DNA from: an uncultured Porphyromonadaceae bacterium
GTDB lineage: Bacteria > Bacteroidota > Bacteroidia > Bacteroidales > Muribaculaceae
DNA: 52,141 nt
Reading direction: 5' to 3'
Assembly (NCBI GenBank): GCA_947175645.1
Contig: CAMWNP010000020.1
Coordinates: 1-52,141, forward strand
Shown piece by piece: positions 1 through 52,141 of the stretch; within the stretch, counting starts at the first letter, position 1, and every line of letters begins with the position of its first letter. A model generated the notes under the pieces. It was not told where the DNA came from. It was given only the letters and a program-made list of their open reading frames with translations, and made no database searches. The position numbers and the translations under genes are program-made.

Positions 1-537
1 ATTCTTATACATTTTTGAAAGGGTTCCGAAAGTTGCCACTTCAATAATCAGCCATGCATCGGGGTTATCCCCTGATAAGGAATTGCAGTTCCATTCAGGA
101 TGTTCTGAGATATATTTTTTTGCGAAGGGTTCGGTGCTCCGCTCAAATTCATATTTCAGATCAAGGACAAAATCCTGGTGACGTTGTTTATCCTCAAATA
201 AATTAGAATCAAGATACCACAAGCCGTTCCCGGCGGTTTTCGACATGTGGTCGATGATTTTGGCTCTGAGTGCAACTTCAATAGTTTCAATGGCATCAAA
301 AAGAATCACCCGGAGTTGATGGTCAAATGCATATCTCCCGATTATGGTCGAGAAAGTAGTGCCGTCCTTAAAAACACCATCAGAATCTACCTCAATCAAA
401 TCTCTCCAATAATATTTAAGTCGTGAATAACTGACACGGGAAAACAAATCGTTGGCCGCTTCCTTATCAGGAAACGTCATACCTTTTTGTTGGAGATATT
501 TTATGTGTTCGTCTATTGAACGAGGTAATTGGTTCAT
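1..537 (-). CDS. Abi_2 (AbiD/AbiF-type) abortive-infection protein, N-terminal 179 residues
   Basis: The reading frame is open from an ATG at 537-535 to the left edge, giving exactly 179 codons without a stop, so the C-terminal part lies outside the window. The protein matches the Abi_2 family (AbiD/AbiF), whose full members are about 300 residues. The diagnostic stretch is RYAFDHQLRVILFDAIE (residues 68-84), followed by IEVALRAKIIDH ending at H97. Within it R91-x5-H97 fits the RX4-6H signature of HEPN ribonucleases. Members of this family abort phage infection, and the HEPN core suggests RNA cleavage. It runs in the same direction as the upstream fimbrial operon but has its own promoter (636-667) and an unusual structured leader. 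Family assignment is firm; activity is inferred. Confidence 0.87.
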   Translation of the reverse strand, partial: MNQLPRSIDEHIKYLQQKGMTFPDKEAANDLFSRVSYSRLKYYWRDLIEVDSDGVFKDGTTFSTIIGRYAFDHQLRVILFDAIETIEVALRAKIIDHMSKTAGNGLWYLDSNLFEDKQRHQDFVLDLKYEFERSTEPFAKKYISEHPEWNCNSLSGDNPDAWLIIEVATFGTLSKMYKN

Positions 538-630
538 ATTATAAAAGAAGTGACCCGCCAGCAGTTCTACGGGATGCTAACGGGTTCGGTTATCTTTGAC
601 TCGGTTGAAACCGATAGTCGCCTTATTTTG
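538..630 (-). ncRNA. Structured leader or candidate small RNA ahead of the Abi gene
   Basis: Read on the minus strand, two hairpins follow the promoter. The first pairs 616-619 with 598-601 and 610-613 with 602-605, with a 4-base loop and a 2-base bulge. The second pairs 575-585 with 553-563, an 11-bp stem around an 11-base loop. Two pairs of the second stem are G-U wobbles in minus-strand RNA but would be C-A mismatches in plus-strand RNA, so the fold makes sense only for the Abi transcript. The stem is followed by CACTTCTTTTATAAT and then the start codon, so it could also stop transcription and release an RNA of about 90 nt. Function is inferred; no known RNA family was recognised. Confidence 0.45.
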
Positions 631-635
631 ATGTG

Positions 636-667
636 CAAAGATACTATTATTTTTTAATATGAGCAAA
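636..667 (-). promoter_or_regulatory. Promoter of the Abi gene
   Basis: On the minus strand TTTG (667-664) is followed after 20 bases by TATCTTTG (643-636), an excellent match to the Bacteroidota sigma-ABfA promoter TTTG-N19-21-TAnnTTTG. Transcription should start near 630, leaving about 90 bases of leader before the ATG at 537. Confidence 0.75.
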
Positions 668-940
668 CATAAGGAAATAAAATGAAAACTTGGTAATTTT
701 TTAACTTTTACCGAGTCTGATTGGGTCATGAAACGCCTGACATTGACAGGCTGAATGAGTCGTGATAAGGAAATTTCTCTGCGCCGACGTAGAGGCTTTC
801 GACACATTGGTTGAGCGGTCGGCGATGTCGGAGCACAGAACATCAGCCGGAATATCAAGAAAGATCGACATATTGGAAATTTTGAGGTAGATTGAGGCAA
901 ACTTCTCAGTCTGCTGGAATAGGTCAAGGAGTGTTATGGA
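668..940. other. Gap between the fimbrial operon and the Abi promoter
   Basis: No convincing gene is visible. A short imperfect inverted repeat, GCCTG (735-739) and CAGGC (747-751), might help end the fimbrial transcript. The frame of the upstream lipoprotein stays open for 79 codons after its stop (940 down to 704). It contains an ATG at 871 that would give 56 residues unlike any family I know. I treat this as chance or decayed sequence. Confidence 0.4.
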
Positions 941-1918
941 TTATTCCGATGAGGCATTCACGAAATCGGCAAGATTATTTATCGAGAGGTCTTTATGCAG
1001 AACGTGTCCCTCTGAATCCAGAACATATATTGCCGGGGTAGCCCTGATTGCATAAATTTCTTGTTTATCCATCTCGCCGTCAGGAGAATATCCGGTTATC
1101 CATTCCTCGGGTATTCCGTTTTTTCTCAGTGCCGGCCCCCCTTGTTCCTGCCCGAAAGGATTTATCGCTATCACTTTCACAACCCCTTCACGCTGTGCTT
1201 CCGTAAAAGGTCCGGAGGCGGTGATGATGGAAATGGCATCACCGCAGACCTCACAGTCCGGATCGTAAAGCATCAGAAGATTGTATGGGGTATCGCGCAG
1301 CATAGAATGAAGATTATGTGTTTTACCGTCAGTTCCTATGAACCTGAAATCCGTGGCAACAGATCCTTTCCGGTTCTTCATGATATTATCTTTACGTAGG
1401 CGCATCCGTTGCCACTCTTCATCAGGAATCCCTTTCTGGGCAAGCATGGGGTTCAGGAAAAGGAGGTATGTTTCCTCGTCGTACAGCGGTGCCCCCGGAT
1501 AATAGAAATAGGAATATGCATAGTCGGCAAGAGTGTTGAGGGCTCTGTGGTTCGAGGCGACTCTGTTGACAAGCGCATTTACCGCCGATGTGGCTTTAGA
1601 AAGCGGCGCTATGTTGAGCAGAGTCCCGTAGGTTGCCATGCTTTCGCCCATGAACCGGTCGCATGAAAGGAGGAGTGTATCGTTCCAGTCCATATTGTCC
1701 CAGTAATGATCGGCAAGGAATGACGCTCTGTCGGCAGGTTCGGTGATTGCTGACGGTATGGATGGCAGAGGAAGAACGTATGAAGCCGTATCGATCATGT
1801 TTGTTGAAGAAGAGCCCGGGTCAGACGCGCCACCGCATGACACCACGAACAGAAGTGCTGACAGGCATAGGGTTGCCGTTATCAACAGTCGTTTAATACT
1901 TGGAAGTAAGGTGTTCAT
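941..1918 (-). CDS. Thioredoxin-fold lipoprotein, DUF5106 type, last gene of the fimbrial operon
   Basis: This 325-residue protein starts at the ATG at 1918, which gives a lipoprotein signal ending LLFVVSC (C28). An upstream start at 1957 would bury the signal and overlap the preceding gene. The N-terminal half resembles DUF5106. The C-terminal half is thioredoxin-like, with VATDFRFIGTDGKTHNL, then LLMLYDPDCEVCGD carrying a CxxC near residues 222-225, and a cis-Pro region RATPAIYVL. Relatives act in the Bacteroidota periplasm as thiol-disulfide oxidoreductases. It begins 17 bases after the fimbrial tip-like gene, so the two are probably co-transcribed. That pairing suggests a role in disulfide formation or repair for the fimbrial proteins, which is inference. 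The domain call is solid; the partner is not proven. Confidence 0.8.
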   Translation of the reverse strand: MNTLLPSIKRLLITATLCLSALLFVVSCGGASDPGSSSTNMIDTASYVLPLPSIPSAITEPADRASFLADHYWDNMDWNDTLLLSCDRFMGESMATYGTLLNIAPLSKATSAVNALVNRVASNHRALNTLADYAYSYFYYPGAPLYDEETYLLFLNPMLAQKGIPDEEWQRMRLRKDNIMKNRKGSVATDFRFIGTDGKTHNLHSMLRDTPYNLLMLYDPDCEVCGDAISIITASGPFTEAQREGVVKVIAINPFGQEQGGPALRKNGIPEEWITGYSPDGEMDKQEIYAIRATPAIYVLDSEGHVLHKDLSINNLADFVNASSE

Positions 1919-1935
1919 GGAGAGATGTTTACTGA

Positions 1936-4900
1936 TTAGAGTTTGTCCCTTACGCAAAGAATACCTCCGTAGTGACCGCTGATCTGGGTTATGTTACCGG
2001 CTGCCGCGGTGGTAGGCAACTGCAGATTGTTCCAGTTGTAGCGTAGTCGGAACTCTTCCTCACTGAACGAGTGCGGATCACGACCGCTATGGTCGTTGCC
2101 GGTGTTGTTGATAAGGTCGATACCGCCACGGGTAGGATCCTCCCAGAATGTATAACGGGTTCGGCTAAGGACATTTTCCGTTCGGGGGAAAACTCCGGCC
2201 CAGTACATTATTGCTACTTCGGTTATTGTGGGCGTACGCCAGCCTTGCCCGAATTTCTGGGAGCAGAGGGAACGTCGCTGCGGAGAGGCTTCACTTTTGC
2301 GGTTTTCCGTGTCGATTCTGACAAGATTGGGGTTAGTCCAGTCCGGTACAACGTATGTTTTGCCGTTTGAGTAGGAGAAAGTCTTGTAATATCCTTTGTT
2401 GATCACCTCCTTCGCATAGTAGAAACTCTTAGCCGGACGGTTTGCATTGTTGAACGTGGTCACCACTCCGGAGATGTCCTTGTTTTCAAGAGCCAGTCTG
2501 ATGCAGTTGTCGTTTAGTTTGTCAATATCGATGTATCCGGCTGCATTCCCTGAAGCCTGGACATTATTGACATAGAAACCGCTCCATTCATCCTCTTCCA
2601 GAGTAAGATTGGTGCCGAGGTCCCTCACACATCTTACATGAAGTCCGTAGGCGTAACTGCTGTTCATTTGTCCGGTTGACGGTCCTTCTTCCGCCCAGAG
2701 GATCTGATTGGAGCCGTCACCCTCAGGACGTGTGGCTGACATGTAATGCTTGTAGACCCATTTGCCCTCGTTAGCCTCTTTCTGATACAGACGGGCCTCT
2801 GTGGGGAGACCTGCATTTCCAACGTAAAGAGCCTGGAGCTGTGAGATTCCCGGGACGTACCAACGGATTTCCGCAGGATTGATTTTCCCGTCGCCGTTTA
2901 TGTCGCGGTTACGACCGAGACAAGCGGCTATCATGTCAGCCATACCCTGGTTTGAGGTCAGTCTGACGTTTCCTGATATTCGGTAGTTAAGAGGATTGAG
3001 ATATTTGCTGTTATAGTTCAGATAGTCAGTCCAGTTTTTGCCTCGGAGAGCATTGAAGGATGCTTTTCGGGCATATCTGCTGTCAGTGTATGACATATCC
3101 TTATTTGTAGTAAAGGATTTTGGCTTGCCGTTGTTGTCCTCGGCAATCCTTACCATGCGACGTGCTGAAGTCCAGTCGCTTCCTTTGAACCAAGCGAGGG
3201 AGTTGGAGGGTTGTTGTATGTATTCCTCCACACTCTCCGTACCCCAGGCTTTGAATCCGGTGGTCGGTTTGTAGATGGTACGGATTGATCGCTGGGCGAA
3301 CACTCGCCTGGGATTTGAATAAGATGCCTGTGAGTCGGTTGAATATTTGGAAACCGGAAACAGGAGTACTTTTCTGTCGGAGAGGTTCACGAACTGGCTC
3401 CAGTGAACGCTCTTGTCGATTTCCGGGTTTGAAGGAACGGCATTAGGCCATGCCAGGTTTCCTTCTGCAGGTGAGAATGAGGAGTTGCCGTATTTTTTCA
3501 CAAGGCAGTCGTTCCAGTTGTTGCCGTAGTAGTTTTCCTGAACGAACACAGTGTACTTGATCACCTTGCTTGTATTGTTATATGTAGTGGTGTTGCGTGC
3601 AATGCTCTGAAGATCCCATAAGAACCGGTAGATTGTGAGCAGGTGGGGATTGTTTGACCCGTTGACGGATTTGAGTTTGTCGGCATAATTTATCAGCCAG
3701 TCGTCGGCAGCGGCTTCGGTGTCGGTATGACGGTAAAAACGAAGCCAGTCAGCAGAAAGGCAGGCGATGTTGTAAAGGTCCATGTGACCTTTTTTCTTAT
3801 AATAATCCGTGCTGGAGGCAAGCAGTTCGCCGGTATTTTCATCATGCACACCCCAGTCAGCAGAGTTTTCGTTGACATAGGTTCCGTCATCATTCTTGTT
3901 GAGGAACATTTCTTTATCCACGCCGTAGCCCGGGACAATCACGCGGAAGCCGAGCAGTCCGCGGTTATGTAGTTCACGGATTTCACCTACAGTCATGGAG
4001 AAACATGCCTGACAGTAGTGAGAGTCGAATCTGTGGCTGTTGTCAGTATCCATCACAATCACGTCACCTTCAACATCGTCACGCCAATGGTCATCGCTGC
4101 GGTTTACTTCCACTGTAATGTCGTTGATGCCGTTTATGGTAATGTTATAGGTATATTGCCAGTTGCGGAGTGTGGAGTAGTCACGTAAACCCTCCGGGGT
4201 GCCTGTGCCGGAATCATGACCAAGGAAGATAAAATACTCCACATCGGCTGAAACGTTGCCATTTTTTTCATTGCCGTTCTCATCGATATAGTTCGACTGC
4301 CCTGAGTATGTGCCTCTCAAAATAATGTAAGGGGCATAGTCCGGGGCATTTGTGAAATGTTTGTATCGTCCTTCAAGCGTGTCCCATGCTGCGCGGTCTC
4401 CATATTTCCGGATGTCGGATGAACCGGTGGCTTTATATTCAAGCATTTGAAAATCAAATGAATAGTTGTTGCCTGAAGTCTCCTCAAATACGGAAAGTTC
4501 ACCTGAGTTCAAAAGGTGGGACGCCACTTCATCGTCAGGGAGGGGCTTCCCTATCTGATAAAACATGGGAGTGGAGCCCGGCAGATTAACAAACTCATAA
4601 CTGTCAAGGGTGAAGGTGCCGCCTGAGGAGGCCGGACCTTTACCGTTGATGTTGAATTTGACTGATGCCGCAGTGGAAAGCATGTGGATTTTGCCGGGGA
4701 GGGTTCCTGAACGGAAAACAATAGACCCGGATGGATCGAACGTGGAGATGGAAACATCCGTATCTTCCATGTATGCGCCTGACATGATGGATGATTCGGA
4801 GTCGTAGTGTGAGTCACGGGCGTTCAGGGCGAGCAATCCGTCACGTGTTGTGACATCCATCAGTTGATTAAGGAGCGCTGTTGAAGTGATCTCCACGTTG

Positions 4901-5319
4901 GCAACGGCCATCAGGTAGCCGGACCCCGCCGGCACGTTCATATTAAGCAGTCCAACTGCCACTTCAGATTCGGTAGACATGGTCAGCGATGCCATCTCAT
5001 CGGAGGATACATCACTGTCGCAGGCTGTCACTCCTTCATCGATATCACGGAAGAAGTATCGCTGCGAAATGTTCCCGTTTTTGTCGAACGCCATCACCAT
5101 GAGGTCGTAGATCTGCAGTCCGAGGGCGCTTTCGGCACGTGACAGCACTTTGAGTTCTGACGGTTGCGGCAAACTTAACCTGATGCTTACATTCACAGGT
5201 GTCCCTTCCGGCTCTGCTCCGTCAAGCAGTTGATCATCAGTGCATGATGTGATGGCGGCGGAGCATATCGCAAGAAGCGGAAGTATGAAAGTCTTATTTA
5301 GGAATGACGAAATATTCAT
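1936..5319 (-). CDS. Large DUF4906 fimbrial tip-like lipoprotein
   Basis: This 1127-residue secreted protein has a lipoprotein signal (AITSC, C26) and an N-terminal fimbrillin-like region with an early beta strand followed by LSRAESA (R61). A DUF4906-type segment, LRNWQYTYNITINGIND, lies around residues 385-405. A long middle part follows, then a C-terminal region with FGQGWRTPTITEVAIMYWAG (about residue 1020) and a final ILCVRDKL. That end resembles the C-type-lectin-like or DUF1566-like modules of Bacteroidales fimbrial tip proteins. Cysteines are plentiful, including a CxxC at 436/439. The position after the stalk and anchor genes and the large size suggest an accessory or tip adhesin. The ligand is unknown. 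The gene lies 16 bases after the FimB-like gene. Confidence 0.78.
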   Translation of the reverse strand: MNISSFLNKTFILPLLAICSAAITSCTDDQLLDGAEPEGTPVNVSIRLSLPQPSELKVLSRAESALGLQIYDLMVMAFDKNGNISQRYFFRDIDEGVTACDSDVSSDEMASLTMSTESEVAVGLLNMNVPAGSGYLMAVANVEITSTALLNQLMDVTTRDGLLALNARDSHYDSESSIMSGAYMEDTDVSISTFDPSGSIVFRSGTLPGKIHMLSTAASVKFNINGKGPASSGGTFTLDSYEFVNLPGSTPMFYQIGKPLPDDEVASHLLNSGELSVFEETSGNNYSFDFQMLEYKATGSSDIRKYGDRAAWDTLEGRYKHFTNAPDYAPYIILRGTYSGQSNYIDENGNEKNGNVSADVEYFIFLGHDSGTGTPEGLRDYSTLRNWQYTYNITINGINDITVEVNRSDDHWRDDVEGDVIVMDTDNSHRFDSHYCQACFSMTVGEIRELHNRGLLGFRVIVPGYGVDKEMFLNKNDDGTYVNENSADWGVHDENTGELLASSTDYYKKKGHMDLYNIACLSADWLRFYRHTDTEAAADDWLINYADKLKSVNGSNNPHLLTIYRFLWDLQSIARNTTTYNNTSKVIKYTVFVQENYYGNNWNDCLVKKYGNSSFSPAEGNLAWPNAVPSNPEIDKSVHWSQFVNLSDRKVLLFPVSKYSTDSQASYSNPRRVFAQRSIRTIYKPTTGFKAWGTESVEEYIQQPSNSLAWFKGSDWTSARRMVRIAEDNNGKPKSFTTNKDMSYTDSRYARKASFNALRGKNWTDYLNYNSKYLNPLNYRISGNVRLTSNQGMADMIAACLGRNRDINGDGKINPAEIRWYVPGISQLQALYVGNAGLPTEARLYQKEANEGKWVYKHYMSATRPEGDGSNQILWAEEGPSTGQMNSSYAYGLHVRCVRDLGTNLTLEEDEWSGFYVNNVQASGNAAGYIDIDKLNDNCIRLALENKDISGVVTTFNNANRPAKSFYYAKEVINKGYYKTFSYSNGKTYVVPDWTNPNLVRIDTENRKSEASPQRRSLCSQKFGQGWRTPTITEVAIMYWAGVFPRTENVLSRTRYTFWEDPTRGGIDLINNTGNDHSGRDPHSFSEEEFRLRYNWNNLQLPTTAAAGNITQISGHYGGILCVRDKL

Positions 5320-5335
5320 TTAATTCAATTCTTTA

Positions 5336-6445
5336 TCAGTTGAAAGCAGGAACATTGATGATGCGGTTTTCGGGGTCGATCACCTTCACGTCAACGTCAA
5401 AGAGTGGTTTGATGGATTTTATGTTGAAGCGGTAGATGTGGTTACGGACCAGATTGACCGGGTTGCCGCTATCATCGCGCAGATATAAAACAGGGCTGAC
5501 TTTAGTGTCTGAAACAGATTGATACATGACCAGTCTGATGCGTATTTCCTCATTTGAGGCAGGTATGGGATTTTCTTGCTCCGGCAGATAAATACGGAAC
5601 GATGAACCGTCAGCGTTGACATCGCGGAGGGGAATATCCTCACCCGTGGGCTCATCCATAAGGGTTAATCTGCAGGGATTGAACATCTGGGTTATGGTAA
5701 GGTCCTCTGTGGCATCAACGGCGCTGACAGAGGTTTCTGACGGTGAGGCGTAACTGTGGGAGTAGAGTTTTTTGCCGGCACCCTCAATTACGGCGCTCTG
5801 AATTATCCATTTGCCTTTCATCTCATCATTCAGGTTGATGTCGATGCGGGTGGCTGCACGTAGCAGTCCTATCTGACCAATGTCATGAGTCTCTCCGCTT
5901 TGCAACCCTTCAGGGAACGTGAACTTCCTGAATCCGGTGAAAGGCATCCAGTGGGGATTCTGCAGGAATGTCGGGTTGTCAGGAATGTTGGTGAACTGAG
6001 GTGTGAGATTATACAGGTCACCTGATGAATCAAGACAGTTAGCCATGACACTCAGACGGTAACTCTTGCCCGGAATAAGGTTTGACGCCGAGAGTTTGAC
6101 AAAGTAAGAACCATCATCGTTTTTGCTGATTATCATGGGGTTCATGGGTGATCCGTTGCTCTGCCGGAAATGAACTAAAAGTTTTCCGGATGTGGCGTCG
6201 TGAATGTAGGCGTGCAGCCAATCACCGTTGTAAATGGTGATTTCACCACCGAATCCATCTTCTTCGGGATGCCCGTCGGGGTTTGTTCCGGTAGAACTGC
6301 TTTCCGGATTTACCAGGAATGTCAGTGTGACCATCCCTGTTTCAGTTATCTCCGTTGCATCACTGTCCGAGCATCCTGCCATAGGAAGCATCGCAATGAT
6401 GACAAGCGAAGATAAAATGCTATATTTCAATAGAGAAAGAGTCAT
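5336..6445 (-). CDS. FimB/Mfa2-family fimbrial anchor lipoprotein
   Basis: The 369-residue protein starts at the ATG at 6445, which places a lipoprotein signal MTLSLLKYSILSSL at the N-terminus with lipobox MAGC (C25). The longer frame from 6508 would overlap the upstream gene and hide the signal. Two beta-rich halves are typical of FimB/Mfa2. Segments such as LLRAATRIDINLND and the ending VRNHIYRFNIKSI are usual in this family. In Porphyromonas the homologue anchors the fimbria to the outer membrane and limits its length. Unlike its two neighbours it lacks an SRAE motif after the first strand, as expected for a subunit that keeps its lipid anchor. The gap from the stalk gene is 13 bases. Confidence 0.85.
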   Translation of the reverse strand: MTLSLLKYSILSSLVIIAMLPMAGCSDSDATEITETGMVTLTFLVNPESSSTGTNPDGHPEEDGFGGEITIYNGDWLHAYIHDATSGKLLVHFRQSNGSPMNPMIISKNDDGSYFVKLSASNLIPGKSYRLSVMANCLDSSGDLYNLTPQFTNIPDNPTFLQNPHWMPFTGFRKFTFPEGLQSGETHDIGQIGLLRAATRIDINLNDEMKGKWIIQSAVIEGAGKKLYSHSYASPSETSVSAVDATEDLTITQMFNPCRLTLMDEPTGEDIPLRDVNADGSSFRIYLPEQENPIPASNEEIRIRLVMYQSVSDTKVSPVLYLRDDSGNPVNLVRNHIYRFNIKSIKPLFDVDVKVIDPENRIINVPAFN

Positions 6446-6458
6446 TTTGATAGACGTA

Positions 6459-8000
6459 TTAGAGTTCCACGTCAGTGTTATAATTGAGTATGTGCCAGGG
6501 AAGTACACTTACATCAGCCGATACGAACGATTCCATTTCGGGATCTGGATTCTCGGGTTCATCATGTTCATCTCCACCACCCGGAGTGCCGAGCCCGGAG
6601 ATTGATTTTATGGAGATGGCGTAACTGTGGTTCCTGACAACACCATACAGTGTTCTGTCGCCGTCAACCGTATGGCGGATGTTGACTACATAGTAGCAGA
6701 TGCCGTTATCCCAGTATCGGATGTTGGAGAATTCCGGTACCGGTGAGCCGTTGTAGTAGGCTGATGCTATATGTTTCTTGTTTTTGATGACTCTTCGTAG
6801 TTCCACCTTGGAGGCATCGGCATTATCACCGGCTACGTAGCGTGACACCATGGTGCGGAAGTCCGTGGCGGTGTAGAACAAGCCACCCCAACTTACAATA
6901 TCCGCGGAATTGCCTGCTCCGTCAATGATGCGGGCTTTGAGCAGAACTTTTGTGGCATCGGTTGATGCGTCCTGAGTGAAATCCACCGTAGGCTGGAGGG
7001 TGTTCTCAAAGCAGAAGTCCGGTTCGTTGAAATTATTAGAGAGTTTATCCCAACTGAATTTCTTTTCAAGAGAGGGTGTCACGTCATCGCCTACTTGCGG
7101 TGTGACGGCCCAACTGCTGCGACATCCGCCGGGATTGTTCCATCCTGAGAAAGGATTGTCAACCGGAAGTTCCTTAAGAAGTTTTGAGTGTGAGACCGTT
7201 GCGTTCAGATCCCAGTTCAGAATCTGTGCATATAGAGTGCGTGACTCGTTGGTCCCGTCAGATTTTATAAAGGAAATGTTCTTGACTTCGTAGGTGTTGC
7301 CGGTCCCTTTTCCCGGAGCGGGATCCAGTGTTACTTTCACTTTGGAAACGTGACGTTCCAGATTGATCATTACAGGATGCAGCATTGCATCCGCACGGGT
7401 CTGCACTATGTTATCAGGAGAAATCCCACTCCAGCAGATGATGTTCCCGTCAGCATCGGCATAGGTTGACGAGGACATGGAGAAGGAGCCTGCGGCAGGA
7501 TTATCCTTGTGGAGTGCCACAAGTTCTTTGCTGAGGTCGGGCAAGGATTTGTTAGCCAGAGAGGAGTATTGTGCAACAGGGTTTTCTCCCGGAATATTCG
7601 CAACGGCCATTACCCGCGCCGGCAGTCCGGATGTCCATGACTTGTATTCCACGCTGCTGATTTCATGAATATAGTGAAGCGTTCCGGAAACAGACTCATA
7701 CTCAGCGGGGAGCATTATCATGTTTGAGGAGGCGGGAGAATCCGACAAAATTATGAACGGTTCACCGTTTTGATTGAAGAAATAGAATGCGATGCTGCTG
7801 ACGGTGCGCTCACCATCGGTTCCGCCATCGAAATCTTCTTCAGCACGTGACTCAGAGGTGAAGTTGTCAATGCGCAGGTTGAGGTAGTATTCGTTTGTAT
7901 ATGAGTCATACTTATCACTTATTGTTTCAACGGAATCAGAGCAATTAGTGAAAAATATAAAAGAAAGAACGAAAAGAATATGATGGGATTTAAGGGTCAT
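6459..8000 (-). CDS. Mfa1-family fimbrial stalk subunit (fimbrillin)
   Basis: This 513-residue pre-protein has a lipoprotein signal ending FFTNC (C20) and an early strand (YYLNLRIDNF). ESRAEEDF follows, with R52 as a plausible site for an arginine-specific protease. The C-terminus is Mfa1-like: ICYYVVNIRHT, then GVVRNHSYAISIKSISGLG, an acidic proline-rich linker, and VSADVSVLPWHILN. In type V pili, proteolytic removal of the N-terminal strand lets subunits polymerise by strand exchange at the cell surface. It is the first gene of a four-gene operon and lies behind a leader of about 420 nt. Family assignment is strong. Cleavage at R52 is inferred. Confidence 0.87.
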   Translation of the reverse strand: MTLKSHHILFVLSFIFFTNCSDSVETISDKYDSYTNEYYLNLRIDNFTSESRAEEDFDGGTDGERTVSSIAFYFFNQNGEPFIILSDSPASSNMIMLPAEYESVSGTLHYIHEISSVEYKSWTSGLPARVMAVANIPGENPVAQYSSLANKSLPDLSKELVALHKDNPAAGSFSMSSSTYADADGNIICWSGISPDNIVQTRADAMLHPVMINLERHVSKVKVTLDPAPGKGTGNTYEVKNISFIKSDGTNESRTLYAQILNWDLNATVSHSKLLKELPVDNPFSGWNNPGGCRSSWAVTPQVGDDVTPSLEKKFSWDKLSNNFNEPDFCFENTLQPTVDFTQDASTDATKVLLKARIIDGAGNSADIVSWGGLFYTATDFRTMVSRYVAGDNADASKVELRRVIKNKKHIASAYYNGSPVPEFSNIRYWDNGICYYVVNIRHTVDGDRTLYGVVRNHSYAISIKSISGLGTPGGGDEHDEPENPDPEMESFVSADVSVLPWHILNYNTDVEL

Positions 8001-8429
8001 TTATGTCGGTTGTTTACGTCGCACGTACCGATATTCACTCCTGTTCAGCGAATGGAATGAATCAGATGTCCGCACGGTGGGCATATACGTGCCATGCATG
8101 ACAATCCTTGCGAGGGATGCCGGCACTTTTTTCGGACTTGCCGAATGTATATGTCAATAAAATTTGATCAGTTAATAAAGGGAAAATAGAAACAGTGCAA
8201 GAAAAAGCAGAGGTCAATCAATCTCTTTAATCAAGTGTATAAAGCAATGTCAGGATTCATGAAAGTAAATTAATAAGTTGTAAAAGTTAATTGGAAATAT
8301 GTTAATATAGTTTGGAATAGCGCAGATCATCGTTGTCCAACGATGGATACGGCATTAAATGTCGGTGTAGCGATTATTTCAAATGTCTCTTTTTGTTCAT
8401 CTTCTTGTCAGAAGATGTTTGGGAACTTG
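8001..8429 (-). promoter_or_regulatory. Long structured leader of the fimbrial operon
   Basis: Between the likely start of transcription (about 8424) and the fimbrillin ATG lie some 420 bases without a convincing gene. They contain two perfect 8-bp inverted repeats, CATCTTCT/AGAAGATG (8398-8417, 4-base loop) and CATCGTTG/CAACGATG (8328-8345, 2-base spacer). Near the 3' end are weaker stems: TTCGG/CCGAA in minus RNA around 8130-8145, ATCC/GGAT at 8103-8117 and GCACG/CGTGC at 8072-8092. A nine-codon frame starting at 8400 (MNKKRHLK) overlaps the first hairpin. Post-transcriptional control of fimbriation is plausible but inferred. Confidence 0.4.
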
Positions 8430-8437
8430 CAAATATA
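8430..8437 (-). promoter_or_regulatory. -7 element of the fimbrial operon
   Basis: The minus strand reads TATATTTG, matching TAnnTTTG. No good TTTG occurs 19-21 bases upstream (TTTC is present at 24), so the promoter may be weak or assisted by an activator. No other -7 match was found between the two genes on this strand. Confidence 0.5.
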
Positions 8438-8562
8438 CAAAAAATATTTTATTCTGCCTGAGAAATGATATTTAATTTTATAAATATAAAATAAATTAAC
8501 ATTGAATTAACATGGAAGTGTGAAATTTTTATAAAGTGATTTCAAATGAGTCCTGAACTACG
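8438..8562. other. Spacer between xerD and the fimbrial promoter
   Basis: This AT-rich stretch has no gene. TGAAAT (8521-8526) and ATTTCA (8539-8544) form a weak stem just after the recombinase stop on the minus strand and could contribute to termination. No dif-like recombination site was recognised. Confidence 0.35.
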
Positions 8563-9471
8563 TCAGCGGTTTCGAGGATGAAATCTGAGAATTTCATCGC
8601 GCAGTTGGGTGGTGTCCAGGTGCAGATATATTTCAGTTGTGGCGATTGATTCATGGCCGAGCATCTGCTGAATAGCGCGGAGGTTAGCGCCGCCTTCAAG
8701 GAGATGAGTGGCGAAGGAGTGGCGGAGTGTGTGCGGCGATATTTCCTTTCTGATACCGGCTGCTTCAGCCAGTCGGCGTATGATGATGAATATCATCTGG
8801 CGGGTAAGGCGTTTCCCTCTCCGGTTCAGGAAAAGGATATTCTCTTCACCGGGTTTGACGCCGTTTTCTCCGCGGATGGTCAGGTAGTCGCGGATCAGTT
8901 CTATGGAGATTTCTGACATGGGGACCATACGCTGCTTGTTTCCTTTACCTGTCACTACCAGATAGCCGTCGTTCAGGTAAAGTTTTGATATTTCAAGGTT
9001 TATGAGTTCACTGACTCGTAATCCGCATCCGTATAGCACCTCTATTATGGCCTGATTACGCAATCCCTCGAACGAGCCCTCGTCAATGGCGGCAGTGAGT
9101 GCATCAATTTCCTCCACGCTGAGTATGTCAGGGAGATGTTTGCCTGTGCGTGGTGATTCCAGCAGTGTGGCGGGATTTTCATCAATATAGTTCTCCAGTT
9201 TCAGAAATGAGAAGAAGGATTTGAGCCCTGACACTATGCGAGCCTGTGAACGAGGGGCTATTCCAAGATCATGCAGATCTCCGATGAACTCTCTCAGGTC
9301 ATCGGTGGTTACGTTTAAAATCTCTTTATTCTGAGTTGATGTATATGCTATAAATTTCTGAACATCAAAAAGATATCCTATACGGGTGTTTTCAGCCATG
9401 CCACGTTCAAGTTGCAGGTATGCCGCATAAGCCTCCGTAAGCCGTTCGACTGATGATACGGAACGTGTCAT
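8563..9471 (-). CDS. xerD: Tyrosine recombinase of the XerC/XerD family
   Basis: The 302-residue protein has the standard XerD architecture: an N-terminal SAM-like DNA-binding domain (about 8-95) and a C-terminal catalytic domain (about 115-300). All six catalytic residues are visible: R152 (GCGLRVSEL), K176 (GKGNKQR), H247 and R250 (HTLRHSF), H273 (LGHESI) and Y282 (TTEIYLHL). Length and motifs are those of housekeeping recombinases that resolve chromosome dimers at dif, rather than phage or transposon integrases. Its ATG overlaps the stop of the upstream gene by four bases, so the two are translationally coupled. It neighbours the fimbrial operon, but no flanking inverted repeats suggest DNA inversion there. 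Confidence 0.88.
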   Translation of the reverse strand: MTRSVSSVERLTEAYAAYLQLERGMAENTRIGYLFDVQKFIAYTSTQNKEILNVTTDDLREFIGDLHDLGIAPRSQARIVSGLKSFFSFLKLENYIDENPATLLESPRTGKHLPDILSVEEIDALTAAIDEGSFEGLRNQAIIEVLYGCGLRVSELINLEISKLYLNDGYLVVTGKGNKQRMVPMSEISIELIRDYLTIRGENGVKPGEENILFLNRRGKRLTRQMIFIIIRRLAEAAGIRKEISPHTLRHSFATHLLEGGANLRAIQQMLGHESIATTEIYLHLDTTQLRDEILRFHPRNR

Positions 9472-10166
9472 ATCCAGATATTGAAGTGTTGGCGGGGCAG
9501 CCCGGAATCAGTCACCATAACGGCTATATGAGGATTGGCGAACGACATCCCTTTTTCATTGTATGCTTCTGCTATTCTGTTCCATACCCGGCGGTTATGT
9601 TTCAGATTAAGCACTATGAAAACCGGATTCATAGCCATCAGTGAGTCGGAATTCAGAAGTGTAGTCACTCCACCTTCATCCCCGGTTATAATCACCAGGG
9701 GACGACGTGCGGAATCCCCGGAAAAATTGAGTAGCGGGAGGGCTGAAGATATATCCCTGACTGTTGTGGCCTGACTTTTGCGTGTTGAGCGGAACCGGAT
9801 GGACTCAGGGTTATTATCTTCCGAAGGTTCAACCTCTATCACCTTGCAGTCAGGCGAAATTAAAGAGACGACATTGATTACCAGCGGATTACGGTCACCG
9901 CTGATAATCACCTGTTCGCTTCTGAAAAAGTTCCCTATGCGGAAAATAAGTTTAAGATATTTCAATGGAATAACCTTAAATATTCCATCTGCTTCCGTGG
10001 CGTCATGATGCATACGACTTATTTCGTGATAAGCATAATAGCCATATTTGTCAGGCAGTCTGAGCACCTCGCGGATGAATGTGTAGGCAAAGGGGGAATG
10101 TATGCCGAACCCTTTGCCGTGACGCAATCTGCCTAATGCCCTTAATGTGTTGCCTAACAGTCCCAT
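9468..10166 (-). CDS. Protein of unknown function with a GxGIHSPF N-terminal motif
   Basis: The 232-residue protein begins with basic residues and GKGFGIHSPFAYTFIREVLR. That signature is familiar from Bacteroidota proteins annotated as class I SAM-dependent methyltransferases. The later strands (PLVINVVSLISPDCKVIEVEP) fit a Rossmann-like fold, but a clear glycine-rich SAM-binding loop is not visible, so catalytic function is doubtful. It lies four bases after the YfhO-type gene and overlaps xerD by four bases. I infer an operon-linked, possibly degenerate methyltransferase-like protein and cannot name a substrate. Confidence 0.6.
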   Translation of the reverse strand: MGLLGNTLRALGRLRHGKGFGIHSPFAYTFIREVLRLPDKYGYYAYHEISRMHHDATEADGIFKVIPLKYLKLIFRIGNFFRSEQVIISGDRNPLVINVVSLISPDCKVIEVEPSEDNNPESIRFRSTRKSQATTVRDISSALPLLNFSGDSARRPLVIITGDEGGVTTLLNSDSLMAMNPVFIVLNLKHNRRVWNRIAEAYNEKGMSFANPHIAVMVTDSGLPRQHFNIWI

Positions 10167-10170
10167 GAAG

Positions 10171-12750
10171 TTATTCTTTGCGGGGATATCTTATTATGGT
10201 GAGCGCTATCCCGGTAATTGTAAGGATGTAAATCAGGATAATGGAAACCGTTGCGGCGGAGGTGGTTGTCCGCATAGAGGCCGGATTGAAGGTCATGATG
10301 ACGGTGTGGTCACCGGCAGGAATGTCAATGGCGCGGAGAAGATAGTTCACCCTTCCGATTTCCACGGGTTCCCCGTCGATTTCCGCCTTCCATCCCCAGG
10401 GGAAGTAAACCTCGGAGAATACGGCCGTACCTCCGTCAGCACTATGGGCGTGATATGTCAGACGGTTAGGTGCGTAGGAAGTCTCGAAAATAGTGTCACC
10501 CGGTTGCACGGGCGCGGCCTTTTTTAATACGCCGCTGAATTTGCGGTCGGCAACCGCAGTGACGGCAGGATCAATTTCTGACAAGGCATCCATTTCCGCA
10601 TCCGCTCCGTCAACCCATTCCACTGAGTCAACGAACCAAGCGTTGCCATAGGCGGAGGGATTCTCTATCGGTTCACCATTGTTGTCGATGATATAGCGGG
10701 CATTCAGCATATTGAGCACACGGAGGTCTGCTTCACTGATCTTTCCGCTGAGGAAATTGCTCAGGTGACGATCGATAAGGTCTTGATAACGTGTGAGTTT
10801 CGCTGCATGATAGCCACCAATCATCTTATGATGGTAGGAAGGTGCCGGGCTATTGAACGCGGGTATGTTCATCACACGGAAATTCATGGCGGTGTCGCTC
10901 ATCAGATACTTGTCAAGTTGCGATGCCGCGAACGGATCGGTCACTGACAGTTCAGGGGTGCAGAAACTGTCGTGGTTGAGGTAGCGTTTGTTGACGGTGT
11001 AAAGATCAATAAACACCAATAGCCCTACAACAATGCACGCTGCGGTTGCCTTACGTTGTTTCATGCCCCAGAGAAGGAACAGTGCCGCACCTATCAGGAA
11101 GAAAAGCGACCGGAGTGAGTCTGCCTTTACCATGTCAAGTCGTAACTGGTTGACAGCCTGATAAATGGCCGGGTTATTAAGGCTGAATGCCTGCACTTGC
11201 TGTGAAGGATAGCCCTGAGCCATCAGTTGATAGGTTATCATGTTGGATGTCTGCTCATCGTTTTCCGTTACTCCGCTGCCGAAGATAGCCGGTGCGATGA
11301 CCCCGAGGAGCGCGATTGCTCCAACGATGCCGAAGCAAACCGCCACCGGTTTGACATAGTCCTTCCATCCATCCTTTGCCGTAAGGAGTTTCTGCAAGGC
11401 GAGGATGGCCAGAACCGGTATGGTGAACTCGGCTATGACAAGGATGCTCTCAACGGTGCGGAACTTGCTGTACATTGGTATGTAGTCAATAAAGAAGTCT
11501 GTAAGCACCATGAAGTTACGCCCCAGCGCCAGGAGAACGGAAAGTATTGTCAGAGCCAGGAGAGCCCATTTAAGTGGTCCTTTGACGATTACGCACCCCA
11601 CAAGGAAGAGGGCGAAGATTATAACACCCACGTAAACGGGTCCGTTGGTGCCTTCCGGCTCGCCGAAGTATTGTGAGACATAATTCAGATATTGAGCCGA
11701 CAACTGGTCAAGTTCACCGCTCTCAACCGCTTTCTGTGCCTCGGGCAGATCAGCCAGCGACATTGCCTCCATCTTTCCACCGACGGGGTGGGCCGATGCA
11801 CCACCTTTGATGTTGGGTATCATAAGCGAGAGAGTTTCTACCCCGCCATAACTGTACTGGGTGATATAATCGCGGTCAAGACCATCCGTTTTGGATGCAT
11901 CCCCACTTTCCGGACCTGACAGTTCGGAGTGTCCTCCGCGCATGGTTGACTTGGAATATTCGTAGGTATAGTAAAGGCTCGGGAGGTTGGCGCCTACCGC
12001 AAGAACAGCAGCCCCTGCGAGGATGGCTGACGAAATCAGCCACTCTCTTATCTTCATGTTGCGGAAAGCCTCGTAGCCGAACGCCAGAGCCACACCTATC
12101 ATCACGAACATGAAGTAGTAACTCATCTGGATGTGGTTCGACGAAATCTGCATCATTGCAAACAGTGCTGCCAAAGCCGCTCCCATAAGCCTCCGGCCGC
12201 GGTAGCACATTATGATTCCGGCAATGGTGGGAGGTATGTAACTGAGAGTGACGAATTTCCATATATGCCCTGCGCCTATGATTATGATGAAATATGTGGA
12301 GAAACCCCATGCCAGCGCACCAATCAACGAGTACTGCCATCTGACGTTCATGGCAAGCATCAGGATGAGGAAGCCGAACATCATCATGAAAAGCAGGTTT
12401 GAGGGAGAGGGGAGTCCCAGCCCGTACACCGTGGTAATCCAGGAGAAAAGCGCATTTGAAGAGTAGGTTGGAGAAATCTGGAACGTAGGCATACCACCGA
12501 ACAACGAGTTGGTCCACCACGATTTTTCACCGGTCGCCTCCTCAAAAGCCTTTGTTTCCTGACCTATCGCCTCACCTTGCATCATGTCGTATTGGCGCAG
12601 TTCATTTCCCTGAAAGGCATCAGGATGGAAAAAACATATCGATATTATGGCAATTATAGCGACGCAGAGCGCGGTTTGCCATATTTTGGGGTTACGGAGC
12701 AACGCTCCCTTCACACCTGTAGGTTCTTTTGATTCTGCTGATTGGTTCAT
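10171..12750 (-). CDS. YfhO-family multispanning membrane protein
   Basis: The 859-residue protein has a cytoplasmic start, a first membrane segment (TALCVAIIAIISICFF), then FGGMPTFQISPTYSSN on the outer side and many further hydrophobic segments through about residue 600. A C-terminal beta-rich soluble domain (about 640-825) and a last membrane helix follow. This is the layout of the YfhO family, which is related to GT-C glycosyltransferases that use lipid-linked sugars. In Gram-positive bacteria YfhO modifies teichoic acid; the substrate in Bacteroidota is unknown. It lies 40 bases after sdaA and four before the next gene, consistent with one minus-strand operon. Confidence 0.82.
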   Translation of the reverse strand: MNQSAESKEPTGVKGALLRNPKIWQTALCVAIIAIISICFFHPDAFQGNELRQYDMMQGEAIGQETKAFEEATGEKSWWTNSLFGGMPTFQISPTYSSNALFSWITTVYGLGLPSPSNLLFMMMFGFLILMLAMNVRWQYSLIGALAWGFSTYFIIIIGAGHIWKFVTLSYIPPTIAGIIMCYRGRRLMGAALAALFAMMQISSNHIQMSYYFMFVMIGVALAFGYEAFRNMKIREWLISSAILAGAAVLAVGANLPSLYYTYEYSKSTMRGGHSELSGPESGDASKTDGLDRDYITQYSYGGVETLSLMIPNIKGGASAHPVGGKMEAMSLADLPEAQKAVESGELDQLSAQYLNYVSQYFGEPEGTNGPVYVGVIIFALFLVGCVIVKGPLKWALLALTILSVLLALGRNFMVLTDFFIDYIPMYSKFRTVESILVIAEFTIPVLAILALQKLLTAKDGWKDYVKPVAVCFGIVGAIALLGVIAPAIFGSGVTENDEQTSNMITYQLMAQGYPSQQVQAFSLNNPAIYQAVNQLRLDMVKADSLRSLFFLIGAALFLLWGMKQRKATAACIVVGLLVFIDLYTVNKRYLNHDSFCTPELSVTDPFAASQLDKYLMSDTAMNFRVMNIPAFNSPAPSYHHKMIGGYHAAKLTRYQDLIDRHLSNFLSGKISEADLRVLNMLNARYIIDNNGEPIENPSAYGNAWFVDSVEWVDGADAEMDALSEIDPAVTAVADRKFSGVLKKAAPVQPGDTIFETSYAPNRLTYHAHSADGGTAVFSEVYFPWGWKAEIDGEPVEIGRVNYLLRAIDIPAGDHTVIMTFNPASMRTTTSAATVSIILIYILTITGIALTIIRYPRKE

Positions 12751-12790
12751 GTTTAGTTGTCAAAAACTTTATTTCTGAATAGTTTCGGTG

Positions 12791-13990
12791 TTACTCTCCG
12801 ATGGCTGCGAGCCCTCCTTTGGCCGTCTCTTTGTAAAGCGAGGGCATATCGTGCCCGGTCTGTTTCATCACTTCCACAATACGGTCAAACGACACCGTGT
12901 GACGTCCATCGGAAAAAGCGGAGTAAAGGTTTGAGTCAAGGGCTCGCGCGGCGGCATAAGCGTTACGCTCTATGCAGGGCACCTGCACCAGTCCGCACAC
13001 AGGGTCGCAGGTTAATCCGAGGTGATGCTCAAGAGCCATCTCGGCGGCATACTCAATCTGTGCCACCGATCCGCCGAACAGTTGATTGGCAGCGGCGGCA
13101 GCCATGGCACATGCCACGCCTACCTCCCCCTGACACCCTACCTCAGCACCTGAAACAGAGGCATTTTCTTTAACCACATTACCGAAAAGGGCGGCCGTTG
13201 CCAAGGCACGGAGTATCCGTTGTTCAGAGAAATTCTTGGAAGAATAGAGGTGGTAAAGCACCCCGGGAACAACACCCGATGACCCGCAGGTTGGTGCGGT
13301 GACGATTTTTCCTCCTGCAGCATTTTCCTCGCTCACAGCCAGAGCGTAGGCATAGACCAGACCGCGGCTCTTCAGATTTGAACTGTAGCCTGCGGCATGG
13401 ACATAATACTGCACAGCCTTTCTGCGTACGCCGAGTCCGCCGGGTAATACCCCTTCAGCCTCAATGCCCCGCTCGACAGCCTCACGCATGGTCTGCCACA
13501 CAACCTTCAGGTAGTCCCAGACGTCGGAATTCTCGCAATGGTCGACATACTCCCAGTAACTCTTGCCTGTGCGATCACACCAGTTCATTATCTCGCGGAT
13601 GTGCGACATGTCGTATATTTTCTCCCCCTGGCGGCGCTGTTCGTTCTCATGGCAGATGTCGCCTCCACCCACGGAATAAACGGTTTCCGATTCAATTAAA
13701 GAGCCGTCGGCCGTGAACGATTCAAGTTTCATTCCGTTAGGGTGGAACGGGAGGAATATCTCAGGTTTCCATATAATTTCTGTGGGTGCCTTTTTTTCAA
13801 GTACATCCAGAATAGCGCGGTCAGTGAGGTGACCTTCGCCTGTGGCGGCGAGCGAACCGTAGAGCGTAACCTTGAACGAGGCGGCAGAACCGTTCCGTTC
13901 AAGAAACAGTTCGGCTGCCTTACGCGGCCCCATGGTGTGGCTGCTTGATGGTCCGTAGCCTATCTTGTAAAGTCGTCTGATTGATTCCAT
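12791..13990 (-). CDS. sdaA: L-serine ammonia-lyase (iron-sulfur L-serine dehydratase)
   Basis: The 399-residue enzyme converts L-serine to pyruvate and ammonia. It is the single-chain form: the N-terminal beta domain has GYGPSSSHTMGP (residues 11-22). The alpha domain has PTCGSSGVVPG, GCQGEVGVACAM and CDPVCGLVQVPC, which supply the cysteines for the oxygen-sensitive [4Fe-4S] cluster. I chose the ATG at 13990 because MESIRRLYKIGYGPSSSHT is the usual family start; a TTG nine bases upstream is less likely. A -7 element at 14007-14014 gives a very short leader. It heads a probable operon with the YfhO-type gene, the unknown gene and xerD. Confidence 0.93.
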   Translation of the reverse strand: MESIRRLYKIGYGPSSSHTMGPRKAAELFLERNGSAASFKVTLYGSLAATGEGHLTDRAILDVLEKKAPTEIIWKPEIFLPFHPNGMKLESFTADGSLIESETVYSVGGGDICHENEQRRQGEKIYDMSHIREIMNWCDRTGKSYWEYVDHCENSDVWDYLKVVWQTMREAVERGIEAEGVLPGGLGVRRKAVQYYVHAAGYSSNLKSRGLVYAYALAVSEENAAGGKIVTAPTCGSSGVVPGVLYHLYSSKNFSEQRILRALATAALFGNVVKENASVSGAEVGCQGEVGVACAMAAAAANQLFGGSVAQIEYAAEMALEHHLGLTCDPVCGLVQVPCIERNAYAAARALDSNLYSAFSDGRHTVSFDRIVEVMKQTGHDMPSLYKETAKGGLAAIGE

Positions 13991-14006
13991 GGTTCTCAAT
14001 TTTCCA

Positions 14007-14014
14007 CAAAGGTA
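14007..14014 (-). promoter_or_regulatory. -7 element of sdaA
   Basis: The minus strand reads TACCTTTG, a match to TAnnTTTG, 16 bases before the sdaA ATG. No clear TTTG is present at the expected -33 distance. The leader would be only about ten bases long. Confidence 0.5.
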
Positions 14015-14110
14015 CTTAAAATATTCGCGCGTTACACACCCGCGGGAATATATTTAATGAAAAATTGTGTTAAATTTACGAAGATTTAGGGTAGATTCTC
14101 CACAATTTAC

Positions 14111-14118
14111 TAATTTTG
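14111..14118 (+). promoter_or_regulatory. -7 element of coaX, predicting a leaderless or near-leaderless mRNA
   Basis: TAATTTTG ends only seven bases before the coaX ATG at 14126. TTTA at 14085-14088, 22 bases upstream, could be a weak -33 element. Transcription should start within a few bases of the start codon. It is divergent from the sdaA promoter. Confidence 0.55.
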
Positions 14119-14125
14119 CCACGAA

Positions 14126-14860
14126 ATGCAACATTATCTTACAATAGACCGGGGAAACACTGCGCTCAAAGCGGTGGTATGGGACGGAGAAACTGTCATC
14201 TGGCAGGAAACCGTGTCCAATGTTTCCCGCACTCATCTCACTGAGATAAAGAAGAACTACAACCCTGTGAAAGTTGCCCTTTGCACGGTTGTGGCCAATG
14301 ATTATACCCTGATAGGCTATCTCCATCAGTTGTTCGGAGAAAAGAATGTGCTTATTCTGAGTGCCTCAACTCCGTTGCCCATAAAGATTCTTTATTCCAC
14401 ACCGGAAACGTTAGGGTCTGACCGTATTGCGGCAGCCGTTGGCGCATGGGGGGTTAATCCTGATTCATCATCGCTCATTGTGGATATAGGAACGGCAGTG
14501 ACTTATGACTATGTCAATAAAGAGGGTGAGTTTGTGGGAGGAAATATTGCTCCCGGTATTGGCTTGAGGCTCAAGGCGTTAAACAGGTTTACCGGCAAGT
14601 TGCCGATGATAGACTCACGTGGGGAGACCCCTCTGCTGGGTGTGTCTACGGAAACCGCCATGCGTTCCGGAGTGGTCAACGGAATCAAGGCCGAGATATT
14701 GTTCTATCTATCGCAACTCCCCTCTGACACCCGGCTTATCATCACCGGTGGCTGGGGTGCTGACATTGCCCGTATGCTCGAACCGGTCAAGGCCACCGTT
14801 ATTCCCGGACTTGTTTCGTCCGGCTTAAACAGAATATTATTATATAATGAAAATAAATAA
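14126..14860 (+). CDS. coaX: Type III pantothenate kinase
   Basis: The 244-residue enzyme phosphorylates pantothenate, the first step of coenzyme A synthesis. The ASKHA-fold motifs are present in order: the phosphate-binding loop IDRGNT (residues 7-12, usually DIGNT), LGSDR (96-100) for pantothenate binding, VDIGTAVTYD (119-128) and GGNIAPG (138-144). The start is fixed because the first motif begins only seven residues from the ATG. Its end overlaps the next gene by 14 bases, so it is probably co-transcribed with the outer-membrane protein, lptC and the CorC-like gene. Confidence 0.93.
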   Translation: MQHYLTIDRGNTALKAVVWDGETVIWQETVSNVSRTHLTEIKKNYNPVKVALCTVVANDYTLIGYLHQLFGEKNVLILSASTPLPIKILYSTPETLGSDRIAAAVGAWGVNPDSSSLIVDIGTAVTYDYVNKEGEFVGGNIAPGIGLRLKALNRFTGKLPMIDSRGETPLLGVSTETAMRSGVVNGIKAEILFYLSQLPSDTRLIITGGWGADIARMLEPVKATVIPGLVSSGLNRILLYNENK

Positions 14861-16088
14861 ATTTGTATTAATGATATGCGCCATGATGGCGCTGTCTACA
14901 TCGGCTGTGATGGCGCAGGATGCATTCTCTCCATATTCGCGCTTCGGCTACGGCAACCTGCGTGACAATGCCACTTCTTCGCAGAAGGCGATGGGTGGAG
15001 TGGGCTACGCCATGCAGAGCGGACGGCAGATCAACGTGATGAATCCGGCATCGTATGCCGCTATCGACTCGCTGACTTTCCTCTTTGACATGGGTATAAG
15101 CCTTTCTTATCAGTCAGCCAAGGATGCAGCGGCCAAGACTTCCGACTTCGGAGGCGGGCTTGACTACGTGACCATGCAGTTTCCTATAAAAAAGAATCTG
15201 GGAGCATCAATAGGTCTCCTTCCCGTTTCTTCAACCGGATATGCTTTCGGCGATGAAATCAACAACGGCGCTTCTTCCTATCAGGGTACAGGAGGAATCA
15301 ATCTTCTTTATGCCGGTGTGTCATACCGCCCCTTCAAGGGCTTTTCCGTGGGAGCGAACATAGGATATATGTTCGGAAATATCACTAACGATAACTACGT
15401 ATACACAACCACCGGTGCGGTGTCGCTGTTTGAACGTGTAATGCAGGTGCGTGATTATTCCCTTCAGTTCGGTGTGCAATATGCATTGCCGCTTAACCGT
15501 AACGACAGATTGACCCTGGGGGTGATTTATACTCCCGGCAAGGATTTGCACGGCAAGACTTTCGGTGTCAAGTTCGACCAGAACGACGCCGCCAAGCCTG
15601 ACACTACCCAGACAATTCATCTGGGTGGAAACTATTCTATGCCTGACACCTGGGGAGCGGGTGTGAACATTAATCTCCGTAACCGCTGGATGATAGAGGC
15701 CGATTTCACTTATCAGCCCTGGAAAAATGCCAAGTACACCACTCTGGAAGGTTTCGAGGGCACACGTTTCGACAACCGTTGGAAGGCGGCTGCCGGCGTT
15801 CAGTACACTCCTGATATTCGCGGTTCATGGATTCAGCGCGTGAACTACCGTTTAGGCGCATATTACGACCGTGATTACGTTATGGTGGGTGACAACCACA
15901 TACGTAAGGAGGGCGTTACACTCGGTCTGGGACTGCCCGCACCGGGTTCAAAAACCGTTGTCAACGTAACATTTGAATACTTCCGCCGCCAGGCTACTCC
16001 CAATCCTCTGGTGAAAGAGAACTACTTCACACTCACTCTTGGAGTGAACTTCAACGAACTCTGGTTCTGGCAAAGCAAGATCCGATGA
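14847..16088 (+). CDS. Outer-membrane beta-barrel protein, uncharacterised Bacteroidota type
   Basis: The 413-residue protein has a signal peptide ending near SAVMAQ (about residue 24), then DAFSPYSRFGYGNL, an opening common in Bacteroidota FadL/OmpP1-like barrels. The rest alternates polar and hydrophobic residues with many aromatic girdle positions and ends FTLTLGVNFNELWFW, a typical barrel-closing strand. Its place between coaX and lptC, with overlaps of 14 bases before and four after, suggests an envelope role. I cannot assign a substrate. Confidence 0.75.
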   Translation: MKINKFVLMICAMMALSTSAVMAQDAFSPYSRFGYGNLRDNATSSQKAMGGVGYAMQSGRQINVMNPASYAAIDSLTFLFDMGISLSYQSAKDAAAKTSDFGGGLDYVTMQFPIKKNLGASIGLLPVSSTGYAFGDEINNGASSYQGTGGINLLYAGVSYRPFKGFSVGANIGYMFGNITNDNYVYTTTGAVSLFERVMQVRDYSLQFGVQYALPLNRNDRLTLGVIYTPGKDLHGKTFGVKFDQNDAAKPDTTQTIHLGGNYSMPDTWGAGVNINLRNRWMIEADFTYQPWKNAKYTTLEGFEGTRFDNRWKAAAGVQYTPDIRGSWIQRVNYRLGAYYDRDYVMVGDNHIRKEGVTLGLGLPAPGSKTVVNVTFEYFRRQATPNPLVKENYFTLTLGVNFNELWFWQSKIR

Positions 16089-16792
16089 TTGACAGGCGCA
16101 GACCATCCATCTCCATGTACATGATGCCTTTCATCGTGTCCCTCGCTTTGGCCGGGGTTGCGACAGTAAGCGCATGTTCTGAAAAGGAGGAGGTCTATGA
16201 ACCCTCGATAACTGATCCGTCTCTCACCCCAACCATGGTTACAAGTGATGTGAATACACTTGTCTCCGACTCAGGTTACACTCGTTACAGGATAACTTCC
16301 CCGCTATGGCAGATGTTCGAGGAGTCTGAAACTCCCTCATGGAAATTTCCTGACGGGCTTTACATTGAAAAGTACACCGACGATATGTCTGTTGAGGCCA
16401 CGATCCGATGTGACTCGGCAACATATTTCAGCCGTAAGCGTTTGTGGCGACTTGACGGTAATGTAAACATCAAGAACACGCTTGGCGACAAATTCCTCAC
16501 CGAACAACTGTTCTGGGATCAGGATTTCCATAAGGTCTACTCTGACTCATTCATCCACATAGAACGCTCAAACCGCATCATAGAAGGATACGGGTTCAAT
16601 TCAAATGAGCAGATGACTGACTATGACATACTTCGTCCTTCGGGGATTTTCCCTGTTCCGGAACGGCGTCAGCAGGCATCGGATGAACCTGCGGCTACAC
16701 TTTCAGTCGGCGATGATGCTGCGGAGGCTGACAAACCGGTTGAGAAAGAAAGAGTTGAAAATAAAGAAGTCAAACGGATGACTAACCAATAG
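16085..16792 (+). CDS. lptC: LPS export protein LptC
   Basis: The 235-residue protein has an N-terminal membrane segment or signal (MMPFIVSLALAGVATVSAC) and a single LptC/OstA-like beta-jellyroll domain (about 45-190). Recognisable parts are YRITSPLWQMFEE, WKFPDGLYIEKY and WRLDGNVNIKN. LptC is bound to the inner membrane and passes lipopolysaccharide from LptB2FG to LptA. C31 within SAC could be lipidated, as in some Bacteroidota homologues. A charged tail (about 195-235) is specific to this protein. It overlaps the upstream barrel gene by four bases. Confidence 0.85.
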   Translation: MIDRRRPSISMYMMPFIVSLALAGVATVSACSEKEEVYEPSITDPSLTPTMVTSDVNTLVSDSGYTRYRITSPLWQMFEESETPSWKFPDGLYIEKYTDDMSVEATIRCDSATYFSRKRLWRLDGNVNIKNTLGDKFLTEQLFWDQDFHKVYSDSFIHIERSNRIIEGYGFNSNEQMTDYDILRPSGIFPVPERRQQASDEPAATLSVGDDAAEADKPVEKERVENKEVKRMTNQ

Positions 16793-16807
16793 AAAACAAT
16801 ATTATCC

Positions 16808-18097
16808 ATGGATCAGTCGTGGTGCATACTCATACTCATTACTATAATCCTCTCCGCAATCTTTTCGGGAGTGGAGATCGCTTTTGTCACCTCTGACCGC
16901 GTCAGGGTGGAACTCGACATTCAGCGTGGGGGTGTGGTGTCAAAAATCCTCAATCTGTTCTACACCCGGCCATCGTTTTTCATATCCACAATTCTTGTAG
17001 GGAACAATATCGCTCTGGTGGTCTACGGCATGGGCACCTCAAGGTTGCTCGACCCCATGATATCGAATGGGATTTCAAATAATCCTGCGGTCATCCTGTT
17101 GATTTCCACTATAGTTTCAACTGCGGTGATACTGATAACCGGAGAGTTTCTTCCCAAGTCGATTTTCCGTATCAATCCTAACGCTTCGCTGAAACTATTC
17201 TCAATCCCCATCTATCTGATCTATCTTATTCTCTACCCTATATCTCTGCTGACCACATGGATCTCACGTCTGCTGATGCGTATATTCGGTGTGAAGGATG
17301 CGGAAACCACACTGGGTTATCTCTCGCTGGGCGATCTCAATGAATTCATTGAGCGAACCATGAACAATACCGGTTCGGAGGGAAAAGAACAACAGATTGA
17401 AAACGAAGTGAAGATTTTCCACAATGCGCTTGACTTCTCAACCATTCACCTGCGTGACTGCATGACCCCGCGAAATGAGATTGTTGCGGTGGATATAGAC
17501 AACACCACGTCGCAGCAGTTGAGCGAACTGTTCACATCCACGGGTCGTTCCAAGATTCTTGTCTACCGTGAGGATATCGACAATATCCTGGGATACATAC
17601 ATGTATCGGAACTGTTCCATCCCGAACATTCGTGGGAAGAGGCTATCAAACCGGTGATTTTCGCGCCGGAAACACTGCTGGCAAACAAAATGATGCGTCG
17701 CCTGCTCACCGAGAAACGTTCCATGGCGATAATAATTGATGAATTCGGCGGAACTGCGGGGATGGTCACTCTGGAAGATCTCGTTGAGGAGATTTTCGGT
17801 GATATTCAGGATGAGCATGACCTTTCGGGGCTTGTGCAGCATCAGATTGCTCCCAATGTATTCGAGTTCTCCGGCCGAATGGAAATTGAGGCCATCAATG
17901 AACTCTATCACCTTAACCTGCCGGAAAGTGATGATTACCAGACTCTTGCCGGGTTCATAATGCACACCACAGGCAGCCTCCCCAAGCAGGGTGAAACGAT
18001 TATTGACGGTAATCTGACCATGCAGATAATGAAAAAATCAGCCACCCGTCTGGAACTTATCCGGCTGACCGTCAACGATGAGAAGGAAGATGCCTGA
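16808..18097 (+). CDS. CNNM/CorC-type membrane protein with CBS domains
   Basis: The 429-residue protein begins with a DUF21/CNNM membrane domain (FSGVEIAFVTSDRVRVEL and helices to about residue 150). A CBS pair follows (about 205-330, including DCMTPRNEIVAVD), with the signature IIIDEFGGTAGMVTLEDL (about 310-330) and a C-terminal CorC_HlyC domain. Relatives export Mg2+ or other divalent cations and are often mislabelled hemolysins; GldE of gliding bacteria is a paralogue. It lies 15 bases after lptC. Confidence 0.88.
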   Translation: MDQSWCILILITIILSAIFSGVEIAFVTSDRVRVELDIQRGGVVSKILNLFYTRPSFFISTILVGNNIALVVYGMGTSRLLDPMISNGISNNPAVILLISTIVSTAVILITGEFLPKSIFRINPNASLKLFSIPIYLIYLILYPISLLTTWISRLLMRIFGVKDAETTLGYLSLGDLNEFIERTMNNTGSEGKEQQIENEVKIFHNALDFSTIHLRDCMTPRNEIVAVDIDNTTSQQLSELFTSTGRSKILVYREDIDNILGYIHVSELFHPEHSWEEAIKPVIFAPETLLANKMMRRLLTEKRSMAIIIDEFGGTAGMVTLEDLVEEIFGDIQDEHDLSGLVQHQIAPNVFEFSGRMEIEAINELYHLNLPESDDYQTLAGFIMHTTGSLPKQGETIIDGNLTMQIMKKSATRLELIRLTVNDEKEDA

Positions 18098-18107
18098 CAA
18101 ACGTTAG

Positions 18108-18138
18108 TTGTGTAGTTGTCGGAAAATGCGTACCTTTG
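18108..18138 (+). promoter_or_regulatory. Promoter of the TM2-domain gene
   Basis: TTG (18108-18110), 20 bases, then TACCTTTG (18131-18138) match the Bacteroidota promoter. The start of transcription would be near 18144, about 20 bases before the ATG at 18164. This argues against an earlier start at 18116. Confidence 0.65.
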
Positions 18139-18163
18139 CAGGGCAAAACAGAAATCTACCGAA

Positions 18164-18499
18164 ATGACAAACGAACAGATAGCGCAGTTTTTTAAAGTTC
18201 ACGGTGACAAATTCCGGCAGTCGGATCTTCCACAGATCAAAGTGTTGCTTGAGAATGTCAGTGAACTGCGTGTCACCGAACTCATTGCAGCCCCGTATAA
18301 GTCACCCATGATCATGACTGTCATAGCATGGCTGGGGGGTGCGTTCGGCATTGACCGTTTTATGTTCGGTCAGTTAGGGTGGGGCGTGGCCAAACTGATT
18401 ACTTTCGGCGGATGCGGTTTGTGGACTCTCGTCGACATTTTCACGGCCATGGACAGAACCCGCACTTATAATATGAATATTTTGCAGGAACTGCTATGA
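18164..18499 (+). CDS. TM2-domain membrane protein
   Basis: This 111-residue protein has a soluble N-terminus (about 1-40) and a TM2 domain: two membrane helices joined by FGIDRFMFGQLGWGVAKLI, with GGCGLWTLVDIFTA closing the second. The DRF-type motif between helices is diagnostic. The molecular role in bacteria is unknown. I placed the start at MTNEQIAQFF because the promoter at 18108-18138 excludes the upstream candidate. It is probably monocistronic and is followed by a strong terminator. Confidence 0.8.
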   Translation: MTNEQIAQFFKVHGDKFRQSDLPQIKVLLENVSELRVTELIAAPYKSPMIMTVIAWLGGAFGIDRFMFGQLGWGVAKLITFGGCGLWTLVDIFTAMDRTRTYNMNILQELL

Positions 18500-18552
18500 T
18501 CATAGGACCCATTCATCAAATATTTGGAATCTGGGTCTGAGTAGTAAACTTT

Positions 18553-18596
18553 TACGGGAGGATGTGTCAATCACTTGTCTGACACATCCTCCCGTA
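18553..18596. terminator. Bidirectional terminator between convergent genes
   Basis: A perfect 17-bp inverted repeat (18553-18569 with 18580-18596; core ACGGGAGGATGTGTCA) has a 10-base loop. It is flanked by AAACTTT on the left and ATATTATT on the right. It lies between the plus-strand TM2 gene and the minus-strand macroglobulin gene, so it can end both transcripts. Confidence 0.85.
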
Positions 18597-18646
18597 TATT
18601 ATTACAGAAAGGCAAGGTAAGGTTACTGTTATGCCCCCTATTACTC

Positions 18647-21600
18647 TTATTTGACAGTATTGATGATGTAGCCGGCGGAGTGAGCGGTGTACTGCGGCGC
18701 ATACTGGCTCTGTACGGTTGCTATTCCTGAGGTGAACTGACCGGCATGAGTCACGGTGAATTCCTGTTCGAGAATGTAAGTGCCAGAGGGAAGAGTGGTG
18801 ATGAAGATGTCAGATGATGAATCTCCTGTCTGACGATAGAAACAGATGTTTTCTGACCATACGGGTGCGGGCAACTGGTTGACAGGCTCCATGCATGCCG
18901 GACGTTTGTCATTTATCACCACATATTGCATGTGGGCTGTTACCTTGATGGTTAGAGACACTTTCACTACGTCGCCCACTTGGAATGAGGTTGACTCTCG
19001 CCACGAGGTACCGTCCTGGGTTGGTTGTTTCACCAAGAAACGCTTTTCTATTGTGAGTTCGTCACATCCGGAGGGGCTGATGGATTCCATGGGGCGGGTG
19101 GAGAAGGAATATACTGAGCCATAGGCGGGTGTATTTCCGGTGCGGGTCACGGTTATATCTGCTTTGCCTTGGTCTAATGCATTGGAAAAGTCGGCCCGGA
19201 AATAGCCTGTGATGTTGTCAATCTTGTCAGGATAGAACTCATCAGCGTTAATCTTAACCACTGTAGTTCCCGGATTGAGGGGCGTCCACTGTGGTCCTGT
19301 TGCCAGGATGTTGTAGATGATGCATGTGGCATCAGCCGACGAGCCCCAGTTGTTTGCGGCTTTATCCAGAATAAGATTCTGACGGATGGCGTTAATCTGC
19401 GATTCGGGGCGTGAGGTGAGTGCGTAAGCCTGGAGTATACGTGCGGTGGTGCCTATGCCTGCATTGTTCCAACGCAAACCTTTCTGAGGTGTGGAAATGG
19501 CAAATTCCGAGATTGAGGAAACTATTGTTGCGGCTGTGGAATGATAATTGTTCTGAGCGAGGATTATTGCGGCAAATGCCTTTTCACGCAGATTGTAAGA
19601 TTTCCAGTTGGCAATGATGTTTTGGATTGTTACCTCTGATATTCGACGCGAGGCGGATGACTGGCGTATATCCTTGAAAGCGGTGCGGATCAGTGTATAA
19701 TGTATGTCGGGAAGCGCCTTGCCTTTGCTGTTACGGTTGATTTTTACTGCTTCGGCATCAATATATTCAACAGCATTCCGGATCAATGTGTCAAGTTGTT
19801 TATCAGTCGGCAGACATCCTAACTGATTGAGATAGCCAAGGATTTCCAGAGTGCTGAGTGTGGCCCAGTAGGATGACTCCTCACCATATTCAGTCCAGGC
19901 CCAACCTTTGGAACGTTGCAGTTTGGCAAGTTTATGTATGGCGGATGAGTAGACGCTCTTTATTTCTTTGCGGTCAAACAGGAGTGATAGGCGTTGCATA
20001 CGCTGGGTGTCGTTCATGGCATCGGTCATCCAGGGAGTGGCTTCAAGGAGTGCGATTTTCAGATCCGGGTTGCGCTGAAGCATGGACACCAGGGTGGAGT
20101 CAGCACGATCAGAGTCAAGCCACTGAAGGATGGCGGTGCCTATGGCGGGGTTATGTTTGAGCAGATCCTCCGCTATGGCGGCCGAGCAGATGGCGGCGGC
20201 AGCATCGATGGGAGTAGAGTATGAGCCGGAACGTAAGCCGGGGAGTGCCGTTACCACACTCCATGTGGGGTTTTGGAAAAATTCCAGAGTAACTGTTGCG
20301 TCCTTGCCTGCTTCCACCTCTACGGATGCCGTTTTCTCATCAGGATTGAGGAAGAATGGGGTTGTCTCCACCACCGGCTGTGATGCTTCAAGAACAGCGA
20401 TCATTGATTGTTCGCCGTCAGCGTAGTTCCCTCCTGCGGCACGGGCACGGATGAGCAGTCCGGGCGTGAGTTTGTCCACGTAGAGTGGAAGTGAAACCAC
20501 CTTCATCTGCCCATTGTCAAGTGACACCTGTTCCTCGGCGAAGGCTATTACGTTACCTGTGGAAGGATCAATCGCCTCGAAACGAGTGGCAATGGCAGGC
20601 AGATCCTCTCCGGAGTTGTTCATTACGGTGGCGATCACGGTGGTCTTGTCGCCCAGTCGCATGAACCGGGGTAACGACATCTGAATCATCAGCGGATGAG
20701 CAGCCACAATCTCCTCATTTATATGAGCGGAATAAAGATCCTTATTGAACGCGGTGGCATTTAGCAACCATGTTGTTGAGGCATCAGGGAAGGTGACGTT
20801 GTATTCCAGCGTGCCGTCAGGGTTTGTGACGAGCATCGGCTCAAACAGAGCCAGAGGAATCTCACCGGGACGGTAGATGATATCCGAACCGGTTATCTCT
20901 GACTGTGGTTGAACCTCCTCCTCCATTTCTGTTATTGCTTCAGGGGCCGCCATTTTTTCTTCTACAATAGCCTCATCACTATATTCACGTACAACATTGA
21001 GGTCTTCGGTGCCATTGTCGGAATCAGCGCTTGCGAATAAACCGGTGGCGCGGGCCATTAAGTTTTTGACCATTATTCGGTTGTACCCCATCCAGGAATT
21101 GTGGTAAAGTTCAAATTCGGGGATAATGGCAAACGGATTTACAGTATTTGCTACCCTGTTGTTGTCGTCCCAGAAATATACGTATGACAGGCCATTGTAA
21201 ACTGAGAAGAATTCGGTTGATCTCGGTTTCACACTCCTGGTAAAGCCGAGTTTATCGGTTGGATTCAAGTCATTTACCGCTTTTGAAAACAGGCGGAGCA
21301 TGACAGCGCTTTGCGATGGTATGCTGTCACTGCCGATTATCATTTTTGTACGGAATTTCCAGTTTTCGGTTGAGAGGGGCGAAACCTTATCACGGAAACT
21401 TTCAATCTTGAATTCAAGTTTGCGTGTATTTCCGGGAGAAACGAGATTGTAGGTTTCGTTGTAAGTATCTCCATTATTTGCTCCTGCAAGCGTCAGGTAT
21501 CCTTCTGTGACAGAGTCTGGCAGTTCTATTTCAATGTGATTCATTCCCTTGTGGAATTTTATCCAACGAGAGGAAATGATCGCATCTTTTGACGATACTA

Positions 21601-24217
21601 TGCATAGCAGCGTGAGATTGTCACGGGAAGTACCCATCAACAGTTCATCGGACTGACCGTTCATCTTTATTGTACCGGAATGTGGAGTCCATACCATTTT
21701 GTCAAGAGGAAAATCGGTCTGTGTCTTGTTAAACACGAACCGGTTGGTGACGGTCATGGGGTCTGCCAGTGTTGTGTCAACAGGGGCTATAACTATATCG
21801 TACATACCGGATTCCACCTTTGACAAGTCAATCGGCAGAGCCGGATTGATGAGCGTGAACAAATAATCGGGCTGCCGGTCCGGAACCTGGCTGTCAGCCC
21901 ATTCTTCCTCGGCTATTTCCTCATCTGTTTCAGAACCGAAGTTATCGGTATGCTTGAAGAAGCGTACTGTAACCGGACGTTCAGTTTTGTCGTGAGTAGG
22001 TGTGAAGAAGCCTATATTAAGGTTGACAGGAGTGTATACATCGATATTTTCCTTGATGTTCGCTGAGATATAGAGTGGTTTGCCCAGCACGAATGTAGTC
22101 GATGCTGTTCTGGTCTCACCCCCCTGCGAAGTGACATTGGCTGTGACATATACAGCACGGTTACCTGTGTATTTTCGAAGTATCTCAGCCGGGATAGTAA
22201 CTGAAAAGTTTCCGTTTTCATCGGTTTCCGTTTCAATAGTTGTCAACTCCTCACGGATAGACTCCCACCATCGCCATCCTGTGGTAATGGAAGTGCTTAT
22301 GGTTACTGTTGCTCCTGCCACCGGGAAGTTTGAATAAGTTTGAGCCAGTCCGGAAAGCGTTACAGCATCTTTGTCCGGAGTGTTTTTGTCAATACGGTTT
22401 ATTTCAACGGTGAATGTGGGTAGTTTGTAGTCAGACACTACGAAGGATGTTGAGCCGTAAGAGTTATTGATTTTGTGGTCGGCAATTTTTATTACGAAAT
22501 TCCCTGCCAACCCATTCTCAGGAAGTTTGAACTTGCCGGAAACTCGTCCCCACTGATCGGTTGTGCATCTTATTGTCTCTACGTCAGTGTGACCTGTATT
22601 AACTAAAGTGACATCAACATCCGCGTTGACCAGCGGTGTATCCCCATTGCTGTTATCTTTGGTGTATGCCACTGCGAACCAATCTACTTCATCTCCGAAA
22701 TGATAGATGGGCAGAGAGGTTGTAAGTGTTGCCACGACATAACTACGGGAATTGATGCGGTGGTTGTTGACTCTCAATGGTCTTGCCCATTTGTCAGCAC
22801 CTATAGAAGCATAGATGTAGTTATCGGTATGAAGTAGAGCCATACCATCGGTATTGGTGACGGCAGTTGCAATTTTCCCCGGTGACTTCCGTATAGTGTC
22901 GCCGGTGAGTGTGACGTTCTTTATGGGTTGTCCCGTGGTAAGGTCTGCAACAAAAGCGGAGAAGATGTTCCCCTTGTTTTCCGGTGTAGATGCAGACATC
23001 AGCATAAGGTCAGAACAAGTTATCTGACGGATGTTGTTCCTGTTGTCATCCTTCCGGTTTGCCGGATTTGCTAAGACCGTGTAGCAGCCATATTCGGGAA
23101 TTATGAACTGTACGGATTTTTTAGTTTTGAAAGGTCCATCGATGTCGGTTTTAATGACCGTGTCGCATATCAACCGGTCAATAACATTAATACTGCCGTA
23201 ACGAACCGGTTTTTTAATAATAGTATAGAGTGCTACGCTAACCTCCTTGATGTTGTCGATGTCAAGATTGACCTTCAGTGAACCTCCTTTCGCAACCATT
23301 TCAGGAAAATCGTACCGGATGGAACCTTGGGTAATATCGTTCATCTGATTCGCTACATAATCTTTCAGGGGGGATGACGGGAACCGTTCTACATAATCTT
23401 TCATGGCGAAATAAACTTTTCGCTTGTCTGTGCGGTCAGCCTTCAGGAGAGCAAGACCGGAGTACCATTCGGTTTTGTTCTTTTCATATAACTCCATGGC
23501 AGATTCATCAGCGCGTCCGGATTGAAGATAGGCGAGGAAATGAGCCGCGCTGTTCACGGGCTGATATTCCAAGAGTGTATTAAAAGCCAGGTCACGCAAT
23601 TCCTTGTTTGTTTTGAGGCCGCTTTCTGTATGTTGCGCCATTTCTATAACATTGTAGGCTACGAAGTCTAACAGAGTGGGGTAGAGGGCAGGATAGGGAC
23701 TTTGAGTTATGACTCCATCGTATTGACTCAATTTCACTTGTGAAAGTATATTCGGCTGACTCAGGGATGATTTCAGCAACTCGTTGATTTTCATGCGGAA
23801 CTGCTCGCCTGACCATTCATTATAGTCGGCAGGGAGAGGAGACAGCGGCAGTTGCCGTTTGTCGTATGTCCAGCGGTTGCCATCATAAAACTGGGTATAT
23901 ATTTCAGCCTGCATCATGTCCAGGAGTGCACAAAGTTCGGGGTTACCGCTCTGTTTTTTTGCCATGGATGCCAGAGTGACAAGAAACTTCGCTCTGTTTG
24001 CTGCATCAATGGAGGACTCAGCCAGCCCAACGTTGAGCAGAGATCTCACAATCAGGGGGTTGTCATGCTCTTTCAATCCCTTGTCAAGTTCTTTCTTCCA
24101 TGTTGACGATACTTGTTTCGGGAAAGCAAAATCAGGTTTGGCGAAGGGGGAATCTGTGGCTGAAATTGTCATGACTGTGAGAAGGAATATTATTAGGGTA
24201 AGTGCTGATTTTTTCAT
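18647..24217 (-). CDS. Bacterial alpha-2-macroglobulin family protein without thioester motif
   Basis: The 1856-residue secreted protein starts at the ATG at 24217, giving signal peptide KKSALTLIIFLLTVMTISA; a start 42 bases upstream would mask it. An N-terminal helical region (about 30-330) leads into macroglobulin beta domains (MG2-like about 430-640). An acidic, probably bait-like stretch lies near residues 1070-1110. The A2M domain has YNVTFPDASTTWLLNATAF (about 1140-1155), followed by a helical toroid around 1330-1640. Where thioester-containing homologues carry CxEQ, this protein reads SYSTPIDAAAAICSAA (about 1335), so it cannot form the covalent trap. The family inhibits proteases in the envelope. 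It lies 112 bases downstream of the Spy-like gene. Confidence 0.85.
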   Translation of the reverse strand: MKKSALTLIIFLLTVMTISATDSPFAKPDFAFPKQVSSTWKKELDKGLKEHDNPLIVRSLLNVGLAESSIDAANRAKFLVTLASMAKKQSGNPELCALLDMMQAEIYTQFYDGNRWTYDKRQLPLSPLPADYNEWSGEQFRMKINELLKSSLSQPNILSQVKLSQYDGVITQSPYPALYPTLLDFVAYNVIEMAQHTESGLKTNKELRDLAFNTLLEYQPVNSAAHFLAYLQSGRADESAMELYEKNKTEWYSGLALLKADRTDKRKVYFAMKDYVERFPSSPLKDYVANQMNDITQGSIRYDFPEMVAKGGSLKVNLDIDNIKEVSVALYTIIKKPVRYGSINVIDRLICDTVIKTDIDGPFKTKKSVQFIIPEYGCYTVLANPANRKDDNRNNIRQITCSDLMLMSASTPENKGNIFSAFVADLTTGQPIKNVTLTGDTIRKSPGKIATAVTNTDGMALLHTDNYIYASIGADKWARPLRVNNHRINSRSYVVATLTTSLPIYHFGDEVDWFAVAYTKDNSNGDTPLVNADVDVTLVNTGHTDVETIRCTTDQWGRVSGKFKLPENGLAGNFVIKIADHKINNSYGSTSFVVSDYKLPTFTVEINRIDKNTPDKDAVTLSGLAQTYSNFPVAGATVTISTSITTGWRWWESIREELTTIETETDENGNFSVTIPAEILRKYTGNRAVYVTANVTSQGGETRTASTTFVLGKPLYISANIKENIDVYTPVNLNIGFFTPTHDKTERPVTVRFFKHTDNFGSETDEEIAEEEWADSQVPDRQPDYLFTLINPALPIDLSKVESGMYDIVIAPVDTTLADPMTVTNRFVFNKTQTDFPLDKMVWTPHSGTIKMNGQSDELLMGTSRDNLTLLCIVSSKDAIISSRWIKFHKGMNHIEIELPDSVTEGYLTLAGANNGDTYNETYNLVSPGNTRKLEFKIESFRDKVSPLSTENWKFRTKMIIGSDSIPSQSAVMLRLFSKAVNDLNPTDKLGFTRSVKPRSTEFFSVYNGLSYVYFWDDNNRVANTVNPFAIIPEFELYHNSWMGYNRIMVKNLMARATGLFASADSDNGTEDLNVVREYSDEAIVEEKMAAPEAITEMEEEVQPQSEITGSDIIYRPGEIPLALFEPMLVTNPDGTLEYNVTFPDASTTWLLNATAFNKDLYSAHINEEIVAAHPLMIQMSLPRFMRLGDKTTVIATVMNNSGEDLPAIATRFEAIDPSTGNVIAFAEEQVSLDNGQMKVVSLPLYVDKLTPGLLIRARAAGGNYADGEQSMIAVLEASQPVVETTPFFLNPDEKTASVEVEAGKDATVTLEFFQNPTWSVVTALPGLRSGSYSTPIDAAAAICSAAIAEDLLKHNPAIGTAILQWLDSDRADSTLVSMLQRNPDLKIALLEATPWMTDAMNDTQRMQRLSLLFDRKEIKSVYSSAIHKLAKLQRSKGWAWTEYGEESSYWATLSTLEILGYLNQLGCLPTDKQLDTLIRNAVEYIDAEAVKINRNSKGKALPDIHYTLIRTAFKDIRQSSASRRISEVTIQNIIANWKSYNLREKAFAAIILAQNNYHSTAATIVSSISEFAISTPQKGLRWNNAGIGTTARILQAYALTSRPESQINAIRQNLILDKAANNWGSSADATCIIYNILATGPQWTPLNPGTTVVKINADEFYPDKIDNITGYFRADFSNALDQGKADITVTRTGNTPAYGSVYSFSTRPMESISPSGCDELTIEKRFLVKQPTQDGTSWRESTSFQVGDVVKVSLTIKVTAHMQYVVINDKRPACMEPVNQLPAPVWSENICFYRQTGDSSSDIFITTLPSGTYILEQEFTVTHAGQFTSGIATVQSQYAPQYTAHSAGYIINTVK

Positions 24218-24329
24218 GATGCCGGTATAAAATTTAAGAGGAGGCGCAAAAAGAATCAATGCACTCTCCTCATGAAATAGGGTGGAATGGATTCAGTCAG
24301 ATTGATGCGGGTGACGAATCCTATGGTAA

Positions 24330-24800
24330 TTACTGGTTTTTATTCTTTTTCTGACGGAGACGGTTATGTTGCTTCATCAGATCACGGTTGAAATTCCGCT
24401 CGGCGTTTTTTAGGTTGAATAACTGTTTGTTGTTCAGAACGGTACGGAACTTTTCAAGATAGGAATTTTCTATTTCTCCCTCTTTCATCTTGAGTTCGAA
24501 AATAGCGTCAGTGGCTTTTTCGTATTCCAGGTCGGAGGGTTCGGATGACTCACGTACTTTATTTTCCAATTCCCGTGTTTCCTCCTGTAGTTTGTCGGTT
24601 TCATCCTCCATCTGGTCATAAATGGGGAAGAATTTCTGTTCCTGATCTTTTGTCAGGCTCAGTTCACGGGCGAGGAACTTGTGCTTGAATTCGCGTATTT
24701 CCTTAAAAAACTGTTTTTTCTCGTCGTTTTGCGGTGCCGCGCTGCAGATGGCGGGAATTATGGCGAGAATGGCAATCAGAACGGTGAAAATCTTGTTCAT
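24330..24800 (-). CDS. Spy/CpxP-like small periplasmic protein
   Basis: The 156-residue protein has a signal peptide (MNKIFTVLIAILAIIPAICSA) and is otherwise almost entirely charged alpha helix. It contains LSLTKDQEQKFFPIYDQMEDE, an LTxxQ-type segment as in Spy and CpxP, and ends in a basic tail (NRLRQKKNKNQ). Such proteins act as periplasmic chaperones or stress sensors. It follows the probable anti-sigma gene by 11 bases, which places it in the sigma-factor operon. The exact role is inferred. Confidence 0.7.
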   Translation of the reverse strand: MNKIFTVLIAILAIIPAICSAAPQNDEKKQFFKEIREFKHKFLARELSLTKDQEQKFFPIYDQMEDETDKLQEETRELENKVRESSEPSDLEYEKATDAIFELKMKEGEIENSYLEKFRTVLNNKQLFNLKNAERNFNRDLMKQHNRLRQKKNKNQ

Positions 24801-24811
24801 GGCGTCAGCGT

Positions 24812-25258
24812 TTAATCGGTTATGGATTCGGTTGACGTTTCGTCAAGCATTTCAGGAGCGATGGAGTCGTCAGGAAGATAAATGTCCTGGGCGGAGAATC
24901 CGTCGTTGAAGAGCGACTCGAGGATTTCGCGGTCGTCAAGTTCAATGAGAGTGTTGTCGATATGGTCGCTGCCGAGAGCGGCAGTGACAGCGGGATAACT
25001 TTCAATGTTCAGGTCGGAACTGGAACTCTTGATCATTGCGAACATCTGCATCATGAGCCATATTCCGGCGAACATAGCCGCCATGTAGGCGTAGGGGCGT
25101 ATTCTGAGCCAGAGCGTGCGTTTCTGCAAGGGAGCGGCATTTTCTTTCTCAGGGAGAGCCTCAGCCATTTTTGAAGCGAAATCGGCGAAGTACCCCTCCG
25201 GGACAGTCATGCCGTCACGGTGGTCTAAATCGTTCAATATTTTGGGGAGTTGCTTCAT
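24812..25258 (-). CDS. Probable membrane-bound anti-sigma factor
   Basis: The 148-residue protein has an N-terminal cytoplasmic part with MTVPEGYFADFASKMAEALPE, a motif frequent in small Bacteroidota proteins encoded beside ECF sigma genes. One membrane helix (IRPYAYMAAMFAGIWLMMQMFAM, about 53-75) and an acidic periplasmic tail of about 70 residues follow. No zinc-binding HxxxCxxC motif is present, so it is not a ZAS-type anti-sigma. The function rests on topology and its position 56 bases after the sigma gene. Confidence 0.65.
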   Translation of the reverse strand: MKQLPKILNDLDHRDGMTVPEGYFADFASKMAEALPEKENAAPLQKRTLWLRIRPYAYMAAMFAGIWLMMQMFAMIKSSSSDLNIESYPAVTAALGSDHIDNTLIELDDREILESLFNDGFSAQDIYLPDDSIAPEMLDETSTESITD

Positions 25259-25314
25259 GTGTCAAATATAAAAAATACTGTTTATTAAGTATGACTTTTC
25301 AAAGGGGTGATGGT

Positions 25315-25875
25315 TTAATCGTTGTCGTCAAAATATTGTTCGATTTTCTTGACGGCAATGTGGTAGGATGATTTCAGTGCGCCTACGGATGTGCCGAGTA
25401 TTTCTGACATCTGTTCATATTTCATCTCGTCGAAATATTTCATGTTGAACACAATCCGCTGTTTTTCAGGGAGTGTCGCAATAGCCTTACGTAGTTTAAG
25501 GGCAAGTTCGTCGCCGTCAATGTCCTTGTCTGCTTCTATTGCGTTGATGATCATTGATTCTTCATCATCAAGGGAAATGTTGAGCCGTTTGCGCTCCCGG
25601 GCGAGAAACGTGATACTTTCGTTTATGGCTATTTTGTAGAGCCATGTAGAGAGTTTGGCATCACCGCGGAAATTCTCGATTGATGACCAGGCTTTCATAA
25701 AGGTGTTCTGAAGCAGGTCGTTAGCGTCATCGTGATTCTGGACAAGGCGACGGATTTGCCAGTAAAGGGGTTCGGAGTAGAGTTTTATGACTTCCGTAAA
25801 GGCATCACGGCAGGTTGAAGGGTCGCGCAGGCGAGCCTCCAGAGCGGGTTGTTCGGTTGGAATTTCTTTTGACAT
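25315..25875 (-). CDS. ECF-type RNA polymerase sigma factor
   Basis: The 186-residue protein has a sigma-2 domain (about 25-95) with DDANDLLQNTFMKAWSSIEN and FRGDAKLSTWLYKIAINE, which contact -10 DNA and core polymerase. Its sigma-4 domain (about 130-182) has LPEKQRIVFNMKYFDEMKYEQ and a helix-turn-helix around ILGTSVGALKSSYHIAVKK. It is first in a run with the probable anti-sigma, Spy-like and macroglobulin genes, suggesting control of an envelope-stress response. No TAnnTTTG element was found upstream on this strand, so it may use a promoter read by itself or by another alternative factor. Confidence 0.88.
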   Translation of the reverse strand: MSKEIPTEQPALEARLRDPSTCRDAFTEVIKLYSEPLYWQIRRLVQNHDDANDLLQNTFMKAWSSIENFRGDAKLSTWLYKIAINESITFLARERKRLNISLDDEESMIINAIEADKDIDGDELALKLRKAIATLPEKQRIVFNMKYFDEMKYEQMSEILGTSVGALKSSYHIAVKKIEQYFDDND

Positions 25876-26017
25876 GATGCTACGGTTGATTATAGTTTAG
25901 TGAAAAGTTTCTGTAAATTTAGGTAAAAATATTAAGTTGAGGAAATTAGGCGGTTGTTTTTTGCTTTATTTAAGAAAATGAAACTTTATTGATGGATGAG
26001 ATACGAAAAAGTTTCCG

Positions 26018-26025
26018 TATCTTTG
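26018..26025 (+). promoter_or_regulatory. -7 element of the TonB-dependent receptor gene
   Basis: TATCTTTG matches TAnnTTTG. The best upstream TTG (25989-25991) is 26 bases away, too far for a standard -33 element. The predicted leader is about 60 bases. Confidence 0.5.
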
Positions 26026-26089
26026 CGGTCTATATGATCCGTAGGACTGATTGCTGTGGGTTGTAATTGATTGTTATCGCTTTTTTGCA

Positions 26090-28333
26090 ATGAAGAAACC
26101 ATGTTCCGTCATATTGATGATGCTGATTCTCGTGGGTGCGGTATCGGCTTTTCCGGTATGCGCCGAAGAGTCTCGGCATGAAGTGCAGCCCGACTCCGTG
26201 CTGACTCTTTCCGAGGTGTCGGTCACTGCCATCAAGGAACCTCAGTACAGGAGTTTACGCCCTGTTGCGGTGACTACCATAGGCACCGGGCAGATTGAAC
26301 GGCTGGACATACTCAATGTTAAGCGCGCCGCTGAACTTGTGCCTAACTTCTACATCCCGGATTATGGTTCCCGGATGACCTCATCCATTTATGTCCGTGG
26401 GCTCGGTGCCCGTATTGATCAGCCTGTCGTGGGACTCAACGTGGATAATGTCCCTTATCTGAACAAGGACAACTATGATTTCGATCTGGCTGATATAGAA
26501 CGTATCGAGATGTATCGCGGTCCGCAATGCACCATGTACGGGCGAAACACCATGGGGGGACTGATTAACCTCTACACTTTGTCGCCCCTGCGCTATCAGG
26601 GTGTGCGCGCCATGCTTCAGTATGGCACTGCTAACAGTGTGAACGCCTCGGTCAGCGCGTATCACCGTTGGAATGACCATTTCGGCAGTTCCCTGTCTGT
26701 GTCATACGGTCATACTGACGGTTTCTTTCGCAATGAGTATAACGGCAAGAAGGCCGACAAGGAGAATCAGTTCTCGGTCAGAATGAAACATTCGTTCTCA
26801 AGCCGAGGAACATTCTATGGCGAAAACGTGACTTCCGTGAATCTCAGCCGTCAGGGGGGCTACCCCTATCAGTCGCTGGAATCGGGGAAAATCGCATATA
26901 ACGACACATGTTATTACAAGCGTCTCGGCGTTACTGACGGTCTGACCTTGCGCTGGGTGCTCGGTGATGTCACCCTTTCGTCAATCAGCAGTTTTCAGTA
27001 TATCAATGATGACATGACCCTTGATCAGGATTTTCTTCCCATTTCATATTTCACGCTTACTCAAAAGAGGCATGAATGGGCGTTCACCCAGGATTTCGTA
27101 GCCCGTGGAAAAACCGGGGCTTATTCATGGCTTGGTGGTCTGTTCGGCTTTTATAAGCGTACGAATATGTCTGCACCGGTAACATTCAAGGATGACGGCA
27201 TACGCGGACTGATCGAAGATCACTTCAACCGGCCGGAAATCCGTTATCCGATACGTTGGGACGACCGCACGTTTGTGCTTGGCAGCGACTTCCTTATCCC
27301 TGACCGCGGTTTTGCCCTGTATCACCGCAGCAGTTACGCAATTGACCGATTCACCTTCTCGGCTGATCTGCGTCTGGATTACGAAAAAGTGGGAATCGAT
27401 TACCGGAATTTCACAAATACTTCCTATACCCGCTGGAATAGTACGGTTACACCCTGGGAAGTGTTCAGCCATGAAACGGTTAAGATTGATGAACATGGGT
27501 CGCTCTCTCAGGATTTCGTGCAGGTGCTCCCGAAATTCACTGTTGAGTATGCCCTAGGAAGCGGTACCGCTTATGTTTCGGCTGCAAAGGGCTATAAAGC
27601 CGGAGGCTACAACACGCAGATGTTCTCCGATGTCTTGCAGCAGGCACTTATGGCTGAACTCGGGCTTTCCTCAAAGTATGAGCCGTCAGAAATCATAAGT
27701 TACAAACCTGAAGAAAGTTGGAACTATGAGTTGGGTGCCCGGTTTTCTTTTCCGCGATATGGGCTTACCGGAAATATAGCATTGTTCTACATTGATTGCC
27801 GCAATCAGCAGTTAACCATGTTTCCGGAAGGAACAACCACGGGACGTATAATGGCCAATGCCGGAAAGACCCGCAGTTTTGGTGCGGAACTGTCGCTGAA
27901 ATGGAGCCCTGTGGAATCACTTGAACTGAACGGCGCTTACGGTTACACCAATGCAAAATTCGTGGATTTCAATAACGGTAAAATCAATTATAAGGGTAAA
28001 CGTGTGCCGTACGCTCCGGAAAATACCCTTTATGCAGGTGCGGACTATGTATTGGATCTGAGAAAGGGTTTTGTTGACAAGATTCTGTTCCATGCCGGAG
28101 TGCGTGGGGTGGGTGATATATACTGGGATGAGTCAAACAGCGTGCGTCAGAACATTTATTTTCTGCCTGATGCTTCAGTGACATTGGAAACCGAACGTTT
28201 CTCTTTCCAGTTGTGGGGAGAAAATCTTACCTCCACAAAGTATGACGTGTTCTACTTCGTGTCAGTTGGAAACGCGTTTCTCCAGAAGGGCAAACCTCGG
28301 TGCGTGGGTGCAACCTTCCGTATGAAACTGTGA
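26090..28333 (+). CDS. TonB-dependent outer-membrane receptor
   Basis: The 747-residue receptor starts at the ATG at 26090, giving signal peptide MKKPCSVILMMLILVGAVSA; an earlier start at 26051 would bury it. A TonB-box-like LTLSEVSVTA is followed by a plug (about 45-160) with SSIYVRGLGARIDQPVVGLN and IERIEMYRGPQCTMYGRNT. A 22-stranded-type barrel ends near the C-terminus with ARFSFPRYGLTGNIALFY and a final GATFRMKL. There is no N-terminal carboxypeptidase-like domain and no SusD partner, so it resembles siderophore, haem or cobalamin receptors rather than SusC. A lipoprotein gene follows by 42 bases and may be its partner. The ligand is unknown. Confidence 0.88.
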   Translation: MKKPCSVILMMLILVGAVSAFPVCAEESRHEVQPDSVLTLSEVSVTAIKEPQYRSLRPVAVTTIGTGQIERLDILNVKRAAELVPNFYIPDYGSRMTSSIYVRGLGARIDQPVVGLNVDNVPYLNKDNYDFDLADIERIEMYRGPQCTMYGRNTMGGLINLYTLSPLRYQGVRAMLQYGTANSVNASVSAYHRWNDHFGSSLSVSYGHTDGFFRNEYNGKKADKENQFSVRMKHSFSSRGTFYGENVTSVNLSRQGGYPYQSLESGKIAYNDTCYYKRLGVTDGLTLRWVLGDVTLSSISSFQYINDDMTLDQDFLPISYFTLTQKRHEWAFTQDFVARGKTGAYSWLGGLFGFYKRTNMSAPVTFKDDGIRGLIEDHFNRPEIRYPIRWDDRTFVLGSDFLIPDRGFALYHRSSYAIDRFTFSADLRLDYEKVGIDYRNFTNTSYTRWNSTVTPWEVFSHETVKIDEHGSLSQDFVQVLPKFTVEYALGSGTAYVSAAKGYKAGGYNTQMFSDVLQQALMAELGLSSKYEPSEIISYKPEESWNYELGARFSFPRYGLTGNIALFYIDCRNQQLTMFPEGTTTGRIMANAGKTRSFGAELSLKWSPVESLELNGAYGYTNAKFVDFNNGKINYKGKRVPYAPENTLYAGADYVLDLRKGFVDKILFHAGVRGVGDIYWDESNSVRQNIYFLPDASVTLETERFSFQLWGENLTSTKYDVFYFVSVGNAFLQKGKPRCVGATFRMKL

Positions 28334-28375
28334 CCTATATAATATATAATGTGTAATTTGTAAAATTTGAGAAAT

Positions 28376-29245
28376 ATGAGAATCGCAAAATTATTTTTAA
28401 CAGCCGTTATCCTGCTTGGACTGACTTCTTGTCTCGGGGATAGTGACAACGAGCAGATTGAAAAAGAAAGGATTTATCAGATCTTTAATGTGGTGGAAGA
28501 CACTCAGAAAGGGACTACGGAAATAGTGACCGGAGTGGCTTATCAGATGGAGGTAAACTTCACCAATATGACAATGAATCTCAGTATCAGTGGATTGCAG
28601 GTTTCTCAGTCTGCTCCTGCATATAACCTGGAGATTCAGAATGTTAATTTCCAGATCAACAAACAGGGTGAAATTGTTGTAAACGTGCCGTCAGTTTCAA
28701 ACGGAGCGGTAACGGTTTCTGATTTCAAGTTCAAGAAACGCATGCGCTCAATGGGGATGGAGGGTATACCCGTTTATGATATAACCTACATTGTGAATGG
28801 CTCTTACAACGTAAGGAGCGTTCAGATGTCAACTTTCTACTTCGGTCAGACTGAAACCACCATCATAGGCACGGAGTCCTTGTTCAAGACTGACGAGACC
28901 TTCTATTGCGTGACTTTTGACCCGACGGTGCGCAAGGATGGAAAGCCACAGGCGCGTCTGTTCATGTATAATGCGAAATTTGCGCCGAAAATGCCTGAGA
29001 TGAATCTGATGCTGCTCGAACTCTATGCTGATTTCACTGTTGACGGGTTCACCATCAAGGCCGATGAAGCCAGTGTATACACCGGCACGGTTCAGAATCC
29101 TAAGGAAGAACCGGATTATGCGGTGACCGATTTTGATATGATTGGAAAATTCAGTACCGGAGTAGAGTTTGAATATACTGCGGCAGGACGTTTCCATTCT
29201 TCGGCAAAATGTGGCTATGACTTCACCGATGGAGTGTTAAATTAG
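28376..29245 (+). CDS. Uncharacterised lipoprotein downstream of the TonB receptor
   Basis: The 289-residue protein starts at the ATG at 28376; a TTG nine bases upstream is a poorer choice. The signal peptide ends LLGLTSC (C17), a clear lipobox, followed by acidic GDSDNEQ as in surface-exposed Bacteroidota lipoproteins. The remainder is beta-rich with two similar-looking halves and has no motif I recognise. Adjacent to the receptor and closed by a terminator at 29269-29308, it probably forms a two-gene operon with it, perhaps as a surface ligand-binding partner. Confidence 0.7.
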   Translation: MRIAKLFLTAVILLGLTSCLGDSDNEQIEKERIYQIFNVVEDTQKGTTEIVTGVAYQMEVNFTNMTMNLSISGLQVSQSAPAYNLEIQNVNFQINKQGEIVVNVPSVSNGAVTVSDFKFKKRMRSMGMEGIPVYDITYIVNGSYNVRSVQMSTFYFGQTETTIIGTESLFKTDETFYCVTFDPTVRKDGKPQARLFMYNAKFAPKMPEMNLMLLELYADFTVDGFTIKADEASVYTGTVQNPKEEPDYAVTDFDMIGKFSTGVEFEYTAAGRFHSSAKCGYDFTDGVLN

Positions 29246-29268
29246 TTAATTACGAAACATTAACAATA

Positions 29269-29308
29269 AAACAGCAACGGTTCCACCTTTGTGGAGCGGT
29301 TGCTGTTT
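29269..29308 (+). terminator. Terminator after the receptor/lipoprotein operon
   Basis: AAACAGCAAC (29269-29278) pairs with GTTGCTGTTT (29299-29308). An inner TCCAC/GTGGA stem adds to it, and CTTTG follows. Confidence 0.75.
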
Positions 29309-29386
29309 CTTTGTATACAGAGAGTTAAGTCTGAAAAGAGATGAATATAAAAAGGTGCGGGATGTTGATAAAATAGGTGTGATATT

Positions 29387-29419
29387 TTTGAGTCATTCGG
29401 TTTTTTTTACGTATATTTG
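29387..29419 (+). promoter_or_regulatory. Promoter of the nuo-atp operon
   Basis: TTTG (29387-29390), 21 bases, then TATATTTG (29412-29419) match the Bacteroidota consensus almost perfectly. The predicted leader is about 110 bases and AT-rich. Just after the start it carries a hairpin (29431-29453, GCC/GGC plus an A/T stem with one mismatch). Confidence 0.8.
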
Positions 29420-29534
29420 CACTCGAAAATGCCAATTTTTACGAAAAATAGGCGAAATTTTAAGTGATGTAAATAGCAAAATAACACAAATAATAGAAAA
29501 ATTATAGAATTAGTAAACCGATACATTTCTTAAT

Positions 29535-29915
29535 ATGACATTATTAGACATTTTTGGAATTCAGGACAACGGATTGCTTGCGCTGACCGCCGCCCTTACT
29601 GGTGCGGGTCTGGTGTTCCTTGCAATGTGGGTGGCCGGTTTGATCTCCCCCCGTTCGTTCAACCCCCAAAAAGGGGAAGCCTATGAATGTGGTATCCCCA
29701 CACGAGGTAATTCTCAGACTCGTTTCAGCGTGGGTTATTACCTGTTCGCAATTCTCTTCCTGATGTTTGACGTAGAAACAGTGTTTCTTTTCCCGTGGGC
29801 GGTTCGCGTGCGCGAACTCGGCACCGACGGTTTGCTCAGCATCGCGGTGTTCTTCGGAATCTTAGTATTAGGTCTGGTTTATGCTTGGCGAAAAGGAGCG
29901 CTTGAATGGAAATGA
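29535..29915 (+). CDS. nuoA: Complex I subunit NuoA
   Basis: The 126-residue subunit has three membrane helices. The conserved loop is YECGIPTRGNSQTRFSVGYY (residues 50-69), and FDVETVFLFPWA lies in helix 2. Both form part of the junction between the quinone site and the first proton channel. It is the first gene behind the operon promoter, and its end overlaps nuoB by ten bases. Confidence 0.96.
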   Translation: MTLLDIFGIQDNGLLALTAALTGAGLVFLAMWVAGLISPRSFNPQKGEAYECGIPTRGNSQTRFSVGYYLFAILFLMFDVETVFLFPWAVRVRELGTDGLLSIAVFFGILVLGLVYAWRKGALEWK

Positions 29916-30520
29916 AAAAGGTTACTACCAAAAGCATGCCTTACGAGGACTGGAAAGATAATGAATATATTGAATCACTCGTACAGGAACTCCGCGACAG
30001 CGGTACCAATATTATTGTAGGTTCGCTTGACACCCTCATCAACTGGGGGCGTTCAAACTCACTCTGGCCACTTACCTTTGCCACTAGTTGCTGCGGTATA
30101 GAGTTCGTGTCGCTCGGTGCCGCACGTTTCGATATGGCCCGTTTCGGCTGGGAGGTTGCGCGTTCGTCACCCCGTCAGGCTGACTTTATGATGGTTGCGG
30201 GTACGATCGTAAACCGTATGGCACCCGTGTTCCGCCGTCTGTATGATCAGTTGGCCGAACCCAAATATGTGATCGCCTGCGGTTCATGCGCCATCTCAGG
30301 CGGTCCGTTCCGCAAGTCTTATCACGTTGCCAAAGGTATAGAGGATCTGGTTCCGGTTGACGTTTTCGTCCCCGGTTGTCCTCCACGTCCCGAGGCGATG
30401 ATCTACGGCATCATGCAACTTTCACGTAAGGTGAAGGTTGAGAAATTCTTCGGTGGCGTTAACCGTCAGGAAAACCGCAAGGAATATCTGGCTGCCCACC
30501 CGGTAGAAGAAAATAAATGA
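29906..30520 (+). CDS. nuoB: Complex I subunit NuoB
   Basis: This 204-residue subunit holds iron-sulfur cluster N2, the last electron carrier before quinone. Its ligands are visible as C62 and C63 (FATSCCGIEF), C128 (ACGSC) and C158 (VPGCPPRPE), nearly the same spacing as in Escherichia coli. A C-terminal tail of about 35 residues is less conserved. It overlaps nuoA by ten bases and is followed by nuoCD after 31. Confidence 0.96.
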   Translation: MEMKKVTTKSMPYEDWKDNEYIESLVQELRDSGTNIIVGSLDTLINWGRSNSLWPLTFATSCCGIEFVSLGAARFDMARFGWEVARSSPRQADFMMVAGTIVNRMAPVFRRLYDQLAEPKYVIACGSCAISGGPFRKSYHVAKGIEDLVPVDVFVPGCPPRPEAMIYGIMQLSRKVKVEKFFGGVNRQENRKEYLAAHPVEENK

Positions 30521-30551
30521 ATTTCAACCTTATTCAAATTGTAAACCAATC

Positions 30552-32168
30552 ATGAATATCCAAGAAAAAATAGCAGGATTTTTCCCCGAGGCTTCATTTG
30601 AAGAGGGTGAAATTCTGCGTATCGATATCCCCGCCGAAAAACTCCATGAACTGGCGCAGAAACTCCGTGATGAGTTCGGATATGATTATCTGGTCACCAT
30701 TGTGGGTATGGACTGGACTGACTCTCTGGGCTGTATCTATTATCTGATGAACACCGCCGACAAGTCGCAGATATCATTCAAGGCAGCGACCGCTGACCGC
30801 GAGCATCCTGCTCTGGATTCTGTGGCTGACCTCTGGAAGATCGCAGTGATTCTTGAACGTGAGGTGTATGATTTCTTCGGCATTATTTTCGTAAATAACC
30901 CCGACATGCGCCGCCTGTTCCTCAATATCGACTGGGTGGGCTATCCTCTCCGCAAGGATTATGACGAGAATCCCGAACTCAATCCCGTGACCACCGAGAG
31001 TGAACGTCAGAGCGATGAAACATATGTGTGGAAACGTGAAGACGGTAAACTTGTGAAACATGTTGAGCGTGTGTTCCAGGATGATGACTTCGTTGTCAAC
31101 ATAGGTCCGCAGCACCCCGCCACTCATGGTGTGCTCCGCTTCCGCACCGCGCTTGACGGTGAGATCATCAAGAAAATCGATGTTTACATGGGTTACATCC
31201 ACCGCGGTGTGGAAAAACTCTGTGAGAATCTGCAATATCCTCAGACGCTTCACTTCATGGATCGTCTGGACTACTTCTCAGCCCACAACTATCACCACGG
31301 ACTCTGTCTCTGTATTGAAAAAGCAATGGGAATAGAGGCGCCCCGTCGTGCCCAGGTAATCCGTGTCATAATGGATGAACTGTCACGTATCGCTTCTCAT
31401 TGCCTGTTCATAGGAACCTACTGCATGGACCTCGGAGCAACCACAATGCTTTTCTACACCTTGCGTGTGCGCGAGCAGATTCTGGATATCATGGAACGTA
31501 CGTGTGGTGCGCGAATGACCTTCAACTATTCATGCATAGGAGGTCTGATGGCCGATATCCACCCTGACTTCGTCAAGGATGTGAAGGAACTGCTTGCCAT
31601 CTGCCCCAAGAATGTGGCTGAATACAACAAACTGTTCACCGGAAACGTAATCACCAAGGGTCGTCTGGAGGGCGTTGGAGTGCTCACTCACGATGATGCC
31701 ATCTCCTACGGTATCACTGGTCCTTCAGGACGTGCATCAGGCTGGGCTTGCGACGTTCGTAAAACCCACCCCTACAGCATCTATCCCGAACTTAAGTTCG
31801 AACAGGTTGTCCGCACCGAGGGCGACTCAATGGCGCGCTTCAAGAACCGCATGGATGAAATCCAGCAGTCCGTTGATATCATCAACCAACTTATTGACAA
31901 TATTCCTGAAGGGGAATATTGCGCCAAGGTTCCCAAAATCATCAAACTTCCGGAAGGACACTGGTTCCAGATTGTGGAAGGTTGCCGCGGACTGTTCGGT
32001 GTTTACATCGAAAGCAAAGGCGGTAACCAGCCTTACCGTCTGAAACTGGTAACACCTTGTCTGAACCTGGCTTCAGTTGTCGACCATATCACTCGCGGTG
32101 ACAAAATCGCAGACCTTATCACAATAGGAGGTTCACTGGACTACATTGTGCCTGACATCGACCGCTAA
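30552..32168 (+). CDS. nuoCD: Complex I fused subunit NuoCD
   Basis: The 538-residue protein joins NuoC (about 1-140, with VYDFFGIIFVNNPDMRRLFL) to NuoD (about 165-538) through a short linker. NuoD shows VNIGPQHPATHGVLRF, MGYIHRGVEKL and MDRLDYFSAHNYHHGL, which line the quinone pocket. The fusion is common in Bacteroidota and enterobacteria. It probably connects directly to NuoB and NuoI, because no NADH-oxidising NuoEFG genes are present. Confidence 0.95.
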   Translation: MNIQEKIAGFFPEASFEEGEILRIDIPAEKLHELAQKLRDEFGYDYLVTIVGMDWTDSLGCIYYLMNTADKSQISFKAATADREHPALDSVADLWKIAVILEREVYDFFGIIFVNNPDMRRLFLNIDWVGYPLRKDYDENPELNPVTTESERQSDETYVWKREDGKLVKHVERVFQDDDFVVNIGPQHPATHGVLRFRTALDGEIIKKIDVYMGYIHRGVEKLCENLQYPQTLHFMDRLDYFSAHNYHHGLCLCIEKAMGIEAPRRAQVIRVIMDELSRIASHCLFIGTYCMDLGATTMLFYTLRVREQILDIMERTCGARMTFNYSCIGGLMADIHPDFVKDVKELLAICPKNVAEYNKLFTGNVITKGRLEGVGVLTHDDAISYGITGPSGRASGWACDVRKTHPYSIYPELKFEQVVRTEGDSMARFKNRMDEIQQSVDIINQLIDNIPEGEYCAKVPKIIKLPEGHWFQIVEGCRGLFGVYIESKGGNQPYRLKLVTPCLNLASVVDHITRGDKIADLITIGGSLDYIVPDIDR

Positions 32169-32210
32169 CGTTTCAATTATCTCATTAAGAATCAATCAAT
32201 ATTAACAGCA

Positions 32211-33287
32211 ATGTTTAACTTCTCGATAGTTACCGAATGGATCCACAACCTTCTGGCAAGTTTCATGCCCGGATGGCTGACAACCACGGTTGAGTGTGTG
32301 CTCATCGGCGTAGGCCTGCTGCTGGTCTATTCTCTTCTCGCACTCTTTTATATCTATTATGAGCGTAAGATCTGCGCTTTCATCCAGTGTCGTCTTGGTC
32401 CGAACCGTGTTGGTCCCATGGGACTCTTGCAGGTGTTCGCCGATATGTTCAAAATGCTCATCAAGGAACTTATCACCATCAATAACACAGATAAATTCCT
32501 GTTTGCACTGGCTCCCTACCTGGTAATCATAGCGTCCATGCTTTCATTCGCATGTCTGCCCTGGGGTAACGGACTGCAGGTCATCAATTTCAACATTGGC
32601 ATATTCTTTCTGATAGCCGTATCATCAATAGGTGTGCTGGGTATTCTGCTCGCCGGATGGTCAAGTAACAACAAATACACCCTGATCGGTGCGATGCGTT
32701 CAGGCGCGCAGATGGTAAGTTACGAACTTTCCATCGGTCTGTCAATCATAACAATGGTGTGCCTGGCAGGCACAATGTCCATACCCGGCATTGTTGAGGC
32801 TCAGGAAAACGGATGGTTTATCTTCACCGGGCATATTCCCGCCATCATCGCGTTCATCATCTATCTGATTGCAGGTACTGCCGAAACAAACCGTGGCCCG
32901 TTTGACCTTCCCGAAGCGGAAAGCGAGTTGACCGCCGGTTATCACACCGAGTATTCAGGTATCCACTTCGGCTTCTTCTATCTGGCCGAGTATCTGAATC
33001 TCTTCATTGTTTCAGGAGTGGCTGCCCTGCTCTTTTTCGGCGGATGGATGCCTTTCCATGTTCCCGGTTGGGAAGGATTCAATGACATCATGAACTACAT
33101 CCCGTCTCCGATCTGGTTCATTGGTAAGGCCATCATTATTTCCGCAATCATCATCTGGTTCAAATGGACTTTCCCCCGTCTGCGCATCGACCAGTTGCTT
33201 ACCCTTGAGTGGAAATACCTTCTCCCCATCAACCTTGTTAACCTTGTGCTGATGGTGCTGGTGGTGGTCTACAACCTTCATTTCTAA
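32211..33287 (+). CDS. nuoH: Complex I subunit NuoH
   Basis: The 358-residue membrane subunit anchors the peripheral arm and forms the quinone entry channel. Recognisable motifs are [21 protein letters not shown] (about 48-68) and [27 protein letters not shown] (about 223-250). About eight membrane helices are present. It is the last gene before the ATP synthase block. The 41 bases to the atpD start show no terminator. Confidence 0.96.
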
Positions 33288-33295
33288 TATTGTAA

Positions 33296-34831
<1,536 letters not shown>

Positions 34832-34878
34832 CCCCATCAAGGCAGTCTTAAGCATAATCATTAAAGAGAAACAAGACC

Positions 34879-35115
34879 ATGACACTGAAAATTATATCCG
34901 CGCAGGCAGTGGTATTCCAGGGTGAAGTGAACTCCGTCACACTTCCCGGCGAAATGGGCAGTTTCACTGTCCTGAAAAACCACGCGTCGCTGGTCTCCAT
35001 ACTGACAGCAGGGGAGATCGTCTATAAACCGGCTGACGGTGGAGAGCAAAGTGCATCCATCGGTGGCGGAATAGTCGACGTAGATAATAATATTGTGTCA
35101 GTCTGCACCTATTGA
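34879..35115 (+). CDS. atpC: ATP synthase F1 subunit epsilon, short form
   Basis: The 78-residue subunit contains only the N-terminal beta-sandwich (LPGEMGSFTVLKNHASLVSIL). It lacks the C-terminal helical pair that inhibits ATP hydrolysis in Escherichia coli. Short epsilon is usual in Bacteroidota. It ends seven bases before the atpB start. Confidence 0.93.
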   Translation: MTLKIISAQAVVFQGEVNSVTLPGEMGSFTVLKNHASLVSILTAGEIVYKPADGGEQSASIGGGIVDVDNNIVSVCTY

Positions 35116-35122
35116 TAAAGCA

Positions 35123-36527
<1,405 letters not shown>

Positions 36528-36542
36528 AAAAATATCATCGGC

Positions 36543-36576
36543 ACCGGGGGCGCCACTCGGGGCACCCCGCGCCGGT
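36543..36576 (+). other. GC-rich hairpin between atpE and atpF
   Basis: ACCGG (36543-36547) can pair with CCGGT (36572-36576) around an inner CGGGG/CCCCG stem (36558-36569). GGCGC/GCGCC (36549-36553/36569-36573) is an alternative. No T-run follows. It may stabilise upstream atpE mRNA so that more subunit c is made. Confidence 0.55.
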
Positions 36577-36610
36577 CTCTTAACAAACTAACTTTACAAA
36601 CACTCTTATC

Positions 36611-37108
36611 ATGGAACTATTTACCCCCGGATTCGGTCTGGTTTTCTGGATGTTCGTTTCATTCGCCGTGCTTTTCCTGATACTCTGGAAGTACGCGTGG
36701 CCCGTTATTCTAAAAACCGTCGATGACCGTGCCGAACTGATTGATAAGGGTGTGGAGTACGCTCAGAACGCCAAGGAATCGCTTGACAATGCCCAGCAGC
36801 AGGCCGACCGCATTATTGCCGACGCCCGCATCAAGGAAGGTGACATCCTGCGCGATGCCGAAACACTGAAAACACAGATTGTGGAACAGGCCCGTGAAGA
36901 AGCGCGCAAGGAAGGTCAGAAAGAACTGGATGCCGCCAAACTGGCCATACAGCAGGCCCGCAAGGATGCGCGTCAGTCAATCCGTGATGAAGTAAGCGAA
37001 TTTGCAATCAAAATTGCCGAAAAAGTGCTTCGTGGCGAAATGTCCGACCAGAAGGCTCAGGCTAAACTTGTCAACAATCTTCTTGACGAAATAGAGAATC
37101 AAAACTAA
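36611..37108 (+). CDS. atpF: ATP synthase Fo subunit b
   Basis: The 165-residue stator subunit has one N-terminal membrane helix (FGLVFWMFVSFAVLFLILWKY). A long charged coiled coil (about 40-145) rich in Glu, Lys, Arg and Ala follows, and a short end binds delta. Only one b gene is present, so a homodimer is expected. It is eight bases from atpH. Confidence 0.94.
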   Translation: MELFTPGFGLVFWMFVSFAVLFLILWKYAWPVILKTVDDRAELIDKGVEYAQNAKESLDNAQQQADRIIADARIKEGDILRDAETLKTQIVEQAREEARKEGQKELDAAKLAIQQARKDARQSIRDEVSEFAIKIAEKVLRGEMSDQKAQAKLVNNLLDEIENQN

Positions 37109-37116
37109 GAAACGCA

Positions 37117-37665
37117 ATGAACGAAGGTCTCATACCCCGCCGATACGCCAAGGCTCTGCTGAAGGTGGCACAGCAACAGAACTGTGCCCCCAGGATCTAC
37201 GCTCTGATGAAGCAACTCGCCCGGAGTTTTGCTGATCAGCCGGCGCTGAACCGCACAATCGCCAACCCGTTCGTATCGGCTGAGGAAAAAGTCAGACTGG
37301 TTAATATCGCCGCCGGAACCCCCGATGGTGACACCCTTTTTGCCGATTTCCTCAAACTGCTCATTCAAAACAAGCGTATTGACCTTATCCGTGACATTGC
37401 CTTGGCTTATTCGGAAATCTATCGGAAAGAAAACAATATTTTTGTGGTGACGGTCACCTCCGCGCAGCCTCTTGAAGACTCTGAACTTGAACGACTGAAG
37501 AAAATCGTGGAGAACCACCTCCCTGAAGGAAGTTCCATGGAATTCACGGCTGCCGTGGACCCCGCGATTATAGGCGGATTCACCATCGCCATAAACAATG
37601 AGCGGCTCGATGCCTCAATCAAAAACGAACTGAAACAATTGCGTCTCAAACTTATCAACTCCTAA
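37117..37665 (+). CDS. atpH: ATP synthase F1 subunit delta
   Basis: The 182-residue subunit links the F1 head to the b stalk. [20 protein letters not shown] at the N-terminus and [20 protein letters not shown] near the C-terminus are the conserved family segments. The start lies eight bases after atpF. Only two bases separate its stop from the atpA ATG, so translation is probably coupled. Confidence 0.94.
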
Positions 37666-37667
37666 AA

Positions 37668-39242
37668 ATGATTAACCCCAGCGAGATATCAGAAGTATTA
37701 AAAAGCCAACTCGAAAACGTCAACTCAAAAGTATCGTTTGAAGAAACCGGAACAGTCCTCGAGGTTGGCGACGGTGTGGCTCACGTCTACGGGCTTGACA
37801 ATGTGCAGTCAAACGAACTCGTCGAATTTGAAAACGGCGTGGTCGGCGTGGCTCTTAACCTCGAAGAGAGCAACGTGGGTGTAGTGCTGCTGAACAACGT
37901 CAACAAAGTCACTGAAAACATGACGGTCAAACGTACCGGACGAATTGCTTCTATCCCTGTGGGTGACGGACTTTTCGGCCGTGTCATCAATATTCTCGGA
38001 CAGCCCATCGACGGTAAGGGTCCCATAACCGGCGAACTGATCAACCTTCCTCTGGAACGTAAAGCACCGGGTGTGATTTTCCGTCAGCCCGTGACACAGC
38101 CCCTCCAGACAGGTATCAAGGCTGTTGACTCAATGGTGCCCATCGGCCGCGGTCAGCGTGAACTTATCATCGGCGACCGTCAGATTGGTAAGACCGCTAT
38201 CGCCATCGACACCATTATAAACCAGCGGAAAAACTTTGAAAACGGCGACCCCGTATTCTGTATATATGTGGCAATAGGACAGAAAGGATCTTCTGTGGCT
38301 GCAACAGTGGAGACTCTCCGCAAATACGGTGCCATGGACTACACCGTGGTTGTCGCCGCAAACGCATCTGACTCGGCAGCCATGCGCTACTGGGCACCTT
38401 TCGCAGGCGTGGCAATCGGAGAATTCATCCGTGACACAGGTCGTCATGCCCTTATCGTTTACGATGACCTCTCAAAACAGGCCGTCGCCTACCGTGAGGT
38501 GTCATTGATCCTTAAACGTCCTTCCGGACGCGAAGCGTATCCCGGTGATATCTTCTATCTCCACTCACGTCTGCTGGAGCGTGCCGCAAAAATCATCGAC
38601 AGCCAGGAAGTGGCATCAATGATGAACGACCTCCCCGAACCGCTCAAGCCCATTGTTAAAGGAGGCGGGTCGCTCACCGCACTTCCAATCATCGAGACTC
38701 AGGCAGGCGACGTATCCGCTTATATCCCTACAAACGTGATCTCCATCACCGATGGACAGATCTACCTTGAGTCAGGATTGTTCAACCGTGGTATCCGTCC
38801 GGCCATCAACGTTGGTATTTCGGTGTCACGTGTGGGTGGTAACGCGCAGATCAAGGCAATGAAAAAAGTTGCAGGTACACTCAAAATCGACCAGGCGCAG
38901 TTCCGTGAACTTGAATCATTCACCAAATTCGGCGGTGACATCGACCCGGTTACAGCACGTGTGATTGACCGAGGACGCAAAAACGAACGCCTGCTGATCC
39001 AGCCCCAGTATCACCCCATGCCCGTTGAAGAAGAAATCGCCATCATCTTCTGCGGTGTGAACGGACTTCTCCAGAATGTTCCTCTTGAAAAAGTGGCCGA
39101 ATTCGAGAAATCGTTCCTGCAGATACTCCGTGCCAAATATCAGACCCAGGCACTTGACCTGCTCCGGAAAGGCACCCTTGATGACTCAGTTTCCGAAATA
39201 CTCACCAAAGTGGCGAATGAAGTGGCCGCACGTTTTCAATAA
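37668..39242 (+). CDS. atpA: ATP synthase F1 subunit alpha
   Basis: The 524-residue regulatory nucleotide-binding subunit has Walker A GDRQIGKT (169-176). Signature [17 protein letters not shown] (about 374-392) contains the catalytic arginine region, and the [20 protein letters not shown] region is present. Length and motifs are standard. The gap to atpG is 24 bases. Confidence 0.96.
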
Positions 39243-39266
39243 TTAAAATAAAAGCAGAAAGGTAGA

Positions 39267-40151
39267 ATGGCAACACTCCGCGAACTCAAAGGCAGAATAG
39301 GCTCCGTCGCATCATCGGAAAAAATCACCGGTGCGATGAAGATGATTTCGTCTGCGAAAATGCACAAGGCGGAACAGGAACTCAAGCAACTGCTCCCTTA
39401 CCGCAATCAGGTGCAGACAATCATAGCAAGCCTTCTCTCCGCCGACACCCCCATGACTTCTCCGCTGATCACCCCGCGTGAGGTGAAAAACATCACGCTC
39501 GTGGCCTGGGGATCGGACGACGGACTCTGCGGAGCGTTCAACGTCAACCTTTTCAAACTCCTCATATCACGTCTGGACTACTACCGGCAGACCTACGGCG
39601 AAAGCGTCAACGTGACCATTATTCCCGTGGGAAGCAAAATGCTCAAGGCAGTTCAGAAATTGCGCCGTCAGGGCGTTGCGGTAGCCCCCGTAGCAGGAAT
39701 TGACTCAAAAGCAGATGCCGGGAGCATTCGCAAAATGCTCGATACACTCCGCGAGTCGTTCCTCTCAGGAGAAACAGACAAGGTTGATTTGCACTACATG
39801 CACTTCCAGAGCATATCACGCCAACGTCCGGTGACAGAACAACTCCTCCCTATCGTGCAGGAAAATCTTCTGGGTAATGACGCGTCAGCCCAAACGGGAC
39901 GTCCCTACATTTTCGAACCCTCGGCAGAGGCCATCTTCAACGCCATCCTTCCGCTGTTCCTTCTGTCAACCCTTCAGGAAGTATTCGTGGAAAACCGCGC
40001 CGCTGAACAGGCTGCCCGCGTGATGGCAATGCAGAGTGCCAACGACAACGCCAAAAAATTACGTGACCAGTTACAATTAGAATATAACAAACTCCGTCAG
40101 CAGGGTATCACAACAGAATTGCTTGATATCCTCGGCGGACAAATCAGATAA
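39267..40151 (+). CDS. atpG: ATP synthase F1 subunit gamma
   Basis: The 294-residue rotor subunit shows the N-terminal helix MATLRELKGRIGSVASSEKI with TGAMKMISSAKM. The globular domain carries SDDGLCGAFN, and the C-terminal helix has EQAARVMAMQSANDNAKKL. All are conserved coiled-coil and rotor segments. It is the last gene of the ATP synthase block; complex I genes resume 32 bases later without a visible terminator. Confidence 0.96.
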   Translation: MATLRELKGRIGSVASSEKITGAMKMISSAKMHKAEQELKQLLPYRNQVQTIIASLLSADTPMTSPLITPREVKNITLVAWGSDDGLCGAFNVNLFKLLISRLDYYRQTYGESVNVTIIPVGSKMLKAVQKLRRQGVAVAPVAGIDSKADAGSIRKMLDTLRESFLSGETDKVDLHYMHFQSISRQRPVTEQLLPIVQENLLGNDASAQTGRPYIFEPSAEAIFNAILPLFLLSTLQEVFVENRAAEQAARVMAMQSANDNAKKLRDQLQLEYNKLRQQGITTELLDILGGQIR

Positions 40152-40183
40152 CCCGAATTAGAAACCAATTATCATATTCATTT

Positions 40184-40831
40184 ATGGGTAGTGTAAAAGA
40201 TTATTTTTCATCGTTAGGAAGCGGAATCTCCTCCCTGTTGAAGGGTATGACCGTTACCGGCAAGGAATTCGTCACTCCTAAAATCACGGAAAAATATCCT
40301 GAAAACCGCGATACTCATGTCTACCCCGACAGATTTCGCGCAATCCTCGTCCTGAAGTACGATGCTGAAGGACGCCACAAATGCATTGCGTGCGGAACAT
40401 GCGAACGCAACTGTCCCAACGGAACAATCACCGTAGAGACAAAAATGGTCGAGACTCCTGACGGCAAGAAGAAAAAGAAACTTGACCGTTACATCTATGA
40501 CCTGGGCAGTTGCACATTCTGCCAGTTATGTGTCACAACATGTCCCACCAATGCCCTGGAGTTCTCCAATGACTTTGAACAGGCTGTGTTCACCCGCTCG
40601 AAACTGGTGAAACAACTGAACTATCTCCCTGAGGTGCCCGATCCCGAGCCTACCCCTGAAGAGAAAGCAGCAGCAGAAGCAGCCCGTCTGGCCAAGATTG
40701 AGGCAGCAAAAAAAGCAGCCGCAGCCAAGAAAGCAGCCGCAGAAGCAGCAAAAGCCGCCGAACAACCCCAGGCTCCAGCCAAGGATGAACCGAAGGCTCC
40801 GGCAGCCGATAAAACTGCAGATTCAGAGTAA
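40184..40831 (+). CDS. nuoI: Complex I subunit NuoI with a long Ala/Lys-rich tail
   Basis: The 215-residue subunit carries two [4Fe-4S] clusters, with ligands C67/C70/C73 plus C77 and C110/C113/C116 plus C120 in the usual CxxCxxCxxxCP pattern. An N-terminal amphipathic helix contacts the membrane arm. The conserved core ends near residue 150. About 65 residues of low-complexity sequence rich in Ala, Lys, Glu and Pro follow, absent from classical NuoI. Without NuoG, this subunit is the outermost electron carrier, so the tail may help dock an electron donor. That is inference. Confidence 0.93.
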   Translation: MGSVKDYFSSLGSGISSLLKGMTVTGKEFVTPKITEKYPENRDTHVYPDRFRAILVLKYDAEGRHKCIACGTCERNCPNGTITVETKMVETPDGKKKKKLDRYIYDLGSCTFCQLCVTTCPTNALEFSNDFEQAVFTRSKLVKQLNYLPEVPDPEPTPEEKAAAEAARLAKIEAAKKAAAAKKAAAEAAKAAEQPQAPAKDEPKAPAADKTADSE

Positions 40832-40947
40832 TCACTCCGGTTAACCGGCCAAAAAAATAGTTACATAACAACGAATAATAATAACAGATGACCCATGGTT
40901 ACGTCTCACGAAACCGGAAGTCAAAAAAATAAAACCAGTCAATCATT
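40832..40947 (+). other. Spacer between nuoI and nuoJ
   Basis: At 116 bases this is the longest gap inside the operon. It has a perfect 12-base palindrome CCGGTTAACCGG (40837-40848) followed by A-rich sequence. No TAnnTTTG element is seen, so an internal promoter is not supported. Confidence 0.45.
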
Positions 40948-41457
40948 ATGGACTCAGTAGGAAGTATCATCATGTACGTGATAATCGCTCTGTCGATTGT
41001 CATCTTCTCGGTACTCGCTGTAACCGCCCGTAAAATTCTTCGTGCGGCTACATACCTGCTGTTCACGCTTTTTGCAACTGCCGCGTTGTATTTCCAACTC
41101 GACTATCCCTTTCTGGGTGCAGTTCAGATCGCCGTGTATGCAGGTGGCATCGTGGTTCTCTTCGTGTTTGCTATTCTTCTCACAAGCAACCCCGGTGACA
41201 ACAGTGAAAAACTTGAATCAAAAAAACGCGTGACCGGACTAATCGCCGCAATTGCAATGCTGCTCGCCGGCGGTTACGCTCTCTGCACCAGATGCTGTGA
41301 TCTTATCATGCCTCAAATGGATTCCGCCACAATGAAAACCGTTGGCGAAACCCTCATGGGAACAGGTTATCAGCAGTATCTCCTCCCATTTGAGGCTGTC
41401 AGTGTGCTTCTTCTCGCTTGTATAATCGGTGGCATTGTCATTGCCCGCAAACGCTAA
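40948..41457 (+). CDS. nuoJ: Complex I subunit NuoJ
   Basis: The 169-residue membrane subunit has five helices. The conserved segment FLGAVQIAVYAGGIVVLFVFAILL (about 54-77) includes the pi-bulge helix 3 that relays quinone-site changes to the proton channels. It lies six bases before nuoK. Confidence 0.94.
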   Translation: MDSVGSIIMYVIIALSIVIFSVLAVTARKILRAATYLLFTLFATAALYFQLDYPFLGAVQIAVYAGGIVVLFVFAILLTSNPGDNSEKLESKKRVTGLIAAIAMLLAGGYALCTRCCDLIMPQMDSATMKTVGETLMGTGYQQYLLPFEAVSVLLLACIIGGIVIARKR

Positions 41458-41463
41458 TTTATC

Positions 41464-41775
41464 ATGAACCTGAATATACTCTGCTATCTTATCCCGGCGC
41501 TTATCATGTTCTGCTGCGGCGTTTACGGTTTCATTACCCGCAAAAACATGATCGCCATCCTGATTTCTCTTGAACTTATGCTCAACGCCGTTGACATCAA
41601 CTTCGTGGTCTTCAACCGGTTCCTCTTCCCCGGTAGCATGGAGGGAATGTTCTTCACACTTTTCGCTATTGCCATTGCCGCTGCCGAAACCGCGCTCGCC
41701 ATTGCAATCATCGTTAACATCTTCCGTGTGGCTAAAAACATCGACGTCCGCGAAATAACTAAAATGAAATTTTAA
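41464..41775 (+). CDS. nuoK: Complex I subunit NuoK
   Basis: The 103-residue subunit has three helices. It shows the family motif MIAILISLELMLNAVDINFV with its conserved glutamate (about E38), and EGMFFTLFAIAIAAAETALAIAI with a second conserved glutamate. Both are needed for proton translocation. Five bases separate it from nuoL. Confidence 0.95.
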   Translation: MNLNILCYLIPALIMFCCGVYGFITRKNMIAILISLELMLNAVDINFVVFNRFLFPGSMEGMFFTLFAIAIAAAETALAIAIIVNIFRVAKNIDVREITKMKF

Positions 41776-41780
41776 GTATC

Positions 41781-43811
41781 ATGGATGCCACTATACAAAT
41801 ACTGATTCTCGCCATTCCCTTGTTCATGTTCCTTCTGCTGGGACTGCTGGGAAAATACCTGTCACCAAAAATCGCAGGTATACTGGGCACTACAGCAATG
41901 GGCGTTGTTACCGCTCTGGCTTACTACACAGCATTTAATTATTTCTTCTCAGGCGACCCCAACTTCCAGCGTGAAATCATAGGTGAACACGGGGAAACCG
42001 TGGTGGAGCATCTCCAGTACATAGTGTTCAACCCCGTGTGGCTTGAATTCTACGGAAACCTCCACATCAACATCGGTTTCATGCTCGATTCAATCTCCGC
42101 CATGATGCTCGTGGTCATAACCACAATATCATTCATGGTCAACCTCTACAGTAACGCCTACATGCGCGACCATGACGGCGTTTACGAAAAAGGTTTCCAG
42201 CGCTACTACGCTTTCCTGGCACTCTTCTCATTCTCAATGCTCGGACTGGTTGTGGCAACCAACATCTTCCAGATGTATATCTTCTGGGAACTTGTAGGTG
42301 CTTCATCATATCTGCTCATCGGCTTCTACTACACAAGCCCGGCAGCAGTGTCAGCATCCAAGAAGGCGTTCATCGTAACCCGCTTCGCCGACCTCGGATT
42401 CCTCATCGGTATTCTCGTCCTTTCATACTACACCGGAGTGTTCAGTTTCATGGACTTCACCTCTGCACCCGTTGAAGGTCTTGCCGACACCTACCACATC
42501 TCACTCGACACCGCATCAACAGTTCTTGCAACCAAGTTTGCCGGAAGCGCCGCTCCTATGTTCATGGGTTGCTCGGTACTCACCTGGGCGCTGGTGCTGA
42601 TATTCATGGGTGGTATGGGTAAATCGGCTATGCTTCCCCTCCACATCTGGCTTCCCGACGCTATGGAAGGCCCCACTCCCGTTTCCGCCCTTATCCACGC
42701 GGCAACAATGGTTGTGGCAGGTGTATATCTCGTAGCGCGTCTCTTCCCCCTCTATCTTCAGGAAACAACAGCGCTGGAGATCGTGACAGTGGTTGGTGCA
42801 ATCACGGCATTCTATGCCGCCATGGTAGCCTGCGCGCAGGTCGACATCAAACGTGTGCTGGCCTTCTCGACCATCTCGCAGATCGCATTCATGATGGTGT
42901 CACTCGGCGTTTGCCGTCCTGAATATCACCATGGAGTAGGTTACATGGCCTCCATGTTCCACCTGTTCACACATGCCATGTTCAAGGCTCTCCTCTTCCT
43001 CGGTGCAGGTGCGCTCATCCATGCCGTACACTCAAACAACTACACCGCAATGCACGGCTTGCGCAAATACATGCCCGTAACCCACTGGACATTCCTTATC
43101 GGCTGTCTCGCAATCGCCGGTATCATCCCCTTCTCAGGATTCTTCTCTAAAGATGAGATCCTGACCGCTTGCGGCGAATACAGCATCTTCGTCTACATCT
43201 GGATGTCTGCCGTGGCAGCACTCACCGCATTCTACATGTTCCGCCTCTATTTCCTCATCTTCTGGTGGAAAGAACATAAAGTACACGATCCTCACCACGC
43301 TCCACATGACCAGCCATGGCCTATGACTGTTCCCCTTATTTTCCTGGCTCTGGTTTCATGCGTGGCCGGATTCATCAACTTCGGTGATTTCGTGACATAC
43401 AACGGCGAGCAGCACACCTTCGACCTTGACTGGACCGTGGCCGGTATCTCGCTGACTGTTGCAGTTGTGTCGATCGCCGTCGCTGCCAAGATGTACATGA
43501 AAGAAAATCCCCTCCCTGACAAGATGGCTGCCGCTCTTCCCCGCCTTTGGGACTGGTGCTACCACCGCTTCTACTGGGACGAACTCTACATGTTCATCAC
43601 CCATCGTATCATCTTCGGGCTTATATGCAAACCTATCGCCTGGTTTGACCGCCATATAATCGACGGAACTATGGACGCATTCGCAACCGTGACAAACAAG
43701 GCCTCATGGTCAATCAAGGGGCTCCAGTCAGGAAATGTCCAGACTTATGTGTGGATCTATCTGATAGGCGCGCTCCTGCTTGGAACAATCACATATATTT
43801 GCCTCATTTAA
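41781..43811 (+). CDS. nuoL: Complex I antiporter-like subunit NuoL
   Basis: The 676-residue subunit has about 16 membrane helices and the long lateral helix near the C-terminus. Conserved elements are FQMYIFWELVGASSYLLIGF with the key glutamate, MGKSAMLPLHIWLPDAMEGPTPVSALIHAATMV, and DIKRVLAFSTISQIAFMM. It is the distal proton pump of complex I. Its end is 28 bases from nuoM. Confidence 0.96.
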   Translation: MDATIQILILAIPLFMFLLLGLLGKYLSPKIAGILGTTAMGVVTALAYYTAFNYFFSGDPNFQREIIGEHGETVVEHLQYIVFNPVWLEFYGNLHINIGFMLDSISAMMLVVITTISFMVNLYSNAYMRDHDGVYEKGFQRYYAFLALFSFSMLGLVVATNIFQMYIFWELVGASSYLLIGFYYTSPAAVSASKKAFIVTRFADLGFLIGILVLSYYTGVFSFMDFTSAPVEGLADTYHISLDTASTVLATKFAGSAAPMFMGCSVLTWALVLIFMGGMGKSAMLPLHIWLPDAMEGPTPVSALIHAATMVVAGVYLVARLFPLYLQETTALEIVTVVGAITAFYAAMVACAQVDIKRVLAFSTISQIAFMMVSLGVCRPEYHHGVGYMASMFHLFTHAMFKALLFLGAGALIHAVHSNNYTAMHGLRKYMPVTHWTFLIGCLAIAGIIPFSGFFSKDEILTACGEYSIFVYIWMSAVAALTAFYMFRLYFLIFWWKEHKVHDPHHAPHDQPWPMTVPLIFLALVSCVAGFINFGDFVTYNGEQHTFDLDWTVAGISLTVAVVSIAVAAKMYMKENPLPDKMAAALPRLWDWCYHRFYWDELYMFITHRIIFGLICKPIAWFDRHIIDGTMDAFATVTNKASWSIKGLQSGNVQTYVWIYLIGALLLGTITYICLI

Positions 43812-43839
43812 CCTGATGAACCGATAAAAACTAATCATT

Positions 43840-45360
43840 ATGTTCGACAATATATTAATTTACTTCGTGCTCATTCCCCTGATTATGCTCGCAGGGGTGG
43901 CACTTAGTCAAAACATAAAGCAGATTCGTGCGGTGGCCGTAACCGGTTCACTGGCGCTGACCGCTCTATCGGTCTATCTGCTTGTTGACTACCTGGCTCT
44001 TCGCGCCGCCGGTGAAACAGCCCCCATGCTCTACACCGGTTCATGGCAATGGTTCGCTCCCCTGAATATCAATCTGGCCGTGGGTGTGGACGGTATCTCA
44101 ATAGCCATGCTGATACTCTCTTCAATTATTCTTCTGACCGGATCTTTCGCTTCCTGGACAATAGCGCAGCCAAAGGCTTTCTTCCTCTGGCTCATACTCC
44201 TGTCAACCGGAGTGTTCGGCTTCTTCATCACCATTGACCTGTTCGCAATGTTCATGTTCTATGAAGTTGCGCTCATCCCCATGTATCTGCTAATCGGAGT
44301 ATGGGGCAGCGGAAAGAAGAACTATTCGGCCATGAAACTTACACTTATGCTCATGGGTGGATCCGCCTTCCTGATGCTCAGCCTGATCGGAATCTACTAC
44401 AACTCCGGACTCTTCTCATGGAACATTGTGGAAATTGCGCAGGACGGCAACATCTCACACAGTTGGCAGATGTTCCTTTTCCCCATGGCTTTCGTTGGAT
44501 TCGGTGTCCTCGGAGCAATGTTCCCCTTCCACACATGGAGCCCTGACGGTCACGCTTCCGCACCCACTGCAGTGTCAATGCTTCACGCCGGCGTGCTGAT
44601 GAAACTCGGAGGTTACGGCTGTTTCCGCGTGGCCATCTACCTGATGCCCCAGGCTGCCAACGAACTCGCATGGATATTCCTTATCCTCACCGGCATCTCG
44701 GTTGTTTACGGCGCATTCTCCGCTTGTGTGCAGACTGACCTCAAATACATCAACGCCTATTCATCAGTGTCACACTGCGGTCTGGTGCTTTTCGCAATCC
44801 TCATGCTCAACACCACTGCAATGACAGGTGCCATCATGCAGATGCTCTCACACGGTCTGATGACTGCACTCTTCTTCGCCCTGATAGGTATGATCTATGG
44901 ACGTACCCACACACGTGACGTACGTGAAATGGGAGGACTGATGAAAATCATGCCCTATCTGGCCGTATGTTATGTAATCGCCGGTATGGCCTCACTCGGT
45001 CTCCCGGGTCTCTCAGGATTCGTTGCGGAAATGACAATCTTCATCGGTTCTTTTGAACAGGGTATGATTGACTTCCTCCATGGCCACGGCTCGCTCCGCC
45101 TTGTGTTCACCATCATAGCATGCTGCTCAATCGTTATAACCGCGGTTTACATTCTCCGCGTCGTGGGCAAACTGCTCCTCGGACCTGTTCAGGATGACCA
45201 CCACCGTCAACTCACTGACGCCACATGGTGGGAACGCACCGCAACTGCCACTCTCATTATCTGCGTGGCTGCAATCGGTTGCTTCCCCAACTTCTTTGAA
45301 TCACTCATTAAATTCACCTTCAGCCCTGACATTTTCAAGGTTCTGGGCATGATCCAATAA
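43840..45360 (+). CDS. nuoM: Complex I antiporter-like subunit NuoM
   Basis: The 506-residue subunit has 14 membrane helices. DLFAMFMFYEVALIPMYLLIG carries the conserved glutamate. FPFHTWSPDGHASAPTAVSM and the lysine-bearing TDLKYINAYSSVSHCGL are the other proton-channel motifs. It is the central antiporter-like pump and is followed by nuoN after 12 bases. Confidence 0.96.
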   Translation: MFDNILIYFVLIPLIMLAGVALSQNIKQIRAVAVTGSLALTALSVYLLVDYLALRAAGETAPMLYTGSWQWFAPLNINLAVGVDGISIAMLILSSIILLTGSFASWTIAQPKAFFLWLILLSTGVFGFFITIDLFAMFMFYEVALIPMYLLIGVWGSGKKNYSAMKLTLMLMGGSAFLMLSLIGIYYNSGLFSWNIVEIAQDGNISHSWQMFLFPMAFVGFGVLGAMFPFHTWSPDGHASAPTAVSMLHAGVLMKLGGYGCFRVAIYLMPQAANELAWIFLILTGISVVYGAFSACVQTDLKYINAYSSVSHCGLVLFAILMLNTTAMTGAIMQMLSHGLMTALFFALIGMIYGRTHTRDVREMGGLMKIMPYLAVCYVIAGMASLGLPGLSGFVAEMTIFIGSFEQGMIDFLHGHGSLRLVFTIIACCSIVITAVYILRVVGKLLLGPVQDDHHRQLTDATWWERTATATLIICVAAIGCFPNFFESLIKFTFSPDIFKVLGMIQ

Positions 45361-45372
45361 AATATAGAAGCA

Positions 45373-46854
45373 ATGGATTATTCTCAGTTTTTAGCAATGA
45401 AGCAGGAGATTGCGCTCCTTGTGGTTTTTCTCCTTGTCTTCCTCTATGACACCTTCATGCCCAAGAAGGCGCAGAACGCTACCGCTGCGTTCACTACTGT
45501 AGTTTTCGCCATTTTCACCGTCCTCTCAATAGCGGACATGTTCTGCCCCTGCAGCACTGCCGATGCAACTGCTTTCGCAGGAATGTACGTGACCGGTCCG
45601 GTGATTATGGCAATAAAGAACATTCTGAATATTGGTGTGCTGATTGTGCTGATACAGTCAATCAAATGGGCTAACGGTGAGTTCATGATCGTTCGCCGAG
45701 GTGAGTTCTACGAACTGCTCCTTGTCACTCTTTTCGGAATGTATCTGATGATTTCCGCCCGCCACTTCCTCCTTTTCCTCATCGGTCTGGAGTCAGCATC
45801 ACTCCCCCTCGCCGCAATGGTGGCGTTCGACAAAAAACGTTATGAAAGCCATGAGGCAGCAGTGAAATATCTGCTTACCGCTGTGTTCTCATCAGCAGTA
45901 TTCATGATGGGTTTGTCATTCGTCTACGGACTCGCCGGATCGCTCTACTTCTCTGATATCAACCTGATGATTTTCGGAGAAAATTCAGCACTTGCAGTTG
46001 TGGCGCTGGCTTTTGTTATTGCAGGAGTAGGATTCAAACTTTCACTGGTTCCATTCCACTTGTGGACCGCTGATGTTTACCAGGGTGCCCCCACATCCGC
46101 AACCTCTTATCTTTCCGTTATTTCAAAAGGAGCAACCGCATTCGCGTTCCTGGTTGTGATGGTTCAGGCCTTCGGAATGTTCTACGAGGAAGTATGGCAA
46201 TGGATGCTCTATGCTCTGATTATTCTTACCATAACAGTAGGTAACCTCTTCGCAATCCGCCAGAAAAACCTCAAGCGATTCCTCGCCTTCTCTTCAATCT
46301 CACAGGCCGGATATATCATGCTTGGTGTCATCGCTTTCAATGCAACCGGTGTGGCTTCGTTGATGTACTATGTTCTGGTTTACATCTTCTCCAACCTCGC
46401 TGCCTTCGGTGTTATCGGTGCCATTGAAAATGCCACCGGTAAGGTTGACATGGACGACTATAACGGACTGAGCACAACAAATCCCCGCCTGTCGTTCTGC
46501 ATGATGCTCGCAATGTTCTCCCTGGCAGGTATTCCTCCTTTCGCCGGATTCTTCAGTAAATTCTTCATCTTTGCAGGTGCCCTCCAGCAGGGAACAATCG
46601 CCATTTACATCCTCGTTCTGATAGCCCTTATCAACACAATCGTATCGCTCTACTACTATCTGCTCGTTGTTAAGGCAATGTACATCAAAACCGAAGAACC
46701 CTGTCAGATTCCCACATTCCGCTCGGCTTGCACCGAACGTCTCGGATTGTGGATCTCGGTTGCCGGAATCCTTGTGCTCGGTGTGGGTGCGGTATTCTAC
46801 AACTACCTTCTCGAAATGACCACATCTCTGGGTCTTTTCGGTTCAATAATGTAA
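45373..46854 (+). CDS. nuoN: Complex I antiporter-like subunit NuoN
   Basis: The 493-residue subunit has about 14 membrane helices. It shows LLFLIGLESASLPLAAMVAF with the conserved glutamate, VPFHLWTADVYQGAPTSATSYL, and NLKRFLAFSSISQAGYIM with the channel lysine region. It is the last gene of the operon; two hairpins follow its stop. Confidence 0.96.
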   Translation: MDYSQFLAMKQEIALLVVFLLVFLYDTFMPKKAQNATAAFTTVVFAIFTVLSIADMFCPCSTADATAFAGMYVTGPVIMAIKNILNIGVLIVLIQSIKWANGEFMIVRRGEFYELLLVTLFGMYLMISARHFLLFLIGLESASLPLAAMVAFDKKRYESHEAAVKYLLTAVFSSAVFMMGLSFVYGLAGSLYFSDINLMIFGENSALAVVALAFVIAGVGFKLSLVPFHLWTADVYQGAPTSATSYLSVISKGATAFAFLVVMVQAFGMFYEEVWQWMLYALIILTITVGNLFAIRQKNLKRFLAFSSISQAGYIMLGVIAFNATGVASLMYYVLVYIFSNLAAFGVIGAIENATGKVDMDDYNGLSTTNPRLSFCMMLAMFSLAGIPPFAGFFSKFFIFAGALQQGTIAIYILVLIALINTIVSLYYYLLVVKAMYIKTEEPCQIPTFRSACTERLGLWISVAGILVLGVGAVFYNYLLEMTTSLGLFGSIM

Positions 46855-46860
46855 GATAGG

Positions 46861-46936
46861 TCAACTTCGGTTGATTTCTCATAACATAATCTTATCCCTG
46901 TCACCCGGTGTCACCGACATCCGATGACAGGGATAA
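46861..46936 (+). terminator. Double hairpin ending the nuo-atp operon
   Basis: Seven bases after the stop, TCAAC-TTCG-GTTGA (46861-46874) forms a C(UUCG)G tetraloop hairpin. A 12-bp stem follows, TTATCCCTGTCA (46892-46903) with TGACAGGGATAA (46925-46936), holding an inner CGGTG/CACCG. AAATTATT follows. Confidence 0.75.
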
Positions 46937-46997
46937 AATTATTCTGAACCCTCCGCATGGGAAAATTGTTCTATGTGAAGAAAAAATTATATATAAT

Positions 46998-47903
46998 ATG
47001 GAAAAAATTCTCACACAAACACTTGATAAAATAGCAAAGCAACTTTCTGAGACACCGGTTAACACAGGCATGTGTCATATACGGCGTCGCGGTGAACCTC
47101 TCCCATCACAATCAAAGGTCAAGGAAATCGTGTCCCTTTGCAGGGCACTTATTTTCCCCGGCTTTTTCGGAGACAGTGGCGTCACCCAGCAGAACATGCG
47201 TTATCATGCAGGACTGAACATTGAAAGGCTCTCCATGCTGCTCATTGATCAGATTGTGGCGGGAAAATGCATCGAGGCCCCTTGCTGTCAGCCGCTTGAT
47301 GTTGACTCGCTCACAAAGGATGCCATACCGTTGTGCGATGCCTTCATCCGTCAGTTGCCGGAACTCCGCCGAGTGCTGATGACGGATGTGGAAGCAACCT
47401 ATAAGGCAGACCCCGCTGCTCTATCAATAGAAGAAGTAATTTACTGCTATCCTTCCATTCTGGCTACGAGCGCCTATAGGGTGGCACATCTTCTCCATAC
47501 TCTCGACGTGCCGGTTATCCCACGTATGATAACAGAACTCGCTCACTCAGAAACCGGTATTGACATCCACCCTGCTGCCACAATCGGAGAATCATTCACC
47601 ATCGATCACGGCACAGGCATAGTAATCGGAGCCACATGCATAATCGGTGATAACGTCAAGATTTTCCAGGGTGTGACTTTAGGAGCCAAGAGTTTCAAAC
47701 TCGATGAAAACAACAACCCCATCAAGGGGATACCACGCCACCCGATAATCGGCAATAATGTGGTTGTTTATGCAAATGCCACTATATTAGGCCGTATCAC
47801 CATTGGTGACAACGCCATCATAGGTGGTAACCTTTGGGTTACTGAGGACGTGGCTCCCGGAGAGAAAATCGTCCAGGCACCGGCCAAGGAAAACCGTGGT
47901 TGA
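46998..47903 (+). CDS. cysE: Serine O-acetyltransferase
   Basis: The 301-residue enzyme makes O-acetylserine from L-serine and acetyl-CoA for cysteine synthesis. A helical N-terminal domain (about 1-190) precedes a left-handed beta-helix of hexapeptide repeats with DIHPAATIGESFTIDHGTGI, VIGATCIIGDNVKIFQGVTLGA and GNNVVVYANATILG. The Asp-His pair of DHGTG is catalytic. I chose the ATG at 46998 (MEKILTQTLDKIAKQL), since an earlier ATG at 46908 lies inside the upstream terminator hairpin. No promoter matching TAnnTTTG was found in the short gap, so partial readthrough from nuoN is possible. Confidence 0.9.
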   Translation: MEKILTQTLDKIAKQLSETPVNTGMCHIRRRGEPLPSQSKVKEIVSLCRALIFPGFFGDSGVTQQNMRYHAGLNIERLSMLLIDQIVAGKCIEAPCCQPLDVDSLTKDAIPLCDAFIRQLPELRRVLMTDVEATYKADPAALSIEEVIYCYPSILATSAYRVAHLLHTLDVPVIPRMITELAHSETGIDIHPAATIGESFTIDHGTGIVIGATCIIGDNVKIFQGVTLGAKSFKLDENNNPIKGIPRHPIIGNNVVVYANATILGRITIGDNAIIGGNLWVTEDVAPGEKIVQAPAKENRG

Positions 47904-47978
47904 CAAGCCACATGCCAAGTGACCATTAATCGGTATGTAACCTGATGACTAATCTGTGTGGGATCAGTCAGTATCCGT

Positions 47979-47998
47979 GTAAATCACATAGGATTTAC
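47979..47998 (+). terminator. Possible weak terminator after cysE
   Basis: GTAAATC (47979-47985) and GATTTAC (47992-47998) form a 7-bp stem with a 6-base loop. There is no T-run, so support is modest. The rest of the 200-base gap holds only the kinase promoter. Confidence 0.35.
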
Positions 47999-48046
47999 TC
48001 CGTTGTAAAGAGCAGGGAACAATTATGTAAAAAAAATATTTCAAAA

Positions 48047-48080
48047 TTGTAGCAATATTGAAAATTATTTCTTAATTTTG
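48047..48080 (+). promoter_or_regulatory. Promoter of the sensor-kinase gene
   Basis: TAATTTTG (48073-48080) matches the -7 element. TTGT at 48047-48050, 22 bases upstream, is a slightly distant -33. The leader would be about 15-20 bases, which supports the ATG at 48104 over a GTG at 48080 inside the promoter. Confidence 0.6.
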
Positions 48081-48103
48081 TGCCGTTAACCAATCGCAAA
48101 ATT

Positions 48104-50188
48104 ATGAAATTCAAAGGCTTGCTGTTTACAATCTTTTTTCTGTCGGCTGTAATATCCGTTACTGCCGCTGATTCTTCATCTGTCAAAGCGGAGATAGAGG
48201 CGAGCCTGCGAAAAGCCGGAAACACCAATGATTCAATAAAAGCCTATTACAATCTGTTTGATGTTTCCCCACGTTCAGAGTATACTCCGATCCTGCGTAA
48301 CATCTACCGTCTGGCTGATAAAAATGGAGATACCTCGGTCAAACTTGACGTCATACGTCATCTTGCGAATACCTACGCCCTCAATGATTCCGTGCTTCAG
48401 ATTCTCCGTGCCATGACCGCTGACCTTCCCACATCTATAGATCAGCACCAGACACTGATGTATATCCGCATAGCGCGCATTTTGAATAACTCAATGGCGG
48501 CATCTGAAGCCGAACGACAGGTGCGCCTGCGTGAAATTCTTCATGAATACACTAATAAGGACCATTATTCCACCGATGAACGTATCATCCTCCTCTTCTC
48601 GTTGTGTGCCTATCTGAGCAATACAGCCGAGGGGGAACTCCTGATGAAATATACTGATGAACTTGAGAATCTGATTAACAGCGCACCAAATACAATCGTG
48701 CCGATCAAAAACCAGTTCTACACTTACTCATCTTCGCTGTTCACTAACAGCGGCAACCACGAACGGGCGGTCAGCGCGGTGCGTGAACTCCTCCGTCAGA
48801 CTGATCTGCTCCAGAAAGAATACGAAGAAAAAGGAAGGTCTTACAGGAAATTCCACCGTCAGCGCTACGGAATGTACCGCCGGCTTCTGCTGAATTATCC
48901 CGCCCTGTCGATAGGCGAGGTGGACAGCATCTATTCTATGGCTAAGACAATTACTGAAATTGACCCTGATGCCAAACTGATGTATGACCGTTACAGACTG
49001 CTTGATATAGCCTATCTGATGGCTCATGAAAAATATCAGGAAGCCGCTCCGCTGATTCAGGACGCTCTGACGAAATTCAAGTCACAGTCCTCCTACAGAA
49101 ACTTCCTTCTTGACCAGTTGAACATTGCCGCACAGCACACTGATGACAAAGACCTGCAGTTGTTTGCCGCACGCGAATATAACAAACACCTCCAGGAGCA
49201 GATTCAGTTCAAGTCAGAAGAACGTCTGAGGGAACTGCAGGTTATCTACGATCTGCAGAAAATCAAGGAATCAAACCAGGATCTGGAAATCAAGAACCGT
49301 CAACTTCAGATTGACGCTCACGAAAACATAATAGTTATCTCCATAGTGGCTCTTATAGTGGTCATTCTGATAACCGTCGTGACATTCCTCATGTATCTCC
49401 GGGCAAAACAGATGTCCGTATCCGCTCTACATGCCAACAAGTCGCTTGAACATGAGCGCTCGGTGTCACGCCGTCACTACGACGACCTCATGCGTTCACG
49501 TAACGAACTGAACAAATCCAATCTGCAGAAAGCCGACCTTATCAATTCTCTCGGCCATGAAATGCGTACTCCGCTGACTGCCATCTCTGACTTCACCAAA
49601 ATCATAGTGGACTCCGTAGATGATGAGCGGCAACCCTACCTGCTCCATTTCGGACAGATCATAACCCATAATGTTGAACTGCTTGAAGCAATATCACGTG
49701 ACATTCTCGACATTTCACTTCTGGATGGAGATGACATTACGGTATCACGCAGGATGACTGATGCCAGCACAATGTGTGAAATGGTTGTGGAAACACTCAG
49801 ACAGACCACACACACGGGTGTTGAAATGACTTTCATATCTCCTGATACTCCCGCTTCATTTGTAACTGATCCGCAAAGAGTTGAACAGGTACTGATAAAT
49901 CTCCTCAAAAACTCCGTAAGGTTCACTCATGAAGGTGAAATCACCCTTACATACGAGGCTGACAAACAGAAAGGCAAGATCAGATTCATTGTCACTGACA
50001 CCGGCTGCGGTATTTCCGAGGAACAAAGGAAAACACTCTTCAACAAAGTCCACAAAGGTGAACATCACTCAGGTTCAGGCATCGGTCTGTATCTTTGCCA
50101 GATTATTGCCCGAAGACTTGACGGAACAATATCGCTTGATGCTGACTACACTGACGGAGCACGTTTCGTTCTTACACTACCCCTCTAA
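48104..50188 (+). CDS. Membrane sensor histidine kinase, orphan
   Basis: The 694-residue protein has a signal peptide (MKFKGLLFTIFFLSAVISVTA) and a large helical periplasmic domain (about 25-400), probably TPR-like. A membrane helix (about 405-432) and a coiled coil follow. The HisKA domain has GHEMRTPLTAISDF (phospho-His near residue 485), and the HATPase domain has an N box with VLINLLKNSVRFTH (about 595), DTGCGIS and SGSGIGLYLCQII. No receiver domain is fused and no response-regulator gene is adjacent, so its partner is elsewhere. It sits between two genes of serine-consuming enzymes; any link is speculation. Confidence 0.88.
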   Translation: MKFKGLLFTIFFLSAVISVTAADSSSVKAEIEASLRKAGNTNDSIKAYYNLFDVSPRSEYTPILRNIYRLADKNGDTSVKLDVIRHLANTYALNDSVLQILRAMTADLPTSIDQHQTLMYIRIARILNNSMAASEAERQVRLREILHEYTNKDHYSTDERIILLFSLCAYLSNTAEGELLMKYTDELENLINSAPNTIVPIKNQFYTYSSSLFTNSGNHERAVSAVRELLRQTDLLQKEYEEKGRSYRKFHRQRYGMYRRLLLNYPALSIGEVDSIYSMAKTITEIDPDAKLMYDRYRLLDIAYLMAHEKYQEAAPLIQDALTKFKSQSSYRNFLLDQLNIAAQHTDDKDLQLFAAREYNKHLQEQIQFKSEERLRELQVIYDLQKIKESNQDLEIKNRQLQIDAHENIIVISIVALIVVILITVVTFLMYLRAKQMSVSALHANKSLEHERSVSRRHYDDLMRSRNELNKSNLQKADLINSLGHEMRTPLTAISDFTKIIVDSVDDERQPYLLHFGQIITHNVELLEAISRDILDISLLDGDDITVSRRMTDASTMCEMVVETLRQTTHTGVEMTFISPDTPASFVTDPQRVEQVLINLLKNSVRFTHEGEITLTYEADKQKGKIRFIVTDTGCGISEEQRKTLFNKVHKGEHHSGSGIGLYLCQIIARRLDGTISLDADYTDGARFVLTLPL

Positions 50189-50276
50189 ACAAAATTTAAC
50201 ACCTTTTGACCTTGATTTTGCTCTCTTCCGCAGCAAAAAAGTAGCAAAATAGCACTAAAAATTGCACAAAAATTAG

Positions 50277-50284
50277 TAATTTTG
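50277..50284 (+). promoter_or_regulatory. -7 element of spt
   Basis: TAATTTTG matches the consensus. No clear TTTG lies 19-21 bases upstream. Transcription should start near 50288-50291, which puts the 5' arm of the leader structure at the very start of the mRNA. Confidence 0.6.
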
Positions 50285-50286
50285 CA

Positions 50287-50344
50287 GCCTATCTTATCGG
50301 ATGCTATTACTTTTGTAATCCTGTCCCTTGAGATAGGTAGCATC
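50287..50344 (+). promoter_or_regulatory. Folded leader of spt, possible pseudoknot or two-state switch
   Basis: CCTATCT (50288-50294) pairs with AGATAGG (50331-50337). GATGCTA (50300-50306) pairs with TAGCATC (50338-50344). Both stems are perfect 7-mers in interleaved order, so they form either a pseudoknot or two competing hairpins. A small ATTAC-TTTT-GTAAT hairpin (50306-50319) lies between. The second 3' arm ends 23 bases before the ATG. No known riboswitch class was recognised. Confidence 0.5.
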
Positions 50345-50367
50345 ATTAAACTAACAAACAGCACAAA

Positions 50368-51555
50368 ATGAAACTACTGCAAGCGAAACTTGCCCAATAC
50401 ACAGTACCTCAGGAAGCAAAAGCAGCCGGGATATATCCATACTTCCGTGCAATTTCAAGCGAACAGGATCCGGAAGTGATCATCAATGGTAAAAAGGTTC
50501 TGATGTTTGGCTCTAACTGCTACACCGGTCTGGTTAACGACCCGCGTATCAAAGAAGCAGCCATCGAGGCAATAAAAAAATACGGAACCGGTTGCGCCGG
50601 CTCTCCATTCCTTAACGGTACGCTTGACCTCCACAAAAAATTAGAGGCCGCCATTGCGGAATATATAGGTAAAGAAGATGTTATGATCTACTCAACCGGA
50701 TTTGAAGTGAATCTGGGAGTCGTATCTTGTCTTACCGGTCCCAAGGACTACATTCTCTGGGATGAACAGGATCATGCATCCATCATCGAAGGTATGAGAG
50801 CGTCATTTTCCAAAGCACTCAAATACCGTCACAACGACATGGAATCGCTTGAACAGAAACTCAAACAGTGTGATCCTGACCGTCTCAAACTCATAGTTTC
50901 TGACAGTGTATTCTCAATGGAAGGTGACGTTGCTGATGTCAAGAGAATCACTGAACTCGCAAAACAATACAATGCTGCCGTAATGATTGACGAAGCACAC
51001 GGCATTGGTGTGTTCGGCGAAGGTGGACGTGGCGTTTGTCATGCCCAGGGTGTGGCTGACGATGTTGACCTCATAATGGGAACATTCTCAAAATCTTTCG
51101 CTTCTCTCGGTGGATTCATCGCAACTGACAAGGAAATCACAAACTATCTCCGTCACCACTCACGTTCTTATATTTTCACTGCATCAATCACTCCCGCATC
51201 AACAGCGGCTGCACTCAAGGCTCTGGAAATCATGCAGACCGAACCGGAGCGTCAGGATCATCTCTGGGAACTCACAAACTATGCCCTCGAGGGATTCCGC
51301 AACATGGGAATTGAAATAGGTAACACCTCCACTCCCATCATTCCGCTCTTCGTCCGTGATAACTTCAAGACTTTCGCCATCACCCGCGACTTGCTTGAAG
51401 AGGGAGTATTCGTGAACCCCGTGGTTTCACCCGCCGTGGCGCCACAGGACACTCTCATCCGCTTCTCGCTCATGGCTACCCACACCAAAGAACAGGTTAC
51501 CACAGCACTTGAGAAAATTCAGAAAGTGTTCCGTGCACATGGAATTATAGAATAA
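50368..51555 (+). CDS. spt: Serine palmitoyltransferase
   Basis: The 395-residue PLP enzyme belongs to the alpha-oxoamine synthases. It condenses L-serine with a fatty acyl-CoA to 3-ketosphinganine, the first step of sphingolipid synthesis. The PLP lysine is K242 in GTFSKSFASLGG. DEAHGIGVFG (208-217) binds the PLP ring nitrogen, and H136 in QDHASI stacks on the ring. The opening (YPYFRAISSE, VLMFGSNCYTGL, GCAGSPFLNGTLDLH) closely resembles Bacteroides Spt from memory. BioF or glycine C-acetyltransferase are the alternatives, but no biotin or threonine genes are nearby. The gene stands alone behind its own promoter and before a strong terminator. Confidence 0.8.
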   Translation: MKLLQAKLAQYTVPQEAKAAGIYPYFRAISSEQDPEVIINGKKVLMFGSNCYTGLVNDPRIKEAAIEAIKKYGTGCAGSPFLNGTLDLHKKLEAAIAEYIGKEDVMIYSTGFEVNLGVVSCLTGPKDYILWDEQDHASIIEGMRASFSKALKYRHNDMESLEQKLKQCDPDRLKLIVSDSVFSMEGDVADVKRITELAKQYNAAVMIDEAHGIGVFGEGGRGVCHAQGVADDVDLIMGTFSKSFASLGGFIATDKEITNYLRHHSRSYIFTASITPASTAAALKALEIMQTEPERQDHLWELTNYALEGFRNMGIEIGNTSTPIIPLFVRDNFKTFAITRDLLEEGVFVNPVVSPAVAPQDTLIRFSLMATHTKEQVTTALEKIQKVFRAHGIIE

Positions 51556-51585
51556 AAAACACCGCTTATTCAAAGATACCTGTAT

Positions 51586-51619
51586 GAGGGTGTGCCAACG
51601 AGAATTTTGGCACACCCTC
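51586..51619 (+). terminator. Terminator of spt
   Basis: A 13-bp perfect stem (51586-51598 with 51607-51619; core GGGTGTGCCA) closes an 8-base loop and is followed by TTTAGG. It lies about 30 bases after the stop codon. Confidence 0.8.
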
Positions 51620-52034
51620 TTTAGGTTTGTCAGAACGAGTCATATGCAAGGCTCTGAGGATGAGGCTGAAGGGTGCATACGGTAGAAGTTTGTGACCGAA
51701 GCCTAATTCCGTAAGCAACGATACAGATGTCTTATCATGACACACCTCCTTGAAATTTTAAGTTGCTCCATCCGCTCTTTGACGCTAAAAAATCATGGAA
51801 ATCCCTGTGGATAAACAAATGAGGTTTTCGGTATGCAATGTTTCTCAGAAACTCCCGAGCGTCAAACTGATGTGGACAGGTGAGGGAAAAGAGCCGGCAG
51901 AAAGGCACATCCTATGCAGAAGATGCGCTGGGTGTGATTTTGGGGAAATGAAAGGTAGTCAGCAGGTTATGGCAAGAGATGATAATTAATTCATACATCT
52001 CCGGCGAAAAAGTTTGAAAAAAGTTGCTGCAAAA
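51620..52034. other. Gene-free stretch upstream of tRNA-Gly
   Basis: No convincing coding region, RNA gene or repeat was recognised in these 415 bases. One frame of 64 codons starting at 51795 lacks any family resemblance and has no promoter. CACCTCCTT at 51743-51751 resembles the 3' end of 16S rRNA, but nothing else rRNA-like surrounds it. Confidence 0.4.
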
Positions 52035-52066
52035 TTTGGTCAATCCAAAATAAAGCCGTAAATTTG
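52035..52066 (+). promoter_or_regulatory. Promoter of the tRNA-Gly gene
   Basis: TTTG (52035-52038), 20 bases, then TAAATTTG (52059-52066) are an excellent consensus match, 23 bases before the mature tRNA. Confidence 0.8.
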
Positions 52067-52089
52067 CATCGCAAAACCAAAAAGAGAAT

Positions 52090-52141
52090 GCGAAAATAGC
52101 TCAGTTGGTAGAGCACAACCTTGCCAAGGTTGGGGTCGCGG
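52090..52141 (+). tRNA. tRNA-Gly (anticodon GCC), 5' part
   Basis: The acceptor 5' strand GCGAAAA (52090-52096), D arm GCTC...GAGC and anticodon arm CAACC-TTGCCAA-GGTTG are present, with anticodon GCC at 52123-52125. The window ends within the T arm, so the last 20 or so bases are missing. The GCC anticodon reads GGC and GGU codons. Confidence 0.95.

Follow-up and report, generated by a model that had tools for sequence, protein, structure and literature searches.

The 52,141-nucleotide stretch of DNA analysed here (the window, contig C20 of an uncultured Porphyromonadaceae bacterium) begins with a truncated toxin gene whose leader encodes a conserved and covarying RNA. RNAs of this kind were found ahead of AbiF genes, are linked by model searches to the known abiF RNA and track the clade of the protein. 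As judged from sequence comparison, the leader is a real, functional-looking RNA, a diverged version of an antitoxin RNA already known. By analogy with characterised systems, its most probable role (a probability of roughly 0.85) is that of the cognate antitoxin RNA of the AbiF toxin, in a Bacteroidota form overlooked by the Rfam abiF model. A first, sequence-only reading had guessed at an RNA antitoxin or an attenuator. This guess gained support from a conserved and covarying stem, its location where abiF RNAs sit and the homology of the protein to PbAbiF, to which we add termination and toxin binding by inference.

The toxin gene (1..537, minus strand, ATG at 537) comprises the N-terminal 179 codons of an Abi_2/AbiF HEPN protein (PF07751, 5.7e-35) and is truncated by the contig start. 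Elsewhere in the genome, contig C3 carries at its end a C-terminal Abi_2 piece with the motif RNIVAHH (Pfam 2.1e-19). Scanned separately and never joined, the window and C3 pieces reached 121.7 and 71 bits, both above the PF07751 cut-off of 25.6, and they were the only Abi_2 matches in the whole genome. Positions 1-55 of the window are identical, over 55 bases, to positions 157574-157628 of C3, at the ends of both contigs, which looks like an assembler overlap splitting the AbiF gene. The nearest named homologous loci belong to Muribaculaceae and other Bacteroidales.

The structure of an AbiF protein together with its RNA antitoxin has been solved for PbAbiF-AbiFr (Zilberzwige-Tal et al., 2025; PDB 8vz6; PMC12373285, PMC12737573). 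The window piece matched this protein (2.1e-17), and a homologue 97% identical to the window piece (L009) aligned with PbAbiF along almost its entire length (residues 10-306; 7.4e-38), placing RNIVAHH on RNSCCHH. A PDB sequence search at E<=1 returned 8vz6 only, and L009 holds one Abi_2 domain, versus two HEPN domains in Cas13. The motif RNxxAHH was counted by eye in all 24 full-length homologues. PbAbiF, which comes from a Prevotellaceae bacterium, is inactive when R210A and H215A are combined (PMC12373285). The sequence-only reading had assigned the catalytic role to R91-x5-H97. This assignment was not borne out, because H97 is missing in 6 of the 24 homologues (several of them near-identical) and RNxxAHH is present in every one and aligned with 8vz6. 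The catalytic motif is RNIVAHH, which lies on C3 and not in the window. The proposal of an AbiF-type HEPN gene with an adjacent non-coding RNA did hold, as the protein is homologous to PbAbiF and the second hairpin of the leader occupies the place of the abiF RNA elsewhere.

Promoters of the Bacteroidota follow the consensus TTTG/TAnnTTTG, and the promoter of the window fits it. The −33 element TTTG (664..667, minus strand, as are all features of the leader) and the Bacteroidota-type −7 element TATCTTTG (636..643) are separated by a spacer of 20 nt (from 667-664 to 643-636), and in all 16 leaders compared a TAnnTTTG-like box begins 44-53 nt ahead of the P2 anchor. The 5′ end of the leader RNA (about 90 nt, 538..632), placed by means of this promoter, delimits a sequence of 95 nt that is conserved upstream of homologues and folds at −25.8 kcal/mol (z −2.96), an energy equalled by none of 200 shuffles. 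The first hairpin, P1 (598..619), is variable in sequence and pairs GAC 619-617 with GTC 600-598 and UCGGU 614-610 with ACCGA 605-601. Its support comes from repeated folding, as a hairpin appeared here in 15 of 16 independent folds, and not from a covariation count. Because its fold scores are modest (mean z −1.54, two of the 16 slightly positive) and it is missing in L041, L079-L081, L083 and L084, where the promoter leads directly into P2, P1 looks accessory, and a need for this first hairpin is not supported.

A conserved GAUAAC (589..594; alignments A1 and A2) stands ahead of P2 (552..587), an abiF-type hairpin of 12 pairs. Eleven of them join 585-575 to 563-553, including U580-G558 and U579-G559, and the outer pair G587-C552 closes across the bulged A586. 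The loop UCCCGUAGAAC (564..574) is highly conserved in the alignments. P2 scored 75.5 bits with model R1, in which the window itself is included, and 18.5 bits with model R2. It is followed by a U-rich tail (538..551), a possible transcription terminator in which several T are nearly or fully invariant among 22 sequences. The stretch ACUUCUUUUAUAAU lies directly 3′ of P2, and C552 is located 15 bases ahead of the ATG. In the window the U-run is interrupted; many relatives carry the unbroken UCAUUUUUUU. The promoter (636-667), the two-hairpin leader, the P2 stem and the distance to the ATG had been correctly described beforehand in coordinates and pairs. The U-rich run after the second hairpin stood only in part: the U-rich tail is present, but an uninterrupted run is not found in the window, and a simple terminator scan of the window leader called no terminator.

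Conservation of the leader was analysed in 26 homologous loci with R1, which was built from 17 copies of P2 and whose E-values, like those of R2, are rough owing to a short calibration. R1 matched in the leader of 21 loci, 14 of them in the model and 7 outside it. The hosts include Muribaculaceae, Prevotella, Palleniella, Porphyromonas and Tannerella, and a Chryseobacterium plasmid locus (L041) also carries the RNA. The P2 region showed a mean column identity of 79% across 17 sequences from several genera, and in two close loci (L010, L011) the similarity to the window stops at the promoter (672). Five loci were negative for R1. Three of them, of the Chitinophaga type (L031-L033), have a different hairpin upstream, and L034 gave no match to R1, R2 or RF03085. 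In the fifth, L013, the AbiF ORF is intact, and an IS1380-like element (1-152) takes the place of the leader and abuts the ATG. The 152 bases upstream of this ORF match stretches of plasmids (4 of the 8 rows shown are annotated as IS1380-type transposases), and from the ATG onward L013 and the leader-bearing L012 share 2535 bases with 100% identity. L013 was considered as a disproof of the link between RNA and abiF and set aside on account of this insertion and this identity, with the contig stopping before the far side of the element.

Covariation gave a concordant picture. In alignment A2 (17 sequences), 98.0% of cells are paired and the covariation score is 0.175 versus 0.094 in shuffles, reached by 0 of 500. 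In A6 (22 sequences, including the genome matches and two solitary copies), 96.2% of cells are paired, at most 43.6% when the structure is slid. There are 17 double-change cells versus 4.5 in shuffles (0 of 500), and the covariation score is 0.258 versus 0.119 (again 0 of 500), values to be read with the caveat that kinship of the sequences alone can beat shuffles. Four pairs show double changes, a number reached by 20 of 500 shuffles, and the further pair types were reached by 14 of 500. Seven of the 12 pairs of P2 are invariant and therefore the covariation support rests on five pairs. The wobble pairs U580-G558 and U579-G559 remain U-G in 12 and 13, respectively, of the 22 sequences of A6; among the other sequences, 8 of 10 and 5 of 9 have another standard pair. 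As far as these alignments can tell, the conservation and covariation of P2 exceed chance. The sequence-only reading had named as its refutation a second stem lacking conservation or covariation upstream of homologues; this stem proved to be both conserved and covarying.

Several loci displayed rearrangements around the RNA. In L017 and L029 (around 2001) the leader is intact and the abi reading frame is broken, and in L029 a 56-nt upstream stretch is repeated at the frame break with 86% identity. The unit of RNA and abiF occurs in tandem, with a spacing of about 1.8 kb, in L021 (1929-1986 and 3728-3785) and also on contig C11 of genome G588. In L065, a second window-like hairpin with another loop (2036-2086, minus strand; R1 32.5 bits) lies between an intermediate-type RNA and the abi gene.

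The relation of the leader to the known abiF RNA was addressed with RF03085 (gathering score 37 bits). This model matched in 5 of 395 genomes of the phylum, gave no match in positions 1-1000 of the window at E<=10 and none in 8 window-type loci scanned at E<=5; the leader was accordingly rejected as a plain member of RF03085. In the RF03085 matches, the outer stem is accompanied by an unpaired A and an inner stem of 3 bp; their loop of 11 nt contains CUCU, and a bulge of 6 nt lies on the 3′ side. The window RNA resembles them in place, outer stem, GC-rich inner stem and loop length, and differs in the loop and the bulge. The bulge has shrunk in it to a weakly paired stretch of 3 nt, and therefore the protein contacts may differ.

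Intermediate forms came from a search with a PbAbiF stretch in 393 Bacteroidales genomes, which yielded 64 places in 54 genomes. In the 30 loci examined among these 64, an abiF-type hairpin was present upstream of the gene without exception. Eleven are of the RF03085 type (L046-L056), 18 are of an intermediate type and L071 has features of both. Two PbAbiF-like loci, L046 and L047, share 91 and 88% identity with the query across its 163 residues and have a single RF03085-type hairpin at the corresponding position. The RNA of such loci has a longer 3′ bulge and the loop CUCUCAACGAU, whereas that of the window has a nearly continuous stem, its own loop and the addition of P1. The intermediate type is marked by a CGC/GCG inner stem and, in most cases, by a loop resembling UUCCC..AGAACA; 16 of its members were assigned by pattern, and L065 and L066 by R2. 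Two other genomes of the genus of the window (L006, L007) have AbiF genes with RNA of this type, and a further Abi-like gene in the genus (L008) is without an R1 or R2 match.

Model R2 was built from 11 intermediate-type sequences only (alignment covariation 0.305 versus 0.131; 0 of 500) and run on 72 sources (317 kb) at E<=2. It found 8 of 11 RF03085-type and 15 of 26 window-type leaders, with E-values of 4.8e-6 for L041, 1.9e-4 for L016, 0.0023 for L084, 0.0031 for L055, 0.0088 for L046 and 0.058 for the window. The value of the window itself is weak, and its link to the other types runs via L041, L084 and L016. Eleven window-type loci were missed at this threshold (L014, L018-L024, L040, L081, L082), and two matches fell outside leaders (E 1.1 and 1.8). 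Conversely, R1 gave 10 weak matches (E 0.0003-0.8) in 9 loci of the other types, every one in the leader. L071 (RF03085 42.6 bits, R2 48.2 bits) and L041 (R2 31.8 bits, an R1 member) bridge the types. Because a model made from the intermediate type only finds both of the others, the three types look like one RNA lineage.

A tree of AbiF proteins was built with 44 rows (36 of 47 labelled loci at first and 9 of 15 further loci added), leaving out L079, L061, L075, L050, L071 and L043, from which no ORF was extracted, and the phage row L045, which had a long branch. The 14 window-type rows form a single clade (100/98), which was also recovered in the first, 36-locus tree. Within this clade, the sister position to the remaining rows is taken by L041 and L084, which have loops similar to those of the intermediate type. 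The intermediate type is not a single clade (3 changes), and neither is the RF03085 type (2 changes). The RNA labels require 4 changes on the tree versus 21.6 in shuffles, and RNA type, within this set of loci, follows AbiF phylogeny.

Known systems provide the basis for a mechanism. The PbAbiF locus shares with the window a homologous toxin, the RN...HH motif and an RNA upstream of the gene. In Clostridioides difficile, the RNA RCd22 and abiF have a shared promoter, the 3′ ends of RCd22 were mapped at a terminator, and the RNA acts in cis and in trans and binds the toxin directly (PMC12373285). The order is the same as in the window, where the terminator is a possible one: an RNA leader with its own promoter, a structured motif, a terminator and then abiF (PMC12373285). 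In contrast, RCd22 contains two abiF motifs per RNA plus a separate terminator hairpin, and the window has one motif, which may itself be the terminator stem. ToxIN, a type III toxin-antitoxin system, similarly encodes an RNA antitoxin ahead of the toxin, but toxin and RNA are different, and ToxI is made of tandem repeats. Such repeats are absent here, with one P2 copy in the window leader and also in L046 and L047. We infer that the leader RNA would bind and inhibit its toxin in a type III-like fashion. A single promoter would give rise to both the short RNA and the AbiF mRNA. Following the RCd22/abiF case, most transcripts would stop after P2 and the U-rich tail, producing an RNA of about 90 nt, and read-through would produce the mRNA, so that the antitoxin RNA may double as an attenuator. 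As in PbAbiF and AbiFCd, P2, with its GC-rich stem and UMCCGUAGAAC-like loop, would bind the AbiF HEPN dimer and shut the RNxxAHH RNase site. Phage infection or stress would then disturb the ratio of RNA to protein, and AbiF would cleave RNA and stop growth. For the source species, transcript ends, binding, neutralisation and phage defence are all predicted by analogy.

How the short RNA is produced, and whether it acts beyond its own gene, could be conceived differently. An attenuator acting only in cis would control its gene by premature termination or start masking, and the released RNA would never bind AbiF. The leader does span the region directly ahead of the ATG, with P2 close to the start codon and, behind it, a U-rich stretch that is kept in relatives. 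However, conservation of the loop and of the GAUAAC anchor exceeds what a terminator needs, the models link the leader to abiF RNAs of the AbiF-binding kind (PMC12373285), and solitary copies occur in viral contigs and genomes; this explanation is accordingly improbable. An ordinary terminator hairpin or a chance fold with no specific function would account for a GC-rich stem followed by U-rich sequence, but not for the conserved loop, the covariation, the position ahead of AbiF in several genera or the tracking of the protein clade, and has almost no probability left.

A mixed role deserves more weight, though it is still considered unlikely: the RNA would be an antitoxin by binding, but AbiF or some other RNase would cut it from the mRNA, with no attenuation. 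AbiF processes its own AbiFr (PMC12737573), which together with the interrupted U-run and the negative terminator scan is compatible with such a route. On the other hand, the U-run is unbroken in many relatives, and RACE in C. difficile favours termination upstream of abiF (PMC12373285). An antitoxin RNA released by termination is preferred for the window.

The abiF-type RNA was also found apart from AbiF. R1 gave 12 matches in 11 of the 393 Bacteroidales genomes. Seven lie directly ahead of an Abi_2 gene (the window, two identical copies in G588, and G735, G585, G744 and G656, the last with a short frame), and one more (L080) stands ahead of an AbiF-like start where a contig ends. The remaining four (L078, L083, L085, L086) have no adjoining AbiF, and L085 and L086 reach R1 scores of 38 bits only. 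In L078, a window-type RNA (1501-1556, 70.5 bits) lies immediately 3′ of the AbiEii gene of an AbiEi/AbiEii pair, in a locus without AbiF. L083 contains at 515-628 a window-like and then an RF03085-type hairpin, the latter with 37.4 bits, just above the gathering score; the two are preceded by a Methylase_S piece and followed by an unassigned ORF and then an HTH gene.

Four patterns applied to viral contigs gave 43 loci (10, 0, 29 and 4), which form 33 clusters by their flanks; 15 of the loci have a tRNA gene no more than 500 nt away. Abi_2 is missing from 37 of the 43 viral records, which may be fragments, and present in 6 (3/10, 2/29 and 1/4 by pattern). Window-type copies without AbiF (L088, L089, L093, L094, L096; 30.6-38.7 bits) belong to a single cluster, in which L088 has a phage tail gene and L093 and L096 an endolysin; the ORFs tested in L094 gave no match. 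A stricter pattern, the second of the four, returned 0 viral matches. L090 (59.4 bits) adjoins a tRNA-Glu gene, and its record stops 35 nt past the motif. L095 fits a pattern, was not matched by R1 and appears to be a chance match. AbiF matches in L102 and L130 were discarded as well, as they cover 17-20 residues of a leader-derived part of the query, in records without Abi_2.

Among named phages, 49 records (some of them RefSeq duplicates) matched the RF03085-type query, including Mycobacterium, Acinetobacter Acj61, Synechococcus S-SZBM1, Aeromonas PZL-Ah8, Arthrobacter and Salicola phages. Seven of eight named-phage stretches passed the RF03085 gathering score, the exception being Arthrobacter phage Mimi (L135). 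A blastn search of named phages did not recover the window-type RNA. Homologues of the window Abi protein were present in 29 phage records, among which none of the host genera of the RF03085-type phages appeared; distant homologues may have escaped this search. Lactococcus phage sk1, cited for a region protecting against AbiF, gave no RF03085 match at E<=3.

This distribution suggests that the solitary viral abiF-type RNAs serve in counter-defence. A decoy of this kind has a precedent in phage PhiTE, which carries a ToxI mimic (pseudo-ToxI) (PMC3475682). It is conceivable, with chances a little short of even, that phages have repeatedly acquired members of the abiF RNA lineage as AbiF decoys, often near tRNA genes and with window-form copies in one viral lineage, and that hosts keep solitary copies beside other defence genes. 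An infecting phage would in this way bring the antidote to the AbiF of its host. If this is true, AbiF would join ToxIN as an RNA-antitoxin defence that phages may overcome by means of a decoy RNA. Cyanophage S-CREM1, along with three phages listed in Rfam, has been reported to carry an abiF sRNA, with no AbiF target named in the part of the report consulted (PMC9964418), a finding repeated elsewhere as of unconfirmed role (PMC12197685). A literature search with most subscription journals outside its range found neither a proposal of phage abiF RNAs as AbiF decoys nor a description of the window-type RNA, and earlier descriptions of both are possible.

Cas13 and its guide are viewed as having arisen from AbiF and its RNA (PMC12737573, PMC12165695). 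The related RNA types tied to AbiF clades show an RNA changing along with its protein, and cross-neutralisation between types is testable. The model also offers a means of annotating AbiF antitoxins overlooked by Rfam in gut and oral Bacteroidota. Two further observations concern the viral copies. In an Autographiviridae Aeromonas phage (L133), the RF03085 abiF RNA (1502-1538) is located amid structural genes (connector, capsid assembly). Finally, three viral contigs (L101, L104, L113) have in common a further, similar stretch after the abiF-type motif (GGTAAATGGTTGTAGTGTGGC and the like).
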